Assembly (NCBI GenBank): GCA_018475625.1
Contig: JAAKEZ010000005.1
Location: 62,001 to 126,000 of the forward strand
Length of the DNA: 64,000 nt
From: Candidatus Bathyarchaeota archaeon A05DMB-2
GTDB taxonomy: Archaea > Thermoproteota > Bathyarchaeia > Bathyarchaeales > Bathycorpusculaceae
Direction of reading: 5' to 3'
Part shown: one piece after another, positions 1-64,000 of the stretch
Position numbering within the stretch: the stretch's first letter is position 1
How the letters are laid out: every line of letters begins with the position of its first letter
Notes under the pieces: model-generated
The model's input: only the letters and a program-made list of their open reading frames with translations
Databases searched by the model: none
Told to the model about the DNA's origin: nothing
Made by a program: the position numbers and the translations under genes

Positions 1-783
1 TCAAAGTACACGGTTACGCTTCTCAGCAACACGTTAGAGTATCGTGCGGATTTGGGGGCGAACGAAGAAGTGCTGCGGTACGCTTTAACCAGTAGCGAAA
101 GCAACTTGGACGCGATTTTCAGGTTTAGAAACAACCATTTCTCACGCTACCAACTGAACCTGATTGAAAGCTCGCCAATCTACACAGGGTCTCCGTCGAA
201 CGACTTGTTGGAAAACGCGAAAGTTGCGTTGGACCGGTACAAAGCCTATTCAGGAGACGAATACTTAACAGGAATGAGCAACCTCTTAAACTCGCTGAAT
301 AAGACGGAGAGCACGTTGGTAACCCAAGGCAACATTAAGCTACGGGTCACGGTTACGGGCGCTGGAAGCGGCGAATTTTTGTGGATGTACACTGAGAACG
401 GCGTTGATTTTGAACCTAAAGGTTTGCGGATGACATTTGAGAATCACTTCTTAAAAGAAATGACGGATGGCTACTTCTTCTTCACGGTAGGCAGCTCCAG
501 CATAGACGTTTCCAAAGAGGAAGCTGTGGCGATAGCCAAAAGCTACGTCAAAACCCTGTCTTCAAGCATAAACGGCACAGTGATTTCAGGTTTCTCGGTG
601 TTAGATGAGCCGGTGTCGGTTGATTTTGCTCCCCACCCGAGACCTGACTCCACAGGGCTGGTCCCGTACTGGTACGTGGTGCTGCGTCTCGACAAGGTTT
701 ACGTGGGAAACATAAACACGATAACCGTCGGCATCTACGCGGACACGGGCCAGGTGGCGCACATACAACTTCTAAGCGAATAG
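1..783 (+). CDS. membrane-anchored regulator, C-terminal sensor domain (5' end outside window)
   Basis: The reading frame is open from base 1 to the TAG at 781-783, so the gene begins upstream of the window. The visible 260 residues match the extracellular half of the complete protein at 59952-61253 along their whole length (for example YRADLG against YRSDLG, and RFRNNHFSRYQL against RFRNGHFSRYQL). The end carries a PepSY-like pattern, with an EEAVAIAKSY helix, a YWYVVLRLDKVYVG strand pair and a YADTGQV ending. By analogy with the paralog, the missing N-terminal part should hold a winged helix and one membrane segment. It is convergent with the methyltransferase, with 6 bp between them. The ligand and target genes are unknown. 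Confidence 0.75.
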   Translation, partial: SKYTVTLLSNTLEYRADLGANEEVLRYALTSSESNLDAIFRFRNNHFSRYQLNLIESSPIYTGSPSNDLLENAKVALDRYKAYSGDEYLTGMSNLLNSLNKTESTLVTQGNIKLRVTVTGAGSGEFLWMYTENGVDFEPKGLRMTFENHFLKEMTDGYFFFTVGSSSIDVSKEEAVAIAKSYVKTLSSSINGTVISGFSVLDEPVSVDFAPHPRPDSTGLVPYWYVVLRLDKVYVGNINTITVGIYADTGQVAHIQLLSE

Positions 784-789
784 AAGAGT

Positions 790-1347
790 TCAGCGCTGAG
801 CAGCAACAGCGACGTAACACTTCAAAACTTCATCATCCACAAACGAAACCACCGCCAAACCAGCATCCGCAAGCATGTCCATGAAGTCATCGAGTGAGAA
901 AGCTTTCTTTAGCCCTGTTACTACAAGGTTGCCGTCTGATTTGGTGACGCGTTTTAACTCGCCCAAAGTTTCTTTGGGTTTAGGCATGTTCTGAAGCACC
1001 GTGAACGCGAAAACCGCGCTGAAAAGGCCGTTCTGGAAGGGCAGGTGGTCCGCGTCAGCCTGAACCAAGTGAACATTGCTGAGCCTTTCCGCCTTTTCCT
1101 TAGCTCTAACCAGCAGTCCGTGAGAAATTTCTACGCCTACAAGGATTTGAGCTTTGGGCGCGACGTGGCTGAACAGGAGCCCTGTGCCGCATCCGACATC
1201 CAGAATCCAGCTGTCAGCGGCTACGTTAACATGTTTCAGGGCTTTCTGGTACTTGGCTTCCTGCTCCTCACCGTACAGCTCATCATACGAAGGCGCCGTC
1301 GTATCGTAGCGCCGCATCACCCTGCGCTTCTGGTCCCACCTGTTCAC
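790..1347 (-). CDS. class I SAM-dependent methyltransferase
   Basis: A 185-residue Rossmann-fold methyltransferase. Motif I is DVGCGTG near residue 50, followed by an acidic residue at the end of the second strand (GVEIS) and the QADADHLPF segment typical of the UbiE/Methyltransf_11 group, then a VLQNM helix. It is short, with little room for a substrate domain, so the substrate cannot be read from sequence. The start is GTG. It overlaps no real neighbour and is probably transcribed alone. It could act on a small molecule or a quinone-like precursor; no neighbour favours either. Confidence 0.85.
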   Translation of the reverse strand: MNRWDQKRRVMRRYDTTAPSYDELYGEEQEAKYQKALKHVNVAADSWILDVGCGTGLLFSHVAPKAQILVGVEISHGLLVRAKEKAERLSNVHLVQADADHLPFQNGLFSAVFAFTVLQNMPKPKETLGELKRVTKSDGNLVVTGLKKAFSLDDFMDMLADAGLAVVSFVDDEVLKCYVAVAAQR

Positions 1348-1396
1348 GGGCGGATTCCTTCAGAAATCTTATCTACCATGTAACCCTCTAAAATAC

Positions 1397-2203
1397 TTGG
1401 CTGAAAACACGATGCAGGAACAGGACAAGCAGACGGTGCTCACGAACCCGACGCTGGCGCAAGCCGCAGAGGTCATTGGCAAAGCGTTTGTGCAGCGGCG
1501 AACCCTCATAGTCGCGGGCAAATGCCACGTGCACTATACGGGACGCGCCACGTCCACGCTTGAACTCGGCGAACGCCTCCTAATCATCAAAGCAGACGGC
1601 GCGCTACTTGTCCACCGCCCAGTTGGCTACGAACCGGTTAACTGGCAGCCCGCGGGTAGCGTCTTCCACGTACAATCTAAAGCGGATTCCCTTGAGGTGC
1701 ACGGGGTCAAGCAGAAGCCCCGCGAAAGCGTGAGGGTGACGTTCAGCGAGGTCTTTATGGTCTCCAGCCTAAGCCTCGAGGACGCGGGCGAGTTCTTGCT
1801 GTACGCGAGCGAGGAGGACATGCACCGGGCGATTCTGCTGAAGCCTTCGCTGTTGGAGCCGGGTTTCAAGCCCATCAGCTACGAGAAGAAGGTTGAGCCC
1901 GGATTCGTGGACGTTTACGGCGAGGACAAGAATGGCAGGCTTGTGGTGGTGGAAGTTAAGCGGAAAACGGCTGGGAAAGAAGCAGTTCTGCAGCTTGCCA
2001 AGTACATAGACGCCATAAAGGATAAGGCGGGTCGTGAGCTACGCGGGGTGCTTGTTGCGCCGAGCTTAGGAAAAGACGTGCAGAGGCTACTTGTGACGAT
2101 GGGGCTGGAGTTTAAGGCATTGGACCCGAAGAAGTGCGCGGAAGTGCTGAAGAAAGCGGAAACCACCAAGCTGGAATCATTTTTCGACGGAAATCATTGT
2201 TGA
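1397..2203 (+). CDS. nucS: endonuclease NucS (mismatch-specific)
   Basis: A 268-residue NucS/EndoMS. The N-terminal DNA-binding domain has the family sequence RLLIIKADGALLVHRP followed by GYEPVNWQPAGS. The C-terminal RecB-like nuclease core has the catalytic D-x(n)-E-x-K pattern (FVDVYGEDKNGRLVVVEVKRK). The family cuts both strands at mismatches and binds PCNA; the last residues TTKLESFF (256-263) fit a PCNA-interacting peptide although the usual Gln is Thr. The start may be TTG at 1397 or ATG at 1412; neither has a clear ribosome site. The intact family length and all key residues support function. Confidence 0.92.
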   Translation: MAENTMQEQDKQTVLTNPTLAQAAEVIGKAFVQRRTLIVAGKCHVHYTGRATSTLELGERLLIIKADGALLVHRPVGYEPVNWQPAGSVFHVQSKADSLEVHGVKQKPRESVRVTFSEVFMVSSLSLEDAGEFLLYASEEDMHRAILLKPSLLEPGFKPISYEKKVEPGFVDVYGEDKNGRLVVVEVKRKTAGKEAVLQLAKYIDAIKDKAGRELRGVLVAPSLGKDVQRLLVTMGLEFKALDPKKCAEVLKKAETTKLESFFDGNHC

Positions 2204-2240
2204 AAAGCTCATTGGACAATTAGAATAGATAAGACCCTAA

Positions 2241-2519
2241 ATCCGTGGGCTTATCCTCTCAGAAACAAGGGCTCAATTCCAAGGCACGGGCACAATTAGC
2301 GACGCAGGAAAATATGGATGCACAGTAATCATCAGTGATGAGCAAGGCGAAGAGGGCTGTAGCATCAAAAAGTTCAGGATAAAAATCTGGGATAAGGCAA
2401 CGGGCAGAGTCGTCTACGACAACGATTTTGGCTATTCAGAGACCCCACCAGCAACTAAAAGTTCAGGCGGACGCATCGATATCCATATTAAGCACGCACC
2501 CACGGAAACTGGTAAATAA
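2241..2519 (+). pseudogene. C-terminal remnant of a secreted/surface protein
   Basis: From the stop codon at 2238 to TAA at 2517-2519 there is an open frame without a usable start. It encodes an Ig-like tail: GKYGCTVIISDEQGEEG, then FRIKIWDKATGRVVYDND, then GGRIDIHIKHAP. This FRIxIWDxATGxVVYDN ending is typical of the last domain of large archaeal and bacterial surface proteins. No signal peptide or upstream part remains; the region before it (2204-2240) is unremarkable. It looks like the surviving end of a deleted gene. Confidence 0.6.
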
Positions 2520-2542
2520 AAAACTACCAGTGAGGAAAAACC

Positions 2543-3103
2543 ATGAATCTTTGGAGGGATATTCCAGCAGGGGACAAGCCCCCAGACCTGCTTAACATGG
2601 TTATTGAAGTAATGAGCAATTCCAGAGACAAGTACGAGTACAGCATCGAGTGGGAAGTCTTGGTCCTAGACAGAATAATTCCTTCATCCGTCGTCTTCCC
2701 AGTCGAGTACGGGTTTGTTCCGCAAACGTGGTTTGACGATGAAGACCCACTGGACATCATGGCGCTGAGCTACGAACCGCTCGAAGTTGGAGCAATAGCA
2801 AAAGTCAGAGTTATAGGTGCTCTAATAATCGAAGACGAGGAAGGAATCGACGCAAAAATTCTCTCAGTGTTGGTAAACGACGCGAGGTTCGAAGGCTACA
2901 ACGACATAACCGATGTGCATGAGCATCAGTTGAAGATGATTCAGGAGTTTTTTGAGACCTACAAAAGGCTGGAGCCGCACAAGTGGGCTAAGACAAAGGA
3001 ATGGAAGAACGCTGAGGAAGCCAAGGAAATCGTGAATTACTCCATGGAATTGTACCGAGAAAAAATGATGAAGCAGGCGAGCCCACCCGAAAAGGAAAAG
3101 TAA
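2543..3103 (+). CDS. ppa: inorganic pyrophosphatase, family I
   Basis: A 186-residue soluble pyrophosphatase hydrolysing PPi to phosphate in the cytoplasm, pulling nucleotide and aminoacyl-tRNA synthesis forward. Visible family elements are KYEY near residue 29, the FPVEYGFVPQTW block and the metal-binding DxxDPLDIM segment (DDEDPLDIM). The C-terminal helix contains KWAKTKEW. The ATG at 2543 has a GAGG ribosome site about 7 nt upstream. Compared with the bacterial enzyme the first acidic cluster is DDEDPLD instead of DGDPLD. Confidence 0.93.
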   Translation: MNLWRDIPAGDKPPDLLNMVIEVMSNSRDKYEYSIEWEVLVLDRIIPSSVVFPVEYGFVPQTWFDDEDPLDIMALSYEPLEVGAIAKVRVIGALIIEDEEGIDAKILSVLVNDARFEGYNDITDVHEHQLKMIQEFFETYKRLEPHKWAKTKEWKNAEEAKEIVNYSMELYREKMMKQASPPEKEK

Positions 3104-4750
3104 TCAAGCTGAAGCGACTTGCCGGCTTAAAGCATCGTACTCTCTGTCTGAGAACCATCTTTCATTCTTCAGTTCAAGCAGTCCTCTCTTTATACTCTCA
3201 CGCACTGCATCCACGCTCAACATGTGGCATTTAGTGCCCTTCTCTTTAATCTCGGCGTCAAAAACTGCATTCTGCTGAATCAGCACTTGAATAGTATCCG
3301 CCAGCGAAGCGATGCTTTCAAAACGGGGGACCAGCAGCCCCTTGATTTTCGACCTTCCAAACGCTCCTTTAAGTTTAGTGGAGAATCCTATGGTGTTTGC
3401 CATGGAAGGCGGAAGAACAGAGTAACGCTTCTTCGATTCCACCTGATAACAGGTCAAGTAGAACGGCACGTAGAACAAGCCAATTTCCTTGAACTCAGGC
3501 TCCCGTTTAACCCCGAGGGCCTCAAATTGAGCGATGTTCGCCTCCCTCAGCTTCGCGACTCTGCCCAACTGGTCGCTTATCATCTTGGCCTGCTTTTCCA
3601 ACTTATCAATCGCCTGTCTGTGAATGAGGATTTTAGCGTCGCGAGCAGCCTCAAGCTCCAACAGGGGTTGCCTTAGCTCCTTAATCTTGGATTCAAGCTC
3701 CGAGCGCAATTTAAAGACCTCGAGAGACTGACGCTCCTCCATGTCCTTAAGCGCCTTTTCGTTTTCCTTCAGTTTGTCTTCAATGTCGGAGAGTTCCTTC
3801 TTTGCCTCGTTGACTTTCTCTTTCCATTTCTTTTCTCTGACTGAATCGTCTGCTTCCGCGGCGCTCTTCGCTTCAAGTTTGTAATTCTCGATTTTCGTCA
3901 GAGTTTGCTCTCTGGACTTTTCCAGTTTCATTTTTTCCTTTTGGGCGGGCAAGCGCTCCTTGTCAAAGTTCTTCGTCAAAGCGATTATCTGTTCATCGTA
4001 GTCGTCCTTGATGCGGTCTGCCTTTGGAGTGATAATTTCTTCTAGGTCCTTTATCTTGGCGTCGAATTCTGCTCTTTCAGCGTTGGCTTTGTCGCGAATT
4101 TCCTTAATGTAGTTGTTGGTTACTTTGGTTAGCAACCGCATGCTTTGGTTAAGCCTTTCAGCTTCCTCCTTGAAAGATTTGTATAACCGGTCGAGGTCGT
4201 GAACCGCAGCAGCCATTGTTGACTCATCTATGACTGGATTAAGCAGCGCCACGTTCGCGGGTTGATCAACGATTTCTGTTGCTTCACGCTGGTAAACTTC
4301 AAATTCGCTGAGGAACTCAGGGTTCGTTATCAAGCCTTTGATTAGCACGCCTTTCTCGGTTACAGGTGCTTGAAAATAGTTCAGGTGGTCGGCGAGGAAA
4401 GCCACATGGGTTTCAAGGGTTTTGGAGGCGCGTTTTAGGTTATCCAGGAAGGTATTCACGTCTGGAATCTCGCCGTACCGCAACGTGTAGCTTGCCCTGT
4501 TTAAACCGTCGAATATCAGGGATTTTTCGCCTGTGGGAAACAGCCATAGGGGATAGCCTATCTTTGCAAGGAAAACCATTTTCTCTTCAGGCTGCCTTAG
4601 GATTAAGCCGCCGCCTTTGGTTCTATCTTGTTCTGCCAGAGCGAAGACCGCGGCAGCTTCCAAGTTGGAGGTGAAGGGTTCTTTGCGGTTTTCTGAAAGA
4701 GCCGAAAAAGGCAAAATGAACTCTTTTGTTTCCAGAGTAACGCTCGGCAT
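3104..4750 (-). CDS. large coiled-coil protein of unknown function, downstream of NreA
   Basis: A 548-residue protein. Residues 1-190 form a globular N-terminal domain, residues about 195-395 are a long charged coiled coil (many KKEL/EEL heptads, with a proline break at LPAQKEK), and residues about 400-548 are a second globular domain containing YVPFYLTCYQVESKKRYSVLPP. There is no Walker A motif, so it is not an SMC or Rad50 ATPase. No membrane segment is seen. It follows NreA on the same strand with a 48-bp gap and may be cotranscribed. I do not recognise the family; a structural or DNA-repair scaffold role is only a guess from the neighbour. Confidence 0.75.
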   Translation of the reverse strand: MPSVTLETKEFILPFSALSENRKEPFTSNLEAAAVFALAEQDRTKGGGLILRQPEEKMVFLAKIGYPLWLFPTGEKSLIFDGLNRASYTLRYGEIPDVNTFLDNLKRASKTLETHVAFLADHLNYFQAPVTEKGVLIKGLITNPEFLSEFEVYQREATEIVDQPANVALLNPVIDESTMAAAVHDLDRLYKSFKEEAERLNQSMRLLTKVTNNYIKEIRDKANAERAEFDAKIKDLEEIITPKADRIKDDYDEQIIALTKNFDKERLPAQKEKMKLEKSREQTLTKIENYKLEAKSAAEADDSVREKKWKEKVNEAKKELSDIEDKLKENEKALKDMEERQSLEVFKLRSELESKIKELRQPLLELEAARDAKILIHRQAIDKLEKQAKMISDQLGRVAKLREANIAQFEALGVKREPEFKEIGLFYVPFYLTCYQVESKKRYSVLPPSMANTIGFSTKLKGAFGRSKIKGLLVPRFESIASLADTIQVLIQQNAVFDAEIKEKGTKCHMLSVDAVRESIKRGLLELKNERWFSDREYDALSRQVASA

Positions 4751-4798
4751 ATATTTCCCTTGATATAATTAAGGGTGATACTGTTTTAAAACTTGTCT

Positions 4799-6157
4799 TT
4801 AAGCCCGAGAACCGCCGGTAAAGAAGTCTGTTATCCGCCTCTGGTACAGTGCCCTCTTCAGAAGCTCGCTCTGCATTATCCACCGCTGCATTGGAATTTC
4901 GAACCTGCCGCCAATTAACTTCAATGCTTCATGTAGGGTATTGAAGAGGTATGGTTTCTGGCGCATGGCGTTCCGCACGTTTTCACGCACTTGCCAGACG
5001 CCGACGGGCATTATGTATCCTGGGCGCGCTTCCCGCAACACAATCACGGTGGCTTGTCGTCTTTCCTTGACAAGCTGTTCACAGGTTGCCAGCCGCGCAG
5101 AGTAGTAGCAGCCGCCTATCTGCGCGTACGTGGTTCGTCCGCTGTTGCCTTCCCAGTCGGAGTAGATGGCAACGCCTTTGCCATCGAGGTTCCACACGGT
5201 GCCGGGGTACCAAGCTTCCATGGACTCGTAGCTCCACTGAGCTGGAATCATCAAAATCTCAAACACGTTGTCCAGATAAACGGACTCGTAGACGCGGTAC
5301 TCGTTTATCTCGGGGAAAGTCTTCACTTTTTCACTGAGGTTCTTGCTGATTATATCGTCAACAGCTGTTATGCTCCACCGTGTTGGGACAAAGCGCCTGT
5401 TTTTCTCCAAGCCGAATGCGCCGACGCTGAAAGCCTTCTGAATCTTCGTGACCATGACACCTCTTTCGTAAAGCTCCAGAACCGCGTTTGTCGCGCGCAG
5501 GTCAGTGTCGTAGTAGGCCTTCTCTACGCGATGATCAAACCTTGCGTTGCCAACATGCAAATCACGTATAGGCGCGGAAGGACCAAACGGCTGAACGTCG
5601 GCATCCATGTAAATTGAGCCGCGCGGCTTCTTGGTGAGGCGCAACTCAGTGTCCACACAGTTCTCCGCCAACGCCAACTCGCGGGTCTGGTCAAGAATCC
5701 TGCCTGCACTCATGAACTTCTGCACGTGAACACGATGCTTGCCGCGAATAAGCAGGGAGCGGAAGCCGACGATTTCGTCCATTGACCTCCCAAACCACTG
5801 TTCAGGCAAGTCGTAGAGGCTGGTGTCTTCGTGGACAGGCGGCACAAGTGGTCCAGCATAGACGTATGGGTAGCCGATTCTTCCGATGAAAACGCTGGGC
5901 GGGCAGGCACCATCGATGTCTTCGCTTGCCATCAGCGGCACGCTTTTGAGGAAAAAATTGACTTTGAGCATGATGGGGCAGCGGGTTTTTCCGCACAGAA
6001 ACCTTGAGCCTTTACATATGACGCATAGGCTGCTTTGGGACGCGCGAGCGACTATTTGGCTATCTTCAGCGGAACTGCAACTGTTTTTCACAAGGTTGCT
6101 TAACCAATTGTCAGAAGTTCCTGTTTTGGCGGTTTGAGAGACAACAGTCATGTTCAT
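4799..6157 (-). CDS. nreA: archaeal DNA repair protein NreA
   Basis: A 452-residue Nre-family protein. Four cysteines at 45, 48, 55 and 60 (CVICKGSRFLCGKTRC) form the N-terminal zinc-binding site. The body has the conserved IGRIGYPYVYAGPLVPP segment. Residues 439-446, QRRITDFF, are a canonical PCNA-interacting peptide at the extreme C-terminus. The family is archaeal and is linked to DNA-damage tolerance through PCNA. ATG starts are possible at 6157 or 6151. It is the first gene of a probable two-gene unit with the coiled-coil protein. Confidence 0.92.
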   Translation of the reverse strand: MNMTVVSQTAKTGTSDNWLSNLVKNSCSSAEDSQIVARASQSSLCVICKGSRFLCGKTRCPIMLKVNFFLKSVPLMASEDIDGACPPSVFIGRIGYPYVYAGPLVPPVHEDTSLYDLPEQWFGRSMDEIVGFRSLLIRGKHRVHVQKFMSAGRILDQTRELALAENCVDTELRLTKKPRGSIYMDADVQPFGPSAPIRDLHVGNARFDHRVEKAYYDTDLRATNAVLELYERGVMVTKIQKAFSVGAFGLEKNRRFVPTRWSITAVDDIISKNLSEKVKTFPEINEYRVYESVYLDNVFEILMIPAQWSYESMEAWYPGTVWNLDGKGVAIYSDWEGNSGRTTYAQIGGCYYSARLATCEQLVKERRQATVIVLREARPGYIMPVGVWQVRENVRNAMRQKPYLFNTLHEALKLIGGRFEIPMQRWIMQSELLKRALYQRRITDFFTGGSRA

Positions 6158-6329
6158 TTTATCATGGCAGCATGGGCTTCATATGCTTATCGCAATAGAA
6201 GGGCTCAAAATTCACGGTGGTGCACGCGGATTCTGAAGCAAGTGTGCACAAAAACTTGCTAAAAAAGTCTATAGTCTAAATAGGCAAAACCTAAATTCGG
6301 AAACCTCTTAAACCTGAGTGGTGCCACGC

Positions 6330-6776
6330 ATGAAAACGGTGCTGTTTATCTGCACGCATAACTCGGCGCGTTCCCAGATGGCAGAAGCTTTCCTCAACCA
6401 TCTCTGCGGCGACAAGTATGAAGCCAAGAGCGCAGGAGTCACACCCACAGGAATTAACTCGTATGTTGCTAAGGCTATGGCTGAAGTCGGCATTGACCTT
6501 TCAACGCACCGTTCCAAGAGCATATTGGAATTTCAAGGAAAAATCTTTGACTATGTCGTCACCGTCTGCGACCAAGCACGTGAAAACTGCCCCTTTTTTC
6601 CCGGAAGAACCCAAATTGATAAAAGTTTTCCAGATCCATCAGCGTTCGAAGGCACAGAAGAGGAAATACTGCTGAAAGTCAGAGTTGTAAGAGACGAAAT
6701 AAAAAACTGGGTAGATAACACTTTCTGCAAAGGAAACCTGCCGAAAGGTAACTTGGCTGAGCTTTATAGAGGATAA
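6330..6776 (+). CDS. arsC: arsenate reductase ArsC, low-molecular-weight phosphatase type (intact)
   Basis: A 148-residue protein from the ATG at 6330; GTG codons at 6318 and 6321 would add a few residues. The P-loop is CTHNSARS with nucleophile Cys8 and Arg14. A second Cys pair, Cys80 and Cys87 (VCDQARENC), has the seven-residue spacing of the thioredoxin-coupled arsenate reductases, in which the disulfide moves from the P-loop Cys to this pair. This favours arsenate reduction over tyrosine phosphatase activity. It lies about 30 kb from the ars island and is intact, whereas the island copy is broken. Confidence 0.88.
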
Positions 6777-6927
6777 AAACGCCAAGCCCGAGGCATTGGC
6801 TGAGCCTAAACTATTTTCGCTTTCCTGAGGGTTCAAATCGCCAACAGATACATGTGCGTGTTCATGGTGATAAGCAAAACAGAAAAATAACAAGCATACC
6901 ATAATTCGGGAAGAGAGAACCGAAAGA

Positions 6928-8073
6928 ATGTACCGAACTGGTGTGGCGAGTTTGCCGCTTCACGGTGGCAAGGCGCCGGCGTGGCTGACCGTGCGTATGC
7001 GTAAACTAGCTAAGGAAGCAGCCGCCATCCTGGTTGATGAATATGGCACTGACGCGCTCCTCAAGCGCTTGTCTGACCCGTTCTGGTTTCAAGCATTCGG
7101 CTGCGTGTTAGGCTACGACTGGCACAGTTCAGGCGTAACCACCGTCGTCACGGGGATTCTGAAGCAAGCGCTCTCGCCCGCGGAGCACGGCGTGGCGGTT
7201 TGCGGCGGAAAAGGCAGGGTTTCTCGGAAGACGCCCGCGGAAATCGCCGAGGTTGGCGGGAAGTTCGGGTTCTCCGAAGAACAAGTTAAGGTGCTTGCGT
7301 ACACGAGCAGGATGACCGCGAAGGTGGACAACACCGCCATCCAAGCGGGCTACCAACTTTATCATCATGCTTTTCTGTTAACGGCAGAGGGGAAGTGGGC
7401 TGTGATTCAGCAGGGCATGAGCGCTGCCGATCGCACTGCACGGCGTTACCACTGGCTCTCGGAAAATGCAAAAAACTTCGTGGTGGAACCGCACAATGCC
7501 ATCGTCGGCGACGTCAAGCGCGAAAAAGCGTTAAACATGACGGCGAAAACCAGCGAGGGCGCCCGCAAAGCTTCCGTGGACATTGCGAAGGAGCCTGCGC
7601 GCAAGGTCATGCGGCTGTTTGAAGAGGCGAGACCACTAAACCAGAAGTCGCTTCAGGATTGGCTGCCGAAGGCAGAGGCTGACCCATGGCACCAATCATT
7701 TGATGTGCTTAGAATGCCTAGGAACATTAGTTGGGAGACAATGAAGCGGGTTTACGAGTTCCAACCCCGAAACTACGAGGAGCTTCTGAGTGTGAAGGGC
7801 GTTGGACCCGCGACGGTGCGCGGCTTAGCGTTGCTGGCGGAACTGGTTTACGGCGAGAAACCCAGTTGGGAAGATCCAGTTAAATTCAGCTTCGCGTACG
7901 GCGGCAAGGACGGCGTGCCGTTCCCCGTTGACCGCCGCGCCATGGACGAGTCGATTCAGGTATTGCGACAGAGCGTTGAGGCGGCGAAGGTTGGCGACAG
8001 GGAGAAGTTGCGATCGCTGCAGAGGCTAAGGCGGTTCGTTCTCACCACTTACCGCGTGGAATCAGGTTCTTAA
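6928..8073 (+). CDS. DUF763 domain protein with helix-hairpin-helix
   Basis: A 381-residue protein of the archaeal DUF763 family; the N-terminal YRTGVASLPLHGGKAPAWL block is characteristic. The fold includes a helix-hairpin-helix near residues 285-310 (LLSVKGVGPATVRGLALLAEL), a non-specific nucleic-acid-binding motif, preceded by a conserved VEPHNAIVGDVKREKALNM region. No membrane segment or known catalytic triad is visible. The family function is unknown; nucleic-acid binding is inferred from the HhH. It starts at ATG 6928 and is followed by a DUF998 membrane gene 61 bp downstream. Confidence 0.82.
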   Translation: MYRTGVASLPLHGGKAPAWLTVRMRKLAKEAAAILVDEYGTDALLKRLSDPFWFQAFGCVLGYDWHSSGVTTVVTGILKQALSPAEHGVAVCGGKGRVSRKTPAEIAEVGGKFGFSEEQVKVLAYTSRMTAKVDNTAIQAGYQLYHHAFLLTAEGKWAVIQQGMSAADRTARRYHWLSENAKNFVVEPHNAIVGDVKREKALNMTAKTSEGARKASVDIAKEPARKVMRLFEEARPLNQKSLQDWLPKAEADPWHQSFDVLRMPRNISWETMKRVYEFQPRNYEELLSVKGVGPATVRGLALLAELVYGEKPSWEDPVKFSFAYGGKDGVPFPVDRRAMDESIQVLRQSVEAAKVGDREKLRSLQRLRRFVLTTYRVESGS

Positions 8074-8134
8074 GCAAGAAGCAGGCATATGGTGTTCTGG
8101 GTGCCTTAATTTGTGGGAGCAACGGAAGAGGAAT

Positions 8135-8728
8135 ATGCAGAGAAGTGGCGCAGTCTGCGGTATAGTGGCGCCGATGCTGGCGTTCACCTGCATCCTGATA
8201 GCTATTGCAACTTACCCAGCGTTCAGCTGGACCAATAATGCCCTAAGCGATTTGGGTGTGGTGCCTGGCGTCACGGGACCAGTTTTCAACTTCGGGCTTT
8301 ACGCCAGCGGACTTTTAGTTTTCAACTTCGCCGTGTTCGGCTTATACAACTACTTGGGCGGGCGTTTAGTCGGCAAGACTGGCGCCTTGGTTTTTGCTAC
8401 GGCGGGGGTGGCTCTGATGGGTATCGGGTTTGCCCCTGAAAACATGCGTCCTTACCATTACTTGTTCTCGGTGGCGTTCTTTGTGCTTCTGCCCATTGCG
8501 CTGCTCATCATCACAGTCGTGTTCGCGCTTGAACGGTGGGCGCGGATGGCGTGGTTCACGTTGGCGGTTGCGGTTGTTACCGCGCTACCTTGGGTGCTGT
8601 ACTTCGCGTTTCATTACGTGCCGGGCGTGGCGATTCCCGAGGCAGTCTCAGCTTTTGCAGGCAGCGTCTGGGCGGAAGCGCTTAGCTACAAGATGGTCAA
8701 GGCGACGTCACAGGCAAAACCGCCGTAG
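8135..8728 (+). CDS. DUF998 family membrane protein
   Basis: A 197-residue integral membrane protein from ATG 8135, with GAGG just upstream; a TTG at 8111 would add eight residues. About six hydrophobic segments are visible, with the DUF998 signature SWTNNALSDLG after the first and MRPYHYLFSVAFFVLLP in the middle. The family is uncharacterised and no transport motif is evident. It converges on the radical SAM gene with 8 bp between stop codons. Confidence 0.8.
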   Translation: MQRSGAVCGIVAPMLAFTCILIAIATYPAFSWTNNALSDLGVVPGVTGPVFNFGLYASGLLVFNFAVFGLYNYLGGRLVGKTGALVFATAGVALMGIGFAPENMRPYHYLFSVAFFVLLPIALLIITVVFALERWARMAWFTLAVAVVTALPWVLYFAFHYVPGVAIPEAVSAFAGSVWAEALSYKMVKATSQAKPP

Positions 8729-8736
8729 CGTGCAGC

Positions 8737-9741
8737 TTACTTCGAAGCGCTTCGATGCGCGACGCCCATGATGATTTGGGCGCAGCAGTACGAAGAGAAA
8801 ATTCGAACATACCCTTCAGCGTCGGCGTATTGTACGGCTTCTTCGCTGGGGAAAGCAATGGCGTCCGCGCCAGCCTTCAGCGCCAAAATGTCGGTTTCCG
8901 CGTGTTGCTTGCCTTTTGGGCGCACGCATCCCAAAGCTATTGGAATTTGAGGAAACATCAGCCGTGCGGTTGCGGTTACCCTTGCAATGTCTGTTGGCGT
9001 CGGCGGCTTGACGTGTGCCATGGCGGTTCCGCGTATGGGCATGAACGCGATTATCACTACCGCGGAAGGCTCGGTTTCGGCTATCATCTGGAGTGCGTGA
9101 AGTTCGCCTTTCAGTTTTCCGCCGCTGAGTCCCACGATGACGTGAGGCACCACCGTCAAGCCTGCCATGTGCAGCGCGTTGAGCGAGTTCTTGTAGTCCT
9201 GGGCGGATGCGTTCAGGTTGCAAACCTCTCTGATGGTTTCGTCGTCGCCTATGACATCGATTAAGGCGGCGTCTACCCCTGCCCGCTTGAGCGCCTCCGC
9301 CGTCGCGAGGTCGCTTATGCCTGTGTGCACGAAGACTGTTAAGCCTAAGCGCTCTTTGATTTTTCGGATAACGGAGATAAACGGTTTAAGCGGCACAGAA
9401 CCATCTTGGAAGCAACCGCCGCTGACGAGGCATCCCAAAGCGCCGTTCTGCTGCATTTGCGAGGCGACTGTGAAGAGTTTTTCAGGTGTCTCCGCCGCGT
9501 GCATCGTCTTCAAGACCTTGCTTTCGCAGTGTTTGCAGTTGAGGGCGCAGCTTGTCCCAGTCACAGATATTGTTGGGAACTGGTTCGGCTGGGAGCGGTA
9601 TTGGCTTGTTTTGTAGTACTTGAAACTGGGCGCGTAGAAGCGTACTGTTCGGGGCTTCGTGTTGAGCACTCCGGAGTCTAGCAACGCGCAGAGTTCTTCT
9701 TCGGTTGAGTTCCAAACAGTCTCTGGAGAAACCTTAGTCAT
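8737..9741 (-). CDS. radical SAM protein, biotin synthase-like barrel
   Basis: A 334-residue protein from ATG 9741 (ATG 9753 also possible). The open frame extends much further upstream but that part overlaps the divergent winged-helix gene and is not protein-like. The 4Fe-4S cluster ligands are Cys65, Cys69 and Cys72 (CALNCKHC). GGCFQDG, HTGI and VPHVIVGLSGG follow as the barrel strands of BioB/LipA-like enzymes. It could belong to the archaeal two-subunit lipoate synthases, but no partner gene is nearby, so the substrate is left open. Confidence 0.82.
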   Translation of the reverse strand: MTKVSPETVWNSTEEELCALLDSGVLNTKPRTVRFYAPSFKYYKTSQYRSQPNQFPTISVTGTSCALNCKHCESKVLKTMHAAETPEKLFTVASQMQQNGALGCLVSGGCFQDGSVPLKPFISVIRKIKERLGLTVFVHTGISDLATAEALKRAGVDAALIDVIGDDETIREVCNLNASAQDYKNSLNALHMAGLTVVPHVIVGLSGGKLKGELHALQMIAETEPSAVVIIAFMPIRGTAMAHVKPPTPTDIARVTATARLMFPQIPIALGCVRPKGKQHAETDILALKAGADAIAFPSEEAVQYADAEGYVRIFSSYCCAQIIMGVAHRSASK

Positions 9742-9794
9742 GATCCGTTTCATCGAGAAAAGCGGTGTGCGCGTGCTTAAATGTTTTCGTTCCG

Positions 9795-10130
9795 TTAACG
9801 TTTTGCGGTTTCTTCGCCGTTCTCTGGAATCGCTGGAATTGCTTGCAGCGCCTCGTCGATTCTTGCGATGGATATCTGCAGCTTCTCCAGTCGGCGGGTG
9901 ATGACGAGCGTCTTGTAGATTGCCCACCCCCTCCGCGTCAACGCGTAACACGTCTTGTTCCTGAAGCTTCTTTCTTCCACTAAACCGTTCTTGATTAGGA
10001 AACTTATCCGCGAGCGGAGGGCGAAGCAGTCCATGTTAAGCTCGTAAGCTACGGTGTCCACGGTTAATGGTTTGCCAGCTAACGCTTGAAGGATATCTTC
10101 GTAACGTTCAAGTTTGGATTTTCTCTGCAT
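9795..10130 (-). CDS. winged-helix transcriptional regulator
   Basis: A 111-residue protein from ATG 10130 (GTG 10151 possible). It is a classic archaeal winged helix: KLERYEDILQAL, TVDTVAYELNMDCFALRSRISFLIKNGLVEE (recognition helix and wing), then YALTRRGWAIYKT. A C-terminal helix (LEKLQISIARIDEAL) probably dimerises. On its strand a TATA-like TTTATTTAAAA lies at 10163-10174, 35-45 bp upstream. It lies divergent from unassigned sequence and immediately precedes the radical SAM gene on the same strand. Confidence 0.8.
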   Translation of the reverse strand: MQRKSKLERYEDILQALAGKPLTVDTVAYELNMDCFALRSRISFLIKNGLVEERSFRNKTCYALTRRGWAIYKTLVITRRLEKLQISIARIDEALQAIPAIPENGEETAKR

Positions 10131-10151
10131 GTCTGCACGCTCGGTTCCCAC

Positions 10152-10618
10152 TTCTGGGCTTTTTTAAATAAAGCATTTGTGAAGCCCAAATCTTAAATCG
10201 GAAACACGCACACAACTAAGAATCAAACATTACTGCAACAATGTTTATATCGGGAGGATGCATCTCCGTGAGAATCTCTAAAATTTACGTGGTGGTTACT
10301 AACGGTTAACAAAACCAAGTTGCTCAGAAACATGAGTGCTGAGGAAAGAAAAAAGAAGCAGAGAAACCGATATACCTGTTTCGCTACTGAAAGGACGTGA
10401 AATTGATAGAGGTGACACGGTGCCCACCGGATCTTGCACCATCATGCACGTATTTCTCCTCGGAAAAGAAGCAGATTTTGCAAAGCAGAACAAAATAGAA
10501 CCTCCAAGACTACACCTACTTGGGATATATTGCCTTATCTTGAGAAAGTCTAAATGTTATTGCTTGATGACAGCCACAACCATTTAAGAGCATAGTTAGG
10601 CTATTTGATGTTCAGTGG
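10152..10618. other. unassigned intergenic stretch with possible decayed ORF
   Basis: This 467-bp stretch holds a good + strand TATA box (TTTATATC, 10243-10250) but no convincing intact gene after it. An ATG at 10332 opens 22 codons (MSAEERKKKQRNRY...) ending at TGA. Another frame, 10336-10587, reads SLLKGREIDRGDTVPTG and so on. The two together may be a frame-shifted remnant of one small protein; I would not call either a gene. Confidence 0.3.
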
Positions 10619-10621
10619 GTG

Positions 10622-10861
10622 ATGTGGCTGAACTTCGTTGAAGCAATAGCTTTGTACAGAGCTTTTTCGGTCGGTCGCTTCAAATGCTCAGGCACAACGC
10701 CTAAAATCATCGTCGCGGATTATCAAGGTGAGGGCTACGTTCTCAAAATCAAGAAGGTCTCAACTAAAACAATCTGCCTTGAGTGCATCAAAGAATTTTC
10801 TAAAAAGCGAGGGCTCATAGTCACTGAGGACAAGGCTTACATGACAATTCAGTCCTCTTGA
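10622..10861 (+). CDS. small hypothetical protein
   Basis: A 79-residue frame from ATG 10622 (GTG at 10619 adjacent). It has two cysteines in ICLECIK and ends in a basic/threonine-rich tail. The KIIVADYQGEGYVLKIKKVS segment is beta-rich and plausible as a small fold. No family is recognised, no strong ribosome site is seen, and it is convergent with the zinc-ribbon gene. Moderate doubt that it is expressed. Confidence 0.4.
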   Translation: MWLNFVEAIALYRAFSVGRFKCSGTTPKIIVADYQGEGYVLKIKKVSTKTICLECIKEFSKKRGLIVTEDKAYMTIQSS

Positions 10862-10875
10862 GCAACTCGAGCTTT

Positions 10876-11097
10876 TCATATTCTGTTGAAGTAGTCCAGC
10901 GGAGCATACCAGTAAATTGTGATTAGTTTTCTGCATTCTGGGTTTTGGCATCTGTGCTTCTTTTTCACCACATTGCCATAATAAATATGTGCTATTGGCT
11001 TTTTTGTTGAATAGGCTGAATGCAGTTTATCTGGAGATTCAGCTTCAAAAATTTGATTACAGAAGGGGCATTCAAGGACCACTTTAGAGACAGTCAT
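10876..11097 (-). CDS. small zinc-ribbon protein
   Basis: A 73-residue protein with two metal knuckles, CPFC near residue 10 and CQNPEC near residue 50, joined by a tyrosine/lysine-rich linker, ending TIYWYAPLDYFNRI. Such tiny zinc ribbons are frequent in TACK archaea and are often nucleic-acid or protein binders. The ATG at 11097 is in a normal context. No function can be assigned. Confidence 0.6.
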   Translation of the reverse strand: MTVSKVVLECPFCNQIFEAESPDKLHSAYSTKKPIAHIYYGNVVKKKHRCQNPECRKLITIYWYAPLDYFNRI

Positions 11098-11426
11098 GAA
11101 ACACCCTCAACCTAGTAATATGCATGTCTGCCGTTAAAAACTTGACTAAGAAACGCATCCTAATCAAAAAACAACTATGCACAACTAAGCCATAAACCCA
11201 GTATATTTTGCGCCTAATAGCCAATCTATGCACAAAACGATAGAGGGTCTATCGCTGTTGGTGCGGAAACTTGCCAAACCATACTGAAAACTGGCGCTTT
11301 AAATAAGGGTGCTATAAAAAATTGCACAGCAGTCCAATTCTTGTTCGCAACTAGCCGCAGTCAACCAGCAATAAGCGTAAAGCATGCTCTAGGCCTACGG
11401 AAAAGAAAAAAAGGATAGTTGCTTGA
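11098..11426. other. gene-less stretch with hairpin and orphan promoter
   Basis: No protein gene is seen. A perfect 7-bp hairpin (CGATAGA, GGG loop, TCTATCG) lies at 11238-11254. A + strand TATA consensus TTTAAATA lies at 11298-11305 with only about 100 bp before the 3' end of the convergent DUF996 gene. A short non-coding transcript is possible but not shown. Confidence 0.3.
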
Positions 11427-12050
11427 CTAAGTTGGAGCCGCTGCCATTGTGGGCTGTTCCTGTTGCGGTCTTATCGAGAAGAACGCCACTGCCATCAGAA
11501 GCAATGCAATCCAAATGAGAATGACGCCGATTAGGATTATGGTCAAGACTGCACCGATGAGTATGATCAAGCCAGTTGTGCCAAACAATCCAACACCCGT
11601 CTTTGAAGAAAGGAGTCCCAGCGATTTTCGGAGTAGCACAGCCGTAATTAACAGGAAGACAAAAGCCACGACTACAGCAACGGCGATGTAGATAAGAAAA
11701 TCAGCTATAACGTCGAAGCCAATGGCAGTCCAGTCAATAGATGAAAAAGCTGCTGCGTTTGTCCAATCTGAAAGGTTGATGCCAAGATCGCTAAAGAAAC
11801 CTACAAGTCCAACGAAAACTATTGCAATCACGGCCACGCCACCTACGATAGCTGCAATAACAGCGTAAAGTGCATTATTGAAAATTCCTGCTTCTTTATA
11901 GTAGTCTGCGAGTCCCTTGAAGCCTATAAGCGCCAAGATTAAGCCGACAAGAGCCAGTATCCAACCATACGGTGCTATCCATGGTAATGCGCCGATAAAC
12001 AAGAGTATTGAGCCAATGCCGCCCAGGTTTTTGCTAGTTTCCAGTGTCAT
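11427..12050 (-). CDS. DUF996 family membrane protein
   Basis: A 207-residue multi-pass membrane protein with about five transmembrane helices rich in Ile, Val and Gly. It has the DUF996 hallmarks: an N-terminal LETSKNLGGIGSILLFIG, then GFKGLADYYKEAGIFNNALYA after the second helix. The short cytoplasmic tail is Pro/Gln-rich. The family is archaeal and uncharacterised. A TATA-like CTTTTATCC lies about 40 bp upstream of ATG 12050 on its strand. Confidence 0.85.
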   Translation of the reverse strand: MTLETSKNLGGIGSILLFIGALPWIAPYGWILALVGLILALIGFKGLADYYKEAGIFNNALYAVIAAIVGGVAVIAIVFVGLVGFFSDLGINLSDWTNAAAFSSIDWTAIGFDVIADFLIYIAVAVVVAFVFLLITAVLLRKSLGLLSSKTGVGLFGTTGLIILIGAVLTIILIGVILIWIALLLMAVAFFSIRPQQEQPTMAAAPT

Positions 12051-12237
12051 TTTTCTTATTCCTCAGAACATTCGTCTCGGTGCATTAAGGATAAAAGCTT
12101 TTTCATGCTCTGATGATACCTGATTCTCTAATCCAGCAAAAATCGGCAAAAACCGCGGCTAAATTGAAAGCGGAAACTCTATCTAACCAAACTGCATAGC
12201 AACCGCACCACGTAAGTTTTCCCTCGTTGTTCAGCGC

Positions 12238-12468
12238 TTAACTAGAGCCGACGAGTGTGCTGGTCTGTTTAATCTCTGGCATTTGCCGCAGATCCGTGAC
12301 AATCTTGTCCAGTTGTCCAAGGCTTTCAGCTTCGATGCGGACAACCAAGTCGTATAGTCCGTATGTGACAAGAACTTCTGTGACTTCCTTCATCTTTTTG
12401 ATTTTTTGAGCGGCTGCATGCTCGGTTCCGCGTTTTACTGTGGCAACAACATAGGCTTTCACAACCAT
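12238..12468 (-). CDS. stand-alone Lrp/AsnC ligand-binding (RAM) protein
   Basis: A 76-residue RAM domain with no DNA-binding part: VVKAYVVATVKRG, then VTEVLVTYGLYDLVVRIEAESLGQLDKIV, then the IKQTSTLV end. This is the alpha/beta sandwich that binds amino acids and oligomerises in Lrp regulators; stand-alone versions are common in archaea and may partner full-length Lrp proteins. ATG 12468 chosen over TTG 12477 because it fits the family start and has GGTTGA upstream. A paralog lies at 33185. Confidence 0.85.
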   Translation of the reverse strand: MVVKAYVVATVKRGTEHAAAQKIKKMKEVTEVLVTYGLYDLVVRIEAESLGQLDKIVTDLRQMPEIKQTSTLVGSS

Positions 12469-12547
12469 ACCAGTCAACCTTCTCTACAAGTTAAATATAA
12501 ACAAAGAAACTTAAACGTTTTAGAACGGGGAACAGGTCTGCGAAGGC

Positions 12548-12874
12548 TTATGTGGTTTGCTTGCTTTCAAGCTGCTCCTTAAGTATGCTGTAATAGGTGT
12601 CTAGGTATTCTCTGCCTTTTGTGGTTATGTTGTATACTTTTCGTGCTCTTCCGGTTTGGTGTTCTGTTTCGCTCGTGAGTAAGCCTTTGCGCTCTAAGCT
12701 GTTTAGTAATGGGTAAAGTGCGCCGTGTCTTATTTTTATGTGGAAGTCGGCTTCGGCTTTCTTTTTTATCTTGTATCCCCATAAGGGTTGGGTTTGAACC
12801 ATCCGAAGTATTTGGATGTCGAGCATGTTTTTGACTATGCGTCGAACAATTTCTTTTCGGTAGGTTTCGCCCAT
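12548..12874 (-). CDS. PadR-family transcriptional regulator
   Basis: A 108-residue PadR winged helix: LDIQILRMVQTQPLWGYKIKKKAE, then the family signature HGALYPLLNSLERKGLL and the wing RARKVYNITTKGREYL. The short C-terminal helix dimerises. It is divergent from a second PadR gene with a 249-bp intergenic region. PadR proteins typically repress nearby stress or efflux genes; no structural gene is adjacent. Confidence 0.88.
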   Translation of the reverse strand: MGETYRKEIVRRIVKNMLDIQILRMVQTQPLWGYKIKKKAEADFHIKIRHGALYPLLNSLERKGLLTSETEHQTGRARKVYNITTKGREYLDTYYSILKEQLESKQTT

Positions 12875-13000
12875 GCTTCGTACCCTGTTTTATGTACTGC
12901 TCTGAACTTGTCTGTGTTTTGCTTTATTTAATTTATGTTGAAATGCAAATAGCGCGTATTGCTGTGTTATGCTTTAGTATGCTTGTGGTAGGTATGAAGC

Positions 13001-13008
13001 TTTATATG
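13001..13008 (+). promoter_or_regulatory. TATA box of padR (13124)
   Basis: TTTATATG, a near-consensus archaeal TATA element. It predicts transcription starting near 13026-13030, just before the inverted repeat at 13041-13072. Confidence 0.55.
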
Positions 13009-13040
13009 TGCGTTTAGTATCTATAGCGACATGCGATGCG

Positions 13041-13072
13041 GTACGATATGTCTAATAACAGACATATTGTAC
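13041..13072. promoter_or_regulatory. 12-bp inverted repeat, probable PadR operator
   Basis: The arms GTACGATATGTC and GACATATTGTAC are complementary at 11 of 12 positions, separated by 8 nt (TAATAACA). The element sits between the TATA box and the start codon of padR, and contains the ATGT/ACAT dyad typical of PadR operators. Autoregulation is the simplest reading. Confidence 0.6.
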
Positions 13073-13123
13073 ACAAGCATAACAAAAGAACTGTTGAACA
13101 CACCTACAGAAGGAAAACAAAAA

Positions 13124-13534
13124 ATGGTAAACTCCCAAAAAGAAGTCCAAGTCAAATTGATGAAAGGCCTACTCGACCTCATAGTCCTACAGTTCCTAAG
13201 CACCCAACCCATGCACGGCTACCAAGTAATAACTAAAATCCGCAAAAGCTTCGGCGTCTACTTCGGACCAAGCACAATCTACCCGCTGCTCGCCACACTC
13301 GAAAAGAAAGGATTCGTCAACAGTGAATGGAATATGAACAACGAACGCCCCAGAAAAGTGTACAAACTAACAACAGAAGGACAAAACATGCTCAACTTCA
13401 CCGAAGACTCACTAAACCTCATATGCAGAAAAATGAGCGCAACACCAAGCACAGATGTAACTATCGAACCGCCGAGCAGAACATCATTCAACCCAATGCT
13501 GAAAGGAATAAGAACACATCAAACAGTCATTTAG
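13124..13534 (+). CDS. PadR-family transcriptional regulator
   Basis: A 136-residue PadR protein from ATG 13124, which has AAGGA 9 nt upstream; the longer open frame upstream is not protein-like and covers the operator. Elements are LLDLIVLQFLSTQPMHGYQVITKIRK, the signature GPSTIYPLLATLEKKGFV and the wing RPRKVYKLTTEGQ. Its coding strand is rich in A and C, unlike the neighbouring PadR. A strong inverted repeat lies in its leader. Confidence 0.88.
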   Translation: MVNSQKEVQVKLMKGLLDLIVLQFLSTQPMHGYQVITKIRKSFGVYFGPSTIYPLLATLEKKGFVNSEWNMNNERPRKVYKLTTEGQNMLNFTEDSLNLICRKMSATPSTDVTIEPPSRTSFNPMLKGIRTHQTVI

Positions 13535-13699
13535 CCCCCCATTTCAACCCAAACCATCTGCCTCGATTGCGCAAGTACGAGAAAGGAACAAAACTGGCTG
13601 CAGCCGTCTTCTTTACGACTTGACAGAACCAAGTCCGCAGCACACCGCGGTTAAATATATCAAGCTATTTATCATATTATTTTCCTCTTAGGTGACCGC

Positions 13700-15403
13700 T
13701 TGACACAAGAACTCAACAGCGTAACCGACAAACTTCAGCGTCAAATCATAGACTTTTGTAGACACATCGCTGGGTCAGCCAGAGTCACCGCTATAAGCCT
13801 TTTCGACAATTACTCGCTTGGGATGCCCAGCACGAAGGCAACACTGGAGATTGTAGCGGTAATTCATGATTTTCAACCCCGACTGATGAGTTACCTCAAA
13901 ATCTTGGACGGAAGAGCAGTCATAGTTTTCGCAGTAGACCAGTGGGTTTTCGAAAGAGACGCCGAAAGAGGCTTCTTAGGCGAAGCCTTCGCGGGAACAC
14001 TAGTCTTTCCCTACACCGCACTTTACGGCAAAGATTACCTGCACGAGCACGAAATAGTTTTGAAGAAACGACTTATCCTTGAATCGCTGGAAAACCTGAT
14101 TCTCAGTTTCCCAGAACTCTCTTATCGCATCTACATTAAACCTCAATATTTCATGTACGAAGTCATATTGAACCGCGTCCGAGTTTTCCCTCCACTTGCC
14201 TACAGCCTCTCAAACTTCACCAAAGGCGCATCCACCAAGAATACTAAAGCCGTTCTTCAAGGTTACATGGAAGCTTTGAAGCAGCTTGAAGCAGAAAAGA
14301 AGGTCATAATGTCCGACGGATATGTTAGGATACCTAAAAAATTTGTGGATGAAAGCCAGAACCCCCGAGTCCGCTTCATCAACCTGTCAAAGAACGCGCC
14401 CAGAACCCTGTTCACTTCTTTTTTCAAGGTGTTTCCACAAATGATGAACTTTTTCTCGCAGAACACTGAAACCTTTCTAAACCTGCAAAGACTCACGATG
14501 AAAAAAAACGCTTATCCGTCGCGGGAGTTCGTTGACCCGCAAAAGTACGTCTTTGTTCCCACCGCAAAAGGCCTAGTTTCCCTATCTGACCGCGTCAGCA
14601 TCGAAGTCTTCGCCAGAAAAGTGCTCCTCAACGGAGAGAATGGAGAAATAAAGTTTGAACCTGTCGGTGGCGTGTTAAACGACGTTTACTTAATCAAAGC
14701 TTATGCAAACGGTGTTGAACAGAAAGTTCTTGTTAAACGGTTCAAGGATTGGTCTGGTTTTAAATGGTTTCCGCTTTCACTGTGGTCCTTTGGAGCCCGC
14801 ACATTTGCCGTGCTGGGCCGATACCGGCTTGCCAAAGAATGCGCTATAAGCGAGTTTCTCCGGTGTGAAGGATTCAACGTTCCCAAGATACTGCACGTGA
14901 GCCACAACGAACGGCTAATTTTCATGGAGTTCATCGAGGGCGAAGACCTAAACAACGCTATTAAACGAATTGCAACATCAAACGGCACAGAAAGAATTGA
15001 GAAAGAACTATCAGACATCAGGAAAGTTGGCGAAATATTCGCGCAAGTGCATTCTCTCAACATTGCGCTGGGCGACACAAAACCAGAAAATGCAATAGTT
15101 GCTCCCAACGACGAGATTTACCTGCTGGATTTCGAGCAGGCATCACACAACGGCGACAAAGCGTGGGACATAGCCGAGTTCTTGTATTTCTCAGGGCATT
15201 ACCTTCAACCATTATCTGGCACAGGCAAAGCTGAAGCCATTGCTGACGCATTCATAAGCGGCTACTTGAAAGGAGGCGGAGACGTTAACATTATACGAAA
15301 AGCAGGTGCAGCCAAGTACACGCGAGTATTCAGCATCTTCACATTGCCCTCAGTTATATTAGCCATGTCAAACGCCTGCAAAAAAGCCAAGGTGCCGAAG
15401 TGA
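13700..15403 (+). CDS. Bud32/InaA-like protein kinase with N-terminal domain
   Basis: A 567-residue protein starting at TTG 13700, supported by AGGTGA 4 nt upstream. Residues about 330-520 are an atypical kinase domain: KVLVKRFKDW (ATP-binding Lys), YRLAKECAISEFL, a catalytic loop LGDTKPENAI and the metal-binding LLDFEQA. This matches Bud32 or LPS-kinase-like families. Residues 1-250 form another domain containing YSLGMPSTKATLEIVAVIHDF, which recalls a nucleotidyltransferase fold with its catalytic acids lost. RNase J follows after 6 bp, so the two are very likely cotranscribed. The target is unknown. Confidence 0.75.
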   Translation: MTQELNSVTDKLQRQIIDFCRHIAGSARVTAISLFDNYSLGMPSTKATLEIVAVIHDFQPRLMSYLKILDGRAVIVFAVDQWVFERDAERGFLGEAFAGTLVFPYTALYGKDYLHEHEIVLKKRLILESLENLILSFPELSYRIYIKPQYFMYEVILNRVRVFPPLAYSLSNFTKGASTKNTKAVLQGYMEALKQLEAEKKVIMSDGYVRIPKKFVDESQNPRVRFINLSKNAPRTLFTSFFKVFPQMMNFFSQNTETFLNLQRLTMKKNAYPSREFVDPQKYVFVPTAKGLVSLSDRVSIEVFARKVLLNGENGEIKFEPVGGVLNDVYLIKAYANGVEQKVLVKRFKDWSGFKWFPLSLWSFGARTFAVLGRYRLAKECAISEFLRCEGFNVPKILHVSHNERLIFMEFIEGEDLNNAIKRIATSNGTERIEKELSDIRKVGEIFAQVHSLNIALGDTKPENAIVAPNDEIYLLDFEQASHNGDKAWDIAEFLYFSGHYLQPLSGTGKAEAIADAFISGYLKGGGDVNIIRKAGAAKYTRVFSIFTLPSVILAMSNACKKAKVPK

Positions 15404-15409
15404 AAACAC

Positions 15410-16753
15410 ATGGTTAAGAACAATACATCTTTAACTTTCTATGGCGGAGTCAACGAAATCGGCGGAAACAAAATCCTCCTCCAAGACCGAGAAACACGGA
15501 TTTTCTTCGACTTCGGCATGTCGTATGCCATGAAGAAGCAGTTTTACTCTCCGCCTTTCCTGTCGCCGAAAAGCGAAAAAAGCTTGCAGGAACTCGGCAT
15601 TCTGCCTCGGTTAAAGGGAGTCTACAGATTCGATCCGAGCCCGTCCGATGTTGATGCCGTCTTCATTTCTCACGGTCACATGGACCACTCGGCGTACTTG
15701 TCGTTCATAAAGCGTGAGATTCCCGTTTACTGCGGAGAAACCACACGAACTATTCTCCAAACGCTGAGCGATGTGCGGCGTGCGGACTTAGAGTTCAGCG
15801 TGGGCGACATCGAATTCAAGGCTTTCCGCACAGGCAACAAAATCGTCATCGACAACTTGGAGGTTGAACCTTTTCATGTTGACCATTCGGTTCCAGGCGC
15901 ATACGGCTTTGTCATCCACACATCAAACGGTGCTGTCGTTTATACCGGGGACTTCAGAGACCACGGCGCCAAGCCAGAGATGACCCGGGATTTTGTGGAA
16001 AACGCCAAGAACGCTGAGCCCGTGGCAATCGTCACCGAAGCAACCAACATGACGGGTGCATCGGTTTCCAGCGAAGTTGAGGTTGAGGGCAAACTGGACA
16101 AGATTATTGCACGCGCCGACGGAATTGTGTTGGCTGAGTTTGCTTACTCGGATGTTGACCGCTTGAACTCTTTCTATCACGTTGCCAAGAAGAATAGTCG
16201 TTGCTTGGCTGTTTCAATGAGGCAGGCGTATCTTCTGGAAGAACTTCGAAAGGACAAAGGCTTAAGCGTTCCGACTCTGGATGATGAGGCGATGTTGATT
16301 TTTCGAAAGTCGAAGAAGCGGTTTGACAAGTGGGAAAACGAACTGGCTGAGCGGTATGAAGGCGCAAACAAGGTTTTCGACGTGTTCGAAGTTTCGAAGC
16401 AGCAGTGCAAGGTCGTCCTGGCTGTTTCCTTCTATGATTTTGAAGAGCTTGTGCCGCTCCAGCCTGAAGCAGGCAGCTGCTACATCCTATCATCTTCAGA
16501 ACCGTTCAACGAGGAAATGGAAATCGACTATGAACGGCTAATTAACTGGTTGAGCCACTATGGATTGCCACAGTACCATGTGCACGTTTCGGGTCACATG
16601 ATGCCGCTGCAGTTGAAAGTAGCACTTAAAGAGATAAATGCGCAGAGGATTTTTCCGGTGCATACCGAAAGTGCAGGCTTGTTCGCCAAGTTCATGCGAG
16701 ACCTGAAAAGCCAGGTTACGCTTGTTGAGAAGTGCAGAGAGTACACGCTGTAG
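15410..16753 (+). CDS. archaeal RNase J-like beta-CASP ribonuclease
   Basis: A 447-residue metallo-beta-lactamase/beta-CASP protein. The metal site is H88-G-H90-M-D92-H93, with VDHSVPGAYGF and VVYTGDFRDHG as later metal-binding motifs. The C-terminal HVSGHMMP and FPVHTE motifs are typical of the RNase J branch, which degrades RNA 5' to 3'. No extra KH domains are present, unlike archaeal CPSF homologs. ATG 15410 follows the kinase stop by 6 bp, giving a kinase/RNase J unit. Confidence 0.87.
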   Translation: MVKNNTSLTFYGGVNEIGGNKILLQDRETRIFFDFGMSYAMKKQFYSPPFLSPKSEKSLQELGILPRLKGVYRFDPSPSDVDAVFISHGHMDHSAYLSFIKREIPVYCGETTRTILQTLSDVRRADLEFSVGDIEFKAFRTGNKIVIDNLEVEPFHVDHSVPGAYGFVIHTSNGAVVYTGDFRDHGAKPEMTRDFVENAKNAEPVAIVTEATNMTGASVSSEVEVEGKLDKIIARADGIVLAEFAYSDVDRLNSFYHVAKKNSRCLAVSMRQAYLLEELRKDKGLSVPTLDDEAMLIFRKSKKRFDKWENELAERYEGANKVFDVFEVSKQQCKVVLAVSFYDFEELVPLQPEAGSCYILSSSEPFNEEMEIDYERLINWLSHYGLPQYHVHVSGHMMPLQLKVALKEINAQRIFPVHTESAGLFAKFMRDLKSQVTLVEKCREYTL

Positions 16754-16785
16754 CTTTCAGCGGCGCCTCATGTACTTTGCGAGCG

Positions 16786-16793
16786 TTTATATC
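16786..16793 (+). promoter_or_regulatory. TATA box upstream of 16826
   Basis: TTTATATC preceded by GAGCG, about 35 bp before the start codon, fits an archaeal promoter with a short leader. Confidence 0.5.
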
Positions 16794-16825
16794 CCTTGTT
16801 TAAAGAATAATAATGTGACTTGGCA

Positions 16826-17104
16826 ATGAGCGAGATTCAATACTACAAAGGCGTACACAAAGTCAAGGTCGTGACCGAGAGCAAAGGCTACTGGATAGTT
16901 GAGGCTTTAGAGGAGTTTGAGGATAACATTGAGGGCGAAAAAGTCACCGTTAAAGTCGGAGAAAGGCGGATTGTGCCCTCTGACATGGTCCATAAGCGGA
17001 AGCATTTGCCGCCTCCAGTAAAAGAGCACGTTTACGAGCTGAAGATGGAGAAGAAGCTGAAACGGCTAGTTGATGAGGAAGAAAAGCAGGGCGCCAAAAA
17101 ATAA
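16826..17104 (+). CDS. small conserved basic protein, unknown function
   Basis: A 92-residue protein from ATG 16826 (TTG 16820 possible). It has a beta-rich N-terminal half (QYYKGVHKVKVVTESKGYWIVEALE, then GEKVTVKVGERRIVPS) and a charged C-terminal helix (YELKMEKKLKRLVDEEEKQ). Good codon use and a promoter support a real gene. No family or motif is recognised. Confidence 0.65.
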   Translation: MSEIQYYKGVHKVKVVTESKGYWIVEALEEFEDNIEGEKVTVKVGERRIVPSDMVHKRKHLPPPVKEHVYELKMEKKLKRLVDEEEKQGAKK

Positions 17105-17204
17105 GCATCTGCTCAACCTGCTTAGTGCTAATCTTTAGGTTTAATCGTGTTTGCTGCTTCATAAGTTATAAGCCCTCAAAAATCGCCAATAAACTTGATA
17201 ATCC

Positions 17205-17450
17205 ATGACCTTGACGCCAGCATTCAGCCGTAGAATGCGCTTCGTCTTCCACACTTTAGGCTTAAGCTGCTTAGGCGGCGCCATCTTCCTCCAAGCCTTG
17301 GTGTTTGCGGACATCCTTCAGCACGGGTACTTCATGGCGGTGGAGCAGAACCCAGCCATACTTGGCTTCGAAATGGCGCTTACGGTTTTCGCCATAATCT
17401 ACTTCATTTACCTTTATCAGCGCCTAATGCGCCAGTCAAGTAAGCGTTAA
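17205..17450 (+). CDS. small two-helix membrane protein
   Basis: An 81-residue protein with a basic N-terminus (SRRMR) and two transmembrane segments, about residues 14-36 and 52-72, ending in a basic tail RLMRQSSKR. Unknown function; start at ATG 17205. Confidence 0.55.
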   Translation: MTLTPAFSRRMRFVFHTLGLSCLGGAIFLQALVFADILQHGYFMAVEQNPAILGFEMALTVFAIIYFIYLYQRLMRQSSKR

Positions 17451-17494
17451 CACCTTTTCAACTGCTCTTCCAGAACGACTATATGAGACTGTTT

Positions 17495-18373
17495 CTAATG
17501 TAGCACTGTTTGGTTCCTGCGCTTCTTGAAGTAAACCAGCAGACTTAAGCCAACAACGGCAACCAATGCACCAGAAACAGATGCGACCAATTTTGTTGGG
17601 AAGAATTCTGGAGTGTCTACCGTAAAAGTGACTGTTTCGGAGGCGCTTGTGTTTTCATCTGTGTCGTTCGAATAAATAGTTATGCTATGCGAGCCGTCTG
17701 CCTGTCTAGTCAAAGTTGCGTTTCCAGCAACAGTCACGTTTGCTTCTCCGTCTAGGCAGTATCCTATCCATGAAGTTGGCTGGTCCATTGTGAAGTTTAA
17801 CGGTAAGCTGTTTTGGCTGTAGGTTTTGTTTTCAAGTGACAGGTTTGATATGGCTGGAGGTTTTCCATCACCACTTATGGTGAATTGGACTGTGCTGTTG
17901 TCCAAAATGAGCGTGGGGTAATTGTAATTTGTGCTTATACGCTCATACTTTGCGTAAACGGTTAGTTTATGCTGTCCTTCGGGCAATTCAGGCAGAGCTA
18001 CCCAGCCAGCAGTCACGTATGGGGACATGATCGAAATACCTGTAGTTGTTGTGCCATTTGGATATGTAACTGTTGTCTCTATGGGCATGAATGTTGTTGT
18101 TAAGGGTACTGTTACGTTGCTTCCTCCGTCTATGCTGTAAACCATCACAAAACGATACTGATTCGGACCAAACAAAGACTTAACACTGATGTTTAGAATC
18201 AGCATGCTGGAGCTATAGGTTATATTGGATGGAGAAATGAGGTTGATGTCTCCTACTAGAGGACAGCCTCTCCCGTCTGGAGTGCACTGTGACTCAACAA
18301 GTTGAACCTCAACAAGCAACGAAGTTAAAAGCGTCGCTAAAGCAAGGACTGCGAACAGAACAATTGCCCTCAT
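17495..18373 (-). CDS. secreted, membrane-anchored Ig-like surface protein
   Basis: A 292-residue protein with an N-terminal signal peptide (MRAIVLFAVLALATLLTSLL), an extracellular part with N-x-S/T sites and an Ig-like beta domain (SNLSLENKTYSQNSLPLNFTMD, then WIGYCLDGEANVTVAGN), and a C-terminal membrane anchor followed by KKRRN. The domain just before the anchor (the YSLDG/NVTVxGNTTL type) is shared with the kelch pseudogene at 23182, so these belong to one surface-protein family. Function unknown. Confidence 0.8.
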   Translation of the reverse strand: MRAIVLFAVLALATLLTSLLVEVQLVESQCTPDGRGCPLVGDINLISPSNITYSSSMLILNISVKSLFGPNQYRFVMVYSIDGGSNVTVPLTTTFMPIETTVTYPNGTTTTGISIMSPYVTAGWVALPELPEGQHKLTVYAKYERISTNYNYPTLILDNSTVQFTISGDGKPPAISNLSLENKTYSQNSLPLNFTMDQPTSWIGYCLDGEANVTVAGNATLTRQADGSHSITIYSNDTDENTSASETVTFTVDTPEFFPTKLVASVSGALVAVVGLSLLVYFKKRRNQTVLH

Positions 18374-18636
18374 ACAACATTTCCCACCATTAAACAGTTA
18401 TGAACAAAGTCGCTTTTAGTTCTACTTAAGGAACAAAACGTTCCAAAACTGGAACAACCTCAGACTCGGTCGCTAAAGCGCACACACCCAAAAGAGTTAA
18501 TTAAATTTGTTCTTTGTGCAGCATTTCAGCCTTTAAATAAGGGATGGGTAGTCTCTGTGAACAACAGTGCCACTGGGAGAATTCAAAGCTTAAATGGTGT
18601 GAGTGCATCTTATTTTTTCTGGCAGGAGACAAACCC

Positions 18637-19452
18637 GTGACAAACAAAAAAGTAGGCGAAGACGACTACGTGCTTCTCTATTTGGATGTGCGGCGAACGT
18701 ACATGATTGAAGTTGAAGCAGGAAAAACTTTTCACACGCACAAAGGCTACATAAAGCTAGACGAGCTAATCGGGAAAGCGTTTGGCGAAACCGTGAAAAC
18801 CAGCTTAGGAGTGGAGTTCACGGTGCTGGAGCCTTTGCTGACGGATTACATGATGAAGTCGTCCCGCAAGACTCAGATAACCTATCCCAAAGACGCCGCT
18901 TTAATCGTGATGTTCAGCGGCATCGGCTCAGGCAGCCGCGTCGTGGAATCGGGCACTGGAACAGGCGCATTGACAACCGCGCTTGCGCATTACGTTAAAC
19001 CAGCCGGCAAGGTTTACAGTTACGAAGTGCGAGAGGAGTTTCAGCGGGCGGCGGAGAAAAACCTTAAACGCGCTGGCTTGCTGGAGTTTGTCGAGCTGAA
19101 AAGCAGAGATGTTACCATGGGGTTTGATGAGCGGGACGTGGATGCTGTTATACTGGATTTGGCGGTTCCGTGGCTCGTGGTACCTCACGCATACGAAGCC
19201 CTCAAACCGTCTGGAACGATTGTCTCTTTCAGCCCCACCATAGACCAGGTGGTTAAGGCAACTGAGGCATTGAGGGAGCATGGGTTCGTCTGCGTCGAGA
19301 CAGTAGAATGTTTGATGCGTGGGATGCAGGTTGAGCGCGGAAAAACTCGTCCTCAAACGCTGATGACGGGGCATTCGGGCTACATCACTTACGCGCGCAA
19401 AGCCCTAAAGCATAGTCAGAAAACAGGTGGCAACGAAGCTGAAAAGGCTTAG
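18637..19452 (+). CDS. trmI: tRNA (adenine-N1)-methyltransferase TrmI
   Basis: A 271-residue enzyme that makes m1A in the T-loop of tRNA (positions 57/58 in archaea). The GTG at 18637 is preferred: GGAG lies 8 nt upstream and the family starts just before the DDYVLLYLD motif; the open frame further upstream is not conserved-looking. Family elements are GKTFHTHKGYI, the SAM motif VVESGTGTGALT, and DAVILDLAVPW. It usually acts as a tetramer. The 3' end overlaps the convergent radical SAM gene by 4 bp. Confidence 0.9.
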   Translation: MTNKKVGEDDYVLLYLDVRRTYMIEVEAGKTFHTHKGYIKLDELIGKAFGETVKTSLGVEFTVLEPLLTDYMMKSSRKTQITYPKDAALIVMFSGIGSGSRVVESGTGTGALTTALAHYVKPAGKVYSYEVREEFQRAAEKNLKRAGLLEFVELKSRDVTMGFDERDVDAVILDLAVPWLVVPHAYEALKPSGTIVSFSPTIDQVVKATEALREHGFVCVETVECLMRGMQVERGKTRPQTLMTGHSGYITYARKALKHSQKTGGNEAEKA

Positions 19453-21014
19453 CTAAGGCGATTTGGCTGGCCGTTTCCGTTTCTCATCGTTGCTTGAGGC
19501 ATACCCAGCGTCCAGAAAGCCTGTTTTAATTGTTCGCCACGTGTAAAGCCGTAATAGATGCCCATGATTGTGGCAAAATATGGGATGAACACGTTGTTTA
19601 CGAATTTGTAGAGAAGCGGGTTGCGGATTCTGTTTTCGAGGAAAGTGGGCTTCCAAATTCTGATGTTGTAGTCCCAGCAGCGGATGAAGAAGTCCCATCT
19701 TGCTTTGGACAGGGAATCGAGTTCAGCGCCTTTTTTGTTCATCAGCATGCAGTTTTCGAGTGGAACGAAGAAAAGCGGCACGTAGAACGCGTTGTAGCCT
19801 TCCAGCTTGTCCATAAGTTCAAGTGTTGCCAAAACGTCCTCTTCTTTCTCGTCTGGAAGCCCAACGATTAATGTTGCCAACGGGTACCAGTCGTTGTCGT
19901 TCAGTATTCCAAACGCATCAGTGACTATTTCCTGCCATTGTTCAGGCTTGTAAGGCAACATTTTTCCGCTCATGTACTTCTTCATCAGCCTTGTGCTGCC
20001 TGTTTCGATGCCTGTTTCAGCCGTGATTATGGCTTTGTTGCCGAGCGAATACCAGCTGCGCTCAATGAGTATCTCGGCTAACTCTTCAATCATCTGAGGG
20101 TTATAAACTACTGGTGCCAGAGACATGTGGGAAGCCTGAATGCTCTTGACGCCTGGATGGTCGGCGACGCTTTTGACCATTTTAACCACAGCCTCTTTGT
20201 TGGGAATGAAACTTTTGCTTTTAGAGCCGTAGAGAAAGAGGTCTTCCGTTATCAACGTTATGTGGGCGCTGCCTTCTCTTGTTGTCATTTCTACTTCTCG
20301 CATAATTCGGTCCAGCGAAATATCTACCTTGCTTTGCATGGTGGGCGTGCAGAACTGGCAATTTCTACCGCACCCCTTTGAGATTTCAACTGCGCCGTGG
20401 ATGGCAGCGTGCTTGGACAGCGGCATCGTTTCATAATTCCAATTGCGCAGCGATTCATCGGCGTGAACTATGCGTGGAAGCGCTTCTCCGTTGACCGCCT
20501 TCTTGAAAACGTCAACTATTGGGTCGGGTCTTCCGCCCAAGATAACGCAGTCTATGCCGTATTTGTCAGTCATGCGTTTGCGTTCAAGCTGCCACGATCC
20601 GAAGCCACCGACAATAATTTTGGGCTTAAACTTTTTGATGACAGGGTGCGTTACGAGTTTTTGAAACTCGAGGGCGTTCATAGGCTCTCCGCCGCCTATA
20701 ACTGAAGAGTAAGTTTTGCTGACGTAACCCATGCCTGTTGGATCCATTGAGGAGATTCCAACCACTTTAGTGTCTGGTCCAATGAAATGGCTTAAGTCTT
20801 CGGGATGAACTACGGCAACGTCGGATTCCGTGAAACCGTTCTCTAAAAGCATGGCTTCAACTTTTCTTAAGCCGTATGGCGCGTATTTGGCTCTGCCGTC
20901 CGAATAGCGCTCAACTGGGGGATAAAGAGATTTTCTGGCGAAGCTTAGTGGAATTGGCCCTAAACCGAAGCCTGCTGAAAAAGCCATGAAAGGATTGTTG
21001 AAAAAATCACTCAT
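19449..21014 (-). CDS. B12-binding domain / radical SAM protein
   Basis: A 521-residue protein. The first 180 residues form a cobalamin-binding-like domain (VVGISSMDPTGMGYV, then KIIVGGFGSWQ); the DxHxxG His ligand is not obvious, so cobalamin may bind base-off or not at all. Residues 215, 219 and 222 (CGRNCQFC) bind the radical SAM cluster. The barrel includes ITAETGIETGS and LIVGLPDEKEED. Related archaeal proteins are uncharacterised; methyl or sulfur transfer is possible. Start is ATG 21014. Confidence 0.83.
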   Translation of the reverse strand: MSDFFNNPFMAFSAGFGLGPIPLSFARKSLYPPVERYSDGRAKYAPYGLRKVEAMLLENGFTESDVAVVHPEDLSHFIGPDTKVVGISSMDPTGMGYVSKTYSSVIGGGEPMNALEFQKLVTHPVIKKFKPKIIVGGFGSWQLERKRMTDKYGIDCVILGGRPDPIVDVFKKAVNGEALPRIVHADESLRNWNYETMPLSKHAAIHGAVEISKGCGRNCQFCTPTMQSKVDISLDRIMREVEMTTREGSAHITLITEDLFLYGSKSKSFIPNKEAVVKMVKSVADHPGVKSIQASHMSLAPVVYNPQMIEELAEILIERSWYSLGNKAIITAETGIETGSTRLMKKYMSGKMLPYKPEQWQEIVTDAFGILNDNDWYPLATLIVGLPDEKEEDVLATLELMDKLEGYNAFYVPLFFVPLENCMLMNKKGAELDSLSKARWDFFIRCWDYNIRIWKPTFLENRIRNPLLYKFVNNVFIPYFATIMGIYYGFTRGEQLKQAFWTLGMPQATMRNGNGQPNRLS

Positions 21015-21194
21015 CTCTGTGGCTGAAGCGGTGAGTACTATTTTGACGCCTTTGACGCCTAAACCCGTAGTTTATCTCTCTCCATGTCTTTCACATTAAC
21101 AGAAAAGAAGAATTGTTCCACAGAGTTTTTAAGAATTGCGTATGGGTAATTCCTAAACCAACGATTAAAATCCGAACCTTACCATTCGAAGGAA

Positions 21195-21566
21195 CTAAAT
21201 TTTCCTTTTTTCCCTCTCGCTTACGTTTGGTTCCAGTTGGTTGTTTGATAGTGCATCAAGAACGGGTCTTTTAGTGACTTTTTCGCAGATTGGTCGAAAA
21301 TGAATGGTCTTTGAAATTCTGCGCTTGTTTAACCATCCCATTCGAGTTAACTGATTGAGATAGCTGCTTTCGATGGCGCGGCATCGCCCAGTCAGATTAG
21401 AAACCACCGTTGCGTCGCATTCGCCCTTGGATACTACCGTGAGGTAGGTGCGCCTGAGATGGTCAGGCAGCTGCAAAAGCTCTATGTCGGGAACCTCTAC
21501 TGGTTGAGTGTTCCAGTTTGAGACGGTGTTCTCGATGTCGTCGAGTCTGTAGCGGATGTTTAACAT
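21195..21566 (-). CDS. HTH DNA-binding protein, small
   Basis: A 123-residue protein with an N-terminal coil (MLNIRYRLDDIENTVSNWN) and a winged helix: LPDHLRRTYLTVVSKGECDATVVSNLTGRCRAIESSYLNQLTRMGWLNKRR. It ends in a basic tail. Similar small regulators are abundant in Bathyarchaeia. It is monocistronic, followed by the AT-rich gap before the pseudogene at 21919. Confidence 0.65.
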   Translation of the reverse strand: MLNIRYRLDDIENTVSNWNTQPVEVPDIELLQLPDHLRRTYLTVVSKGECDATVVSNLTGRCRAIESSYLNQLTRMGWLNKRRISKTIHFRPICEKVTKRPVLDALSNNQLEPNVSEREKRKI

Positions 21567-21918
21567 TTCTTGAAATATTCTGTCCAGTATGCTTCTTCTA
21601 ACTATTTCTTGTTCCCCCAGATGTTTTTGTTTGTTTCTGTCATGATTTTAAAACATTTTAGTTTTTTTGTCAATCATCGTTTAACATATTGTTGAATTCT
21701 GTTCACAAGAGGCAAAGCCTGCTTGACAATTTTGCAAAAACTCGTTGTCTGCGAACGGTTTCGCTCGGTAAAAGGCAAAGGGGAGTCAGACTGCTCCAAC
21801 TACGTTTACTGGATCTTTCCTTTTTTCTTTTGTGTTTGTGTAAATCGTTTGCACACTAATGTTTATCGTTGATTTCCGAGTTGGGAACTAGGAGATTATC
21901 ATCTTGAGGAGACAGACC
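21567..21918. other. AT-rich intergenic region
   Basis: No gene is seen. Toward its right end there is a TATA-like TGTTTATC (about 21859-21866) and a strong ribosome site GAGGAGA (about 21906-21912), both serving the broken secreted-protein gene that starts at 21919. Confidence 0.4.
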
Positions 21919-22369
21919 ATGGGCATAGGATGTTTAGCTGCTTTCGCTGTTTGTGGGATTGTTCGTGAGCCTGTTTCCATCTGTCGAGCTAGCTGCATTT
22001 CGTAGTGTTAGGGTAAGCGGTGTGTCGGTGAAGGCAAATTTGGGACTCTCCTCTGACAGTGCGTGCACTTTAAACTTGACCTCGATTGATTGGGACGCCA
22101 TTTCTCAGGGAGCGCTGCAGCCAGAACGGTCTATGTTAAGAACTTTGGTAACTCCCACCTATTGCTGAGTTTGTCAACGACGAATTGGAATTCGTCGGTT
22201 GCCAATGGACTGTTAGCTTTGAGTTGGAACCGGGAAGGTGCCACATTGGCTGCTGGTCAAGTGATGAAGGCAACGCTGACGCTTTCGATATCGCCTGTCG
22301 CAAGCGGTTTTTACCACTTTCAATTTTGATGCTGTGATAACTGGTGAGGTTCGAAGAAGCCGATTTTGA
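21919..22369 (+). pseudogene. small secreted surface protein, broken by frameshifts
   Basis: The promoter, ribosome site and ATG 21919 are intact, but the protein is spread over several frames. The signal peptide continues in another frame (LFVGLFVSLFPSVELAAF), followed by VRVSGVSVKANLGL and SACTLNLTSIDWDAIS. A second shift near 22110 leads to ARTVYVKNFGNSHLLLSLS and NWNSSVANGLLALSW, and a third near 22308 to TTFNFDAVITGE. At least three shifts are needed to restore one protein of about 145 residues. The repeated-strand pattern recalls the camelysin/TasA-like secreted family. Confidence 0.75.
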
Positions 22370-22630
22370 ATGCAGGCTGCGCAGGTAATTAGTCCCTTTA
22401 GCTGTTTGCGTGAATGAGAAAATTTCGCACTCGTACTATCTGGAGAGGCTCTCAGAAGGCTCAAGTTTGCCATTCGGTGCCGTCCGAGTAACTCTGAACT
22501 TTCATCCTCGAAAGTCAAGCTAATGCCTTTTCATCATCCGGCAACAAGAAGTAAACCAAGCCAGAAATAAAAGGGTTCCCAGCCAAATCGTAAAATAGTC
22601 TCTCCCGGGCTACCTTTCCCGTGTTGTAAT
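22370..22630. other. non-coding remnant sequence
   Basis: No intact frame or recognisable motif was found between the secreted-protein pseudogene and the small gene at 22631. Composition is ordinary; it may be further decayed coding sequence. Confidence 0.25.
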
Positions 22631-22843
22631 TTATACCGTTTTTAGTGCTTTGTCTGTTGTTTCCGCGGTGATTTCTTGTTTGAGCTTCTGCTTCAAAGCT
22701 TTAAGCAGCGTGTCCACATGGTCTTGGTCATGGCTTGGTTTCGCGCCCGCTGTTATCACGATCCTATGAGGCATCGCTAATGCTTTTTTCGTCAGGATTT
22801 CCTCAGGGTTCAAACCTAAAGCTCTAACTATTTCCTTCATCAT
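22631..22843 (-). CDS. small hypothetical protein, possibly a fragment
   Basis: A 70-residue frame from ATG 22843 (TTG 22849 possible): MMKEIVRALGLNPEEILTKKA, PHRIVITAGAKPSHDQDHVDTLLKALKQKLKQE. It is helical and hydrophilic with good codon use. I do not recognise it. Lying in a region of broken genes, it may be the end of a larger protein. Confidence 0.4.
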   Translation of the reverse strand: MMKEIVRALGLNPEEILTKKALAMPHRIVITAGAKPSHDQDHVDTLLKALKQKLKQEITAETTDKALKTV

Positions 22844-23181
22844 CTCCAACTTCGTGGAGTTCAGTGACGGCTACGGCAACGGAGCAAGCAGACCGATATA
22901 CTCAGACACTGCGATAACGGCGTGGTACTGGCCCATGTTTTAATCGGAGAACCAGTAGAGCCAAAGCGTTCTCTCAGTTTCCCTTCTTTTTTCTATTTTG
23001 AACATAAGTTGAAGAGTCAAAGTAAACCTACTGACGAAGGGTGTGCCACAAAAATGGCAGATGCTTGTTGGGAAAAGTGTTTGTCAAGAAAAATTTGACT
23101 AACGCTGAGCCCGTTTAGTCAAGAAACATTGACAAAAACCCTTTAATCACAGAAACAACCCAGATATATCAGGGAAAAGCA
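22844..23181. other. intergenic region carrying two inverted-repeat units
   Basis: This holds no gene but contains the two 22-bp inverted repeats at 23081-23136 listed separately, lying 46-101 bp upstream of the kelch gene start. A TATA-like CTTTAATC is at about 23140-23147. Confidence 0.45.
23081..23136. repeat. two 22-bp inverted-repeat units (operator-like)
   Basis: Units at 23081-23102 and 23115-23136 each consist of TTNGTCAA, a 6-nt spacer of the form GAAANN, and TTGACNAA. Centre-to-centre distance is 34 bp, about three helical turns. Three more units in opposite orientation lie at 61495-61592. Position directly upstream of a surface-protein gene suggests binding of a dimeric regulator. 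Confidence 0.65.
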
Positions 23182-24587
23182 ATGAGAAAAAGCATTGCAT
23201 TGATGCTTGTTCTCGTCTTCCTAACAGCCTAGTGCCTAGTCGTCGCTAAGCCTGTATTATCGTCTGCCGATGCAACTGAGGACACCTGGGTGTCGAAGGC
23301 GCCGATGCAGCAGGCAAGGAGCGGGTTGGGCGTGGCGGCGGTGAACGGCAAAATCTATGCCATTGGAGGATCCACGCAAAGTGGATTTGCGCCAGGTGTT
23401 CATGGCTCTGTAGTTTATGGTAACATAAATATTGGTAGTTTTGTGGGCACAAATGAAGAATATGATCCAGCAACGGATACTTGGACTTTCAGGAAGCCGA
23501 TGCCGACTCCAAGAATTGCTTTTGCTATAGCTGTGTATCGGAACAAAATCTACTGCATAGGCGGAAGAAGCATAGCTGGAAGTACAAGTGGTGGTTACAC
23601 TGGAGTGAATGAGGTCTATGATCCTACAACCGACACTTGGGAAACCAAGGCACCTATGCTTACAGCCCGAGGATGGCTAACTGCCGCTGTTGTAAACGGC
23701 AAAATCTACCTCATAGGTGGTTATCCTAACGGAACCCTTAACGAGGTCTATGATCCGGTTACAGATTTGTGGACAACTAAAGCGTCGATACCAACATCAA
23801 TTGCAACGATAAGGGGATGGATTTCAACCGCTGCTGATGGCAAGATATACGTCATAGGCGGCTATTATGGTTCTGGTAAACTAAACCAAATATACGACCC
23901 TGAAACTGACAGATGGAGTCAAGGTGCACCTCCTCCCTCGCTTTCTGGGATTATAACATCAGGTGTAACTACTGGTTTTTTAGCGCCTAAGAAAATCTAC
24001 GTTATAGGTCCTCAAGTCTATGGTGAACCAAGTAACGGTGTTTATGATCCTGTGAATAATAGTTGGACGTTTGGCGCTGACGTACCTACAAGGCGTTACA
24101 ATTTCGATGTCGCCGTTGTGAATGACAAGTTATATGCAATTGGAGGTCATACCTATGATGTTGGTAGCGGCTATTTTGAGCCTACTGCATTGAATGAAAT
24201 GTATACTCCACTTGGGTATGGCACTGTTCCGCCTGTTGTTGCGGTTGTTTCGCCTGAAAGCACCACGTACAATTCGACTAGTGTTTCTTTGGTTTTCACC
24301 GTTAACAAACCAGTTGTCTGGATGGGCTACAGCCTTGACGGGTGGGACAACATTACCATCACGGGCAACACCACGCTGTCATGATTATCCAATGGTTTGC
24401 ATAACGTTACGGTTTACGCTAAGGACGAGTTTGGAAACATTGGAGCCTCTGAAACGGTACTTTTCAGCATTACTCAGGAACCGCAGGCTTTTCCAGCAGC
24501 GCTGGTTGCAGCGTCAGTAATAATAGTTGCAGTAGCTGCCGTTGCTTCTCGGTCTACTTCAAGAGAAACAAGCATTTAATGTCATGA
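23182..24587 (+). pseudogene. secreted kelch-repeat protein with two in-frame stops and one frameshift
   Basis: The ATG at 23182 opens a signal peptide (MRKSIALMLVLVFLTA) interrupted by TAG at 23230-23232. The same frame then gives five to six kelch repeats (KIYAIGG, YDPATDTW, KIYCIGG, YDPTTDTW, KIYLIGG, YDPVTDLW, KIYVIGG). An Ig-like domain (VWMGYSLDGWDNITITGNT) is cut by TGA at 24382-24384, after which the same frame continues LSNGLHNVTVYAKDEFGNIG. A shift near 24550 is needed to reach the anchor end VYFKRNKH. Intact relatives would be about 465 residues, secreted and anchored. Readthrough of both stops is unlikely. Confidence 0.8.
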
Positions 24588-24811
24588 GCTCGGTCTTCCA
24601 ATCTCTACGTCATATGTTTAAATTCCAGTGAAACCACCATTTTCGTCTAACCGAAATATAAAAAGGCTTCTTTTGTAGAGCGAACAAAAACGACTTTCAG
24701 TTCCATTTCGCTTGCTTTTTCCATGATGTGAGTACCAGTGCAAGAATTATCGACAAGAGTAACTCTGCGATCTTGGGTGTTATTGAAGGTGTAGTTGAGA
24801 GTGCAGTTCGT

Positions 24812-26020
24812 TTATCGCCTTTTCCTAAGCACAAGTCCAATTATAACAATTAATAATACGGCTATAACGATTAGTACGGTTAGTATGGCAAGTTCTATTT
24901 CGTTGAGTCCTGTTTGAGGTGTGGCTGGCGTTGCCGTTGGGTTCTGAGAAGGCAGAGGCGATGTTGCTGGTGTTGGTATAGGTGCGTTTTGGTTAGGCAT
25001 CGCTTGAGGGTTCGACTCTGTTAAGAATGGAATGTAATTGACTTTGCCTGTGTTGAAGTCGTCGCTGTCGTTGTAATCCCAGATTTTCTCATCAATTTTT
25101 GCTGTGTCGGTTGTTCCCCACCAATTATTGGCGGCGTTAATGTTAACTTGAGTGCTTGACGCTATTCGAAGGTTGTAATTTGTGTTGTCTTCAATGTTGT
25201 TGTTAGTTATTGTTGGAGAGGGATTGTTGTGGATGGATATGCCGTTAGCGTTCTTTGTTATGGTGTTTTGCATAATTGTTGGGCTGGAGTTTTCAGAAAT
25301 CGAAATCCCGGCTTGACCATAACCCGGGTCACCATAGCCATAGCCATAACTGTTGCTAATTAGGTTTCTCATTATCGTTGGAGAACCGCCCCCTATGGTA
25401 ATAGCCGCTGAATCATAACAGCCAAGAATGTTGTTATCAACGATTAGAGCAGTGTTGTCATTTCCTATGCCGATGGCAACTGAGGGAAAACTAGGGCGAC
25501 CTAGCCAATCTGAACCAATGGGGATTTCGATGCTGTTCTTGGAGATTATCGGTGAGCCTCCACCAACAGAAATGCTTTTCGTGATAATATTCTTGCTAAT
25601 CAATGGAGACCCTCCACCTAAACCTAATCTCGTGTCCAATATTGCGTACTCGATTATACTACCTGTGTCAGTTTGTAGATTCCAACCAGTGCTCGTCTCA
25701 GTGAATTCTATATAGCCGGAATTCATGTGTATTCTTTCCGCACTGCTGCCTCTGGCAATTAACGTGCCGTTTACTTGAATGTAAAACGCGTTCAGGTTTA
25801 CAATAACTCCAGACTCAATCGTCAGAGTTACTCCTTCGTCTATTGCTATGTTCCCCGTAAGGTTATATGGACTGTTTGCCTTAGTCCATGTTGTATCAGA
25901 AGTGATTATGCCCTTAGTAACATTATATCCCTTAACAGTACCAACATTCATATTGCCGACGAACAATAATCCAGTCAACAAGATAACCAAAGTTAAAGAC
26001 AGACAAACGATTGCCCTCAA
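24812..26020 (-). CDS. secreted parallel beta-helix (NosD-like) surface protein
   Basis: A 402-residue protein from TTG 26020, which gives a signal peptide closely resembling that of the gene at 17495 (RAIVCLSLTLVILLTGLLFVG against RAIVLFAVLALATLLTSLL). The open frame extends upstream but would run into the kelch fragment. The body is a right-handed parallel beta-helix with repeats such as SPLISKNIITKSI, SPIISKNSIEIPI, SPTIMRNLISNS, SPTIMQNTITKNANGISI, SPTITNNNIEDNT. Then come NNWWGTTD, a Pro/Thr linker (PIPTPATSPLPSQNP) and a C-terminal membrane anchor with RKRR. Such proteins often bind or cleave polysaccharide; no catalytic residues can be assigned. Confidence 0.8.
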   Translation of the reverse strand: MRAIVCLSLTLVILLTGLLFVGNMNVGTVKGYNVTKGIITSDTTWTKANSPYNLTGNIAIDEGVTLTIESGVIVNLNAFYIQVNGTLIARGSSAERIHMNSGYIEFTETSTGWNLQTDTGSIIEYAILDTRLGLGGGSPLISKNIITKSISVGGGSPIISKNSIEIPIGSDWLGRPSFPSVAIGIGNDNTALIVDNNILGCYDSAAITIGGGSPTIMRNLISNSYGYGYGDPGYGQAGISISENSSPTIMQNTITKNANGISIHNNPSPTITNNNIEDNTNYNLRIASSTQVNINAANNWWGTTDTAKIDEKIWDYNDSDDFNTGKVNYIPFLTESNPQAMPNQNAPIPTPATSPLPSQNPTATPATPQTGLNEIELAILTVLIVIAVLLIVIIGLVLRKRR

Positions 26021-26235
26021 ATCAACACACTTGAAATATATTAATAGTGCACCTAATCTTAAATATTGTGAATATTCATGCTTTTTATCGATTGTTCGGC
26101 AAAATCGCTTATCTTCCCATAAAGATACCTTATTGAACGTAGCGGTGTATTTCTGAATCATCCCGTACCTCTTAAAAACATCTCTGACGAACAATAATCT
26201 TTGACAGCATCGAACAAACCAAGTTCGTTTGAGGC

Positions 26236-26994
26236 TTAAACCAGCATTGAAATATAAAAAATCAAAGTGGCTGCAGCTGCAGCAGCAAATCCGACTGGAA
26301 CAAGCGTCGCCATATACCACACATCGTTTTCCACGTCATAAACCTGATTAAAGTCATGCCAACCAGCCGAACCAAAAGGACCTGTCTCTCCTCCTAACAC
26401 GAAGATCCTGCCGCCCGCAACAGCGGACGCAGCTCTGTTCACCGCAATAGGAATTGACGTTTTCTCGATCCATGTGTCTGCTTCTGGATCGTGGACCTCA
26501 TTTTTATCGGAACAAAGAATACCTGGGAATACGTTATATTGAGCTCCGCCTATAACATAAATCTTACCGTCAATGATGTTTGCGCACATTCGAAATCGTG
26601 GAGTCAGAAGAGGCGCTTTGGTTTCCCAAGTATCAGTGGCTGGATCATAAACCTCGTTTATTCCAGTGAAATACATACCGCCCGTGTCATCGACCTCTCC
26701 GCCTATACAATAGATCTTGTCTTTGTAGACGGCTATGGCGAATTCTCTTCTTGGAGTAGGCATCGAAGCCTTTGTTGTCCATGTGTTTGTGGCGGGGTCG
26801 TACATTTCGTTGGTGTCGAGGTAAGGGCTAATCGCGTCGTTACGGCCTCCAATCGCATAGATCTTGCCGTCTACGACGGCAACGCCTAAGCCACTTCTTG
26901 CAGTTGGTATCGGAGCCAGAGATGTCCAATAATCTCCAATTGCTCTAGTTTGTGGAATCAAAAAAAGTGATAAAGAAAAGGAAACAGCTTTTTG
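26236..26994 (-). pseudogene. kelch-repeat surface protein, truncated at both ends
   Basis: The frame holds kelch repeats (KIYAIGGRND, YDPATNTW, KIYCIGGE, YDPATDTW, KIYVIGG, FVLGGE). At the start, a signal-peptide-like stretch (KAVSFSLSLFLIPQTRAIG) runs in frame from a stop at 26995-26997 and has no ATG; a T7 run sits inside it. A TTG at 26961 lies in the hydrophobic segment and is a poor start. At the end, after LVPVGFAAAAAAT, the sequence goes into an unrelated tail, so later repeats and the anchor are missing. It is 241 residues against about 350-470 for relatives. Confidence 0.65.
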
Positions 26995-27057
26995 CTAGGC
27001 TTCTTTGTTCACATTAAGATATTAGCCCTCCACTTGATGAGCAGGGAGGCAACATGC

Positions 27058-27378
27058 TTGAAAGAAAACACGGAGCTGAGCACTCAGAAAAGAATCCTGC
27101 GAGCCTTCCTTGATCTGGTCATTCTCCGCATGCTCCTACATCAGCCTATGACAGCATATGAAATTGACAATGCTATTTTGAAAAAGTTTGGCGTTAAGAG
27201 AAGCCCAAACGTGGTCTACACCAAATTGGCTGCCATGGAAAGAAAAGGATTGATAAGCTGTTCCCATTCTAAGCATGGCAGAAGCTACAGCATAACAGAG
27301 AAGGGAAGAAAAAAGGCAGATACTATTCCCAGCATAGTTGAGGAAATTCAAAAATCAGCACCAGTCTTGTTGGGCTGA
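27058..27378 (+). CDS. PadR/MarR-like winged-helix regulator
   Basis: A 106-residue winged helix. The start is placed at TTG 27058 because GGGAGG lies 8 nt upstream, while earlier starts lack support. Elements are ILRAFLDLVILRMLLHQPMTAYEIDNAILKKFG, the PadR-like SPNVVYTKLAAMERKGLI and the wing GRSYSITEKGRKKA. It is shorter than usual PadR proteins at the C-terminus. It lies between the broken kelch gene and AlaRS and has no obvious target beside it. Confidence 0.8.
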   Translation: MKENTELSTQKRILRAFLDLVILRMLLHQPMTAYEIDNAILKKFGVKRSPNVVYTKLAAMERKGLISCSHSKHGRSYSITEKGRKKADTIPSIVEEIQKSAPVLLG

Positions 27379-27632
27379 AAATGATAACTGCTTTTCCCAA
27401 CACAGCTAGACGAGAGGCTTAAGCCCTATCTTGGGCAAAGGCTTCAAAATGGACATGGTGAAAGAAAACTAAACCTTGAGGAATTTACTGAGAATAACGA
27501 CCTTTGAAAAAAGAGGGATTCAGTATAAATTACAGTTTGGGAACGGTAGCTCTGAGGTGACTACCCCCTCCCCCTGTATAAAGGGAATGAAACGTGACCG
27601 AGAAAGCGAAACACACTGTTGTAAAAAAATTT

Positions 27633-30434
27633 TTAGTGTTCCAGTTGTTTTTTGATGGCTTTCTCGGCTGCTTTGATTGCGTCTTGGAGTTTTTCGGGTT
27701 TGGTTCCGCCTGCTTGGGCGAAGTTGGGTCTTCCGCCTCCTCCGCCGCAGATTATGGGTGACGCTTCTCGGACTATTTCGTTTGCGTTTACGCCTTTCGC
27801 CACGGCTTCTTTCCCGGCGTTGACCACTATTCTTGCGGTTTTTCCGTCTGCCCCATAGAACAGGGTTACGGTCTTCTCGTTGCGCTTTATCATTTCGTTT
27901 GCGGTTTGCACCATGCGGTTAACGTCAATCGAATCCCCGAAGTTCCGCTGCACAAGCACCACGCCGCCAATTTCCTGAGCCACTCCTTCCCCAGCGGTCA
28001 CACCGATTGTGCTTTCTTTCGCCGCCAGTTCCTTGATTAGCCTGCGTTTTTCAGCGTTGGCTTCCTTAAGCTCCTTGACCAGTTTCTCCGCGGTCTTGTC
28101 CAGCTTCTCCACAGGTGCATTTAAAGTCTCCGAAACTCGCCACAACAGGCTCTCCTGCTCCTGCACCCGCTTCAACGCTTGAAGCCCAACCGCGTAGCCA
28201 AGCCGTTCCACGCCGTCCTGAACACGCTCCGTGTAAACGATTTTGAGAAAGCCTATCTCGCCTGTGCGCTTCAAGTGCGTTCCAGCGCAGGCTTCTACAT
28301 CCCAGTCGCCCGTCTTCACCACGCGAATGTCCTTGCCTGGCACTGCTCCGCCTTGGTAGAGCCTGAAACCGTAACGGGATTCTGCTTCGTTGCGAGGCAG
28401 CCACGCAGTCTCAACCTTCATGTCGGCGAGAACTGCTTGGTTAGCAAGTGCCTCAATTTTGTGAACTTCCTCAGGTGTCAGCCGGCGATAATGCGAAATA
28501 TCCAGCCTAGAGGTTTCCAGCCCTTTCTGGGTTCCGTGCTGCCACACATGCTCGCCCAAAACGCGCCGCGCCGCACCGTTAACCAGGTGTGTAGCCGTAT
28601 GCGCCTTCATCAGGGCATAGCGTTTGTCCCAGTCAAGAACGCCTTTGACTAAGGTGCCTTCCTTGGGAGCTGTTGAAGCTTTGATTTTGTGTGCGATGAC
28701 TCTGCCTGCTTTCTGTACGTCAACCACCTCCGCCTTCACGCCGCCATAAATTAGAACCCCGTGGTCGGCTGGTTGTCCACCGCCTTCAGGATAAAAGCAT
28801 GTGCGGTCTAAAACGATGTATTCGCGGTTTATCACCTTCAGGACTTTAGCCTCAAACTCCTTCGCATAAGCGTCAGCGTAGTACATTTGCTCGGTTGGCT
28901 GCAGCTTCTCCGCCGCGGTTTCCAAGGCTTCCTCGGCTTTGGTTTCCTCTTCTTCTGAGGGTTTGGTGGCTTGCATGTGCCTGTTGGCGATTAACGCGTA
29001 GAAGTTCTCAGGAATCTCCACCTTCACGCCTTCCGTTTCGGAGGCTTGCTTGACGATTTCTGGTGGAAGTCCATGCGAATCATACAGCTCCGACAGTGTC
29101 TCCTCGGGAATATGGCTTGTGCCTTTGGCTTTGAGGTCGGCGGCGATTCGTTTGACCATGCTTCCACCGCGTTTCAGTGTGTCCTCAAACTTCTCCTGCT
29201 CCACCTTCAGCATCTCCACAATCTCATCATGCATGGTTTTGATGTGCGGATAATCCTTCGACCACAAGGCAACCTGCATGTCCACGATATCATAGAGTCG
29301 TTCAGGGCTCATTTCTAAGCTGCGTAGCAGTCGGTAGACTCGGCGGAACAGAAGTCGCGCCAGATACCCCTCCTGAATGTTCGACGGCACAACGCCCTCC
29401 GAGAGAATAAAGCATAAGCACTTCGTGTGATCCGCTACCGCGAACGCATTCTCGATGGGCAGCAGTATTTCATCCAGCTTGTCAACTGGCATGCCAACGA
29501 GTTTGGCAACTTGTCGCCTAGCTTTCAGCCTGTTCGCGGTCTTGTCCACGCTGACTAAACCTGAATGCTTCGCCACCTTGAACAGCAAATCCTCGTCAAC
29601 GTCGGTCAGTCCAGCCATGCTGAAGACCCTGCTGAGCAGATCGCTGTAGACCGCGTGGAAACAGCTCGGCACTCCCTGCGAAAGCCACGCGAAGCGGTCT
29701 AAGCCGTAACCCGTGTCAACTGTGCGTATGGGAAGCTTGACGAATTCGCCGTTAACCACCTTGTACTGCATAAACACGAGCGTGGCAACCTCTAACCCGC
29801 CGATGATGCATTCCACGTCTGGTCCAGCGTTTCCGCCGCCGACCCAAACATCCTCCTTATACGTCACGTCTTCAGACTTTACGCCCAACACGTCCGTGAC
29901 CAGCGCGTGATGGTACCTGACGGTCTGATCTTTCCAGTAAACCTCTTTGTCAGGATAGTTGAAAGCGTGGTGCCCGCCCATCTCGAAAATGGTCAGGTGC
30001 CTGCCGAAAGTCGGTCCAGTGTTCGAAATATCCACCATCCTGATGCACGGTTGCGCTATAACCAATGGGTTCGCAGGCGGCGGCGCAATGCCTTCGGTGA
30101 CGTAGGGTTGAAAATCGATTATGCTTGCATGAGTAAGGTAAATGTCGCTACGCCACCTCGCCACCACTGGGTAAGGCTTGATGCGTGTGTGATTGAATTT
30201 TTCAAAGAATGAGAGAAACGTTTCACGCATCTCTGGAAGACTGTAGCGTTTTCGCGTGGGCGGATTTTTAAGAAACGTGTAACAGGTGCATCCGTCTGCG
30301 GTGGATTCTCCACAATTTTCCTGTTCAGAATTCTGCGTCCAGAAGTGTTCTCCGCAAGTGGGACAGCGTTTCCTCACGAAACCCTGTTCCTTGAAGAAGG
30401 GAAGCGCATACTCCTCTGGTGGAAACTGCTTCAA
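27633..30434 (-). CDS. alaS: alanyl-tRNA synthetase, archaeal type
   Basis: A 933-residue AlaRS charging tRNA-Ala and editing mischarged Ser or Gly. The archaeal N-terminal extension carries a zinc site (CPTCGEHF, then C residues near 37-50). The aminoacylation domain has RSDIYLTHASIIDFQP and GGHHAFNYPDKEVYWKDQT; the editing domain has HTATHLVNGAARRVLG with the later CAGTH. The C-Ala domain ends with GGGGGRPNFAQAGG. The start is TTG 30434; no in-frame ATG exists before the upstream stop. Confidence 0.95.
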   Translation of the reverse strand: MKQFPPEEYALPFFKEQGFVRKRCPTCGEHFWTQNSEQENCGESTADGCTCYTFLKNPPTRKRYSLPEMRETFLSFFEKFNHTRIKPYPVVARWRSDIYLTHASIIDFQPYVTEGIAPPPANPLVIAQPCIRMVDISNTGPTFGRHLTIFEMGGHHAFNYPDKEVYWKDQTVRYHHALVTDVLGVKSEDVTYKEDVWVGGGNAGPDVECIIGGLEVATLVFMQYKVVNGEFVKLPIRTVDTGYGLDRFAWLSQGVPSCFHAVYSDLLSRVFSMAGLTDVDEDLLFKVAKHSGLVSVDKTANRLKARRQVAKLVGMPVDKLDEILLPIENAFAVADHTKCLCFILSEGVVPSNIQEGYLARLLFRRVYRLLRSLEMSPERLYDIVDMQVALWSKDYPHIKTMHDEIVEMLKVEQEKFEDTLKRGGSMVKRIAADLKAKGTSHIPEETLSELYDSHGLPPEIVKQASETEGVKVEIPENFYALIANRHMQATKPSEEEETKAEEALETAAEKLQPTEQMYYADAYAKEFEAKVLKVINREYIVLDRTCFYPEGGGQPADHGVLIYGGVKAEVVDVQKAGRVIAHKIKASTAPKEGTLVKGVLDWDKRYALMKAHTATHLVNGAARRVLGEHVWQHGTQKGLETSRLDISHYRRLTPEEVHKIEALANQAVLADMKVETAWLPRNEAESRYGFRLYQGGAVPGKDIRVVKTGDWDVEACAGTHLKRTGEIGFLKIVYTERVQDGVERLGYAVGLQALKRVQEQESLLWRVSETLNAPVEKLDKTAEKLVKELKEANAEKRRLIKELAAKESTIGVTAGEGVAQEIGGVVLVQRNFGDSIDVNRMVQTANEMIKRNEKTVTLFYGADGKTARIVVNAGKEAVAKGVNANEIVREASPIICGGGGGRPNFAQAGGTKPEKLQDAIKAAEKAIKKQLEH

Positions 30435-30651
30435 ACCGTTCAGGCACTCCGTTCATGACTAAGCTATCAGGTTTAAGGGTTTATGAGTTTCACGGATTTA
30501 AACAATTAGCTATGATTTAGCGCTGTAACTTTCGCGGTGTTTCCTTCGTATTTTGAAGCAACATAGCTATTCATAGCGCCTCTTTCCTATAGCACAGCGC
30601 GCGCACAATAACAGTTAACTATTAGTACATAATAATCGAAAAGAGAATATT

Positions 30652-30855
30652 ATGGTGACGAAAAAGACGGTTGACGGCGAGATCGTTTTTGTTTGCGACA
30701 TCTGTGGGCTCGGCTACTTGGATGCTGAGACGGCTCAGAAATGCGAGGATTGGTGTGGAAAGAACCCTGAGACCTGCAACTTGCAAATATCACAGAAAGC
30801 AGTTTATTCTCCAGACATAGGTCTCATAATCCCTAAAAAAGAAAAGACGCGATAG
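30652..30855 (+). CDS. small zinc-finger-like protein
   Basis: A 67-residue protein with CDICGLGYLDAETAQKCEDWC, a treble-clef-like arrangement of four cysteines (spacing CX2C, then C and C four apart). Such small proteins, often annotated as C2H2-like, are frequent in archaea. It starts at ATG 30652 in an AT-rich promoter region. Divergent from AlaRS. No function assigned. Confidence 0.6.
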   Translation: MVTKKTVDGEIVFVCDICGLGYLDAETAQKCEDWCGKNPETCNLQISQKAVYSPDIGLIIPKKEKTR

Positions 30856-30875
30856 CCAATCTCTGAAGGCATTGC

Positions 30876-32198
30876 CTACGAGTGCCATTCAGCAATCATT
30901 TTCCCAGCAAAGGCACCATACTTTTCTAGCCCATAACGCCTAAGCGGCTTGGTCAAGTGCCGCTGCGACCTCGTTGCAGTTACATGCAAACCAAGCGTAA
31001 GCCCTCGCTCCACGGGCACAGCCACTTTCTCCGCCCTGTCGAACCTTGCGCCACACCTTTCGCAGCGAAAACCTTGATTCTTGCCCATGGACTTCAATCG
31101 TCTGCCACAGTTCAGGCACACGGGGTTCTGGTGCATCACCTTCGCGGCAAGTTTTAAGATGTTGATTTTTTCGAGGTTGATAGTTAACGGCTTGTCTCGT
31201 GATGGCTTGCGCACGGCACCGACGGCTTCGATGACGTCGCCAATGATTAGGTCGTTTGCCACTTTGCGGAGCCCACCAGTCGGCTCGTAAGCCGCACAGT
31301 CAACTTCTCCAGTGTCGTCTTCAATGGAGAAAATCACGTGACGCAATGGCACTATCCGCGGGTTCCGCGATACCACACCCTTCACGATTACGGAGCTGTA
31401 CGGCTCTATCTGCTCCAGCGCAGCCACCCGTTTGAGGTGCGCGTCCGTGCCCTGATTCGTGCGGAAGATAAGCCATCTTTCCACGGGCTCCAGCGGCTTA
31501 ACCAATTCGAACGCTTTCTTAACCGCCTCAGGTGTTTCGCCCCTGACTCCGAACAGTATGGGGTCTGGGCCTCGCGGAGTTATTATTATTCTGTGCTTCT
31601 CCAAGTCCACGTTGTTGAACGTGTATGGCTGCGTCAGCTCGTCCATCCTGAAAATGGAGGTTTTATCCACCTTCCTTTTTGTGCCATAGTTTTCCGGCGC
31701 GCGGTACGCAATTAACTCGTAAGTGTAGTCGCCAAGATCGACCGCGCCGACCGCTGCCAAAGCACCGATTATACCCCTACAAGTGTTAAAGCCTAAAGCT
31801 TCGCCTCCGAACCTTGTGATGAGCCGCTTCGCCTCCTTTAGGGTTACGATGCCCGTTACTGCATTACTTGAAAAGGTTTTGATTTCCTGCGGAATCTCGG
31901 GTTTTTTGAAGAAAACTACTCCGGGGTCGGTGCCGCGGAAACTGAGGTCGGCATGTTCCTCCACCAAGCTGATGGCTTCCTGTTTAATTCTGTCTTCCAA
32001 CACTTCGCCATGCTCGATTCTTAGGCAGAGGGCGCCGTTGCCTCTTGTTTTCCACGGCACGTTGGGATTAAGTCTTATCAGGTTCGGGTAATCCAGAAAC
32101 CTGACGTTCATCCTTTCCAGTTGTTCCACGAGCAGGGCGGCAACGTGGGTTGTGCAGCCTTTCCTAGTTGAGTCAGTATCGTCTAAACCTATGTGCAT
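30876..32198 (-). CDS. tiaS: tRNA(Ile2) 2-agmatinylcytidine synthetase TiaS
   Basis: A 440-residue enzyme that conjugates agmatine to C34 of the CAU-anticodon tRNA-Ile so that it reads AUA only; essential and archaea-specific. It starts HIGLDDTDSTRKGCTTH, the family signature. The ferredoxin-like domain, the OB fold (SSVIVKGVVSRNPRIVPLRHV) and the C-terminal zinc ribbon (CLNCGRRLKSMG, CERCGARF) are all present. ATG 32198 fits the family start; a TTG at 32219 would add seven residues. Confidence 0.94.
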   Translation of the reverse strand: MHIGLDDTDSTRKGCTTHVAALLVEQLERMNVRFLDYPNLIRLNPNVPWKTRGNGALCLRIEHGEVLEDRIKQEAISLVEEHADLSFRGTDPGVVFFKKPEIPQEIKTFSSNAVTGIVTLKEAKRLITRFGGEALGFNTCRGIIGALAAVGAVDLGDYTYELIAYRAPENYGTKRKVDKTSIFRMDELTQPYTFNNVDLEKHRIIITPRGPDPILFGVRGETPEAVKKAFELVKPLEPVERWLIFRTNQGTDAHLKRVAALEQIEPYSSVIVKGVVSRNPRIVPLRHVIFSIEDDTGEVDCAAYEPTGGLRKVANDLIIGDVIEAVGAVRKPSRDKPLTINLEKINILKLAAKVMHQNPVCLNCGRRLKSMGKNQGFRCERCGARFDRAEKVAVPVERGLTLGLHVTATRSQRHLTKPLRRYGLEKYGAFAGKMIAEWHS

Positions 32199-32330
32199 CA
32201 CTTGCTTGTTCAAAGGCAATTCTCTCGGCTCTCAGCTGGTTAGAGATTGGCTGCGCTGGGTAAAAAGATTATTTAGAAAAACAAGCTGTTCGAGATTAGT
32301 ACCGAACCGCGTTTTGATGGAGAGGCTGCG

Positions 32331-32563
32331 TGAAAATTTCCGTGATACCATTGTCAGTTTCGCGTTCACCCTGCTAATACCTGCGATTTTCCTGTTCACG
32401 ATGTACTTAAGCTTCTCCACGGTGTCAACTCGAACGCTTGCGATTATGTCGTAAACGCCCAGAGACTATGTGCCTCTTCCACGCCTTCAACCTTCTTTAA
32501 TTCTTCTAAAACCTAAGTTTCGGCTCATATCTCCGTGCTCAAGAGAACGTATGCTGTGGGCAT
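32331..32563 (-). pseudogene. stand-alone RAM (Lrp/AsnC-type) protein, broken
   Basis: On the minus strand ATG 32563 opens MPTAYVLLSTEI, then TGA, AET, TAG, VLEELKKVEGVEEA; a frameshift then leads to GVYDIIASVRVDTVEKLKYIVNRKIAGISRVNAKLTMV. Line by line this matches the intact protein 0.7 kb away (33185-33421: MPTAFVLINTEIGSESDVLKELKKVEGVEEA, then GVYDIVARV). Two stops and one shift make it a clear dead duplicate. Confidence 0.85.
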
Positions 32564-32614
32564 GTTTGTTACTTCTCATTTCTCCTGTCATTTTGGGGTG
32601 GCTGGATTCAGAGG

Positions 32615-32815
32615 TTGGGGTACTCTGTCTCGTTCAAGGGGAACGTAAAAAGATTTGGTGGGTTTCCAAACCTCCTCATCCAAGCCCTTAAAAACTGCGT
32701 GCATCCATCCATAGTGAGAGCGGCTACTCCAGCTAGACTCACTTTGGAGACATCCACGCGAACTTTAGAAAGTTTTGTCATCTCCCACTACCTCAAGACG
32801 CACGGTTTCAGTTAG
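32615..32815 (+). CDS. small hypothetical protein, uncertain
   Basis: A 66-residue frame from TTG 32615: GYSVSFKGNVKRFGGFPNLLIQALKN, then PARLTLETSTRTLESFVISHYLKTHG. The amino-acid composition and regular codon use look like a real small protein or a fragment of one, but there is no strong start signal and it lies in a region of decayed genes. Confidence 0.35.
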   Translation: MGYSVSFKGNVKRFGGFPNLLIQALKNCVHPSIVRAATPARLTLETSTRTLESFVISHYLKTHGFS

Positions 32816-32836
32816 GAGTTTTAAAAATTTAAAAAT

Positions 32837-32862
32837 ATGTGACTGTATCAACGCAGTCACAT
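32837..32862. promoter_or_regulatory. perfect 9-bp inverted repeat
   Basis: ATGTGACTG and CAGTCACAT flank an 8-nt loop, just after an AT-rich TATA-like stretch (TTTAAAAATAT). It could be an operator dyad or a transcript hairpin; the sequence after it up to 33184 contains no convincing gene on either strand. Confidence 0.4.
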
Positions 32863-33184
32863 CTAAACGGTTGCCCAAGCTGCATAGAATGAATAATGAG
32901 CTCTTGCTGTTCCTCACCTGAAAACTATACCTTAGGACTAAGACGCTGTTTCTCTGGAGTAGTGATTTCGGGCTTGAGTATCCAGTTCTCTGCCATCAGG
33001 GAAGGTGGCGTCGCAACATGGACATTTAAAAATCTTCTTTCAGGTTATCTCCTAAATAAAACGGCATCAGCCGAGCTTTAAGCAGGTGTTATTGTGTAAT
33101 AGTGACAACACAAGTATTTTAACGTCAGAGACCGTTCAAGCGGGGTTGTGGCGGATAAAGAAAGGGAAAATTTAGTGTTGGGAA
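32863..33184. other. gene-less stretch
   Basis: Between the hairpin and the 3' end of the RAM gene nothing persuasive is visible. A 61-codon frame at 32896-33081 has atypical composition and no ribosome site and was not called. Confidence 0.3.
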
Positions 33185-33421
33185 TTATTTTTCTTCAACT
33201 ACAATCATCGTCAGTGTGGATCTGACTTTGTCAAGTCGTCGAATACGCCACGTCACGATTTCTTTCAGTTTATCCATGGTTTCTGCTTTGACTCTGGCGA
33301 CGATGTCGTAGACTCCGTAGACGGCTGAGGCTTCTTCTACTCCTTCGACTTTTTTCAGTTCTTTGAGAACGTCTGATTCTGAACCTATTTCTGTGTTTAT
33401 TAACACAAACGCTGTGGGCAT
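33185..33421 (-). CDS. stand-alone Lrp/AsnC ligand-binding (RAM) protein
   Basis: A 78-residue RAM domain: AFVLINTEIGSESDVLKELKKVEGVEEASAVYGVYDIVARVKAETMDKLKEIV, then VRSTLTMIVVEE. GAGGAG lies about 6 nt upstream of ATG 33421. It has no HTH. Its broken twin is at 32331-32563 and a more distant paralog at 12238. The family senses amino acids or acts as a partner of full-length Lrp regulators. Confidence 0.87.
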   Translation of the reverse strand: MPTAFVLINTEIGSESDVLKELKKVEGVEEASAVYGVYDIVARVKAETMDKLKEIVTWRIRRLDKVRSTLTMIVVEEK

Positions 33422-33600
33422 AATTGACTCCTCTACCTACTGTTGTCTCACTGTGCATTAAAATGTTTTTCTCAAACAAGGCTAGACTCTGCACTGTGCG
33501 ATTGGTAAAATCGTCCAAAAACCAACGCATCCACGTCACCCTTGTTTTCGCCTTAAATAATAGAGTCACCAAATCCTAAAGGGAGGACCGTGGCGACACT

Positions 33601-34413
33601 ATGAGCCTGCGCGTGAACCCCGAATACGAGAAACTACTGCCTAAAATGTCCGCTGAAGAATTCGAAGAGCTCAAAGCCTCAATAAAACGGGAAGGACAGC
33701 ATTATCCCATCGTTGTAAACGAGGACTTGGAGGTTCTGGACGGGCACCACAGGTTCCGAGCATGCGTTGAGCTGGGCATCGAGCCAGATTTTGAGGTGCG
33801 CAAGTTCGAGGACAAGCTTCTGGAAAAGAAATTCGTCATCGAAACCAACCTGCGGCGACGCCACTTAACCAACTTTCAACTTGTGGAGTTGGCTGTGCCG
33901 TTGCTGGAGATTGAGAAGGCGCTCGCCAAGAAAAGGCAGGTGGAAGGCGGCAAAGCCGGACGTGACCTGCAATTGGGGTTAGCGCCAGATGACGCTAAGC
34001 CCGTTCCTAAAGGAAAAGCAACCGAGGCTGTTGCCAAGAAGGCAGGTGTTTCCACACGCACGTTTGAGAGGGGTAAGAAAATTTTAGAGATGGCGAGTGA
34101 GGAAGACAAGCAGCGGTTGCGGGAGGGAAAAGCCAGCATCTACAGGCTTTACCGTGAAGTGATTGCCAAAGAGCGAGGCTTTGACGCCGAGGCAGAAAGC
34201 AAATCGGCATTTTCCGTTGCTGAGACCGCGACACCCGACCCTCGTCTCGAGCAGAGCAGGGCTGAGTTGGCGGCGCTTCTGCAGAAGCTTGTTGAAAAAG
34301 AGGTTTTTTGTCTGTCTTGCGGGAACGCCATGTTCGAATGTAGCAAATGCCACAAGACGCTGCGAGACATGCTCAAGCAAAAGATACAAGACAAAAATTT
34401 CCAAAACATGTGA
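33601..34413 (+). CDS. ParB-like nuclease-fold protein with C-terminal zinc ribbon
   Basis: A 270-residue protein. Residues 1-85 are a ParB/Spo0J N-terminal domain (YEKLLPKMSAEEFEELKASIKREGQHYPIVVNED, then LDGHHRFRACVELG), with ETNLRRRHLTNFQLVELA following as in chromosomal ParB. Residues 135-160 form an HTH (AVAKKAGVSTRTFERGKKIL). The C-terminus has Cys237, Cys240, Cys247 and Cys250, a CX2C-X6-CX2C zinc knuckle. No ParA gene is nearby, so it may be a transcription regulator, not a partition protein. ATG 33601 lies 15 nt after GGGAGG, so the start could differ. Confidence 0.82.
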   Translation: MSLRVNPEYEKLLPKMSAEEFEELKASIKREGQHYPIVVNEDLEVLDGHHRFRACVELGIEPDFEVRKFEDKLLEKKFVIETNLRRRHLTNFQLVELAVPLLEIEKALAKKRQVEGGKAGRDLQLGLAPDDAKPVPKGKATEAVAKKAGVSTRTFERGKKILEMASEEDKQRLREGKASIYRLYREVIAKERGFDAEAESKSAFSVAETATPDPRLEQSRAELAALLQKLVEKEVFCLSCGNAMFECSKCHKTLRDMLKQKIQDKNFQNM

Positions 34414-34588
34414 ACCTCCTTGGCTTGCAGTCAGGCGTACAGAGCTTCAATTCCCGTTACTTGGGATTTTTCCATGCATCTCAAAAATTTTTTTGAGGCA
34501 GTTTCCAGGTTTGTTACCAAAGGACTTGGCGACCAGACTGAGAACATTCAAAATTACGCGCCATCAGATAAGCCGAAGGATTCTGAGA
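34414..34588. terminator. intergenic region with T-rich hairpin after the ParB-like gene
   Basis: A near-perfect palindrome, CTCAAAAAT/TTTTTTGAG, at 34480-34497 gives a short stem with a T tract on either strand, which fits an archaeal poly-T terminator for the ParB-like gene. Nothing else is evident. Confidence 0.4.
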
Positions 34589-34690
34589 ATGAATAAGCGT
34601 CTAAAGAGAGAGTTTGGCGAGCATGCTGTTGAAAACAAGTTGGCACTGGGCATTAATGAGCTCTGCTACAGATGCTTGGAGATGGAATAA
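34589..34690 (+). CDS. very small ORF or gene fragment
   Basis: ATG 34589 opens 33 residues, MNKRLKREFGEHAVENKLALG then INELCYRCLEME. The sequence looks protein-like (amphipathic helix plus a CX2C pair), yet no family is known to me and no ribosome site is strong. It may be a remnant. Confidence 0.25.
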   Translation: MNKRLKREFGEHAVENKLALGINELCYRCLEME

Positions 34691-34770
34691 ACACGAATTT
34701 TTGAGATGCAGCCAATCGAGAGAGGTTATTGAGGAAATCCTTTTATGACGTGGGTGCTTAATTGGAACAT

Positions 34771-35202
34771 ATGTCTTCGGTTAAGAAAATGGTTGTTGAA
34801 TGGAAAGGCAACTACCGATTAGAAGCTACGAACGAAAAAGGGATATCCGTAAAGTTTGATGCGCCAAAAGAGCATGGCGGAGAAGAAACAGCTCTTTCGC
34901 CCATGGAGAACGTCTTAGCCAGTCTTGCTGCGTGCAGTAGCTTTCACGTTTTAACAATCCTAAAGAAGAAAAGACAGAAAGTTACGGGCTACTCTGTGGA
35001 GGCTACTGCTGAAAGGAGAGAAGACCCGCCGCCAAGAGTATTCACGAAAATCCACCTCAAATATATAGTCAAAGGAGCGAACATAAGCCCAAGTGCAGTG
35101 GAAAGCGCCATCAAACTCTCAGAGGAAAAATACTGCTCCGTAGGCGGAATGCTGCAAAAAGCTGTACCAATCACTTCGTCTTATGAAATAATACCTGGAT
35201 AG
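34771..35202 (+). CDS. OsmC/Ohr family peroxidase-like protein
   Basis: A 143-residue OsmC-fold protein from ATG 34771 (TTG 34762 possible). The two redox cysteines are in LAACSSFHVLTIL (Cys55) and EEKYCSVGGML (Cys122), the pair that reduces organic hydroperoxides. SPMENVLASLAAC is the family signature. It stands at the left edge of the arsenic/metal-stress island, consistent with oxidative protection, although cotranscription with arsR is not supported (212-bp gap with a new promoter). Confidence 0.88.
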   Translation: MSSVKKMVVEWKGNYRLEATNEKGISVKFDAPKEHGGEETALSPMENVLASLAACSSFHVLTILKKKRQKVTGYSVEATAERREDPPPRVFTKIHLKYIVKGANISPSAVESAIKLSEEKYCSVGGMLQKAVPITSSYEIIPG

Positions 35203-35373
35203 AGATGGCGTCTCTTTTAACTTGATCTTATCTTCCGTTTCTTTTCACAGGTCATTTTTTGCCGCCATCTTTAGCAGTGTTTTTCTTAATTGCAGGTATA
35301 ATCTGCGCAATTTTGGTCAGTGTTATATTTTATTTCCGAAATTCTTGGAGTAATACCGCTGAAGTCTCTCTAT

Positions 35374-35392
35374 ATAACAATATTTAAATATT
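35374..35392 (+). promoter_or_regulatory. TATA-overlapping palindrome of arsR1
   Basis: ATAACAATATTTAAATATT. The 14-bp core AATATTTAAATATT is a perfect palindrome that contains an archaeal TATA box (TTTAAATA), 22-35 bp before the ATG, predicting an almost leaderless transcript. The same 19 bp occurs upstream of the ferredoxin gene and, with one change, of the DUF169 gene. Confidence 0.65.
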
Positions 35393-35413
35393 CGCTTTCC
35401 CTGTTCTCTGATA

Positions 35414-35737
35414 ATGCCCTCGCAAATCGACAACAAGAATAAGTTCAAAGCCAAAATCTTCAAGGCGCTGTCAGACCCTGTTCGGTTAAGCATATTGGAC
35501 TTTTTGCGTGACGGAGAAAAATGTGTGTGCGAAATCATACCTCACGTTAAATGTATTCAGCCCGTCGTCTCTCGGCATCTAAAAATCCTTAAGGACAGCG
35601 GAATAGTCATCGACAGAAAAGAAGGCAACAGAAGGCACTACTCAATAACAGACCCGCAAATATTTCAGATCATTGATGGAGTAACCCCTGAGCTTGCCAG
35701 CGCATTCACAAAGAGGATAATTGAACAAATCGCCTAA
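35414..35737 (+). CDS. ArsR-family metalloregulator 1
   Basis: A 107-residue winged-helix repressor. Cys37 and Cys39 lie in KCVCEI, the helix that binds As(III) or Sb(III) in ArsR; Cys47 nearby could be a third ligand. The recognition region is PVVSRHLKILKDSGIVIDRKEGNRRHYSI. Its promoter carries a palindromic operator candidate overlapping the TATA box, so autorepression released by metalloid is likely. A small Cys-rich gene follows 24 bp downstream. Confidence 0.9.
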   Translation: MPSQIDNKNKFKAKIFKALSDPVRLSILDFLRDGEKCVCEIIPHVKCIQPVVSRHLKILKDSGIVIDRKEGNRRHYSITDPQIFQIIDGVTPELASAFTKRIIEQIA

Positions 35738-35761
35738 ACCTAAGATCAGAATGTGTAGTTA

Positions 35762-35923
35762 GTGGATTACCCTCCATGCGAACGTAAGAATTGCATAAAC
35801 TGGAAAGAAGGACGCTGCGTTCTAAAAAACCCGGAGAAAAACGGAGGCGCCTGCCTAGATTATGAGGATGCGATGGATGCACTGAGGCTGAAGGCAGACG
35901 CGCTAAAGGGGTCGCTTGGTTAG
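35762..35923 (+). CDS. small cysteine-rich protein in the ars island
   Basis: GTG 35762 to TAG 35921-35923 encodes 53 residues, starting VDYPPCERKNCINWKEGRC and continuing KNPEKNGGACLDYEDAMDAL. Cysteines 6, 11, 19 and 31 (CX4C-X7C-X11C) suggest a metal or metalloid site. It lies 24 bp after arsR1 on the same strand and is probably cotranscribed. No known family; a metallothionein-like or chaperone role is a guess. Confidence 0.55.
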   Translation: MDYPPCERKNCINWKEGRCVLKNPEKNGGACLDYEDAMDALRLKADALKGSLG

Positions 35924-35932
35924 TCTCTATTG

Positions 35933-36109
35933 TTACCCATTGCCGCAAGCTAGTTCGCCCATTGCTTTGATGTATCTCTGTGCGTCTTCAAATGTTTTAA
36001 ACGGTCCATAAACAAAATCGTATTGCGGGTGGCTTTCTTTTGTCGGCGCGGTTTCGTACTCAAAAATCTCAGGTTTCGCTTTTTCTTTCATCCCAATCCA
36101 AATCCCCAT
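35933..36109 (-). CDS. small conserved-looking protein downstream of broken arsC
   Basis: ATG 36109, preceded by a strong GGAGAGG ribosome site 4-5 nt upstream, to TAA 35933-35935 encodes 58 residues: MGIWIGMKEKAKPEIFEYET, then APTKESHPQYDFVYGPFKTF, then EDAQRYIKAMGELACGNG. The GPFKTFEDAQRYI pattern resembles small proteins with a K-(T/S)-hydrophobic-E-A-x-x-(Y/F)-(V/I) helix seen in many archaeal short ORFs. It follows the arsC pseudogene on the same strand. Function unknown. Confidence 0.6.
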   Translation of the reverse strand: MGIWIGMKEKAKPEIFEYETAPTKESHPQYDFVYGPFKTFEDAQRYIKAMGELACGNG

Positions 36110-36140
36110 TTTTCCTCTCCTTTCCTCTCACGTGTTATAT

Positions 36141-36542
36141 TCATCGAGTTTGTTTAGCGATTAGGTTCTGCACTCTGCGCTTAATCTCGTCTCTGATTTC
36201 TCTCACTTTTTCGATAGGTTTTCCTTTTGGGTCTTCAAGCTTCCAATCAACTATGGGCTTAAAGAAAGGTCCAGGGCAAATTCCCTGATCATCGCAGCCC
36301 ATTGTAACAATCAGGTCTGCGTCTTGTGCCATCTGGAACGTGAGCATTTTAGGTTTATCCATTGAAATATCGATGCCCTTCTCCTTCATTACCTCTACTA
36401 CTGGGTTGACATTGTCAGTGGGTTTGTTGCTTGCACTTGAGATTGCAAGTTTTCCTTTTCAGTAGTAGTTTGCTAAGGCTTCTGCCATCTGACTTCTTCC
36501 AGTATTCTCAACACAAACAAAAAGTATCCGTTTCATTCTCAT
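36141..36542 (-). pseudogene. arsenate reductase (low-molecular-weight phosphatase type) with one in-frame TGA
   Basis: From ATG 36542 (or 36536) the frame reads MKRILFVCVENTGRSQMAEA then LANYY, then TGA at 36459-36461, then continues in the same frame KGKLAISSASNKPTDNVNPV to the end. The P-loop CVENTGRS and the later MGCDDQGICPG are intact, and the full length (about 133 residues) fits the family. The stop is at a surface position where relatives have Ser or Arg, so selenocysteine is unlikely. A downstream ATG could still make the last 82 residues, which lack the active site. Confidence 0.8.
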
Positions 36543-36570
36543 AGCCAAAAATAGAGGTCATAAAAAACGT

Positions 36571-36581
36571 ATTTAAATATG
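36571..36581 (+). promoter_or_regulatory. TATA/palindrome upstream of arsR2
   Basis: ATTTAAATATG within CGTATTTAAATATGTCGC, a weaker form of the palindrome seen before arsR1. It is about 30 bp upstream of the ATG and is divergent from the arsC pseudogene. Confidence 0.5.
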
Positions 36582-36609
36582 TCGCTATTAATTGTTATTT
36601 GAACGGATC

Positions 36610-36993
36610 ATGATCGAATCAAAAATTGACAAAAGGTTAAAGCGGTTGGCTGAATCAGGAATTTTCTCTTGCGATCGAGTTTCTGAATATGCGGATGAGC
36701 TAAGAGCGCTTGCCGACAAGGGAATGAGCAAAGAGGATGCTGAAACTAAAAGTAAAGTCTTTAGGGCCCTTGCTGACCCTACGAGATTGAGAGTTCTCGC
36801 ATTGTTGACTGCTCGGGAAATGTGCGTTTGCGAAGTCATGGTTGCATTGGAACTGACGCAGCCCACGGCGTCCCATCACTTAGGGATTCTTGAAAATGTG
36901 GGGTTGGTTAAGAAAAGGAAAGAGGGAAAATGGGTTTTCTACAGAATTGCCGATCTTGGAAAATTTGACGCGCTGAGCAACATGGCGATTTAA
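36610..36993 (+). CDS. ArsR-family metalloregulator 2
   Basis: A 127-residue repressor from ATG 36610 (TTG 36592 would add six residues). Cys72 and Cys74 (REMCVCEV) form the metalloid site; Cys21 in the N-terminal extension might add a ligand. Elements KVFRALADPTRLRVLALL and LTQPTASHHLGILENVGLVKKRKEGKWVFYRI are typical. An N-terminal helical extension of about 45 residues distinguishes it from arsR1. It probably controls the following Usp and ACR3 genes. Confidence 0.9.
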   Translation: MIESKIDKRLKRLAESGIFSCDRVSEYADELRALADKGMSKEDAETKSKVFRALADPTRLRVLALLTAREMCVCEVMVALELTQPTASHHLGILENVGLVKKRKEGKWVFYRIADLGKFDALSNMAI

Positions 36994-37028
36994 CGAGTTT
37001 GCATAGCAATAAATTTAAATATTTCAAT

Positions 37029-37039
37029 ATATTCGCTTT
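37029..37039 (+). promoter_or_regulatory. shared 11-mer in usp promoter
   Basis: ATATTCGCTTT occurs here and at 35388-35398 in the arsR1 promoter. Upstream, ATTTAAATATTT (37013-37024) provides a TATA box. The repeat supports joint control of the two units. Confidence 0.45.
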
Positions 37040-37060
37040 TCAGCTTAAGGTGCAGCAGAT

Positions 37061-37447
37061 TTGGAGAAGATATTGGTAGGTATTGATGGGTCAGAACACT
37101 CAAAGAAGGCGTTGACGGAAGCCATCAAGATTGCGAAGAAGTTTGAGGCTGAAGTTACTGTTGTTAATGTTTTTCACCCTGCACCTACGCCTTCTGCTCA
37201 CGAGTTTAGCCATAAAATTCTGGAAGAAGCTAAGACTGTTTTGGAAGACGAAAAAGTGAAGTACAAACTCGCTTCGGTTACTGGCACAAATCCTTCTAAG
37301 GTCATTACAGATATGGCTACACAAGGAAAATTTGATTTAATTGTGATCGGAAGCAGAGGAGTCGGTGCTGCGCATGCTCTAGTTTTGGGAAGCGTGTGCG
37401 GCAGAATATCTTGTGAATCTCCTGTAAACGTACTTATAGTAAAGTAA
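37061..37447 (+). CDS. universal stress protein (UspA family)
   Basis: A 128-residue Usp with the ATP-binding pattern GSRGVGAAHALVLGSVCGRIS (G-2x-G-9x-G-S type) and the start EKILVGIDGSEHSKKALTEAI. The start is TTG 37061 with AAGGTG upstream. It leads into the ACR3-type exporter 26 bp downstream, so the two probably form an operon. ATP binding is predicted; the role is generic stress protection. Confidence 0.88.
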   Translation: MEKILVGIDGSEHSKKALTEAIKIAKKFEAEVTVVNVFHPAPTPSAHEFSHKILEEAKTVLEDEKVKYKLASVTGTNPSKVITDMATQGKFDLIVIGSRGVGAAHALVLGSVCGRISCESPVNVLIVK

Positions 37448-37473
37448 TAGTTTATGGCAAAGAGGGCGAGGCT

Positions 37474-38511
37474 TTGGCAGAGGAGCAAGCGGTTAAACAT
37501 GAAGCATCTCTCGGTCTTTTCGAGAAATACTTAACGCTTTGGATAGCAATATGCATAATTGTGGGATTGCTCGTTGGGCGTTTTCTGCCACAGTTTGGGC
37601 AATTTATGGATTCGCTCAAATTTAACAAGTTGTCAATTCCTATAGGTATCCTTTTGTTTTTCATGATGTACCCCACAGTTGTCGGAATACGCTTTAGTGA
37701 CATAAAAAAGGCAGCTCATAATCCTAAGCCATTGCTCGTCACAATAATCGCGAACTGGGTAGTGGCTCCAATCATAATGACAGTTTACGCTAACATTCTT
37801 CTCGCTGGAAACCCAGAGTACATTGCAGGAGTCATACTTTTGGGATTATCACCTTGCACTGCCATGGTGATGTGGTGGATGTTTCTAGCAAAAGGAGACA
37901 TGGCCCAAGGCTTAATCAACACTGCAATCAACGCTTTGCTCATGCTTGCGCTTTATGCACCGCTTGCAGCTTTTTACCTAGGCGTCAGCAGCATTCCAGT
38001 TCCATGGGATTTGATCGGCACCAGCGTGCTGATTTTCATAGCGTTACCAGTGGCGGCGGGAGCAATTTCCCGCAAAATAATACTAGACAAAAAAGGTGAA
38101 AGCTGGTTTAACAATACGTATATTCCCACCCTCGGGAAAATATCTATAATTGCGTTACTGACAACCCTAATAGTGCTGTTTTCATTTGAGGGTGAAGTTA
38201 TACTCAATGATCCTCTTTTAGTCGCTTATCTTGCAGCGCCAAACCTGCTTCACTATGCTACCATGATCGCGTGGACCTATCCCTTAGGTTACTTCTTGGG
38301 CTGGAAATATGAAACAGCCATCGACACTACTCTAATAGGCAGCAGCAGCCACTTCGAAGTAGCAATAGCTGTGGCTACAACCCTCTATGGCATAGGTTCA
38401 GGCGCGGCTTTAGCAACAGTTATCGGACCATTAATGGAAGTGCCACTTATGCTTTCACTCGTCAAGCTTGGATTGCGGACCAGAAAATACTTTCCAAGGA
38501 AAAAGAAATAA
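37474..38511 (+). CDS. arsenite exporter, ACR3 type
   Basis: A 345-residue permease of the bile-acid/arsenite transporter superfamily with ten predicted membrane helices. Cys128 in GLSPCTAMVMWW corresponds to the conserved Cys of ACR3 (GLxxCxAMVxVW), and the AKGD after it and ATVIGPLMEVPLMLSLV near the end are family motifs. It exports As(OH)3 or antimonite. The start TTG 37474 has AGAGGG 7 nt upstream; the ATG at 37454 is in another frame. Its neighbours (two ArsR, ArsC, Usp) support arsenic resistance. Confidence 0.88.
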   Translation: MAEEQAVKHEASLGLFEKYLTLWIAICIIVGLLVGRFLPQFGQFMDSLKFNKLSIPIGILLFFMMYPTVVGIRFSDIKKAAHNPKPLLVTIIANWVVAPIIMTVYANILLAGNPEYIAGVILLGLSPCTAMVMWWMFLAKGDMAQGLINTAINALLMLALYAPLAAFYLGVSSIPVPWDLIGTSVLIFIALPVAAGAISRKIILDKKGESWFNNTYIPTLGKISIIALLTTLIVLFSFEGEVILNDPLLVAYLAAPNLLHYATMIAWTYPLGYFLGWKYETAIDTTLIGSSSHFEVAIAVATTLYGIGSGAALATVIGPLMEVPLMLSLVKLGLRTRKYFPRKKK

Positions 38512-38568
38512 GTAAAGGATGAAAACAGTTATCACCTTTAATTGTTTGAGTGGTAGCAAGGGGATTCT

Positions 38569-39155
38569 ATGGAAAAAGCGGGAAAATCAATTCATAAACC
38601 GAATGAATTAAAGGTCAGCGACACAATTTATGGAGTGGTAATTCCAACAATTGTAGCTTTTCTTATAGTTGGCATCTCAATGTCAACTTCTCCTGTCGCC
38701 ACAGGGCTCAAATACATTTTGTTGGAAGCAATTGTCGTGGTTGGGGTGCCCATGCTGATTGGGTTGGTGTGGAACCAGTGGGCAGGTGGAGCCGCAGGAT
38801 TCCTGATGGGCAGTCTTTACGCGCTGTATTTTGCAGATCAAGTCTACGCTTCTCAAGGAAGCGGCGACATAAGCTTGTTGGGCAACTGGTCAGTGCCATG
38901 CTGATAGGATATGTTGCTGGCGCGTTAAACAAGCGCTCAAGTAGTTACAAGAGAATGCTCATTTCTGGAGTTACTGCTGGAATTGTGGGGTCTTTTGTTG
39001 TTGTTTTTACTAGTAATTTTTCATCTATTCTGGGACCCGCAACACTAGGCGGTTCTGTTACGTCTTTTCTACCTCGGGTGCTTGCTGGGCTAATAGTTCC
39101 GCTGGTAGCTAGAGCATTCTTGCGTCATGGAGAAAACAGAAAAAGGAATGGGTAG
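38569..39155 (+). pseudogene. multi-pass membrane protein, frame-shifted
   Basis: The first frame (38569-38904) encodes two to three membrane helices including VGVPMLIGLVWNQWAGGAAGFLMGSLYAL; it stops at TGA after LLGNWSVPC. The second frame continues without a gap as QLVSAMLIGYVAGALNKRSS and ends at 39155. Adding one base near 38891 gives LLGNWVSAMLIGYVAG, matching LLGWVLSAMLIGYMAG of the intact paralog at 40506. It is either a recent pseudogene or a one-base assembly error. Confidence 0.75.
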
Positions 39156-39220
39156 TACCAAGAAAAATTTGCTTTTCTAACTGGGGTCAAAATTAGTGGC
39201 TGTTCATTCGGGGGTTCGGG

Positions 39221-39508
39221 CTAAGCTTTTGTTTCTTTCAGTTTGTCGATTATTTTTTGGGTTTCCTCTTCCGAAGGATGCGTAATGGCATCAGTTGGAC
39301 AGATGTCTTCGCATCCTCTGCAGAACACGACGCATGCATTTGGGTTTTTCACTATAGTTCTCTTTTCTCCGTCTTTCTCATCGAATTCGAAGACGCGATT
39401 GTGACAGTAGTCTACGCATTTCCCGCAAGTGATGCACTTATCGTAGTCTATCTTTGGCGCCCAAGGTATTTTGTTTCTTGGAACTCCTTCATATGTTTCT
39501 TCAATCAT
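39221..39508 (-). CDS. 2[4Fe-4S] ferredoxin
   Basis: A 95-residue ferredoxin with CITCGKCVDYCH (CX2CX2CX3C) and, after an insertion, CVVFCRGCEDICP (CX3CX2CX3C), enough for two 4Fe-4S clusters. The long N-terminus (ETYEGVPRNKIPWAPKIDYDK) resembles ferredoxins fused to, or partnering, reductases. Start ATG 39508 has AGAGG upstream. Its promoter carries the same 19-bp element as arsR1, so a metalloid-responsive electron-transfer role is inferred. Confidence 0.88.
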   Translation of the reverse strand: MIEETYEGVPRNKIPWAPKIDYDKCITCGKCVDYCHNRVFEFDEKDGEKRTIVKNPNACVVFCRGCEDICPTDAITHPSEEETQKIIDKLKETKA

Positions 39509-39561
39509 GTTTTGTCGCCTCTTCCGCTCTTCTCGGTTTGGGCTACGTTAATAATTATAAT

Positions 39562-39580
39562 AATATTTAAATATTGTTAT
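39562..39580 (-). promoter_or_regulatory. ArsR-type promoter element of the ferredoxin gene
   Basis: On the minus strand this reads ATAACAATATTTAAATATT, identical at all 19 positions to 35374-35392. It is 54-72 bp before the start codon, leaving a leader of about 35 nt. Confidence 0.6.
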
Positions 39581-39633
39581 GAGCTTTGTAGAATTTCATC
39601 GCCTTTTTGCCGGGTGTTTTAGAATATTAGTTC

Positions 39634-39652
39634 ATAACCATATTTAAATATT
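39634..39652 (+). promoter_or_regulatory. ArsR-type promoter element of the DUF169 gene
   Basis: ATAACCATATTTAAATATT differs from the arsR1 element by one base and, as in the ferredoxin copy, is preceded by C. It ends 24 bp before ATG 39677. Confidence 0.6.
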
Positions 39653-39676
39653 GAAGTTTACTCGGAACAATAAACA

Positions 39677-40429
39677 ATGGTGGCACTAATGAAAAACAAA
39701 AGTTTAAGCAAGAAACTGGAAGATATCTTGGGTTTAACTACTTCACCAGTGGCAATAAAACTCATAAAAGCAGACGAGCCTTTGCCGAGTATAAAAGAGC
39801 CAACTCAAAGAAGCAGATATTGCCAGCTGCTGATGCTAGCGAAGAAAGGTCAACCTCTGATGCTGACAGCTGAAAGTATCGCTTGCCCAGCAGCAAAAGC
39901 AGCCTTAGGACTGGGACCTTTACCAGAGAAAATATCAAGCGGAGAAATGCTCTGCACACTGGGGCTATTTATGAGCAAGGAGGCGGTAGCTAAAACAATG
40001 AGCATGATACCTAGAATAGAACTTGGATCGACAAAGGCTGTTGTCGCTGGGCCACTAAGAGACTTCCCTATGGAGCCAGATGTTATTGTGATTGAAAGCG
40101 TTCCAGAGCACATAATGTGGCTTGCCTTGGCCAGAAACTTCGAAGAGGGCGGAAGGCTCAGCTTCAACTCGTCGATTTTCCAAGCTGAATGCGTTGACGT
40201 AACAACCGTACCTTACCTAGCGGGTGAGTTGAACATGACCCCTGGCTGTTATGGATGCCGCCAAGCAACCGACACGCCGCCAGAGCACATGTTCATAGGA
40301 ATTCCCGCAAAACTTTTGCCCGAAATCGTTGAATCGTTGGAGGCCTTGTCCGAAAAAGCAATGAAAGCTGTTAGAGAAAAAAGCGTTTATGCTTTGTATG
40401 CAAAGGGACTAAGAGAGTCTAAAACGTAA
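39677..40429 (+). CDS. DUF169 family protein
   Basis: A 250-residue DUF169 protein with the family blocks SPVAIKLIKADEPLP, the Cys-containing RYCQLLMLAKKG and SIACPAAKAALGLG, and LNMTPGCYGCRQATDTPPEHMFIGIP. Several conserved cysteines suggest metal or cluster binding, but the family function is unknown. Start ATG 39677 (39689 possible). It shares the ArsR-type promoter element with arsR1 and the ferredoxin, with which it is divergent. Confidence 0.83.
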   Translation: MVALMKNKSLSKKLEDILGLTTSPVAIKLIKADEPLPSIKEPTQRSRYCQLLMLAKKGQPLMLTAESIACPAAKAALGLGPLPEKISSGEMLCTLGLFMSKEAVAKTMSMIPRIELGSTKAVVAGPLRDFPMEPDVIVIESVPEHIMWLALARNFEEGGRLSFNSSIFQAECVDVTTVPYLAGELNMTPGCYGCRQATDTPPEHMFIGIPAKLLPEIVESLEALSEKAMKAVREKSVYALYAKGLRESKT

Positions 40430-40505
40430 TGCTTTGATACTACGTGATTCTGGCAAAACCGTATATATTCAAGCCTATTAAAAACTGCCCACGGGAAGAG
40501 TGCAA

Positions 40506-41135
40506 ATGGAATTAGGATGGAAGGACTGGACTCGAAGTGATATCATCTATGGAATTATAGCACCAATTGTCGTGGTTTTGATAATAGTCGGCCTTTCCTT
40601 GGTTGGTACCTTCGCTATGAGAGGGGGAGGAGGCATGAACGGCTCTCTGGGAATTGTTATTGGCATCATAAGTGAGATTGAGGAAATGGTCGTCATTGTG
40701 GGGGTTCCATTGCTGCTCGGCCTGATTTGGAACCGATGGGCAGGCGGCGCCTCGGGATTTCTGCTGGGAAGCATCTACGCTATGTGGTTTCAGGTCAAGT
40801 ATGGCGCGTTCTCTTCTGGGACTTCTCCCAGCATGGCTATGGGTTTTGGTCCAACGCTGTTGGGCTGGGTTCTTAGCGCCATGCTGATAGGGTACATGGC
40901 TGGAGCGTTGAATAAGCGCTCCGAGAACTTTCGCAGAATGGTAATCGCTGGAGTAGTCTCCACAACTGTGGGCGGAGTGTTCCTCTTTGGGATGTTTCAG
41001 CTTTCGCCTTCAAACGTGATAACTGGGATTGATGGTTTTTTGCTTACTGTGCTGACGCGCACAGCTACGGGAGTCATAATTCCAATCATAGCTAAGGTTT
41101 TCATGTGGTACGGAGTTGCTATGCATAAAAAATGA
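40506..41135 (+). CDS. multi-pass membrane protein, intact paralog of 38569
   Basis: A 209-residue protein with about six membrane segments, ATG 40506 (GTG 40500 possible). It shares VGVPLLLGLIWNRWAGGASGFLLGSIYAM and SAMLIGYMAGALNKRSENFRR with the broken gene at 38569. A TATA box GTATATATTC lies at about 40460. No characterised relative is known to me; its location implies a link to metal stress but nothing in the sequence proves it. Confidence 0.7.
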   Translation: MELGWKDWTRSDIIYGIIAPIVVVLIIVGLSLVGTFAMRGGGGMNGSLGIVIGIISEIEEMVVIVGVPLLLGLIWNRWAGGASGFLLGSIYAMWFQVKYGAFSSGTSPSMAMGFGPTLLGWVLSAMLIGYMAGALNKRSENFRRMVIAGVVSTTVGGVFLFGMFQLSPSNVITGIDGFLLTVLTRTATGVIIPIIAKVFMWYGVAMHKK

Positions 41136-41165
41136 CCTGCTCTTGAGAATAGAATAAGTCGCCAA

Positions 41166-41276
41166 TTTCTTGATTGTTACTAATTCATCGTTCAGTTTCC
41201 ACATATTCGAAGGTACGTTTTCAATGGCTAATCGCTTGAGTTCTTCCCAGCTTTTGACCCTGACGACGCGTTCACT
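41166..41276 (-). pseudogene. N-terminal fragment of a small conserved protein
   Basis: On the minus strand, immediately after a stop, the frame reads SERVVRVKSWEELKRLAIEN and then VPSNMWKLNDELVTIKKLAT. The first half matches a start pattern (R-V-V-R-V-K-S-W-E-E-L-K-R-L) of a small protein common in TACK archaea, but the second half does not continue it and no start codon precedes it. Probable relic next to the integrase. Confidence 0.35.
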
Positions 41277-41347
41277 CTAGAGCATATTGAAAGAATTGAA
41301 TCGATGTCATTAAAAAGCTGATACGCCATAGTTACTTCTCGCCAAAT

Positions 41348-42307
41348 ATGCGTCAAGGAGACGAAAAATTTGGGTCCGGAACAGCAAAGCATACAACAAG
41401 TTCCGGAAGAAGAGACGACGTCAAAGGAAAACTAGTACAATTCGCATGGCGACTGCAACAAGAAGGATATGCGTTCGAAACAGTCAGAGTAAACAGCAGC
41501 TGCCTAAACGCCCTAATAAACAGAGGCGCCAACTTGGCCGATCCAGAAAGCGTCAAAGAAGTGCTCGCAAAAGAGCAAAAATGGAGCCCAGCAAGAAAAC
41601 GCAACGCAATAAACGCCTACACACTGTTCCTGAAAATAAACGGATTAATCTGGAGCAAACCAAAATGCAAAGTTCCACAGAAATTCCCGTTCATACCTAC
41701 GGAACAAGAGATAGACGCCCTAATCGCGGGATCAGGCAGAAAAAACGCAGCCTACCTGCAGCTTCTCAAAGAAACAGCCATGCGCTCAGGAGAAGCTAAA
41801 CGCTTAGAATGGACAGACATAGACCGCGAAAAAAACATAATAACTCTAAACGCTCCCGAAAAAGGCTCAAACCCAAGAATGTGGCGGGTAACCCCAACCC
41901 TCATAGAAATGCTAAACGCGCTTCCAAGAACCAGCTCACAAGTTTTCACCGGCTCCCTAAGAGCAATGAAAACAACCTTCGCCAAAACCCGCAAACGACT
42001 AGCACAAACACTGCAAAACCCAAGACTGCTAAAAATAACTTTCCACACGCTCAGACATTGGAAAGCCACAATGTTCTATCATCAAACCAAAGACCCATAC
42101 TACGTACAACACTTCCTTGGACATAAATCTCTAAAATCAACCGAGATATACATAAACATCGAACACACCTTATTCGAAGCTGGCGCCAACGACCAATTCA
42201 CAGTGCGAATCGCTAAGAAACCAGAAGAAATCAAAGAGCTGCTAGAAGTAGGCTTTGAATACGTCTGCCAAAAAGATACGTTAATATTCCTGAGGAAACG
42301 CAAATGA
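41348..42307 (+). CDS. tyrosine recombinase / integrase
   Basis: A 319-residue site-specific recombinase. The N-terminal SAM-like core-binding domain covers about residues 20-110. The catalytic residues are all visible: Arg in ETAMRSGEAKRLEW, HTLRH (HxxR), the later His in LGHKSLKSTEIY and the nucleophile Tyr in TEIYINIEH. A C-terminal extension of about 55 residues follows. The stop lies 45 bp before the tRNA-His gene, a classic integration target, but no flanking element or second att site is visible. Its coding strand is A/C-rich. Confidence 0.88.
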   Translation: MRQGDEKFGSGTAKHTTSSGRRDDVKGKLVQFAWRLQQEGYAFETVRVNSSCLNALINRGANLADPESVKEVLAKEQKWSPARKRNAINAYTLFLKINGLIWSKPKCKVPQKFPFIPTEQEIDALIAGSGRKNAAYLQLLKETAMRSGEAKRLEWTDIDREKNIITLNAPEKGSNPRMWRVTPTLIEMLNALPRTSSQVFTGSLRAMKTTFAKTRKRLAQTLQNPRLLKITFHTLRHWKATMFYHQTKDPYYVQHFLGHKSLKSTEIYINIEHTLFEAGANDQFTVRIAKKPEEIKELLEVGFEYVCQKDTLIFLRKRK

Positions 42308-42352
42308 TAACAAAACTTGATGTCGCCAGTGGCCGAAGACTTCCAAAAAGTG

Positions 42353-42425
42353 GCCGAGGTGAGGTAGCTTGGCAGCCTAGAGGCCTGTGGAGCCTTTTGC
42401 CAGGGTTCAAATCCCTGCCTCGGCC
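42353..42425 (+). tRNA. tRNA-His (GTG)
   Basis: The acceptor stem GCCGAGG/CCTCGGC pairs at all 7 positions, with G-1 at 42352 opposite C73 at 42425, the identity elements of tRNA-His. The D arm is AGG...CCT, the anticodon arm GAGGC-CTGTGGA-GCCTT with anticodon GTG, and the T arm CAGGG-TTCAAAT-CCCTG. No intron and no encoded CCA. A 9-bp copy of its 5' end (AGTGGCCGA) lies 21 bp upstream. Confidence 0.92.
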
Positions 42426-42700
42426 CCTCCGTAGCGGTTTGTACCCAGACGCTAACGAGTTTTCAAGGCAGATCTTTGAACCCAGCCAAAAGGCTCAACG
42501 ACATGCTTGGTGTCGTGTCTTGTGTTCCTATAATCGGGTACCCCACGGATGACTGCGGCATCCCCGGCGCTCAGAAGAAAAGGTGTCCGCTACGCCACAG
42601 ACTAAAGGCGGCTAGAGACTGTTCCGAGCGCTAGTACAGCGAAGCTTCAGGTAAAGGTTTAAGAGTTACGTTTAGGCTTTATCTGCGTCAGGTGTAAAGC
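42426..42700. other. GC-rich intergenic region between tRNA-His and S30e
   Basis: No protein frame is persuasive. A short stem ACGACA/TGTCGT surrounds 42510-42528, and GC-rich segments at about 42550-42640 could fold. A small RNA is possible but no known family was recognised. The S30e promoter (GGTTTAAGAG near 42655) lies at its end. Confidence 0.3.
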
Positions 42701-42862
42701 ATGCCAACTCACGGCTCACTGTCCAAAGCGGGGAAAGTTCGAGGGCAAACTCCAAAAATTCAAGCTCAGGAAAAAACCAAGCCCAACCCGAAATTCCGAA
42801 GCAGAAGAAACTACGAGAAACGCGTGGTTCTGCAGCGGAAAGCTGGACAAAACTGGATGTAG
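42701..42862 (+). CDS. rps30e: 30S ribosomal protein S30e
   Basis: ATG 42701 to TAG 42860-42862 encodes 53 residues: [20 protein letters not shown] then [20 protein letters not shown] then [13 protein letters not shown]. The HGSL(S/T)KAGKVRxQTPK start and the R-x-R-R-N-Y-E-K-R block are the S30e signature; length 50-65 is normal. AGGTG lies 7 nt upstream. It is an archaeal/eukaryotic ribosomal protein of the small subunit. It is upstream of Elp3 in a translation-related cluster. Confidence 0.93.
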
Positions 42863-42951
42863 CTACCAACCTTTTTCTAAGGGTCAAACCAGTTTCTCAG
42901 CCAGTGCAGTTTATCTATCACTTCTAAGAAACCTTACCACGGTACATTACG

Positions 42952-44544
42952 TTGAATGCGGAAATGCAAGCCAGAGAAGTCATCGAAGCCCTAATGCTTT
43001 TGCCATCGCCCACTCATGAGGATGTGAACCGCGCCAAAAACCAAGTCGCAGCCAAACACCAGCTTAGCCGTATACCCTCCAACGCTGAGATAATCGCCGC
43101 CATGACTCCAAAAGAAAAACGCCGCTTGCTGTCGCTTCTGCGCAGAAAAACCACCCGCGCCATCTCTGGCGTAACCGTGGTAGCCGTCATGGCGAAGCCG
43201 CAGCCATGCCCGCAAGACGAACCGTGCGCTTACTGTCCTGGCGGTCCAAAACAAGGGGTTCCGCAAAGCTACACAGGTCACGAGCCTGCTGCCATGCGTG
43301 GAGCCCAGAACGGTTACGACCCTTACTTGCAGGTGCGAAGCCGCAGCGACCAGCTCACGGCAATTGGGCATCGTGTGGACAAGGTGGAACTCATCGTGAT
43401 GGGTGGAACTTTTCCAGCCACGCCGTTTGAGTATCAAACGTGGTTCATCCAGCGCTGCTTAGACGCCGTGACAAGCAGGGAATCCGCCAGTTTGGAAGAG
43501 GCAAAGGCGAACGCGGAGACCAGCCGCATCCGCAACGTTGGCATTACTGTGGAAACTCGTCCAGACTGGTGTAAACAGCCGCACGTTGATGCCATGCTAG
43601 ACATGGGCGTGACTCGCGTGGAGCTTGGCGTCCAAAACCCTGATGATGCAATTTACCGCCTTGTTGGCAGAACGCACAAGGTTGCAGACGTCGCTGAAGC
43701 CACACGCATTGCCAAGGATGCAGGGTTAAAAGTAGTTTATCACATGATGCCTGGAATGCCTGGCTCGAATCCTGAGGCGGATTTGGCGTCTTTCAAACGG
43801 GTTTTTGCGGACTCAGCTTTCAAGCCTGATATGGTGAAGATTTATCCTTGCCTTGTGATAGCGGGCACGAAGGCGTATGAGTGGTATCGTAAAGGCGTTT
43901 ACAAGCCTTACACAACTGAGGAGGCTGTGGAGCTTATCACTGATGTTAAGAAAACTTTGCCGCCGTGGGTGCGCGTTATGCGTGTTCAGCGCGATATTCC
44001 AGCTGGGCTGATTGTGGCTGGCGTGGACAAGAGCAATTTGCGTCAGCTTGTTCAGTGGAAGCTGGCTGAGCAAGGTGAAAGGTGCCGCTGCATCCGTTGC
44101 AGAGAAGTGGGTCACCGAATGGCGGCTGACGGTGTAAAGCCTGATTTGAAGAACGTGCAGGTTTTGACTGCTCGTTATGAGGCGTCTGAGGGCGAAGAAG
44201 TTTTCATCTCTGCTGAAGACCCTGAGCGCGATGTGTTGATTGGTTATTTGCGTTTGCGTGTTCCCTCAGCCAAAGCACACAGAGCGGAAATTGCCGCTGT
44301 GCCATCTGCCATAGTGCGTGAGCTTCATGTTTATGGTCCTTTGGTGCCTGTTGGCAAGCGCTCGGCACGAGCTTGGCAGCACAAAGGTTTCGGCGCTGTT
44401 CTCTTAAGCGAAGCGGAACGTGTGGCGCGTGATGAGTATGGTTTGAGAAAGCTTCTGGTTATTAGCGCGTTGGGCACGAGGCAGTATTACATGCGGTTCG
44501 ACTACAGACGGGATGGAGTGTACGTCTCAAAAATGCTGCATTGA
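42952..44544 (+). CDS. archaeal Elp3, tRNA U34 carboxymethyl enzyme
   Basis: A 530-residue radical SAM/acetyltransferase. It starts MNAEMQAREVIEALMLLPSP from TTG 42952 (ATG 42964 possible). The cluster motif is CPQDEPCAYCPGGPKQGVPQSY, followed by GGTFPATP, ETRPDWC, RVELGVQNPDD and the MMPGMPGSNPE loop. The C-terminal GNAT domain has VRELHVYGPLVPVG and QHKGFGAVLLSEAERVARDEYG. It catalyses the acetyl-CoA-dependent modification of U34 in tRNA anticodons. All key parts are intact. Confidence 0.94.
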   Translation: MNAEMQAREVIEALMLLPSPTHEDVNRAKNQVAAKHQLSRIPSNAEIIAAMTPKEKRRLLSLLRRKTTRAISGVTVVAVMAKPQPCPQDEPCAYCPGGPKQGVPQSYTGHEPAAMRGAQNGYDPYLQVRSRSDQLTAIGHRVDKVELIVMGGTFPATPFEYQTWFIQRCLDAVTSRESASLEEAKANAETSRIRNVGITVETRPDWCKQPHVDAMLDMGVTRVELGVQNPDDAIYRLVGRTHKVADVAEATRIAKDAGLKVVYHMMPGMPGSNPEADLASFKRVFADSAFKPDMVKIYPCLVIAGTKAYEWYRKGVYKPYTTEEAVELITDVKKTLPPWVRVMRVQRDIPAGLIVAGVDKSNLRQLVQWKLAEQGERCRCIRCREVGHRMAADGVKPDLKNVQVLTARYEASEGEEVFISAEDPERDVLIGYLRLRVPSAKAHRAEIAAVPSAIVRELHVYGPLVPVGKRSARAWQHKGFGAVLLSEAERVARDEYGLRKLLVISALGTRQYYMRFDYRRDGVYVSKMLH

Positions 44545-44688
44545 CATATGAGAAGGCACCATACAATATGCTCTTCCGTATAGCAGTATAATTTTTGGCG
44601 TATTTTGTAGTTGTAAACAGTGAATCACAGCTCACCAAAAGTCTTATGAGCAAACCCGGCAGAAGGAAGGGTTAAGGAAGAGATTAAT

Positions 44689-45030
44689 TTGGTTTACTGC
44701 ACAAAATGCGACACTAAAAACGAAGACGACGCCACCATGTGCATCAACTGCGGCGCCCTTCTCCACGGTGTAGGCGCTGAGGAAAGGCGTTACAGGAGAT
44801 ACTGGCGGTATGAAGGCGACTATTACCGTTATCGCCGAAGAGGCGGAGCGACGGGAGCCTTGGTCTTGGGTGTCATAATCCTCAGCATAGGCTTCGCTCT
44901 TTTGCTTTCGATAACTTATGGGGTAACTTTGGACTGGAACTTTCTGTGGGCGATTGTTCTGGTTCTTGCTGGCATTTGGCTCCTTGCGCGCGCGTTGCTG
45001 TGGCATCGCAGGTTAAAGGCACGTATGTAA
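44689..45030 (+). CDS. zinc-ribbon membrane protein
   Basis: A 113-residue protein. The N-terminal zinc ribbon is YCTKCDTKNEDDATMCINCGALL, followed by a Tyr/Arg-rich linker (RRYRRYWRYEGDYYRYRRRGG) and two membrane helices, then a basic tail. The start is TTG 44689 with GGAAG 7-8 nt upstream. Such zinc-ribbon/TM proteins are widespread in archaea and uncharacterised. Confidence 0.7.
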   Translation: MVYCTKCDTKNEDDATMCINCGALLHGVGAEERRYRRYWRYEGDYYRYRRRGGATGALVLGVIILSIGFALLLSITYGVTLDWNFLWAIVLVLAGIWLLARALLWHRRLKARM

Positions 45031-45165
45031 ATGCGTTTTTTCCGTTTTTCCTTTTAATTCGCTAAGCAGCAAAGCGACCATGGGATGCACGCTTGTTCAT
45101 TTGTGTGCACAAAAAAGTTATATTAACTCCCGCTGAAAGGTGTAAGTCATTACGGAAGAGTTGCC

Positions 45166-46800
45166 ATGGTTAAGTACATTTTCGTAACGGGCGGAGTTTT
45201 AAGTTCGGTTGGCAAGGGAATTTTAACTTCTTCCATCGGCAAGATGCTTCAAACCCGAGGGCTAAAACCCACAGTAATAAAAATCGACCCTTATGTGAAC
45301 GTTGACGCTGGCACTATGAACCCCTACATGCACGGGGAAGTTTTCGTGACAGACGACGGCGGCGAAACCGACTTGGACTTAGGCTGGTACGAGCGCTTTT
45401 TGGACCTGAGTCTGAAACGGGAAAATAACCTCACCACGGGGCTGGTGTATAAAACGGTTATCGAGAAGGAGCGGCGCGGCGACTTCCTCGGACGTTGCGT
45501 CCAGATAGTGCCGCATGTGACCAACGAGATAAAATACCGCATCAGAAACGTGGCTAAAACCGCTAACGCTGATGTCGTTCTGACAGAGGTTGGCGGCACG
45601 GTAGGTGACATTGAAGGCTTACCTTTCCTTGAAGCAATCAGGCAAATGCGGTTGGAAGAGGGTTTCGAGAATACTCTGTATGTGCATGTGGCGCTGGTCC
45701 CAGTTTTGGACGTGACCATGGAGTTGAAAACTAAGCCGCTGCAGCACAGTGTCAACGAACTCAGACGCATCGGCATCCAACCCGACATCATAGTGGCGAG
45801 AAGCCCCAAAATGATTGATGCTGAAGCTCTGCGCAAGATAGCCTTGTTCGGCACAATTCCAGAAAACGCGGTTTTCTGCTCTTACAACGCTGAAACCGTG
45901 TATCAGGTGCCGCTGATGCTTGACAAGCAGGGCATGGGCGACTTCATCTGCCAAAGACTAGGCTACAGCTACACTAAGAAAGACTTCGATGAGTGGCAAA
46001 AATTCGTGGACGCGGTTTTGAAGCCTGAGCATGAAGTCAGCATCGCGCTTATAGGCAAGTACGCTGGACTGACCGACAGCTACGTCAGCATGAGCGAAGC
46101 GCTGCGTCACGGCGGCGCAGCCTGCAAAACCCGAGTCTGCATCAACTATTTGGAAGCGGAAAAACTCGAGCGTGAACCCGAATGCGTTAAAGAAATAGGC
46201 AACTTTGACGGCGTGTTCGTTCCATACGGTTTCGGTCCCAGAGGAACAGAGGGAAAAATCGCCGCCATCAAGTACGCCAGAGAAAACGACATACCTTTCC
46301 TTGGTGTATGCTACGGCTTCCAGTTGGCAGTCATCGAGTTCGCCCGAAACGTCTGCGGCTTAGAAGGTGCCAACAGCACGGAGATTAATCCGAATTCACC
46401 GCATCCAGTAATTGACCTTATGCCAGAGCAGCGAGTCGTGGAGTACAAGGGTGCCACCATGCGATTGGGCGCGCACAAGGTGATTCTGGAGCAGGGCACC
46501 ATGGCATACGACTTGTACCACCGTGAGGAAATTTATGAGCGGCACCGCCATAGGTTCGAAGTCAACCTTGACTACTTGGATATTCTGAAGAAGAACGGTT
46601 TACGCTTTTCAGGCAGAAGCGCGGATGGCAAAAGAATGGAGACGTTGGAGTTGCCCGACAAATACTTCTTCTTCGCTTCGCAATTCCACGGTGAATTCAA
46701 AAGCCGCCCTGGTACTCCCTCCCCTGAATACTATGGCTTCATCCGAGCTTGCGTGAGCAATAAGTTGGAAAAGCCAAAACCACTAAACCTTAAGCAGTAG
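45166..46800 (+). CDS. pyrG: CTP synthase
   Basis: A 544-residue enzyme making CTP from UTP, ATP and glutamine. The synthetase domain starts KYIFVTGGVLSSVGKGILTSSIG with DPYVNVDAGTMNPYMHGEVFVTDDGGETDLDLGWYERF. The glutaminase domain has FLGVCYGFQLA (nucleophile Cys), and its His/Glu motif reads FHGEFKSRP where HPEF is usual. A TATA-like GTTATATTA is about 45 bp upstream of ATG 45166. Complete and in good codon context. Confidence 0.96.
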   Translation: MVKYIFVTGGVLSSVGKGILTSSIGKMLQTRGLKPTVIKIDPYVNVDAGTMNPYMHGEVFVTDDGGETDLDLGWYERFLDLSLKRENNLTTGLVYKTVIEKERRGDFLGRCVQIVPHVTNEIKYRIRNVAKTANADVVLTEVGGTVGDIEGLPFLEAIRQMRLEEGFENTLYVHVALVPVLDVTMELKTKPLQHSVNELRRIGIQPDIIVARSPKMIDAEALRKIALFGTIPENAVFCSYNAETVYQVPLMLDKQGMGDFICQRLGYSYTKKDFDEWQKFVDAVLKPEHEVSIALIGKYAGLTDSYVSMSEALRHGGAACKTRVCINYLEAEKLEREPECVKEIGNFDGVFVPYGFGPRGTEGKIAAIKYARENDIPFLGVCYGFQLAVIEFARNVCGLEGANSTEINPNSPHPVIDLMPEQRVVEYKGATMRLGAHKVILEQGTMAYDLYHREEIYERHRHRFEVNLDYLDILKKNGLRFSGRSADGKRMETLELPDKYFFFASQFHGEFKSRPGTPSPEYYGFIRACVSNKLEKPKPLNLKQ

Positions 46801-46863
46801 GCAAATTACAAAAAAGGATGGGAGAGCCTACCGACGCTTAACGCAGAAAACTCTTTGCAGTGC

Positions 46864-47286
46864 TTATTTTGAGGGGCGATAGAGTTCCTTCATTTCAGGC
46901 AGCAGTTCGGGAACCGCGAAAGCGATGTCGAGGTAGGTTATCATGCCGGTGATTCTGCCGTCTCTTGTCACTGGCAAGTGTTTTATTTTCCAGTCCTTCA
47001 TTAGTTTGGCTGCTTCTTCAACGGTCGCATTTTCTTCAATCGTCACCAACGGATTAGTGTATATCGCTCGGGCGATGACAACTTTGGGATCTAAGCCTTG
47101 TTCAACCATGCGTACTATGACGTCTCGCATTGTTATGATGCCAGTGGGTTTGGCGCTCTGTACAACAATGACGTAATCAACGTTGTATTTGCTCATCGTT
47201 GAAACTATTTCTTGGGCAGTTGACTCGTTTCTGAACACATGGACGTTTGTTGACATCAGGTCTTTTACCAGGATATTGCTTGCCAT
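46864..47286 (-). CDS. CBS-domain pair protein 1
   Basis: A 140-residue protein made of two CBS motifs: VKDLMSTNVHVFRNESTAQEIVSTMSKYNVDYVIVV with GIITMRDVIVRM, then NPLVTIEENATVEEAAKLMKDWKIKHLPVT with GMITYLDIAFAVPEL. Such pairs bind adenosyl ligands such as AMP, ATP or SAM. It is the closest paralog of the protein at 47449 and the two face the same way with a 162-bp gap. Confidence 0.9.
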   Translation of the reverse strand: MASNILVKDLMSTNVHVFRNESTAQEIVSTMSKYNVDYVIVVQSAKPTGIITMRDVIVRMVEQGLDPKVVIARAIYTNPLVTIEENATVEEAAKLMKDWKIKHLPVTRDGRITGMITYLDIAFAVPELLPEMKELYRPSK

Positions 47287-47448
47287 GCAGGTTTTTTCTC
47301 CTAACGTCTATGACAGATGCTATGGGGATTTATCAATTTTTTGCATCTTAAACCCAAATCGCACGGCTTTCTGAGAACCATACGATAATCTTGGCATTAT
47401 GCCAGAAAAGGGAACCGATTCCACAAAAAGCAACACTAAGAACTTGAA

Positions 47449-47871
47449 CTATTGAGCTGGTCGGCGCAAGCTCTTGATAACTGAGAGCAGAGTCGGCACC
47501 TGAAACACGATGTCCGTGTAAGTCAAGACGCCCACAAGTTTGTCGCTGTCCATCACTGGCAAAGTTTTGACTTTCTTCTTGACCATCAGGTTCGCCGCCT
47601 CTTCGACTGTAGCAGACGCGTCAATAGTCACCAGGGGCGAGGTCATGATTTGCTTTGCGGTCACGGCTCGCGGCGCCAAGCATTGAACTGCCAGCTTTTC
47701 CAGTACATCGCGGAGCGTTATGATGCCTACTGGTCTTTCGGCTTGAACCACAATTATTGAGCTTATGTCGAACTTGCTCATGGTAGCAACCACTTCCTGG
47801 GCGGTTGTGTCTGGGCGAACTACCTGAACGTTCTTGGACATTATGTCTCTGACAGAAACTAAACTAGCCAT
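47449..47871 (-). CDS. CBS-domain pair protein 2
   Basis: A 140-residue CBS pair from ATG 47871, with GGAGG about 7 nt upstream; a longer frame to 47904 is not supported. It matches protein 1 throughout (VRDIMSKNVQVVRPDTTAQEVVATMSKFDISSIIVV, GIITLRDVLEKL, TSPLVTIDASATVEEAANLMVKKKVKTLPVM, GVLTYTDIVFQVPTL). A tandem duplication is likely. Ligand and target protein are unknown. Confidence 0.9.
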   Translation of the reverse strand: MASLVSVRDIMSKNVQVVRPDTTAQEVVATMSKFDISSIIVVQAERPVGIITLRDVLEKLAVQCLAPRAVTAKQIMTSPLVTIDASATVEEAANLMVKKKVKTLPVMDSDKLVGVLTYTDIVFQVPTLLSVIKSLRRPAQ

Positions 47872-47994
47872 ACAAATCCTCCATAAACTAAGATACCAAA
47901 GCAAGCCTGCCGATTTATCTGTTTTGTTTCCACCGCCTCAGCCAGCGTTTAAAGGGAAGACCCGCTATAATTCTTTGCAGGTGAGGCAGGTCTT

Positions 47995-48501
47995 TTGAGC
48001 AGCAGTGATTCCTCAACTGGCAATTTCCAAACCAGACTTGACACGGCGAAGAGTTACGCTGAGGTTTGGCAAATAGTCAAAGACACGGTGGCGTTTGTCT
48101 TAGGGGGACGAAGAAGCAGCATGATGCTGTTCCTTGACGATTTGCCTCTTCAACTGGGCGCGTACCACACGATCGGCACCAACAACATCGTCCTGAACCG
48201 GGCGCTGGTTGAAATCGTCGAAGCGGCGATAACCTCTAAACGCATAGTGAACGCGCTCGTTTACAACCCTCTGCTACACGAGTACCTGCACGCGCTCGGC
48301 GAAATCTCGGAAGACAAGGTTAGGCGCAGAGTCGTGGGAGTCGCGGCAAAATGCTTCGGCGAAGAACACATCGCCACAGTTATCGCCCGCAAAACACCGT
48401 GGATACTGCTCAGGGGCGTGCCTCTCGGACCCGTCAGCGCTCCGAAGCGAGTTATGGAGATTGTGAAGGACTTCGAGAAAGCAGGCAAATACATAGTCTG
48501 A
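47995..48501 (+). CDS. hypothetical protein with HExxH motif
   Basis: A 168-residue protein with LLHEYLHALGE near residue 93-103, a gluzincin-type HExxH zinc motif. Preceding it, GAYHTIGTNNIVLNRALVEIV resembles the strand-and-helix before the active site of small archaeal metalloproteases. No further His or Glu third ligand is obvious; E103 is a candidate. The start is TTG 47995. A TATA box GCGTTTAAAG lies 40-50 bp upstream. No signal peptide. Confidence 0.6.
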   Translation: MSSSDSSTGNFQTRLDTAKSYAEVWQIVKDTVAFVLGGRRSSMMLFLDDLPLQLGAYHTIGTNNIVLNRALVEIVEAAITSKRIVNALVYNPLLHEYLHALGEISEDKVRRRVVGVAAKCFGEEHIATVIARKTPWILLRGVPLGPVSAPKRVMEIVKDFEKAGKYIV

Positions 48502-48535
48502 AGCGTCGCAAAAAGATTCAAAGCGATTATTTCGA

Positions 48536-49501
48536 TTATTTATGTTTCTTACGTGTTTGCGACTTACGGCTTTTTATCGTCTGAACCTTTGCCCGAGAAC
48601 TCCTTCGCCTCAACAGCAGTATTGCAACGGCTAAGCCTATGAGGACTATCACAATCACCGCTACGTATTGCGTCTCTGGCGCTATGGGAACACGGTTGTC
48701 GGAGCCAGGCGACTGCGTTGGCGATGAGTTGCCACCTGAAGGAGTGGGAGTGGACGGCGGAAGCGTAGGCGCAACTCCCGAAAGGACTGGTCCCTCAGCT
48801 TGGATTAGCAACGAGTAACTTGAAACTTTCAGGATTGAAGGTATCAGTGTTTGATTTAGGTCAAAGGCGCCAACCTTGAACGAGGCGATGTCGGAAGGTG
48901 ATAGGTAAGAAGGCGTTAGAGTGTTTGTGTAACCCACGGCGACTACGGTGCCTGATGCATTATAGAATGTTCCTATCACTCGAACGTTGGTTGCCGTTTG
49001 GCTACCAGTGTTTTTAACAGTGCCAGTAACCCAGTAAGTGCCTTCCGCATCAACGCCTCCTGAACTGCTTACGATTGCTAAATCGGGATACTGATAGCTA
49101 CTCGTCGCGTTCGCTTCGTTAATTACGAAATCTACGTGGTCAACACCGAGTGACATCCAACTCAGGTCACCGGTGACGCTGGTTTGTGGCGGAAACTCCA
49201 TGTAGAAGGGGGCTTTTTGTTGAGGTAGCAAGTATTTCACCCATGCGTTAGTAGGATAAGAATAGGCTTGAGCCGTCCCGTCCGAGGTGTAGACTGTGCC
49301 ACTTAAAATAACTGACTCTATAGTGTTAGAACCCACGTTTTGCACTTCGCCCACCACATCGAAATAGCCCAAGTTATCGACGTAGTAGCTGTAACTTACA
49401 ACCTTAATGTTCTCAGGTTGGCTAGACACGTTCGGAACCAAAACCAAACCCAGGGACGCAAGCGCTAGTAGAACAAAGAAATACTGGGTGCCTTTTCTCA
49501 T
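48536..49501 (-). CDS. secreted, anchored surface protein with FxLYD-like domains
   Basis: A 321-residue protein with a signal peptide (RKGTQYFFVLLALASLGLVLV), two beta-sandwich domains of the FxLYD type (VVGEVQNVGSNTIESVILSGTVY and VTGTVKNTGSQTATNVRVIGTFYNASGTVV), a Pro/Ser/Gly linker (PTLPPSTPTPSGGNSSPTQS), a membrane anchor and a basic tail RRRSSRAKVQ. Likely displayed on the cell surface; partner unknown. The upstream region holds one copy of the possible RNA element. Confidence 0.82.
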   Translation of the reverse strand: MRKGTQYFFVLLALASLGLVLVPNVSSQPENIKVVSYSYYVDNLGYFDVVGEVQNVGSNTIESVILSGTVYTSDGTAQAYSYPTNAWVKYLLPQQKAPFYMEFPPQTSVTGDLSWMSLGVDHVDFVINEANATSSYQYPDLAIVSSSGGVDAEGTYWVTGTVKNTGSQTATNVRVIGTFYNASGTVVAVGYTNTLTPSYLSPSDIASFKVGAFDLNQTLIPSILKVSSYSLLIQAEGPVLSGVAPTLPPSTPTPSGGNSSPTQSPGSDNRVPIAPETQYVAVIVIVLIGLAVAILLLRRRSSRAKVQTIKSRKSQTRKKHK

Positions 49502-49620
49502 GGAACCTTCACTTGCTCCCGCATAAACATTAACAAATCAAGGAGGTGGTATAAAACAGTTTTCAAAATCAACTCCAAGCAGGCTTCAGCGACTAACCAG
49601 CAGATTCTTTAGCGTTCAAA

Positions 49621-49739
49621 AGGGTTTGCTGAAGCCCTGGACACCAAACTATAGGAGAAAAGAGAATGAAAAATCCGCGATGACCGCTGCAGCCATCACG
49701 ACATTTCAGCCCAGAGCCCACTCAGCCCCTATTCTCTTT
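49621..49739. other. possible structured RNA element, copy 2
   Basis: AGGG-TTT-GCTGA (49621-49632) pairs with TCAGC-CCCT (49722-49730), and CTGG (49637-49640) with CCAG (49711-49714). The 3' strand CCAGAGCCCACTCAGCC is almost identical to copy 1 at 61403. In addition AAAGAGAAT (49659-49667, inside) is perfectly complementary to ATTCTCTTT (49731-49739, just outside), which would form a pseudoknot. The strand cannot be decided. It lies between two genes on the minus strand. Confidence 0.45.
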
Positions 49740-49798
49740 CCCTTTACCGATGATAGCCTGCTAAAAAAAGGGGAAGATGTTTGCTGAATGCTTACAGC

Positions 49799-52483
49799 TT
49801 ATGGTCGTTTCCTGAGCAACAGTAGTCCAATTACAGCAAAGCCTATAATGATTAGAACCACTATGCCTGAGACTGCGGGAACAAAGTACATGTCAGCTAT
49901 GGATTGCGGTGGAGCTTCTGTTGGCGCTGCAGTTGGTTCCGGTTCAACCACGGTAAAGACTGTTTCTTGGCTCGAAGGCCAGTACCCCTTCGTTCCTCCA
50001 AACGTTGCGGTAACATGGTAGGTTCCCGGTATGTCAGGAGTCCAGACTAGATGGAAGTTACCCTTTGAGTCGGTCGCTGCTGTGCCAATTTCGCGGTAGT
50101 TGTTGTTTGCGTCCACCACGCTTACGACGACTTCGACGCCTTTAAAGTTGCTTGGCAAAGGTTGCTGCTGGTATACGTACGACATCCAGTCCGTCATGGA
50201 TTCATCAGAGGAGACAGGAACACCATCTGGGAAACGGGCTGCTTGCTCAGTTTGCTTCGTCCCAGCTGAGATGTCCGTAACTGAACCTTCGATGACCACT
50301 GGGCTGCCGAGCACTAAAGATTTGGGTCCAGCCTGAACAGTCGTGCGGCTTGGCCCTCTTCCAAGAGTGTAGATTTGGTGGTCATAGCTGTTGAAGAAAG
50401 TAGTGTAGCCATCTGCAATTGCAAAGCTTTCACCACTGAATTCGCCGGTTGCTGCGGGCAATGTGTATATTTCAGTTCCGTCGGTTGCGTTGACTGCACG
50501 TGTTAATGCTCCCTTGTAGATGGGTGTTTCAAACGTGTGCTCAGAGGTCACCAAGTAGACTACGCCGTCGCCAATGGCATTAATAAAGGTCGGATAGGGC
50601 CCGGGTACCTGGAAGCCACTGTATGTATCGTTGCCTGGAACGCCGCCGTTGCCGTAAGTCCACAGCACTTTGCCTGTTGACATGTTATAGCAGTACAAGA
50701 TTCCTGAATAAGCGCTACTATAGAGTCGACCGTAAGCTACTACGTTTGAGAGGGTACCTGGTCCGTTGCTGCCGTAATAGTCGAGTGCTGCTTGAGGTTC
50801 TGCTACCTTGATAAGTGCACCCGTTCGCAAGTTCCAGAAGACGAATTGCTGGGTTTGTCTGTAGGACTCGGCGAAGTAGCCTGCTGGGTCAAGTCCTGCG
50901 AATGATATTGTGGTGATGTTGCCTGGGGGGTTGGGAACATAGTTCCACCATAGCACTGAGCCGACTTCCCCTTTTGAAGCGTTGAGGTTAACCGCGAAGT
51001 AGGTGTAGCCCGGGGAGCTTGAGCCCAGACTTGGGTATGATCCGTTTCTGCAGAGCAAGATGTCGCCGTAGATTGCGCCGACGATGGTAGGTGCTGAGCC
51101 ACCGCTCGCAGGCATCGAGTTCCGCCAAGGTATCGATTTATTCTGGGTCGATGAATCAAGCCAGTCATACATTAAGCCTCGGCTTGCATTAATGAACGTT
51201 GTAGAGGTGGTTACGGGTGTAAGTATGGTTTCTTTCACTCCGTTGACGTACTGTGTTGAGGTCACGTTCGTCGTTGTGGTCGTTGTTGTAGTCATAAGGG
51301 TTAGTGCGCCCATTACTCCTTGGCTCCAGAATCTGCTGGAATTCCACTGATACAGATACCAATTTGGGTTTGAGGTAGTGCCGTTGTTGTAGAATCCGTA
51401 CTTTATCAGTTCGCCCATCGGTCCGATCACGTTTGTCCCTGAAGGAACATTAGTTACGTTGAAAACGTTCTTTCCTGTGGCGGCATCGTAGACTTGCCCG
51501 AAGTTGCTCGTGCAGAGAAATGCTGGTCGAACACCGTGATAGTCAGGAGTATCCATGTCCTGGATATAGCCGAAAGAGAATGTCGGAAGGTCGCTTTGTC
51601 TCCAGATTTCTTGGCCAGTAACTAGGTCACGGCAGACTGTGTCGCCACCCATACCAGTTGCAGATAGAGGTTCTCTGTAGTAGAGCCTGCCGTTGAGTAT
51701 AATCGGGTTCACGAATCTTTGAGAGTAAGCTGTCCCTTCAAACCATGTGTCTCCCTGTACGTTCGCGAGGTTTCCTCCGACGACTCCTCCGATTTGACCG
51801 TCAGGCACAGTCCACATAATGTGTGCAGTCTTTGAACCGACGGCGTCGGGTGCAAATTGGCGCTGGTTTGGTCCGTTGCTTCCGCCGTAGCCCGGCATTC
51901 CACTTCCCAGCCAGTTCGAACTGATGACCCACCATAGGCTGTTTTCACCAAAGATCGGGCGTGTCCAGAACTCTGTTGGAAGTGGACTTAGCGGCAGGTA
52001 CGAGATTTGTTCTTCCTGAACCGTAAGAGTGGTTGATGCATTGCTGGGTAGGTATGTATCGTTTATGTAGGCGGAGGTTGGGCTGTGGGGGTAATCGTTT
52101 ACGTTCTGCCCTGGGAAGACGAAGGTGAGGTTGTAGGTTCCAACTTGGTCGGGAGTGAATGAGGCAAGTTGGTTTGATGTTGTGTCCCAGACTGTTTCCC
52201 ACGTCATTGTGGTTTGTTTGCCGTTTGGCGCGGTGATTACGAGTTGGTAGTTGTGGAATCGGTAGTTGTTGGTAACGGCAGTGTCAGCGTAGGTTGGAGT
52301 TAGAAAGAGGTATATGTATGCTGTTTGGCCAACGCCTATAGGGTTTGTACAGGCATATATGTGGGCAAACGTTGGGATCCCCCATGGAGGGTAATGTGCG
52401 TTAGCAGGGGGCATTGCAGCAAGTGAAATGGCAAATGTAAGTATCAGTAAAGCTATTGCAGCGGTTATTTTGCTGTTTTTCAC
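49799..52483 (-). CDS. large secreted beta-propeller (PQQ-like) surface protein
   Basis: An 894-residue protein starting at GTG 52483 with AAGGAGAG 5 nt upstream. It has a signal peptide (KNSKITAAIALLILTFAISLAAM), an Ig-like N-terminal domain, a large PQQ-like propeller (repeats such as GRLYYREPL, AATGKNVFNVTNVP, GRLYSSAYSGILYCYNMSTGKVLWTYG, NATDGTEIYTLPA), an Ig-like C-terminal domain (DSKGNFHLVWTPDIPGTYHVTATF), and a membrane anchor followed by RKRP. Similar proteins are major surface proteins in Bathyarchaeia. The strong promoter (see 52545) suggests high expression. Confidence 0.85.
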   Translation of the reverse strand: MKNSKITAAIALLILTFAISLAAMPPANAHYPPWGIPTFAHIYACTNPIGVGQTAYIYLFLTPTYADTAVTNNYRFHNYQLVITAPNGKQTTMTWETVWDTTSNQLASFTPDQVGTYNLTFVFPGQNVNDYPHSPTSAYINDTYLPSNASTTLTVQEEQISYLPLSPLPTEFWTRPIFGENSLWWVISSNWLGSGMPGYGGSNGPNQRQFAPDAVGSKTAHIMWTVPDGQIGGVVGGNLANVQGDTWFEGTAYSQRFVNPIILNGRLYYREPLSATGMGGDTVCRDLVTGQEIWRQSDLPTFSFGYIQDMDTPDYHGVRPAFLCTSNFGQVYDAATGKNVFNVTNVPSGTNVIGPMGELIKYGFYNNGTTSNPNWYLYQWNSSRFWSQGVMGALTLMTTTTTTTTNVTSTQYVNGVKETILTPVTTSTTFINASRGLMYDWLDSSTQNKSIPWRNSMPASGGSAPTIVGAIYGDILLCRNGSYPSLGSSSPGYTYFAVNLNASKGEVGSVLWWNYVPNPPGNITTISFAGLDPAGYFAESYRQTQQFVFWNLRTGALIKVAEPQAALDYYGSNGPGTLSNVVAYGRLYSSAYSGILYCYNMSTGKVLWTYGNGGVPGNDTYSGFQVPGPYPTFINAIGDGVVYLVTSEHTFETPIYKGALTRAVNATDGTEIYTLPAATGEFSGESFAIADGYTTFFNSYDHQIYTLGRGPSRTTVQAGPKSLVLGSPVVIEGSVTDISAGTKQTEQAARFPDGVPVSSDESMTDWMSYVYQQQPLPSNFKGVEVVVSVVDANNNYREIGTAATDSKGNFHLVWTPDIPGTYHVTATFGGTKGYWPSSQETVFTVVEPEPTAAPTEAPPQSIADMYFVPAVSGIVVLIIIGFAVIGLLLLRKRP

Positions 52484-52509
52484 TTTTTCTCTCCTTTCCT
52501 TTGAATGTA

Positions 52510-52525
52510 GTACACGTGTGTGTAC
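52510..52525. promoter_or_regulatory. inverted repeat in the leader of the propeller gene
   Basis: GTACAC and GTGTAC flank a 4-nt GTGT, 27-42 bp before the GTG start of the gene at 49799-52483. It may be an operator or an RNA hairpin in the leader. Confidence 0.4.
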
Positions 52526-52548
52526 AAAAAACTATGTATGAAAAGTTG

Positions 52549-52562
52549 TTATATATTAAATT
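52549..52562 (-). promoter_or_regulatory. TATA region of the propeller surface-protein gene
   Basis: On the minus strand the sequence reads AAATTTAATATATAAC, a strong archaeal TATA element about 65 bp before the start codon, leaving a 35-45 nt leader. Confidence 0.5.
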
Positions 52563-52717
52563 TTGCAATTGTAGCGTTAATTACGGTTTTTCAAGATATT
52601 CTGCAACTAAGTTCCTAACTGATTGACTAATAGTCTGCAATGTACTCAGTAAAAGACATGTGAATCTTGCATGTGTTCTCCAAGTGATGCCCACTTTGCA
52701 GCCATCTGAGAGTTGTG

Positions 52718-53660
52718 TTATTGGAATCTTCCGAAGTTCACGTCGTTAAAGTAGTATTTCGCCGTGTAGCCTGACAAGCTCAGAACATCGCCTAGTGCGA
52801 TTGCGAAGCCGTTTCCCTGCGGCTCAATATTATACTGCACGCCGTTCCAGAGTACCCTAACCCAACCGTGATACTGATTGTTCTTCTCGCCCACTATGAC
52901 GTAAGCTTTGTCAGGTGCCCATCCGTCGGCTCGGAGCAACGAGCACAGCAGCATCGAGAAGTCTTCGCAATCACCTGTCTTAAGCTGCATGGTTTCGTTT
53001 GGGAACTGCCAGAACTCCGCTATGCCGTGAATCTCTGAATCAGTTTTGTATTGTATGTTGTTTCCAACCCAGTCTCTCATCGCCATCCAGTCAGGAGCCC
53101 CGGGAAGTTTATCCTTCAAAATCTTATTCTTCAACTCAATCACGTTTGGATCTTTGGGAGTTATGAAGGAGCGGCACAGGTTTTCATCGAAAAGCCGTGT
53201 AAAATTCGCGTTCACAATAATGGTCTTGGAGGCGGAAGATGCACTGCATGCCGCGTCTACTGTGACCATCCTGGCCGAGTTGTAAGCCACATTCACGGTG
53301 ACTGAACTTGTGTACGTTTCAGACGGCTGCAAAAGGGTCACAGATTCGGTGCTGAGTTTTCCCATCTATTATGGTGGTGATTTTGACGTTTTCAGCAGAA
53401 GCGTTGCCAAAGTTTGAAACCGAGACGGCTAAGTAGCTGACTAGCTCACTCAGGTCTTCAGCCGTTGTGGCCCAATAACTGCTCTTCTCCTTAACGTTAA
53501 CAGCTAATTGCGGCCTTGCTGTCTCCTGCTGGGAATTTTTGGGCGTGAGCCTTTCGTTAGCCTGAGAAAGAAAATTTTGAATCTGATTCCACAGCGTGAA
53601 AGGCGCGATGCAAATAACCAGAACGACAACAACTATCAGAAAAATGACGAGTCCACGCAA
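52718..53660 (-). pseudogene. membrane-anchored transglutaminase-like protein with one frameshift
   Basis: The first frame (from TTG 53660) gives a membrane anchor (GLVIFLIVVVVLVICIAPFTLW) and a FxLYD-like domain up to VKITTIIDGK; it then terminates. The second frame picks up as KLSTESVTLLQPSETYTSS and ends at 52718. Removing one A from the AAAA run at 53357-53360 (minus strand) joins them into about 313 residues. The catalytic core is intact: Cys in LKTGDCEDFSMLL, His in NQYHGWVRV and Asn/Glu in YNIEPQ. The frameshift lies in a homopolymer, so an assembly error is possible and the gene may be functional. Confidence 0.78.
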
Positions 53661-53862
53661 GTTGCTATCCCACTAACTACTTCACCCAAAAAAATACTAA
53701 AGGCTTTTGGACGCCTGAACGCAAGTCACGCAGGCACCGTTTTTTCTGGAGAGAAGAAACAGCACATACGCTCTGCGATCGCACTTAACACGACAGCAAG
53801 GCGTCAGAGTTGACTTCCACAAACTATAAAAACCATGCGGGGCGATTACTGCACCTATGCAC

Positions 53863-54648
53863 ATGGTCAAGAAAATAGCAGCAATAGCCCTGCTCTTTAC
53901 GCTTTTATACTTCATGATGGCTGCAACAACGCTAGCTCAGCCTCAAACAGTATCTCCCGGCGTCCGTAAGGGCGACACGTTCACTTACAACGTGAAAGGA
54001 TTGTGGAGCTCAAGCGACCCGAACGCAACAATGGCAGAAGATATTCGGCAAATGAACATGACCGAATATTTCAAGGTTGAAGTAACAGACGTTTCCGGAT
54101 CAGAGGTTACTTTGCATACTATATGGCGTTTTACAAACGGAACCGAAATCAGCGGCGACACGACCCGGAATCTTGATACGGGAATGGCGGTCAGTGGAAC
54201 CTCAGTCTTTTGGGCGATTTACGGAAGAAACCTGAACGTCGGGGACAGGATTCACCCCATGGGAATAGACCAGCTTACCGTGAATGCTTCTCAAATTAAA
54301 ACCTACGTGAACATGCAAAGAGAAATAAACAGGTTTACAGTGATCGGTCAATTCGAAAGCAACGACAGCAGCCGCACGTTCAGTGATAACATGATTGTGC
54401 AGTTTGACAAGGAAACAGGAATGCTTGTTGAGCTGTACGACGTGCAAATATACACTAACCCAGCATACACGCAAACTATAATCTGGGTACTCACAGACAC
54501 AAACGCCTTTACTGCATCCACCTCCGAGTTCCCCATAGAAATCCTCGCAGTGGCAGTTTCGATAGTAGCAGTGGCATTAGTAGTGGCGTTAATTGCCTTC
54601 AAAAAACGCACTAAAAAAACACGAAAACGCCGATCCTATCAGCGTTAA
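53863..54648 (+). CDS. secreted, anchored hypothetical protein
   Basis: A 261-residue protein from ATG 53863 (53857 possible). It has a signal peptide (VKKIAAIALLFTLLYFMMAA), an extracellular beta-rich part (GVRKGDTFTYNVKGLWSS, FKVEVTDVSGSEVTLHTIWRFTNGTEI), and a C-terminal membrane helix with KKRTKKTRKRR. The pattern YxVKGxWxSxDPNA is typical of archaeal surface proteins of unknown role. A TATA box CTATAAA lies at 53824-53830. Divergent from the transglutaminase-like gene. Confidence 0.78.
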   Translation: MVKKIAAIALLFTLLYFMMAATTLAQPQTVSPGVRKGDTFTYNVKGLWSSSDPNATMAEDIRQMNMTEYFKVEVTDVSGSEVTLHTIWRFTNGTEISGDTTRNLDTGMAVSGTSVFWAIYGRNLNVGDRIHPMGIDQLTVNASQIKTYVNMQREINRFTVIGQFESNDSSRTFSDNMIVQFDKETGMLVELYDVQIYTNPAYTQTIIWVLTDTNAFTASTSEFPIEILAVAVSIVAVALVVALIAFKKRTKKTRKRRSYQR

Positions 54649-54726
54649 AAAACACCAGCTTTTATTAGAGGTCCCAATGAAGCAGAACATACTCCACACT
54701 CCCACTTCATCAAGCGCAACGGGAAA

Positions 54727-56424
54727 TTAGATTTCCGCTTTCCTCAGGAGATCTCTCGCGTTGTTAAGGGAAACTCGGTAGAAAATCACCGTTAGGACGA
54801 TGGCTATTACTGCGCTTATGGCGGTTGCCGCGTATGGATCTATAAAAACAGGTATGCTTAGCCTAGGCATGAAGGTGGAAAGCGTTGACGACAGCATGTA
54901 GGGAATGAAAGGCGCCAGGATAGCTATGCCAGCCACGAGGCATGCGATTAAGTTGATTATGCTGGTGGATTGGCGAATCATTCTGGGTCTGGGTGTCTCG
55001 GTGAAGTCGGCGCCTTCTATGCCGTTTGACAGCGAAATCGCGCCTAAGGCAAAAACTATGAAAACCCCTTCTAACGAAGAAACGATTATGGCTCGCAGCG
55101 ATGGGTGATATATTACGGTTCCGACGGCGCCTGTGATTGCCAAGATGATGAGCGAAAACAACACGATGAAGAAGTATTTGCTCTTCACCAGACTCCGTGC
55201 TGAAATCGGAGATGCATAAATTCTCCAAACTGCTTGACCTTCTTCGCCTATTATGAAGTTGCCCAACATTATCGCCATGATGGCGGCGGGAAAGAGAAAC
55301 GTGAAAGCAGCTAAATACGCAGAAGCTACGATGGGAGGGGCTTCCCCTGTCGCCCCAAAAGTCTGTATAAGCGGCACCAGAATGATTATGATGGGAAATA
55401 TGAAGATGGTCATCAACTCCCGCCGGCGTGTGAAAGCCTTCAAATCTTTCCTAATCAATGCCGCTTCAGTTGAGGAGAAGCCAAGTCTACCTAACATGCC
55501 AGTTTTAGGGGCGTACACGCCGCGCGAAACCGTTATGGCTGGCGGCTCGTAAAGTCCGAATCGCCTGTTCAGTGAGGTGGCAAGCAGAAACAAGCCGACG
55601 ATGAATAGGATGGAGGCAACCAAAAAAACGAGTCCGATGAGTAGCTCGCCGCTCGTGAAAGAATAAAGGAGCGTCAAGCCCAGCCACACGAAGGGAACAA
55701 ACCATGCTGCACTCTGAACCGATGCGACTGTTTGGATAAAGTTGACGGCGCCTGCTCCATAGATAACATAGAAGTAAATGATGTAGAATACAAGGAAGAG
55801 CAGCAGCGAACCTATGAACCTAACCCACACGGCCGCCCTTCCCGTGGACTTGTAAACTGCTCCGATAAACCGCACCTGCAGTATCCGAAAGACCTCCGTC
55901 GTGGCGCTCGCCATGAAGGCAGCGGCGAAAACCGCAAGAGAAGTTGCCACCGCAGGGACGACCAATCCAATGAACGGAGAAAACACGAGGATTACCGCGG
56001 CGATGAGCATCACTGAAGCGAGTGGAAGCCCAAAAAGGCTTGCCAATATAGACGCTAATGTGTGCTCCTGCCAGGTAATAGGCAGCCAATACGGCACCTG
56101 AGACGAAGCCCTCACGCCGCTTCGTTGAACCTGCTGCAGCAACGTGAAAATAAAGCTGTAGATTACGACCAGAGTGGGCAATGAGGCGAACACGCTCAGC
56201 GCTCCATCTCTAAAACTGCCTACGATGCTCGGGTCGCTCGCAGCAAATGAGTTGTATGCCAACCCTGCAAGCAAGCCGGCGGTCAAGCCGATGGCTAAGG
56301 CAACCCAGTAAGGCCAGTAAGCGAGAAAACGGTTTTCGTGGTACCGCGTGACTTTCTGCCCTCTGATGAGCCTGCCGGATTTCCGGTCAACCTGCATCAG
56401 GCTGAGCACTTTCTTCCAGTTCAT
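54727..56424 (-). CDS. ABC-2 type transporter permease
   Basis: A 565-residue permease with about twelve membrane helices. It starts MNWKKVLSLMQVDRKSGRLIRG. It overlaps the ATPase gene by ATGA (4 bp), a coupled operon. No solute-binding protein is near; the long permease and this ATPase type suggest export (lipid, drug or protein) or membrane remodelling. It is close in type to the ABC-2 exporters of archaea without known substrate. Confidence 0.85.
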   Translation of the reverse strand: MNWKKVLSLMQVDRKSGRLIRGQKVTRYHENRFLAYWPYWVALAIGLTAGLLAGLAYNSFAASDPSIVGSFRDGALSVFASLPTLVVIYSFIFTLLQQVQRSGVRASSQVPYWLPITWQEHTLASILASLFGLPLASVMLIAAVILVFSPFIGLVVPAVATSLAVFAAAFMASATTEVFRILQVRFIGAVYKSTGRAAVWVRFIGSLLLFLVFYIIYFYVIYGAGAVNFIQTVASVQSAAWFVPFVWLGLTLLYSFTSGELLIGLVFLVASILFIVGLFLLATSLNRRFGLYEPPAITVSRGVYAPKTGMLGRLGFSSTEAALIRKDLKAFTRRRELMTIFIFPIIIILVPLIQTFGATGEAPPIVASAYLAAFTFLFPAAIMAIMLGNFIIGEEGQAVWRIYASPISARSLVKSKYFFIVLFSLIILAITGAVGTVIYHPSLRAIIVSSLEGVFIVFALGAISLSNGIEGADFTETPRPRMIRQSTSIINLIACLVAGIAILAPFIPYMLSSTLSTFMPRLSIPVFIDPYAATAISAVIAIVLTVIFYRVSLNNARDLLRKAEI

Positions 56425-57194
56425 TTCAAGAGTTCCTCAACGATGGCCCTCGTGTCGCCTGTACCTGTGAGTTTCAGGAAAATATCTTCAAGACCTGAAT
56501 CTGGCAGCTTTGACATCTGCCGTAGCTCTTTCATGTTGCCCAGCGCCAGCAGTTTTCCTTGGTACATGATACCTATGCGGTCGCATATTGCTTGAGCTAT
56601 CTCCAGTACATGCGTGGACATTACGGCGGTCACGCCCTGAGCCTTCAGTTCCTGCAGGAAATCCTTGACAATCCGTGCAGACCTCGGATCCAAAGCGCTG
56701 AGCGGTTCATCCAGAATCAGAAGTTTGGGTCGGTGCAGAAAAGCTGATATCAGGGCGATTTTCTGTTTCATGCCGTCTGAGTAGCTGGTTATCATGTCGC
56801 CTTCTCTGCCTTCAAGCTGAAACGCCTTCAGATACTCCGTGATCCTGCTCTTCTTCTCTTTCGTTTGCATATCGTAGATGTTGCCGATGAAGTCCAAGTA
56901 CTCGATACCGGTTAAGAACTCGTAGAGGCGTGGGGATTCGGGAACGTAACCCACCAGCTGCTTCACGGCTACAGGGTCTTTTTGAACGTCTTTGCCTAAC
57001 ACTGTGATTGAGCCCGCGTCTGGTGTAACTAAGCCCATGAGCATTTTCAGGGTGGTGGATTTTCCGGAGCCGTTTGGTCCGAGGAGACCAAAGATTTCTC
57101 CAGTGTTTATGGTTAAGTCAAGCTGGTTAACCGCCAAGATTTCGTGGTAACGTTTTACGACGCCTTTCAGTTCAACAGCAACGGCACCTACCAT
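56421..57194 (-). CDS. ABC transporter ATP-binding protein
   Basis: A 257-residue ATPase from ATG 57194; a longer frame to 57344 is not needed and would overlap the divergent gene's promoter. Walker A is GPNGSGKST, the signature is SYSDGMKQK (Asp for the usual Gly at position 3) and Walker B is LLILDEPLSALD. The C-terminal helix EDIFLKLTGTGDTRAIVEELLK is typical of ABC-2 partners. It is cotranscribed with the permease. A TATA box CTTAAATAG lies about 35 bp upstream. Confidence 0.9.
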   Translation of the reverse strand: MVGAVAVELKGVVKRYHEILAVNQLDLTINTGEIFGLLGPNGSGKSTTLKMLMGLVTPDAGSITVLGKDVQKDPVAVKQLVGYVPESPRLYEFLTGIEYLDFIGNIYDMQTKEKKSRITEYLKAFQLEGREGDMITSYSDGMKQKIALISAFLHRPKLLILDEPLSALDPRSARIVKDFLQELKAQGVTAVMSTHVLEIAQAICDRIGIMYQGKLLALGNMKELRQMSKLPDSGLEDIFLKLTGTGDTRAIVEELLK

Positions 57195-57297
57195 TATCAG
57201 CAGCCTCTCTGCAATAGAAAGGAAAACGCTATTTAAGCCTAGCGCGGTTCCTGCACGCGTGGCATGCGTTAAAGCGAATGGCGTTATTAGCCAATTA

Positions 57298-57305
57298 GGT
57301 TTAAA
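57298..57305 (+). promoter_or_regulatory. TATA box of the DrrA-like operon
   Basis: GGTTTAAATC, with TTTAAATC at the core, 40 bp upstream of ATG 57344. It predicts initiation at about 57323-57327, inside the inverted repeat at 57321-57337. Confidence 0.5.
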
Positions 57306-57320
57306 TCTGGGCTTCTGCAC

Positions 57321-57337
57321 CTCAGCTAGCAGCTGAG
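57321..57337. promoter_or_regulatory. perfect 7-bp inverted repeat at the start of the drrAB-like operon
   Basis: CTCAGCT-AGC-AGCTGAG ends 6 nt before ATG 57344 and spans the predicted transcription start. It could be a repressor operator or a hairpin that hides the start of translation. Confidence 0.5.
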
Positions 57338-57343
57338 AATTCA

Positions 57344-58330
57344 ATGACCAATATTATTGAGACATTTAAACTGACCAAGTCATTCAACGGGCTTACAGCG
57401 GTTGACAAGCTCGATATCAGCGTGGAGTCAGGGGAAATTTTCGCTTTGCTTGGACCCAACGGCGCGGGCAAAACCACAACAATATCGATGCTTTGCACAA
57501 TTTTAAAGCCTACTTCTGGAACCGCGAAGATCAATGGTTTTGACATCGTAAAGGAACCCATGCAGGTGCGCAAGTCTATAGGCATAGTTTTTCAAGATCC
57601 AAGCATCGACGACAGACTGACCGCTCGAGAGAACCTCTATATGCACGCGAATCTTTACGGAGTTCCAGCGAGCGAGCAGAAGAACCGCATCGACAGCATC
57701 TTGAAGTTGGTTGAGCTGGAAGATAGGGCGGATGACCTTATGAGGACTTATTCGGGTGGGATGCGGCGCAGGTTAGAACTTGCACGTGGCCTCATTCATT
57801 ATCCCAAAGTGTTGTTTTTGGATGAACCAACCCTGGGGCTTGACCCGCAAACTAGAGATCACGTGTGGAAGTACATCCGTGGGCTGAAGGAAGCTCACGA
57901 CATAACTGTGGTGTTGACGACTCATTATATGGATGAGGCGGATAAGCTTTCGGACCGCATAGCCATAATGGATTACGGGAAAATCATTGCGCTTGGCACT
58001 TCAGATAAGCTGAAGGAAACCCTTGAAGGCGACGTCATTATTATCAAAGCGAATAATACCGATGGGGTTATATCAGTGCTCACTGAAAAAATAGGGTTGT
58101 CAGGGGCGCATGTAATCAACGGAACCGTTGAGGTCACCGTAAAGAACGGAAAAAGCATGCTGCCAAGAATAGTGATGGCTACCAAGAACGATATTTTTAT
58201 CGAGTCGATATCGCTGCGGGAGCCAAACCTCGAAGATGTCTTCTTGCACTATACGGGCAGGACGATACGTGCTGACAGCAGCAGAGAACCCCACGGTATA
58301 GCAGCAATACAGAGGAGGAAGATAAGGTGA
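57344..58330 (+). CDS. ABC transporter ATP-binding protein, DrrA-like
   Basis: A 328-residue ATPase: Walker A GPNGAGKTT, Q-loop VFQDPSIDDRLTARENL, signature YSGGMRRRLELARGL and Walker B VLFLDEPTLGLDPQTRDHVW. The extra C-terminal domain (residues about 230-315) is the daunorubicin-resistance type (DrrA), with SLREPNLEDVFLHYTGR. The start is ATG 57344; it overlaps the permease by GTGA. It would energise drug, lipid or toxin export. Confidence 0.9.
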   Translation: MTNIIETFKLTKSFNGLTAVDKLDISVESGEIFALLGPNGAGKTTTISMLCTILKPTSGTAKINGFDIVKEPMQVRKSIGIVFQDPSIDDRLTARENLYMHANLYGVPASEQKNRIDSILKLVELEDRADDLMRTYSGGMRRRLELARGLIHYPKVLFLDEPTLGLDPQTRDHVWKYIRGLKEAHDITVVLTTHYMDEADKLSDRIAIMDYGKIIALGTSDKLKETLEGDVIIIKANNTDGVISVLTEKIGLSGAHVINGTVEVTVKNGKSMLPRIVMATKNDIFIESISLREPNLEDVFLHYTGRTIRADSSREPHGIAAIQRRKIR

Positions 58331-59100
58331 GCGAGCTTAGAGGGTTCTACACTCTGTGGTTACGCGAAGTCAAACGTTATTTACGGGATAGGGTCAGAAT
58401 AGTCAGCAGTTTCTTCCAGCCTTTGCTGTGGTTGGTTATATTCGGGGTCGGCATCGGTGCGAGCTTGCGAGGCGCGGTGCCGATTCCGGGGTTGACTTAT
58501 CAGCAGTTGATTTTTCCAGGCATAATCGGGCAAACGCTTTTGTTCACGTCCATGTTCATGGGCATCTCAGTTATCTGGGACAAAGAATTCGGCTTCATGA
58601 AAGAAATACTGGTAGCTCCTATTTCGCGAGTCTCCATTTTCCTCGGCAAGATGATTGGCGACAGCACGGACGCATTGATTCAAGGAATAATCGTCATATT
58701 CCTAGGTTTAGCTTTGGGAATAAACATAGACCCGATGACCTTTCTCGCCTCCTTGCCAATCATGCTGCTAATCACCTTCGGCTTAGTCAGCATAGGTTTA
58801 ACCATAGCGAGTTTCATGGGAAGCTTGGAAAGTTTCGGTGCGATACAGAGCTTCATCAACCTGCCGTTGTTCTTCCTAAGCGGCGCGCTGTTCCAAATTC
58901 AAAGCCTTCCAGGCTGGATGCAGGACATCTCAAAAGCGAACCCGCTGACTTACGGTGTGGACGCTTTACGGAACGTCATCTTGGGAGCGGCATGGCAACC
59001 TTTCCAAGTTCAGCCATTATTCATGGACATCGCTATCGTGGGTGCTTTCGATGTCGGCATGATAATTATCGGAACTTGGGCGTTCAGCCGAATGAAATAG
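58327..59100 (+). CDS. ABC-2 type permease, DrrB-like
   Basis: A 257-residue permease starting at GTG 58327, with six membrane helices and ABC-2 motifs FFQPLLWLVIFGVGIG, QQLIFPGIIGQTLLF and NLPLFFLSGALF. It is the membrane partner of the upstream ATPase (4-bp overlap, translational coupling). Substrate unknown; the Drr type usually exports hydrophobic compounds. Confidence 0.9.
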   Translation: MSELRGFYTLWLREVKRYLRDRVRIVSSFFQPLLWLVIFGVGIGASLRGAVPIPGLTYQQLIFPGIIGQTLLFTSMFMGISVIWDKEFGFMKEILVAPISRVSIFLGKMIGDSTDALIQGIIVIFLGLALGINIDPMTFLASLPIMLLITFGLVSIGLTIASFMGSLESFGAIQSFINLPLFFLSGALFQIQSLPGWMQDISKANPLTYGVDALRNVILGAAWQPFQVQPLFMDIAIVGAFDVGMIIIGTWAFSRMK

Positions 59101-59198
59101 CCCCTTGCGCGGTGCACAAATTTCCATAGAAAAACGGGTTAAGCGCATGTTCCTTTTAATGGCTAAAAGGAGAAAGTAAATGGAACTTTGCTTCAGGA

Positions 59199-59483
59199 CT
59201 ACTTATTTGTCATCTCATTAATCTGCTGTTCCATTGCGTGCCCGCGACAGTAAACCAGAACCTTCTTGACTCCCGGCACCTTCTTTGCAGCGTCTCTTAT
59301 GTCAGCCGCCAGTTTGAAGGCGATGGGGCAGAAGGGACTTGTAGGAATAAATTCCACTCTGACTTCGCCTGGTTCTTCTTCCTTCACGTTCGTTATCATC
59401 TGCATCTCGGTGAAGCTCATCCCTGTTTCAGGGTCCAAGACTTTGCCTACTTCTTCGCGGACTTTTTCTTCAAGTTCCGTCAA
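59199..59483 (-). CDS. DUF59 / MIP18-like iron-sulfur assembly protein
   Basis: A 94-residue protein starting at TTG 59483, with GGTGA 7 nt upstream; the longer frame to 59549 has no support. It reads ELEEKVREEVGKVLDPETGMSF then VEFIPTSPFCPIAFKLAADIRDAA and VLVYCRGHAMEQQIN, the DUF59 fold. SPFCP contains the reactive Cys of the family. Role: iron-sulfur cluster delivery or SufT-like maturation, by family; not proven for this divergent member. Confidence 0.75.
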   Translation of the reverse strand: MTELEEKVREEVGKVLDPETGMSFTEMQMITNVKEEEPGEVRVEFIPTSPFCPIAFKLAADIRDAAKKVPGVKKVLVYCRGHAMEQQINEMTNK

Positions 59484-59654
59484 AACTTTTTCACCTTTGG
59501 AATCTCGCTTACTGAATAAGGAACGGGCATAGCATATAAACCATTTCAAAAAGAGCGCACAATTCTGAGAACACGATGATCAAAATTTAGCTACTGACAA
59601 TTTTGATTACGAGTACATAAGTGTTAAAAGCGCCTTGGAAGAGCTTTTAGAACT

Positions 59655-59855
59655 ATGACCACCATCGGCGATGTTGCTAAAGGTGTTCTCTTATGGTTCA
59701 TCTTCTTCTATGTTCTCGCAATGATTGGAAACGCGGTTTTAGGGAACACTGCATTATCCTTGTTCATGCTTGTTGGTTTAGTCATACCGACTGCATGGCT
59801 GGTTTACGAGTTTGTCAAGGATAAAAAGGAAAAAACGCCCAATCCAGAGTCATAG
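59655..59855 (+). CDS. small membrane protein upstream of the membrane regulator
   Basis: A 66-residue protein with two membrane segments (residues about 10-28 and 31-50) and a charged tail KDKKEKTPNPES. It is 96 bp before the winged-helix membrane regulator on the same strand and could be cotranscribed. No family recognised. Confidence 0.5.
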   Translation: MTTIGDVAKGVLLWFIFFYVLAMIGNAVLGNTALSLFMLVGLVIPTAWLVYEFVKDKKEKTPNPES

Positions 59856-59951
59856 TTTATGACTGTTTAACCAGAAAACAATGTTGGGACAACGTAAAAA
59901 ACCAAAAGTTTTCTAAGGGTTATCTCGCATAGTAAGGTTAAGTGGTGGGTT

Positions 59952-61253
59952 ATGCCTAATTCAGAAGAAGAAATCTACTCACTTATGTTCAGTTCTTTGA
60001 AGCATCCGCAGCGGCGAAAAATTCTCCGCATGCTGGCGGAAAGGCCAATGACATTCTCTGAACTGCTGGAAGAACTCGCAGTCTCCAGTTCACATTTGAC
60101 GTATCACCTTGAAAATCTCGGAGAACTCGTGGTCAAGCTGGATAACGGGAAATATAAGCTGTCCAGTTTCGGCGAAGCCTCGGTGGCAACTATGAAAGGC
60201 GTGGAAGAAGCACCTACTGCCCCAAAAAGGCATTTTGCAGCGTTTTCTCCCAGATGGAAAACAATCTTCGCCGTCTTAATTATCGCCAGCGTGCTCTTCG
60301 CAAGCATATCCATGATTCAGTACGCTTACATTGCTCAACTGTCCAACAACCATGCGCGACTGCAGGCTGATTTGGACAAGGTGAAAGCAGAGAACGAGCA
60401 ACTGTTAACGTGGAGCAGCCCCACGGAAAAGGTCTTAGACGTACTTCAGGACGTTGTTAAACTCGACATGACCAAGTACAAAGCAACAATGTTAAGCGAC
60501 ACGGTGGAGTACCGCTCCGACCTAGGCGGCGTCGTGGAAGAGCTCGCGAAGTATTCGCTTACCAGCAACGAAAGCAGAATAGACGTGATGCTGAGGTTTA
60601 GAAACGGCCATTTTTCCCGGTATCAGCTGTTCATCGATGAAGGCACACCGCAGTACTCCCAGATTCAACCCTCAGATATTGTTGTCGCCACCAGAGAAGT
60701 CCTTGAAAGGTATGAAGCGTACACGGGCGGCTCCTATCTGGAAGATATGCGCACCTTGATGTCATTTGTGAATGGAACGGAAAGCAATGAAACAATCTTG
60801 AACCACACCAAACTCGTATTCTTAACCTCCGGCGACAGCGTTAGAGTCATGCTTCAGTACACGGAGAACGGCGTCGATTTTTCACCCAAAAGCCTGAGCT
60901 TCGTTTTCGAAAACGGGGTTCTAAACGAAATACTTGACGGCTGGTACTTGTTCACAGTCGAAAACACCAAAGTTAACATCTCCAGCGCACAAGCTGTCGA
61001 AATTGCACGAAACGCCGCAGCAAACTTCAAGTGGATAGCCGACAGCCAAGAAGTCTCCAACTTCACCATCCTGCAACAGCCAGTATCCGTGATGTTCCAC
61101 CCAAGCCCCAGAGAAGGAGGCTTAGCGCTAGTCCCATACTGGTTCGTGACACTTTACCTTGACAAGGTTTACCCAGGTGGAGTTAACCGCATAAACGTCG
61201 GCGTCTGGGCTGACACCGGAGAAGTCGCGCAAATCAACACTGCAGGCGGCTAA
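59952..61253 (+). CDS. membrane-anchored winged-helix regulator with extracellular sensor domain
   Basis: A 433-residue one-component regulator. Residues 1-80 are an ArsR-like winged helix (FSSLKHPQRRKILRMLAERPMTFSELLEEL, then SSSHLTYHLENLGELV). A membrane helix spans about 104-122, a short coil 126-152, and residues 155-433 are extracellular, ending in a PepSY-like pattern (AQAVEIARNAAANF, YWFVTLYLDKVYPGGV, VWADTGEVAQI). It is a complete version of the gene cut at position 1. DNA binding at the membrane in response to an outside signal is inferred. GGTGGG lies before ATG 59952. Confidence 0.82.
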   Translation: MPNSEEEIYSLMFSSLKHPQRRKILRMLAERPMTFSELLEELAVSSSHLTYHLENLGELVVKLDNGKYKLSSFGEASVATMKGVEEAPTAPKRHFAAFSPRWKTIFAVLIIASVLFASISMIQYAYIAQLSNNHARLQADLDKVKAENEQLLTWSSPTEKVLDVLQDVVKLDMTKYKATMLSDTVEYRSDLGGVVEELAKYSLTSNESRIDVMLRFRNGHFSRYQLFIDEGTPQYSQIQPSDIVVATREVLERYEAYTGGSYLEDMRTLMSFVNGTESNETILNHTKLVFLTSGDSVRVMLQYTENGVDFSPKSLSFVFENGVLNEILDGWYLFTVENTKVNISSAQAVEIARNAAANFKWIADSQEVSNFTILQQPVSVMFHPSPREGGLALVPYWFVTLYLDKVYPGGVNRINVGVWADTGEVAQINTAGG

Positions 61254-61312
61254 ACCAATAGCAGTAGCGACGCCGAAACCAAAAAGAAAACATCCGCCAC
61301 ATTTTTCAGGTT

Positions 61313-61430
61313 GATGGTGAAGGTTTGCTGAGGCTCTGGATGTGCTAAGTTACTTTGGGAAGGGAACTAGCTTCAAAGCCTGAGCTTTCAGGTTTTACAC
61401 ATCCAGAGGCCCACTCAGCCCTTAACCATC
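61313..61430. other. possible structured RNA element, copy 1
   Basis: A long stem: GATGGT-g-AAGG (61313-61323) pairs with CCTT-a-ACCATC (61420-61430); a TTT bulge; GCTGAG (61327-61332) with CTCAGC (61414-61419); an asymmetric loop G/GCCCA; CTCTGGATGTG (61334-61344) with CACATCCAGAG (61398-61408). The apical part holds two small hairpins, one being CCTGA-GCTT-TCAGG (61379-61392). It follows the membrane-regulator gene by 60 bp. The transcribed strand is not known. Confidence 0.5.
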
Positions 61431-61494
61431 GCCCTGCGAGGAGAGGAAGGAAAGTTCAGCGTATTATTTTACTTGTTTTTCTGATAAAAGATTT

Positions 61495-61592
61495 TTTGTA
61501 AAGGTTTCTTGACTAAACAAGCCCGCAAAGCCGTTTTTTAGTCAATATTTCTTGACTAACCGAGCCTTTCTTAGTCAAGGTTTCTTGACGAA
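61495..61592. repeat. three 22-bp inverted-repeat units (operator-like)
   Basis: Units at 61495-61516 (degenerate left arm), 61538-61559 and 61571-61592 have the form TTAGTCAA, 6 nt ending in TTTC, TTGACTAA. Spacings are 43 and 33 bp, four and three helical turns. They are the same family as 23081-23136 but in reverse orientation. The nearest downstream gene is the RimK-type ligase 280 bp away. Confidence 0.6.
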
Positions 61593-61871
61593 CAATAAAC
61601 TTGGCGCCTATTGGTGGTTTGTTGCAGAAACCTATAGAGGGGAGGTCGCTATTGGCGCCGAAACACGCCAAACCATGATGAAAACAGTAGCGAGGGATGG
61701 GCTACCAGAGGGCAAACCCGCTGCAAAAAGCACAGACCTGTAACCAAAAGCTCCAAACAGCTCAAAAACAATCAATCTGCAACCAAACATCAACCTAATT
61801 CTCCACGGAAACTTTAAGAGCACAATCATTCAGCAATCAGTGCAGAACAGACACTCAGGGAAAGATCCACG
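61593..61871. other. intergenic region before the RimK-type gene
   Basis: No convincing gene; a short frame from 61552 overlaps the repeats and has no ribosome site. The last 60 bp may hold the promoter of the RimK-type gene (no clear TATA seen). Confidence 0.3.
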
Positions 61872-62750
61872 TTGAAAATTGGAATCGCAACCAGAAACAT
61901 GGAAGCTTGGAGCAGCACCCAACTCCGCGAAGCACTCACCAAACACGGAATCCCATACGAATGCTTCACCTTCCCCAAACTAGTTGCCCAACTCGGAGCC
62001 AAACCAGCCTTCCGCGTAAACAACACCAAACTCATCGAAGAATTAGACGCACTTATCATCCGCCCCATTGGACGAGGTTCCCTCGAAGAACTCATCTTCC
62101 GTATGGACATGCTCTACAAGCTTGAACGCTTAGGCTTCTACGTCATAAACCCCGCCGAAGCCATCGAACACTGCGCCGACAAATACGACATCCTCGCCAT
62201 CCTCGAAGACAACCACATCCCAGTCCCACGCACCATCGCAACCGAAAGCGTCAATGAAGCGCTGAAAGCCTTCACCGAACTCGGCGGAGACGTCGTCGTC
62301 AAACCCATATTCGGTTCCAGAGGCATCGGCGCTACGCGCCTAGTCGACGCAGAAATTGCCGCCACAGTCTTCAAAGCCATAACCTTCCACCACGGTGTAA
62401 TATACCTCCAAGAATTTGTACCCCACGGAACCTCAGACATCCGCGCCTTCGTCATCAACAACCACGTTATAGCCGCAATGCGCCGCGTAGCAAAAAGCTG
62501 GAAAACCAACTACAGCCAAGGAGCCAAACCAGAACCCGCAGAACACAACCCAACATACGAGGAACTAGCCATAAAAGCTTCAAAAGCTGTCGGCTGCAAA
62601 ATCGCAGGCGTTGACATCCTCGAAGGCCTAGATGGACCAAAAATTGTAGACGTAAACAGCCAACCAGGATGGAAAGGTCTCCAAACAGTCACCAAAATCA
62701 ACATCGCCGAAGAAATCGTAAACTTCGTCCTATCCGAACTAAAAAAATAG
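61872..62750 (+). CDS. RimK-type ATP-grasp ligase
   Basis: A 292-residue ATP-grasp enzyme: NPAEAIEHCADKYDILAILEDNHIPVPRT, VVVKPIFGSRGIGATRLVD (nucleotide-binding loop), EFVPHGTSDIRAFVI, and the metal-binding KIVDVNSQPGWKGL. The family adds glutamate or similar to an acceptor. In archaea candidates are MptN (tetrahydrosarcinapterin), CofF (coenzyme F420 tail) and LysX-like lysine biosynthesis; the sequence cannot choose, although the N-terminal KIGIATRNMEAWSS fits the MptN/CofF group. TTG 61872 start. The coding strand is unusually A/C-rich. Confidence 0.85.
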   Translation: MKIGIATRNMEAWSSTQLREALTKHGIPYECFTFPKLVAQLGAKPAFRVNNTKLIEELDALIIRPIGRGSLEELIFRMDMLYKLERLGFYVINPAEAIEHCADKYDILAILEDNHIPVPRTIATESVNEALKAFTELGGDVVVKPIFGSRGIGATRLVDAEIAATVFKAITFHHGVIYLQEFVPHGTSDIRAFVINNHVIAAMRRVAKSWKTNYSQGAKPEPAEHNPTYEELAIKASKAVGCKIAGVDILEGLDGPKIVDVNSQPGWKGLQTVTKINIAEEIVNFVLSELKK

Positions 62751-62762
62751 AAGTGAACAGCC

Positions 62763-63542
62763 ATGCAACAGGTTGAAATCACAAAATACGACCTATCAAC
62801 AAAAACATCCAAAAAAATAACCGACTACATAGCAGAAGAAAAACCCCTCCACCTTTTCGTGAACAACACGCACTGGGCAACCATCCTCTGCTCGCCCACA
62901 AACTTGAAAGAGATGGCAGTTGGACACCTGCTCTCCGAAGGAATCCTAAAATCCACCGCAGAAATCGAGGAAATCGTCCTCAAAGAAAACACCTGCAACG
63001 TGAAACTGAAACCAGGCATAAACATCGAAGACCGCATAAAACTCTCTAGACTACACGCACGCGTCATCCCATCCGCTTGCGGAAGCGACCAACCATACCA
63101 ATACCTGGGCAAAACACCCACCGTCAAATCAGAATTAACCGTGAAGGCAGAAATCATCTTCGACTGCGTGAATCAGCTAAACTTCAGGGCTGAAGTTTTC
63201 AGAAAAACAGGCGGAGTACACGCAGCCGCCATCTACAAAGCCAACGGTGCGCTGGTCGCCATCGCCGAGGATGTCGGCAGACACAACGCAGTTGACAAGG
63301 CTATTGGAATGGCAGCCTTGAACAAAGTGTATTTTGGCGAGTGTTTTCTGGCTTCGACTGGAAGATTATCAGGCGACGTGGCATTCAAAGCCGCCAGGGT
63401 CGGCTTACCCATCATCGCATCGCTTGCGGCTGCACTTTCTTCAGGCATCGAAATGGCTAAGGCGGCAAACCTCACGTTGGCAGGTTTCGTGCGAGGGAAG
63501 CGCATGAATATTTACACTTTCGACAATAGAATCTTGTTGTAG
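62763..63542 (+). CDS. fdhD: FdhD family sulfurtransferase (formate dehydrogenase accessory)
   Basis: A 259-residue FdhD protein, which passes sulfur to the molybdenum or tungsten cofactor of formate dehydrogenase. The blocks WATILCSPTNLKEMAVGHLLSEGI, TGGVHAAAI and AEDVGRHNAVDKAIG are the family signature, followed by STGRLSGDVAFKA. The usual CXXC is only half present: SACGSDQPY keeps the first Cys (essential in the bacterial enzyme) and has Asp for the second. No formate dehydrogenase gene is in the window. 12 bp after the RimK-type gene, so cotranscription is likely. Confidence 0.87.
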   Translation: MQQVEITKYDLSTKTSKKITDYIAEEKPLHLFVNNTHWATILCSPTNLKEMAVGHLLSEGILKSTAEIEEIVLKENTCNVKLKPGINIEDRIKLSRLHARVIPSACGSDQPYQYLGKTPTVKSELTVKAEIIFDCVNQLNFRAEVFRKTGGVHAAAIYKANGALVAIAEDVGRHNAVDKAIGMAALNKVYFGECFLASTGRLSGDVAFKAARVGLPIIASLAAALSSGIEMAKAANLTLAGFVRGKRMNIYTFDNRILL

Positions 63543-64000
63543 GGGTCATCAGCGACACGCGGAAAAATTGCAGCCTTTTTGTTCTTTCTGAGAATGCGGT
63601 ATTTGTTTTTCGTGAATGTGCCCAGATAGCATGCTGAAATATCCTGCTTTTGGAGCGTTTCTTCCACTTTCTCTTTAGCTCCAGAATCCACCGCTGCCAG
63701 AATAGTGCCAGTTGATGACATCGATAACACCTGTTTGTCGGAAAATCTGAATGTGTCCCGCAGTACTTGTGCTTCGTTGCTTATGGGCATACTTTCGAAT
63801 TCTACGCTGAACCCAACGCCAGAAGCATCAGCCATCTCGTTAAGAGCCGCCACCAAACCCCCTTCAGTGGCGTCGTGCATCGCGTGAACGCCGTCTATTT
63901 GCGAAAGCTGCAACGCTTCTCTAACGCAACTTTGCATGCGCACGAGCCGCGCTAATCTTGATGCTTGCTCGACCCCGAACAACCGCTGGGCAAGCGCTTT
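63512..64000 (-). CDS. AIR synthase-related protein (5' end outside window)
   Basis: The frame is open to base 64000 (KALAQRLFGVEQAS at the edge), so only the last 162 residues are seen. They are the C-terminal AIRS domain: HAMHDATEGGLVAALNEMADASGVGFSVEFE, then TGTILAAVDSGAKEKVEETL. HypE, ThiL and PurM share this fold; the end lacks the PRIC tail of HypE, so it is not HypE. The 3' end overlaps the end of fdhD by 31 bp in convergent orientation. Confidence 0.78.
   Translation of the reverse strand, partial: KALAQRLFGVEQASRLARLVRMQSCVREALQLSQIDGVHAMHDATEGGLVAALNEMADASGVGFSVEFESMPISNEAQVLRDTFRFSDKQVLSMSSTGTILAAVDSGAKEKVEETLQKQDISACYLGTFTKNKYRILRKNKKAAIFPRVADDPYNKILLSKV

Follow-up and report, generated by a model that had tools for sequence, protein, structure and literature searches.

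Bacterial regulators of the ArsR/SmtB family that carry a CxC motif control autoregulated ars regulons, and CxC is the metalloid-sensing motif of these proteins. Among archaea, an ArsR-like regulator that excludes TBP and TFB has a precedent in MsvR of methanogens. MsvR has an ArsR-like dimer region and boxes located at the BRE/TATA elements, MthMsvR blocks the binding of both TBP and TFB at its own promoter, and the msvR transcript of M. acetivorans is nearly leaderless (PMC3729527). We propose a similar mode of repression for the protein described here, ArsR1. MsvR differs in that its boxes read TTCGTA-N4-TACGAA and are not the TATA box itself, and in that its signal is redox (PMC3729527). 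Moreover, ArsR1 scores only 32 bits against the MsvR model, whose cut-off is 220.

The stretch of DNA analysed, 64 kb in length and called the window throughout, comprises positions 62001-126000 of contig C103, in a genome of 2,477,615 bases and 110 contigs. Among named genomes its closest relatives are Candidatus Bathyarchaeota MAGs. At about 34.7-41.1 kb the window holds an arsenic island composed of OsmC, arsR1, an arsC-like gene (minus strand), arsR2, usp, ACR3, two segments encoding related membrane proteins, a ferredoxin gene (minus strand) and a DUF169 gene. The features that concern us are as follows; the 24-bp palindrome and the 19-mer are defined below.

35374..35397, plus strand: predicted arsR1 operator/TATA element, ATAACAATATTTAAATATTCGCTT; upstream arm and core intact, downstream arm degenerate
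35414..35737, plus strand: arsR1, ArsR/SmtB-family repressor with a CVC motif (C37, C39)
36141..36542, minus strand: arsC-like (LMWPc) gene with an in-frame TGA interrupting it
36563..36586, no strand assigned: another TATA-centred near-palindrome, in the gap between arsR2 and the arsC-like gene, which are divergent; TATA box within AACGTATTTAAATATGTCG
36592..36993, plus strand: arsR2, second ArsR; ATG 36610 is a possible start
37005..37028, plus strand: TATA region of the usp promoter, with 5 mismatches over the 19-mer and 8 over the 24-mer; not of the ArsR1 type
37061..37447, plus strand: universal stress protein (usp)
37474..38511, plus strand: ACR3 arsenite efflux transporter (TIGR00832, 340.6 bits, cut-off 282.8)
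39221..39508, minus strand: 2[4Fe-4S]-type ferredoxin, predicted ArsR1 target
39557..39580, minus strand: predicted ferredoxin operator/TATA element, ATAACAATATTTAAATATTATTAT; one mismatch to the 24-bp palindrome
39634..39657, plus strand: predicted DUF169 operator/TATA element, ATAACCATATTTAAATATTGAAGT; downstream arm degenerate
39677..40429, plus strand: DUF169 (PF02596) protein, predicted ArsR1 target; six Cys invariant among 7 close relatives
40500..41135, plus strand: TM_B membrane protein; operator in 12/31 unique upstreams of relatives, none at the window copy

The locus resembles bacterial ArsR regulons in that ArsR1 combines an HTH_5 domain with CxC, an inverted repeat precedes its own gene, and ACR3 and ArsC-like genes lie nearby. 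It is unlike them in that the predicted ArsR1 operator is centred on an archaeal TATA box, and in that the predicted targets include a ferredoxin and a DUF169 protein. The original prediction had tied metalloid control to ferredoxin and DUF169 in place of classical ars genes, which was wrong, given the presence of ACR3 and of the broken arsC-like gene. The in-frame TGA of the latter recurs in the related locus L120, and other relatives have intact copies; the interruption may reflect a pseudogene or a mistake in the assembly. Locus L120 (contig C32 of genome G067, 8752 bases) is 99.28% identical over 8750 bases to window positions 33727-42476 and is binned in another genus, so that either the entire ars island was recently transferred or the contig is mis-binned. 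The TM_A gene (38569-39155) is apparently frameshifted: it is split into two ORFs that overlap, and the second resembles the C-terminal part of TM_B.

Two further kinds of locus bear comparison. The first are modules of a thioredoxin-like protein and an ArsP-type permease next to ArsR (MTH895/ArsE model TIGR00412, PF03773). In relatives of the window, a thioredoxin-like gene, scoring slightly below cut-off against TIGR00412 (54.6 bits versus 62), is divergent from ArsR1 and shares one operator with it, and a PF03773 permease lies near these loci. The window differs from such modules: it has no gene in that place, and its ferredoxin and DUF169 genes have site copies of their own. The second are the hgcAB loci, in which an ArsR-like regulator and ars genes have a methyltransferase and a 2[4Fe-4S] ferredoxin as neighbours (PMC7438021). 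The difference is that the ferredoxin of the window fails the HgcB model, NF040864, with 36.2 bits against a cut-off of 99.

The original prediction rested on a 19-bp sequence, the 19-mer, said to be identical before arsR1 and ferredoxin and to have one mismatch before DUF169. Our scan of both strands of the 64-kb window, with up to three mismatches allowed, bears this out. Exact matches occur at 35374-35392 (plus strand, before arsR1) and 39562-39580 (minus strand, before ferredoxin), and matches with one mismatch at 39557-39575 (plus strand) and 39634-39652 (plus strand, before DUF169). The number expected by chance in the window is 0.01, and none of 100 shuffles reached four. Beyond these best four, the matches with four mismatches are the same sites read backwards, and those with five are arsR2 and usp. 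The ferredoxin and DUF169 genes are divergent, and their separate copies of the element lie 77 bp apart. The palindromic core that was said to overlap the TATA box does so: AATATTTAAATATT is a perfect 14-bp palindrome with TTTAAATA inside it.

Since TTTAAATA has nothing unusual for an archaeal TATA box and is found 12 times in the window with both strands combined, the shared sequence might be nothing but the strong TATA context of AT-rich promoters, recurring by chance. A motif scan of the whole genome argues otherwise. Beyond the four places of the window, no match to the 19-mer within one mismatch exists in the 2.48 Mb; there are three further places, each with three mismatches and all on other contigs. 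The core is present at two exact places and three one-mismatch places, DUF169 included. The 19-mer does not stand before many unrelated promoters. Given this rarity and the chance expectation of 0.01, the objection that it is just a strong TATA context fails. The genome-wide scan, together with the same-island controls reported below, leads us to reject ordinary TATA context, and with the element conserved across phyla as well we regard coincidence as exceedingly improbable. An 11-mer, ATATTCGCTTT, had also been proposed as common to arsR1 and usp. It is indeed exact at two places in the window, but the closest ArsR1 relatives have TACTT or CATTT at that position; the 11-mer is therefore not conserved, the link is unsupported, and we have rejected it as a shared element.

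When the upstream regions of ArsR1 orthologues are aligned, the 19-mer proves to be 19 of the 24 bp of a TATA-centred palindrome, ATAACAATATTTAAATATTGTTAT (the 24-mer), with TTTAAATA at positions 10-17. In 48 non-redundant archaeal upstreams, the information content has sharp edges, going up at position 1 and down past position 24. Positions 10-16, TTTAAAT, hardly vary at all, and conservation extends to both outer arms, more weakly in the downstream one. A variant, ATAACAACTTTTAAATATTGTTAT, is found in several genomes of genus g4 and in genome G007 of genus g3.

The element reaches well beyond the family. We scanned named genomes for ArsR1 homologues and considered the best 80 of 545 loci, of which 61 are archaeal and 19 bacterial. 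Within 120 bp upstream, the element is present at up to five mismatches in 53/61 archaeal homologues and 0/19 bacterial ones among these best 80; the sequences upstream of the bacterial homologues are different ones, and several of them contain a ATATGATTATATAATCATAT-like palindrome. Among the archaeal loci are ones from Nezhaarchaeota, Hadarchaeum (Hadarchaeota), Terraquivivens and other Nitrososphaeria, Methanomethyliaceae, Heimdallarchaeota and another Asgard MAG. For example, a Nezhaarchaeota locus (L167) has one copy between ArsR1 and a ferredoxin gene and another before a thioredoxin-like gene. The archaeal homologues among the best 80 without the element at five mismatches or fewer are L189, L190, L196, L197, L203, L205, L212 and L216. 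Thus the earlier observation is correct but understated, having missed both the 24-bp palindrome and its conservation across archaeal phyla.

Within the family, the presence of the site follows that of ArsR1. The exact 14-bp core occurs at 67 places in 45 of 90 family genomes; assigned through ORFs of at least 70 aa within 125 nt, 40 of these places stand directly before an ArsR1 orthologue, 11 before a ferredoxin with no ArsR1 at the site, and one each before a TM_B relative (L110) and a redoxin-like gene (L075); a twelfth ferredoxin site, L111, emerged from the gene-by-gene count below. The other 13 lie at unrelated genes, mostly without arms (L082 has one), and speak against the regulon. 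Four of the 13 (L083, L086, L089 and L094) are one conserved divergent promoter, in four genomes and with different flanks, that separates a protein of about 135 aa from one of about 360 aa. Dividing the genomes by whether they encode an ArsR1 orthologue (E <= 1.2e-25), we find the exact core in 40/46 genomes with ArsR1 and 5/44 without (Fisher 2e-13, although p-values here overstate the evidence because the family genomes are related). Among the matches listed, the 24-mer with at most one mismatch is present in 28/46 and 0/44 genomes, respectively. Likewise, with identical upstreams merged and a further G043 copy left out as too near a contig end, ferredoxin-like genes have the site in 34/61 cases in ArsR1 genomes versus 0/13 elsewhere; that 27/61 copies in ArsR1 genomes lack it counts against the regulon. 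A pattern search across the order matched 47/162 genomes, 39 of them from the window's family. The genome-wide rarity of the site and its association with ArsR1 in the 90 genomes support the claim that ferredoxin and DUF169 belong to an ArsR1 regulon marked by a common operator that overlaps TATA, and comparison strongly supports this predicted regulon.

We also counted, gene by gene, the unique 200-bp upstreams with at most five mismatches to the 24-mer in 134 records. Because these records were partly selected for holding the core, the proportions given for ArsR1 and its neighbours do not represent a random sample; the controls were drawn from this same set. The site is found in 48/52 upstreams of ArsR1, 14/17 of the thioredoxin-like gene, 34/74 of ferredoxin, 12/31 of TM_B and 7/34 of the uncharacterised K2; since TM_A and TM_B are related, their counts overlap. 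For DUF169 it is found in 4/12 at five mismatches and 6/12 at up to seven, and the other 6/12, with nothing within eight mismatches of the 24-mer, tell against the regulon. Among controls at five mismatches, the counts are ACR3 0/24, ArsR2 0/20, ArsM 0/18, smallCys 0/17, Usp 0/9, OsmC 0/5 and ArsC 1/23, and shuffled upstreams give about 0. Thus the suggestion that the arsR2 and usp promoters carry weaker forms of the ArsR1 site is rejected; they carry different elements.

These controls also bear on which repressor uses the site. The arsC/arsR2 promoter and ArsR2 relatives carry another TATA-centred palindrome of the AACGTATTTAAATACGTT type (AACGTATTTAAATACGTT or AACATATTTAAATATTTTGTT in the relatives), with similar arms (AAC...GTT), and ArsR2, or both repressors together, might on this ground bind the ArsR1-type operator. 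However, that operator is present within five mismatches in 0/20 upstreams of ArsR2, a close ArsR2 is recognised at only 16/58 loci, and the site follows ArsR1; we judge such binding quite unlikely. As a lead only, the two ArsR proteins, with arms differently spaced around TATA, may govern two sub-regulons side by side.

The placement and symmetry of the 24-mer are informative as well. In 37/53 archaeal homologues with the element, from the best 80 of 545 loci, it ends 15-17 nt before the extrapolated ArsR1 start. Its centre would thus lie about 28 nt before the ATG, the distance expected of a TATA box when the transcript has little or no leader; a TATA box centred 27 nt upstream of a mapped start has been described (PMC3729527). 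At divergent sites (n=49) both arms match, with a mean of 4.17 of 5, whereas at single-gene sites (n=23) the upstream arm retains 4.52 of 5 and the downstream arm 3.04 (Wilcoxon p = 0.0024). The ferredoxin site of the window was scored as divergent, the DUF169 start being no more than 110 nt away, yet DUF169 has its own TATA box. In the window, the downstream arm is degenerate at arsR1 (CGCTT) and at DUF169 (GAAGT), which is why 19 bp, and not 24, were first noticed. A strictly symmetric ArsR1 operator does not predict this decay; either the upstream arm would also serve TFB, or a weaker half-site would be tolerated at single-gene promoters.

The asymmetry and the spacing are what one would expect if the element were a specialised BRE plus TATA promoter for a particular TFB/TBP pair, its palindromic look coming from the many copies placed between divergent genes and serving both, with ArsR1 as only one client. 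Such a promoter should not, however, track a single repressor gene as the element does, nor should ferredoxins lack it where ArsR1 is absent, and ACR3, ArsR2, Usp and ArsM genes of the same islands do not use it. We therefore consider a specialised promoter unlikely.

We turn to the mechanism. ArsR1 is an ArsR-family winged HTH protein (PF01022, 58.1 bits, cut-off 22; NF033788, 92.8 bits, cut-off 55), and the inverted repeat at its own promoter is a predicted operator. From the site, its rarity and position, its tracking of ArsR1 and its recurrence at the same targets in other genomes, we infer that ArsR1 binds the element and represses arsR1, ferredoxin and DUF169 by hiding the TATA box, As(III) bringing release; we think this likely, with good confidence. 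An ArsR1 dimer would most likely occupy the palindrome with TTTAAATA at its centre, keeping TBP and TFB off all three promoters, until an inducer that reacts with thiols, most likely As(III) acting on CxC, frees them. Release by As(III) is suggested by the CxC motif and by the arsenic island. Thus arsR1, ferredoxin and DUF169 very probably belong to one arsenic-response circuit.

The inducer could instead be something other than arsenic, ArsR1 being a thiol/redox or other metal sensor for ferredoxin, DUF169 and thioredoxin-like proteins. The targets are redox or Cys-rich proteins, a heavy-metal P-type ATPase is encoded at 12/58 related loci, and the ArsR-like MsvR is redox-sensitive (PMC3729527). 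Two ArsR1 copies (L125 and L128) lack one CxC cysteine, which counts against our main reading. Against a non-arsenic signal, the 58 loci include ACR3 at 24, ArsC-like genes at 20, an ArsP-type permease at 14 and ArsM at 11, and the CxC motif is conserved (C37 in 14/14 and C39 in 13/14 aligned orthologues). A non-arsenic signal is, to our mind, rather unlikely, and we retain As(III) as the probable inducer.

The best hint at the role of the ferredoxin comes from genome G081, in which a single reading frame encodes a fusion of ferredoxin and arsenite methyltransferase (L265:727-1782, minus strand; 352 aa; NF008823, 327 bits, cut-off 263). The DUF169 protein scores 205.4 bits against PF02596 (cut-off 27), and three of its six invariant cysteines, C49, C70 and C172, are kept in all 28 aligned sequences. 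Its orthologues, 12 hits of at least 62% identity in 11/90 family genomes, face a site or lie within or near ars loci; their small number weighs against the regulon. PF02596 itself is present in 46/250 genomes of the phylum, and none of 26 DUF169 loci found by tblastn has a site within eight mismatches; we therefore reject DUF169 as a general ars gene and limit its link with the ArsR1 site to one subfamily. A structure model from 7 sequences was poor (pLDDT 53.8) and one from 28 sequences reached a mean pLDDT of 91.3; against solved structures, Foldseek returned 0 matches at E<=0.001, and the best VIA-align Z was 4.2, so that none of them is a clear relative. Judged from listings, we found no literature tying DUF169 to arsenic and, by title, none on Bathyarchaeal ArsR promoters, although absence from print is unproven.

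A broader and more tentative reading, which we think possible but somewhat doubtful, is that the 24-bp palindrome combines an ArsR operator with an archaeal core promoter that works in two directions, across phyla including Asgard; that single-gene sites keep only the upstream arm, which serves both TFB and the repressor; and that ferredoxin and DUF169 supply electrons for the reduction or methylation of arsenic in archaea, a role to which the fusion of ferredoxin to ArsM points.

The analysis provides, from sequence alone, a predicted operator and testable targets for an ArsR regulon of uncultured archaea. The ArsR1 regulon would join ars genes to electron-transfer and thiol proteins, namely ferredoxin and DUF169, to which relatives add a membrane protein and one that is thioredoxin-like. 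The arsenic response would thereby be tied to a ferredoxin and to the uncharacterised DUF169 family. The element also presents a clean case for studying how TBP, TFB and a bacterial-type repressor can all make use of a single short sequence, and in both directions.

Follow-up and report, generated by a model that had tools for sequence, protein, structure and literature searches.

Two elements in a 64,000-nucleotide stretch of the genome of a Bathyarchaeota archaeon (hereafter, the window) belong to a family of structured RNAs that, as such, has no counterpart in Rfam 15 or in the open-access literature that we searched. The elements are 105-130 nt long, are present in up to ~36 copies per genome and, for the most part, are located directly 3' of genes for ~850-aa secreted proteins with an Ig/PQQ-like propeller and a C-terminal membrane segment ending in RKR or RKK. 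Comparison of the sequences establishes a conserved, covarying stem, P2, which displays a variable hairpin, P3, together with a pyrimidine-rich strand; by the same kind of comparison, this strand is antisense to the Shine-Dalgarno (SD) sequence, the spacer, the start codon and the first codons of the same surface-protein family. We consider it likely that the element is an antisense translational regulator residing in the 3' UTR, and that it probably targets the whole family in trans.

The two copies in the window, at 61313-61430 (copy 1) and 49621-49730 (copy 2), had been singled out in a first-pass annotation for their shared outer arms, which are indeed present in these places and match as described: the arm pattern CCAGAG-N0-2-CCACTCAGCC is present at exactly two places of the window, compared to 0.00 occurrences expected (it never appeared in any of 100 shuffles). 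The common fold proposed for the two copies stands for the minus strand but not for the plus strand. Copy 1 folds strongly on both strands (z of -5.5 and -6.3 relative to shuffles), and copy 2 reaches -46.2 kcal/mol (z -2.4) on the minus strand vs -27.3 kcal/mol (z -1.2) on the plus strand, because C.A mismatches of the plus strand turn into G-U pairs on the minus strand. A plus-strand structure was rejected given the poor fold of copy 2, and the functional strand of the element is the minus strand of the window, so that the TTT bulge described earlier is, in the RNA, an AAA bulge. The compensatory change noticed in the lowest helix (AAGG/CCTT vs AGGG/CCCT) is real, yet it accounts for a minor share of the covariation in the family. 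The complete difference between the interiors holds for these two copies but not for the family, given that copy 2 has relatives throughout the genome that are 93-98% identical over ~120 nt, with copy 1 being the outlier.

Copy 2 is a typical family member, matched by the covariance model R1 at 49622-49735 on the minus strand (140.8 bits, E = 1.5e-30; this copy is part of the R1 seed), in the 3' flank of the gene at 49799-52483. All its parts lie on the minus strand: the 5' arm of the main stem P2, GGGGCUG-AGU-GGGCUCUGG, at 49711-49729 (assigned from sequence and covariation), the 3' arm, CCAGGGCUU-CAGC-AAA-CCC, at 49622-49640, the variable hairpin P3, GUGAUGGCUGCAGCGGUCAUCGC, at 49677-49699 (from the fold), and the pyrimidine-rich strand, UUUUUCAUUCUCUUUUCUCCUAUAGUUU, at 49646-49673 (from complementarity to starts), the reverse complement of which, AAACTATAGGAGAAAAGAGAATGAAAAA, reads as an SD sequence, a spacer and a start codon. 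The linked gene, on the same strand, encodes an 894-aa Ig/PQQ-propeller surface protein with a signal peptide and a C-terminal membrane segment ending in LLLLRKRP; its matches to Big_3_5 (E = 7e-6) and PQQ_2 (E = 1.5e-5) are both below the gathering thresholds. Between its stop codon and copy 2 lies a conserved tract, TTCCCCTTTTTTTAG (49761-49775, minus strand), in the same layout that is seen behind most genes of the family. The predicted target is the translation start of the linked gene, CAAAGGAAAGGAGAGAAAAA-GUG-AAAAACAGC (52472-52503, minus strand), with a duplex energy of -23.4 kcal/mol. In the same window, searches with ARAGORN and Rfam detected a single RNA gene, a tRNA-His (GTG) at 42353-42427.

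The consensus of the family is GGG-GCUG-[ARW]-RGGCUCUGG ... CCAGAGCCY-CAGC-[AAA]-CCC, with the interior consisting of P3 and the pyrimidine-rich strand. Stem P2 contains one A-rich 3-nt bulge on each strand, the two being separated by four near-invariant pairs. RNAalifold run on the model-fitted alignment yielded 8 pairs only, a low count that we attribute to the variable interior; next, the arms were re-aligned by their anchors alone, that is, without gaps and without reference to structure. In this alignment, 1054 of the 1390 cells of the upper stem, P2c, are Watson-Crick pairs vs 838 in shuffles (139 diverse copies), and pairing is 0.83 in register vs 0.24-0.55 with one arm slid (91 copies). 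Pair 16-19, for example, switches wholesale between GC (69 copies) and AU (41 copies), GU accounting for 21 copies and AC for 5. The ratio of GU to AC is 130:63, or 0.67 compared to a shuffled mean of 0.57, and none of the 1000 shuffles reached 0.67. This excess of GU, which is moderate, favors selection on the element as RNA of the minus strand. The pairing of upstream purines with the interior tract into a P1 pseudoknot, or an HDV-like nested pseudoknot, suggested by the copies from the own genome, was not upheld across lineages: the purine-pyrimidine pairing showed no consistent excess (z 2.2 in the own genome and -1.3 in the genus Bathyarchaeum).

The first-pass annotation had proposed a new RNA family, to be checked with a covariance model and against Rfam, and this idea was borne out: searches of related genomes with the model brought up numerous homologues, the helices covary, Rfam has no match, and the similarity proved to be neither protein-coding nor explained by a mobile MITE. 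The own genome (2.48 Mb in 110 contigs; the window corresponds to C103:62001-126000) contains ~12 further copies detected with the 5' motif and DNA search, several of which sit at contig ends, apparently because the repeats broke the assembly. The model R1 was built from 11 own-genome copies, with copy 2 included and copy 1 left out, and recovers copy 1 at E = 3.7e-5 although it is absent from the seed. R1 matches were detected in 32 of 61 relatives (E<=10), with strong matches reaching other genera and one further family of the order; across the class, 42 of 257 genomes were positive at E<=1e-3, all from two families of one Bathyarchaeia order. Two genomes assembled as one contig have 17 (G048) and 36 (G164) R1 copies, respectively. 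A second model, applied to a sample of the phylum, detected the element in 20 of 398 genomes, none of them outside these two families. We also scanned 84,980 GTDB species genomes with an exact DNA pattern, independent of the models, and obtained 67 stretches; 65 carry the label Bathyarchaeota (including one record under an older name, Miscellaneous Crenarchaeota Group). The remaining two are a Verrucomicrobiia contig, which the model did not confirm, and a contig of the MAG 'Tenericutes bacterium M17C-02' (JANKMU010000033.1, our locus L192), on which two elements are located; M17C is also the label of Bathyarchaeum assemblies, and, the element scores being identical to those of Bathyarchaeum copies, this is probably a mis-binned archaeal contig.

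In Rfam 15, no family reached the gathering threshold over the elements of the window or 12 related loci, and the permissive matches, for example, to microRNA and snoRNA models, were dismissed as far below gathering. Neither Rfam 15 nor the open-access literature searched yielded an RNA regulator or a structured RNA class specific to Bathyarchaeia.

The suspected link to surface proteins turned out to be strong. In five genomes, 78 of the 96 elements (among the matches listed) lie just downstream of a gene of one family and on the same strand. In G048, 14 of 16 elements are behind a family gene and 14 of 15 family genes are followed by an element (again, among the matches listed), the element lying 31-51 nt past the conserved end of the gene, on the same strand. 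The gene family and the element are found in nearly identical sets of genomes; in G012, family genes are present and the element was not detected, and G010 has three elements and no family gene at 1e-100; at least two of these elements follow the end of a reading frame of the LLLRKR* type. A CCCCYTTTTTT(AG) tract ~20 nt past the stop codon is conserved behind most family genes, including the one in the window (49761-49775). Possibly, this C/T tract is a terminator or a processing site, and its T-tract could end most transcripts ahead of the element; in Bathyarchaeum, where the tract is flanked as CUCCC...GGGAG, it could form a small hairpin.

The genomic distribution also bears on the possibility that the element acts at the DNA level, whether as a non-autonomous mobile element of the palindromic type (MITE, REP or IS200/IS605-like hairpin) or as a site of recombination that reshuffles surface genes. 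Archaeal and bacterial MITE and REP palindromes are short, dispersed, hairpin-forming intergenic repeats, and the dispersed copies, their sharp 3' boundary, the copies at contig ends and the solitary copies all resemble this pattern, as does the fact that the elements of the own genome are 90-97% alike vs 72-77% for the genes. Unlike such palindromes, the element keeps a fixed place, downstream of the genes of one family and in their orientation, at a near-constant spacing and in distant genera, and its interior tracks the gene starts. Furthermore, copies with the same genes on either side recur in related genomes and sister species, the helices covary in a GU-tolerant manner with GU exceeding AC, and neither a terminal duplication nor a transposase was noticed on informal inspection. 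A DNA-level role, which also leaves the antisense match unexplained, thus appears improbable, and, on the grounds of position, synteny and covariation, we rejected a mobile element or its remnant (MITE/REP/IS200-605) as the main explanation. An integron-type cassette (attC) was rejected as well, the sites lying mostly behind one gene family and being scattered around the genome.

The antisense match is specific to the lineage. In the own genome, the complement of the tract is AAACTATAGGAGAAAAGAGAATG and the leaders of the family are AAAGGAGAAAAGAAA-ATG; in the genus Bathyarchaeum, the complement is TGAAGGAATGAAAAAATGAAAAAA and the leaders are TTGAAGGAATGAATAA-ATGAAAA. By sequence comparison, the strand in the 3' flank is complementary to the SD and start region of its own linked gene. 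Along the own mRNA (53 linked genes), complementarity peaks only at -18..+10, with a mean run of 7.7 vs 4.39 elsewhere (bin s.d. 0.18; largest other bin 4.98), and the single best site falls within -30..+20 in 53% of the 53 genes vs ~2% expected. The tracts discriminate family starts from other SD-bearing starts at the same loci with an AUC of 0.78 in six own-family genomes and 0.92 in the genus Bathyarchaeum, the start codons having been chosen by a rule that favors SD-like leaders and the controls treated alike in this comparison. Plain duplex energies separate these classes of starts only modestly (-19.2 for family starts vs -17.3 for the others), and we therefore adopted statistics of contiguous runs with shuffles. 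The excess over dinucleotide-shuffled tracts corresponds to z of 3.7-24.6 in seven lineages, values that overstate independence and are not to be read as probabilities because the copies are phylogenetically related, and the starts of other genes remain near the shuffles. In the hold-out genome G164, the starts of which had not been used before, the values are 8.29 vs 7.13 (z 7.6), and the leaders (GGAGAGA) and the tracts (UCUCUCC) have changed together. Lineage-mixed duplexes are 3-7 kcal/mol weaker; for example, f1/f1 and g43/g43 have energies of -19.8 and -19.7 kcal/mol vs -13.1 and -16.4 kcal/mol for the mixed duplexes. Part of the complementarity comes from composition, with purine-rich starts facing a pyrimidine-rich strand, given that reversed tracts rise at the start as well, to 6.3.

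Some of the observations above would also suit a structured 3' UTR element that serves mRNA 3'-end formation or stability and has no antisense role, in which case the upstream C/T tract would be the terminator and the pyrimidine strand a protein-binding or exosome-blocking feature. The fixed position 30-75 nt past the stop codon, the conserved CCCCYTTTTTT tract and the very stable stem fit this scenario, but it leaves unexplained the peak of complementarity at start codons, the tracking of lineage-specific start sequences and the antisense strand in solitary copies, and we consider it unlikely. Another alternative is that the interior is a decaying copy of the start of the gene in inverted orientation, or else that it provides a small antisense gene with its ribosome-binding site, and that gene duplication carried it along. 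In one genus, 23 of 27 copies have a tract whose reverse complement spells SD-spacer-ATG, vs 3.6 in shuffles, and the 5' strand of P3 in this genus reads AUGAAAAA. Nevertheless, 76 of the 133 antisense ORFs terminate within the element, 1-26 codons on, and decay would retain neither a lineage-matched tract nor a covarying stem in solitary copies, so that such an origin seems very improbable. A protein-coding interior or antisense ORF was rejected in the absence of a conserved frame or length.

In the genus Bathyarchaeum (interiors L092-L105), the 5' strand of P3, AUGAAAAA, mimics the gene start, and P3 could accordingly engage the antisense strand in competition with the target. In terms of duplex energies, the elements are predicted to bind their own genes no better than the paralogues, so that targeting looks family-wide and action in cis gains no specific support.

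Solitary copies, which are not located behind a family gene, nearly all retain the antisense strand (z 1.8-15.9), which fits action in trans. The exception is copy 1 (z -3.7). These elements often adjoin genes for HTH regulators: a divergent TrmB-like gene in four genomes and an Lrp-like gene in two; in two genomes, solitary elements lie by ArsR/DUF7347-type genes that are 51% identical, with a different arrangement in each. The solitary elements next to HTH genes include L047:5352-5473, L126:4738-4852, L135:4377-4503, L112:1222-1347, L140:3507-3628, L141, L100:7091-7213 and copy 1, which adjoins the HTH gene at 59952-61253. Copy 1 (61313-61430, minus strand) preserves the stem, with the 5' arm of P2, AAGGGCUG-AGU-GGGCCUCUGGAUGUG, at 61398-61423 and the 3' arm, CACAUCCAGAGCCU-CAGC-AAA-CCUU, at 61320-61344, both on the minus strand and assigned from sequence, but it has lost the antisense strand. 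It is a divergent member, a dead member or one with another target; being solitary and lacking the antisense strand, the copy at the headline coordinates is the least typical of the family.

Under the mechanism that we propose, the element would be transcribed and would act as part of the 3' UTR or as a small RNA, either freed from this UTR or expressed from stand-alone copies; the pyrimidine strand would pair with the start regions of the family and block ribosome binding, so that the family would be repressed in trans and, possibly, the own mRNA in cis. Stem P2 would probably be a stability module or a protein-binding handle. A further, speculative extension, which we put forward only tentatively and deem somewhat doubtful, is that each member of a 10-40-gene family carries, past its stop codon, an RNA that represses the starts of all its paralogues. 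The expression of one gene would thereby silence the rest, which would make an RNA-based mutual-exclusion or dosage circuit for the surface of the archaeal cell, and solitary copies controlled by HTH regulators would be its master repressors.

In its putative working mode, the element appears closest to the 3' UTR of the Staphylococcus aureus icaR mRNA, in which a UCCCCUG motif pairs with the SD sequence of the same mRNA and blocks ribosome loading (PMC3868564), in cis or in trans according to the authors of that study (PMC3868564). The likeness lies in a 3' segment, in our case in the putative 3' UTR, that is complementary to the SD region of the same mRNA. Unlike icaR, which involves one gene, one bacterium and a 7-nt motif, the Bathyarchaeia element is a covarying RNA family with one copy behind each of 10-40 archaeal paralogues, and its complementarity also spans the start codon and the first codons. 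The hok 3'-5' fold-back is named in the icaR work (PMC3868564). In hok, translation of the mRNA is prevented by pairing of its 3' end with its 5' region; this is a toxin-antitoxin system in which the antisense RNA is a separate molecule. A sequence or stem shared between hok and our element is not evident. Among archaea, sRNA162 of Methanosarcina mazei masks the ribosome-binding site of a target mRNA (PMC3510493). It is similarly an archaeal RNA with a single-stranded region that covers the ribosome-binding site and start of the target, but it is a single-copy sRNA gene with unrelated targets and neither lies behind nor covaries with a multigene family.

Bathyarchaeia are among the most abundant archaea on Earth, and, for the element family, a target, a mechanism and a set of genes can be predicted. 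If the proposed function is correct, few cases would show as directly how a 3' UTR element and the translation start of the gene family that carries it evolve together across genera; the element would also be a candidate for an RNA circuit over an expanded, probably variable repertoire of cell-surface proteins. The element occurs in genomes of the lineage of Bathyarchaeum tardum, which is cultured (PMC10477458), and is therefore open to experiment.

Several loci show additional features. The 2.7-Mb genome G164 (C1) encodes ~40 surface-protein paralogues, some of them in tandem arrays in which an element comes after each gene; they form a candidate variable-surface repertoire. Tandem elements, two or three close copies, are present at G161:C9:259007-259359, G033:C37:12606-12871 and G164:C1:1407952-1408400. 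A match to the CRISPR-DR7 repeat (L122:4539-4575) is located close to an element of another genome. Finally, in two genomes of the genus Bathyarchaeum, a solitary element (L105:3947-4075 and L156:3845-3971) is kept between genes for an HD-domain protein and a thymidylate kinase; its sequence has diverged, yet a TATA-like stretch upstream of it is conserved.
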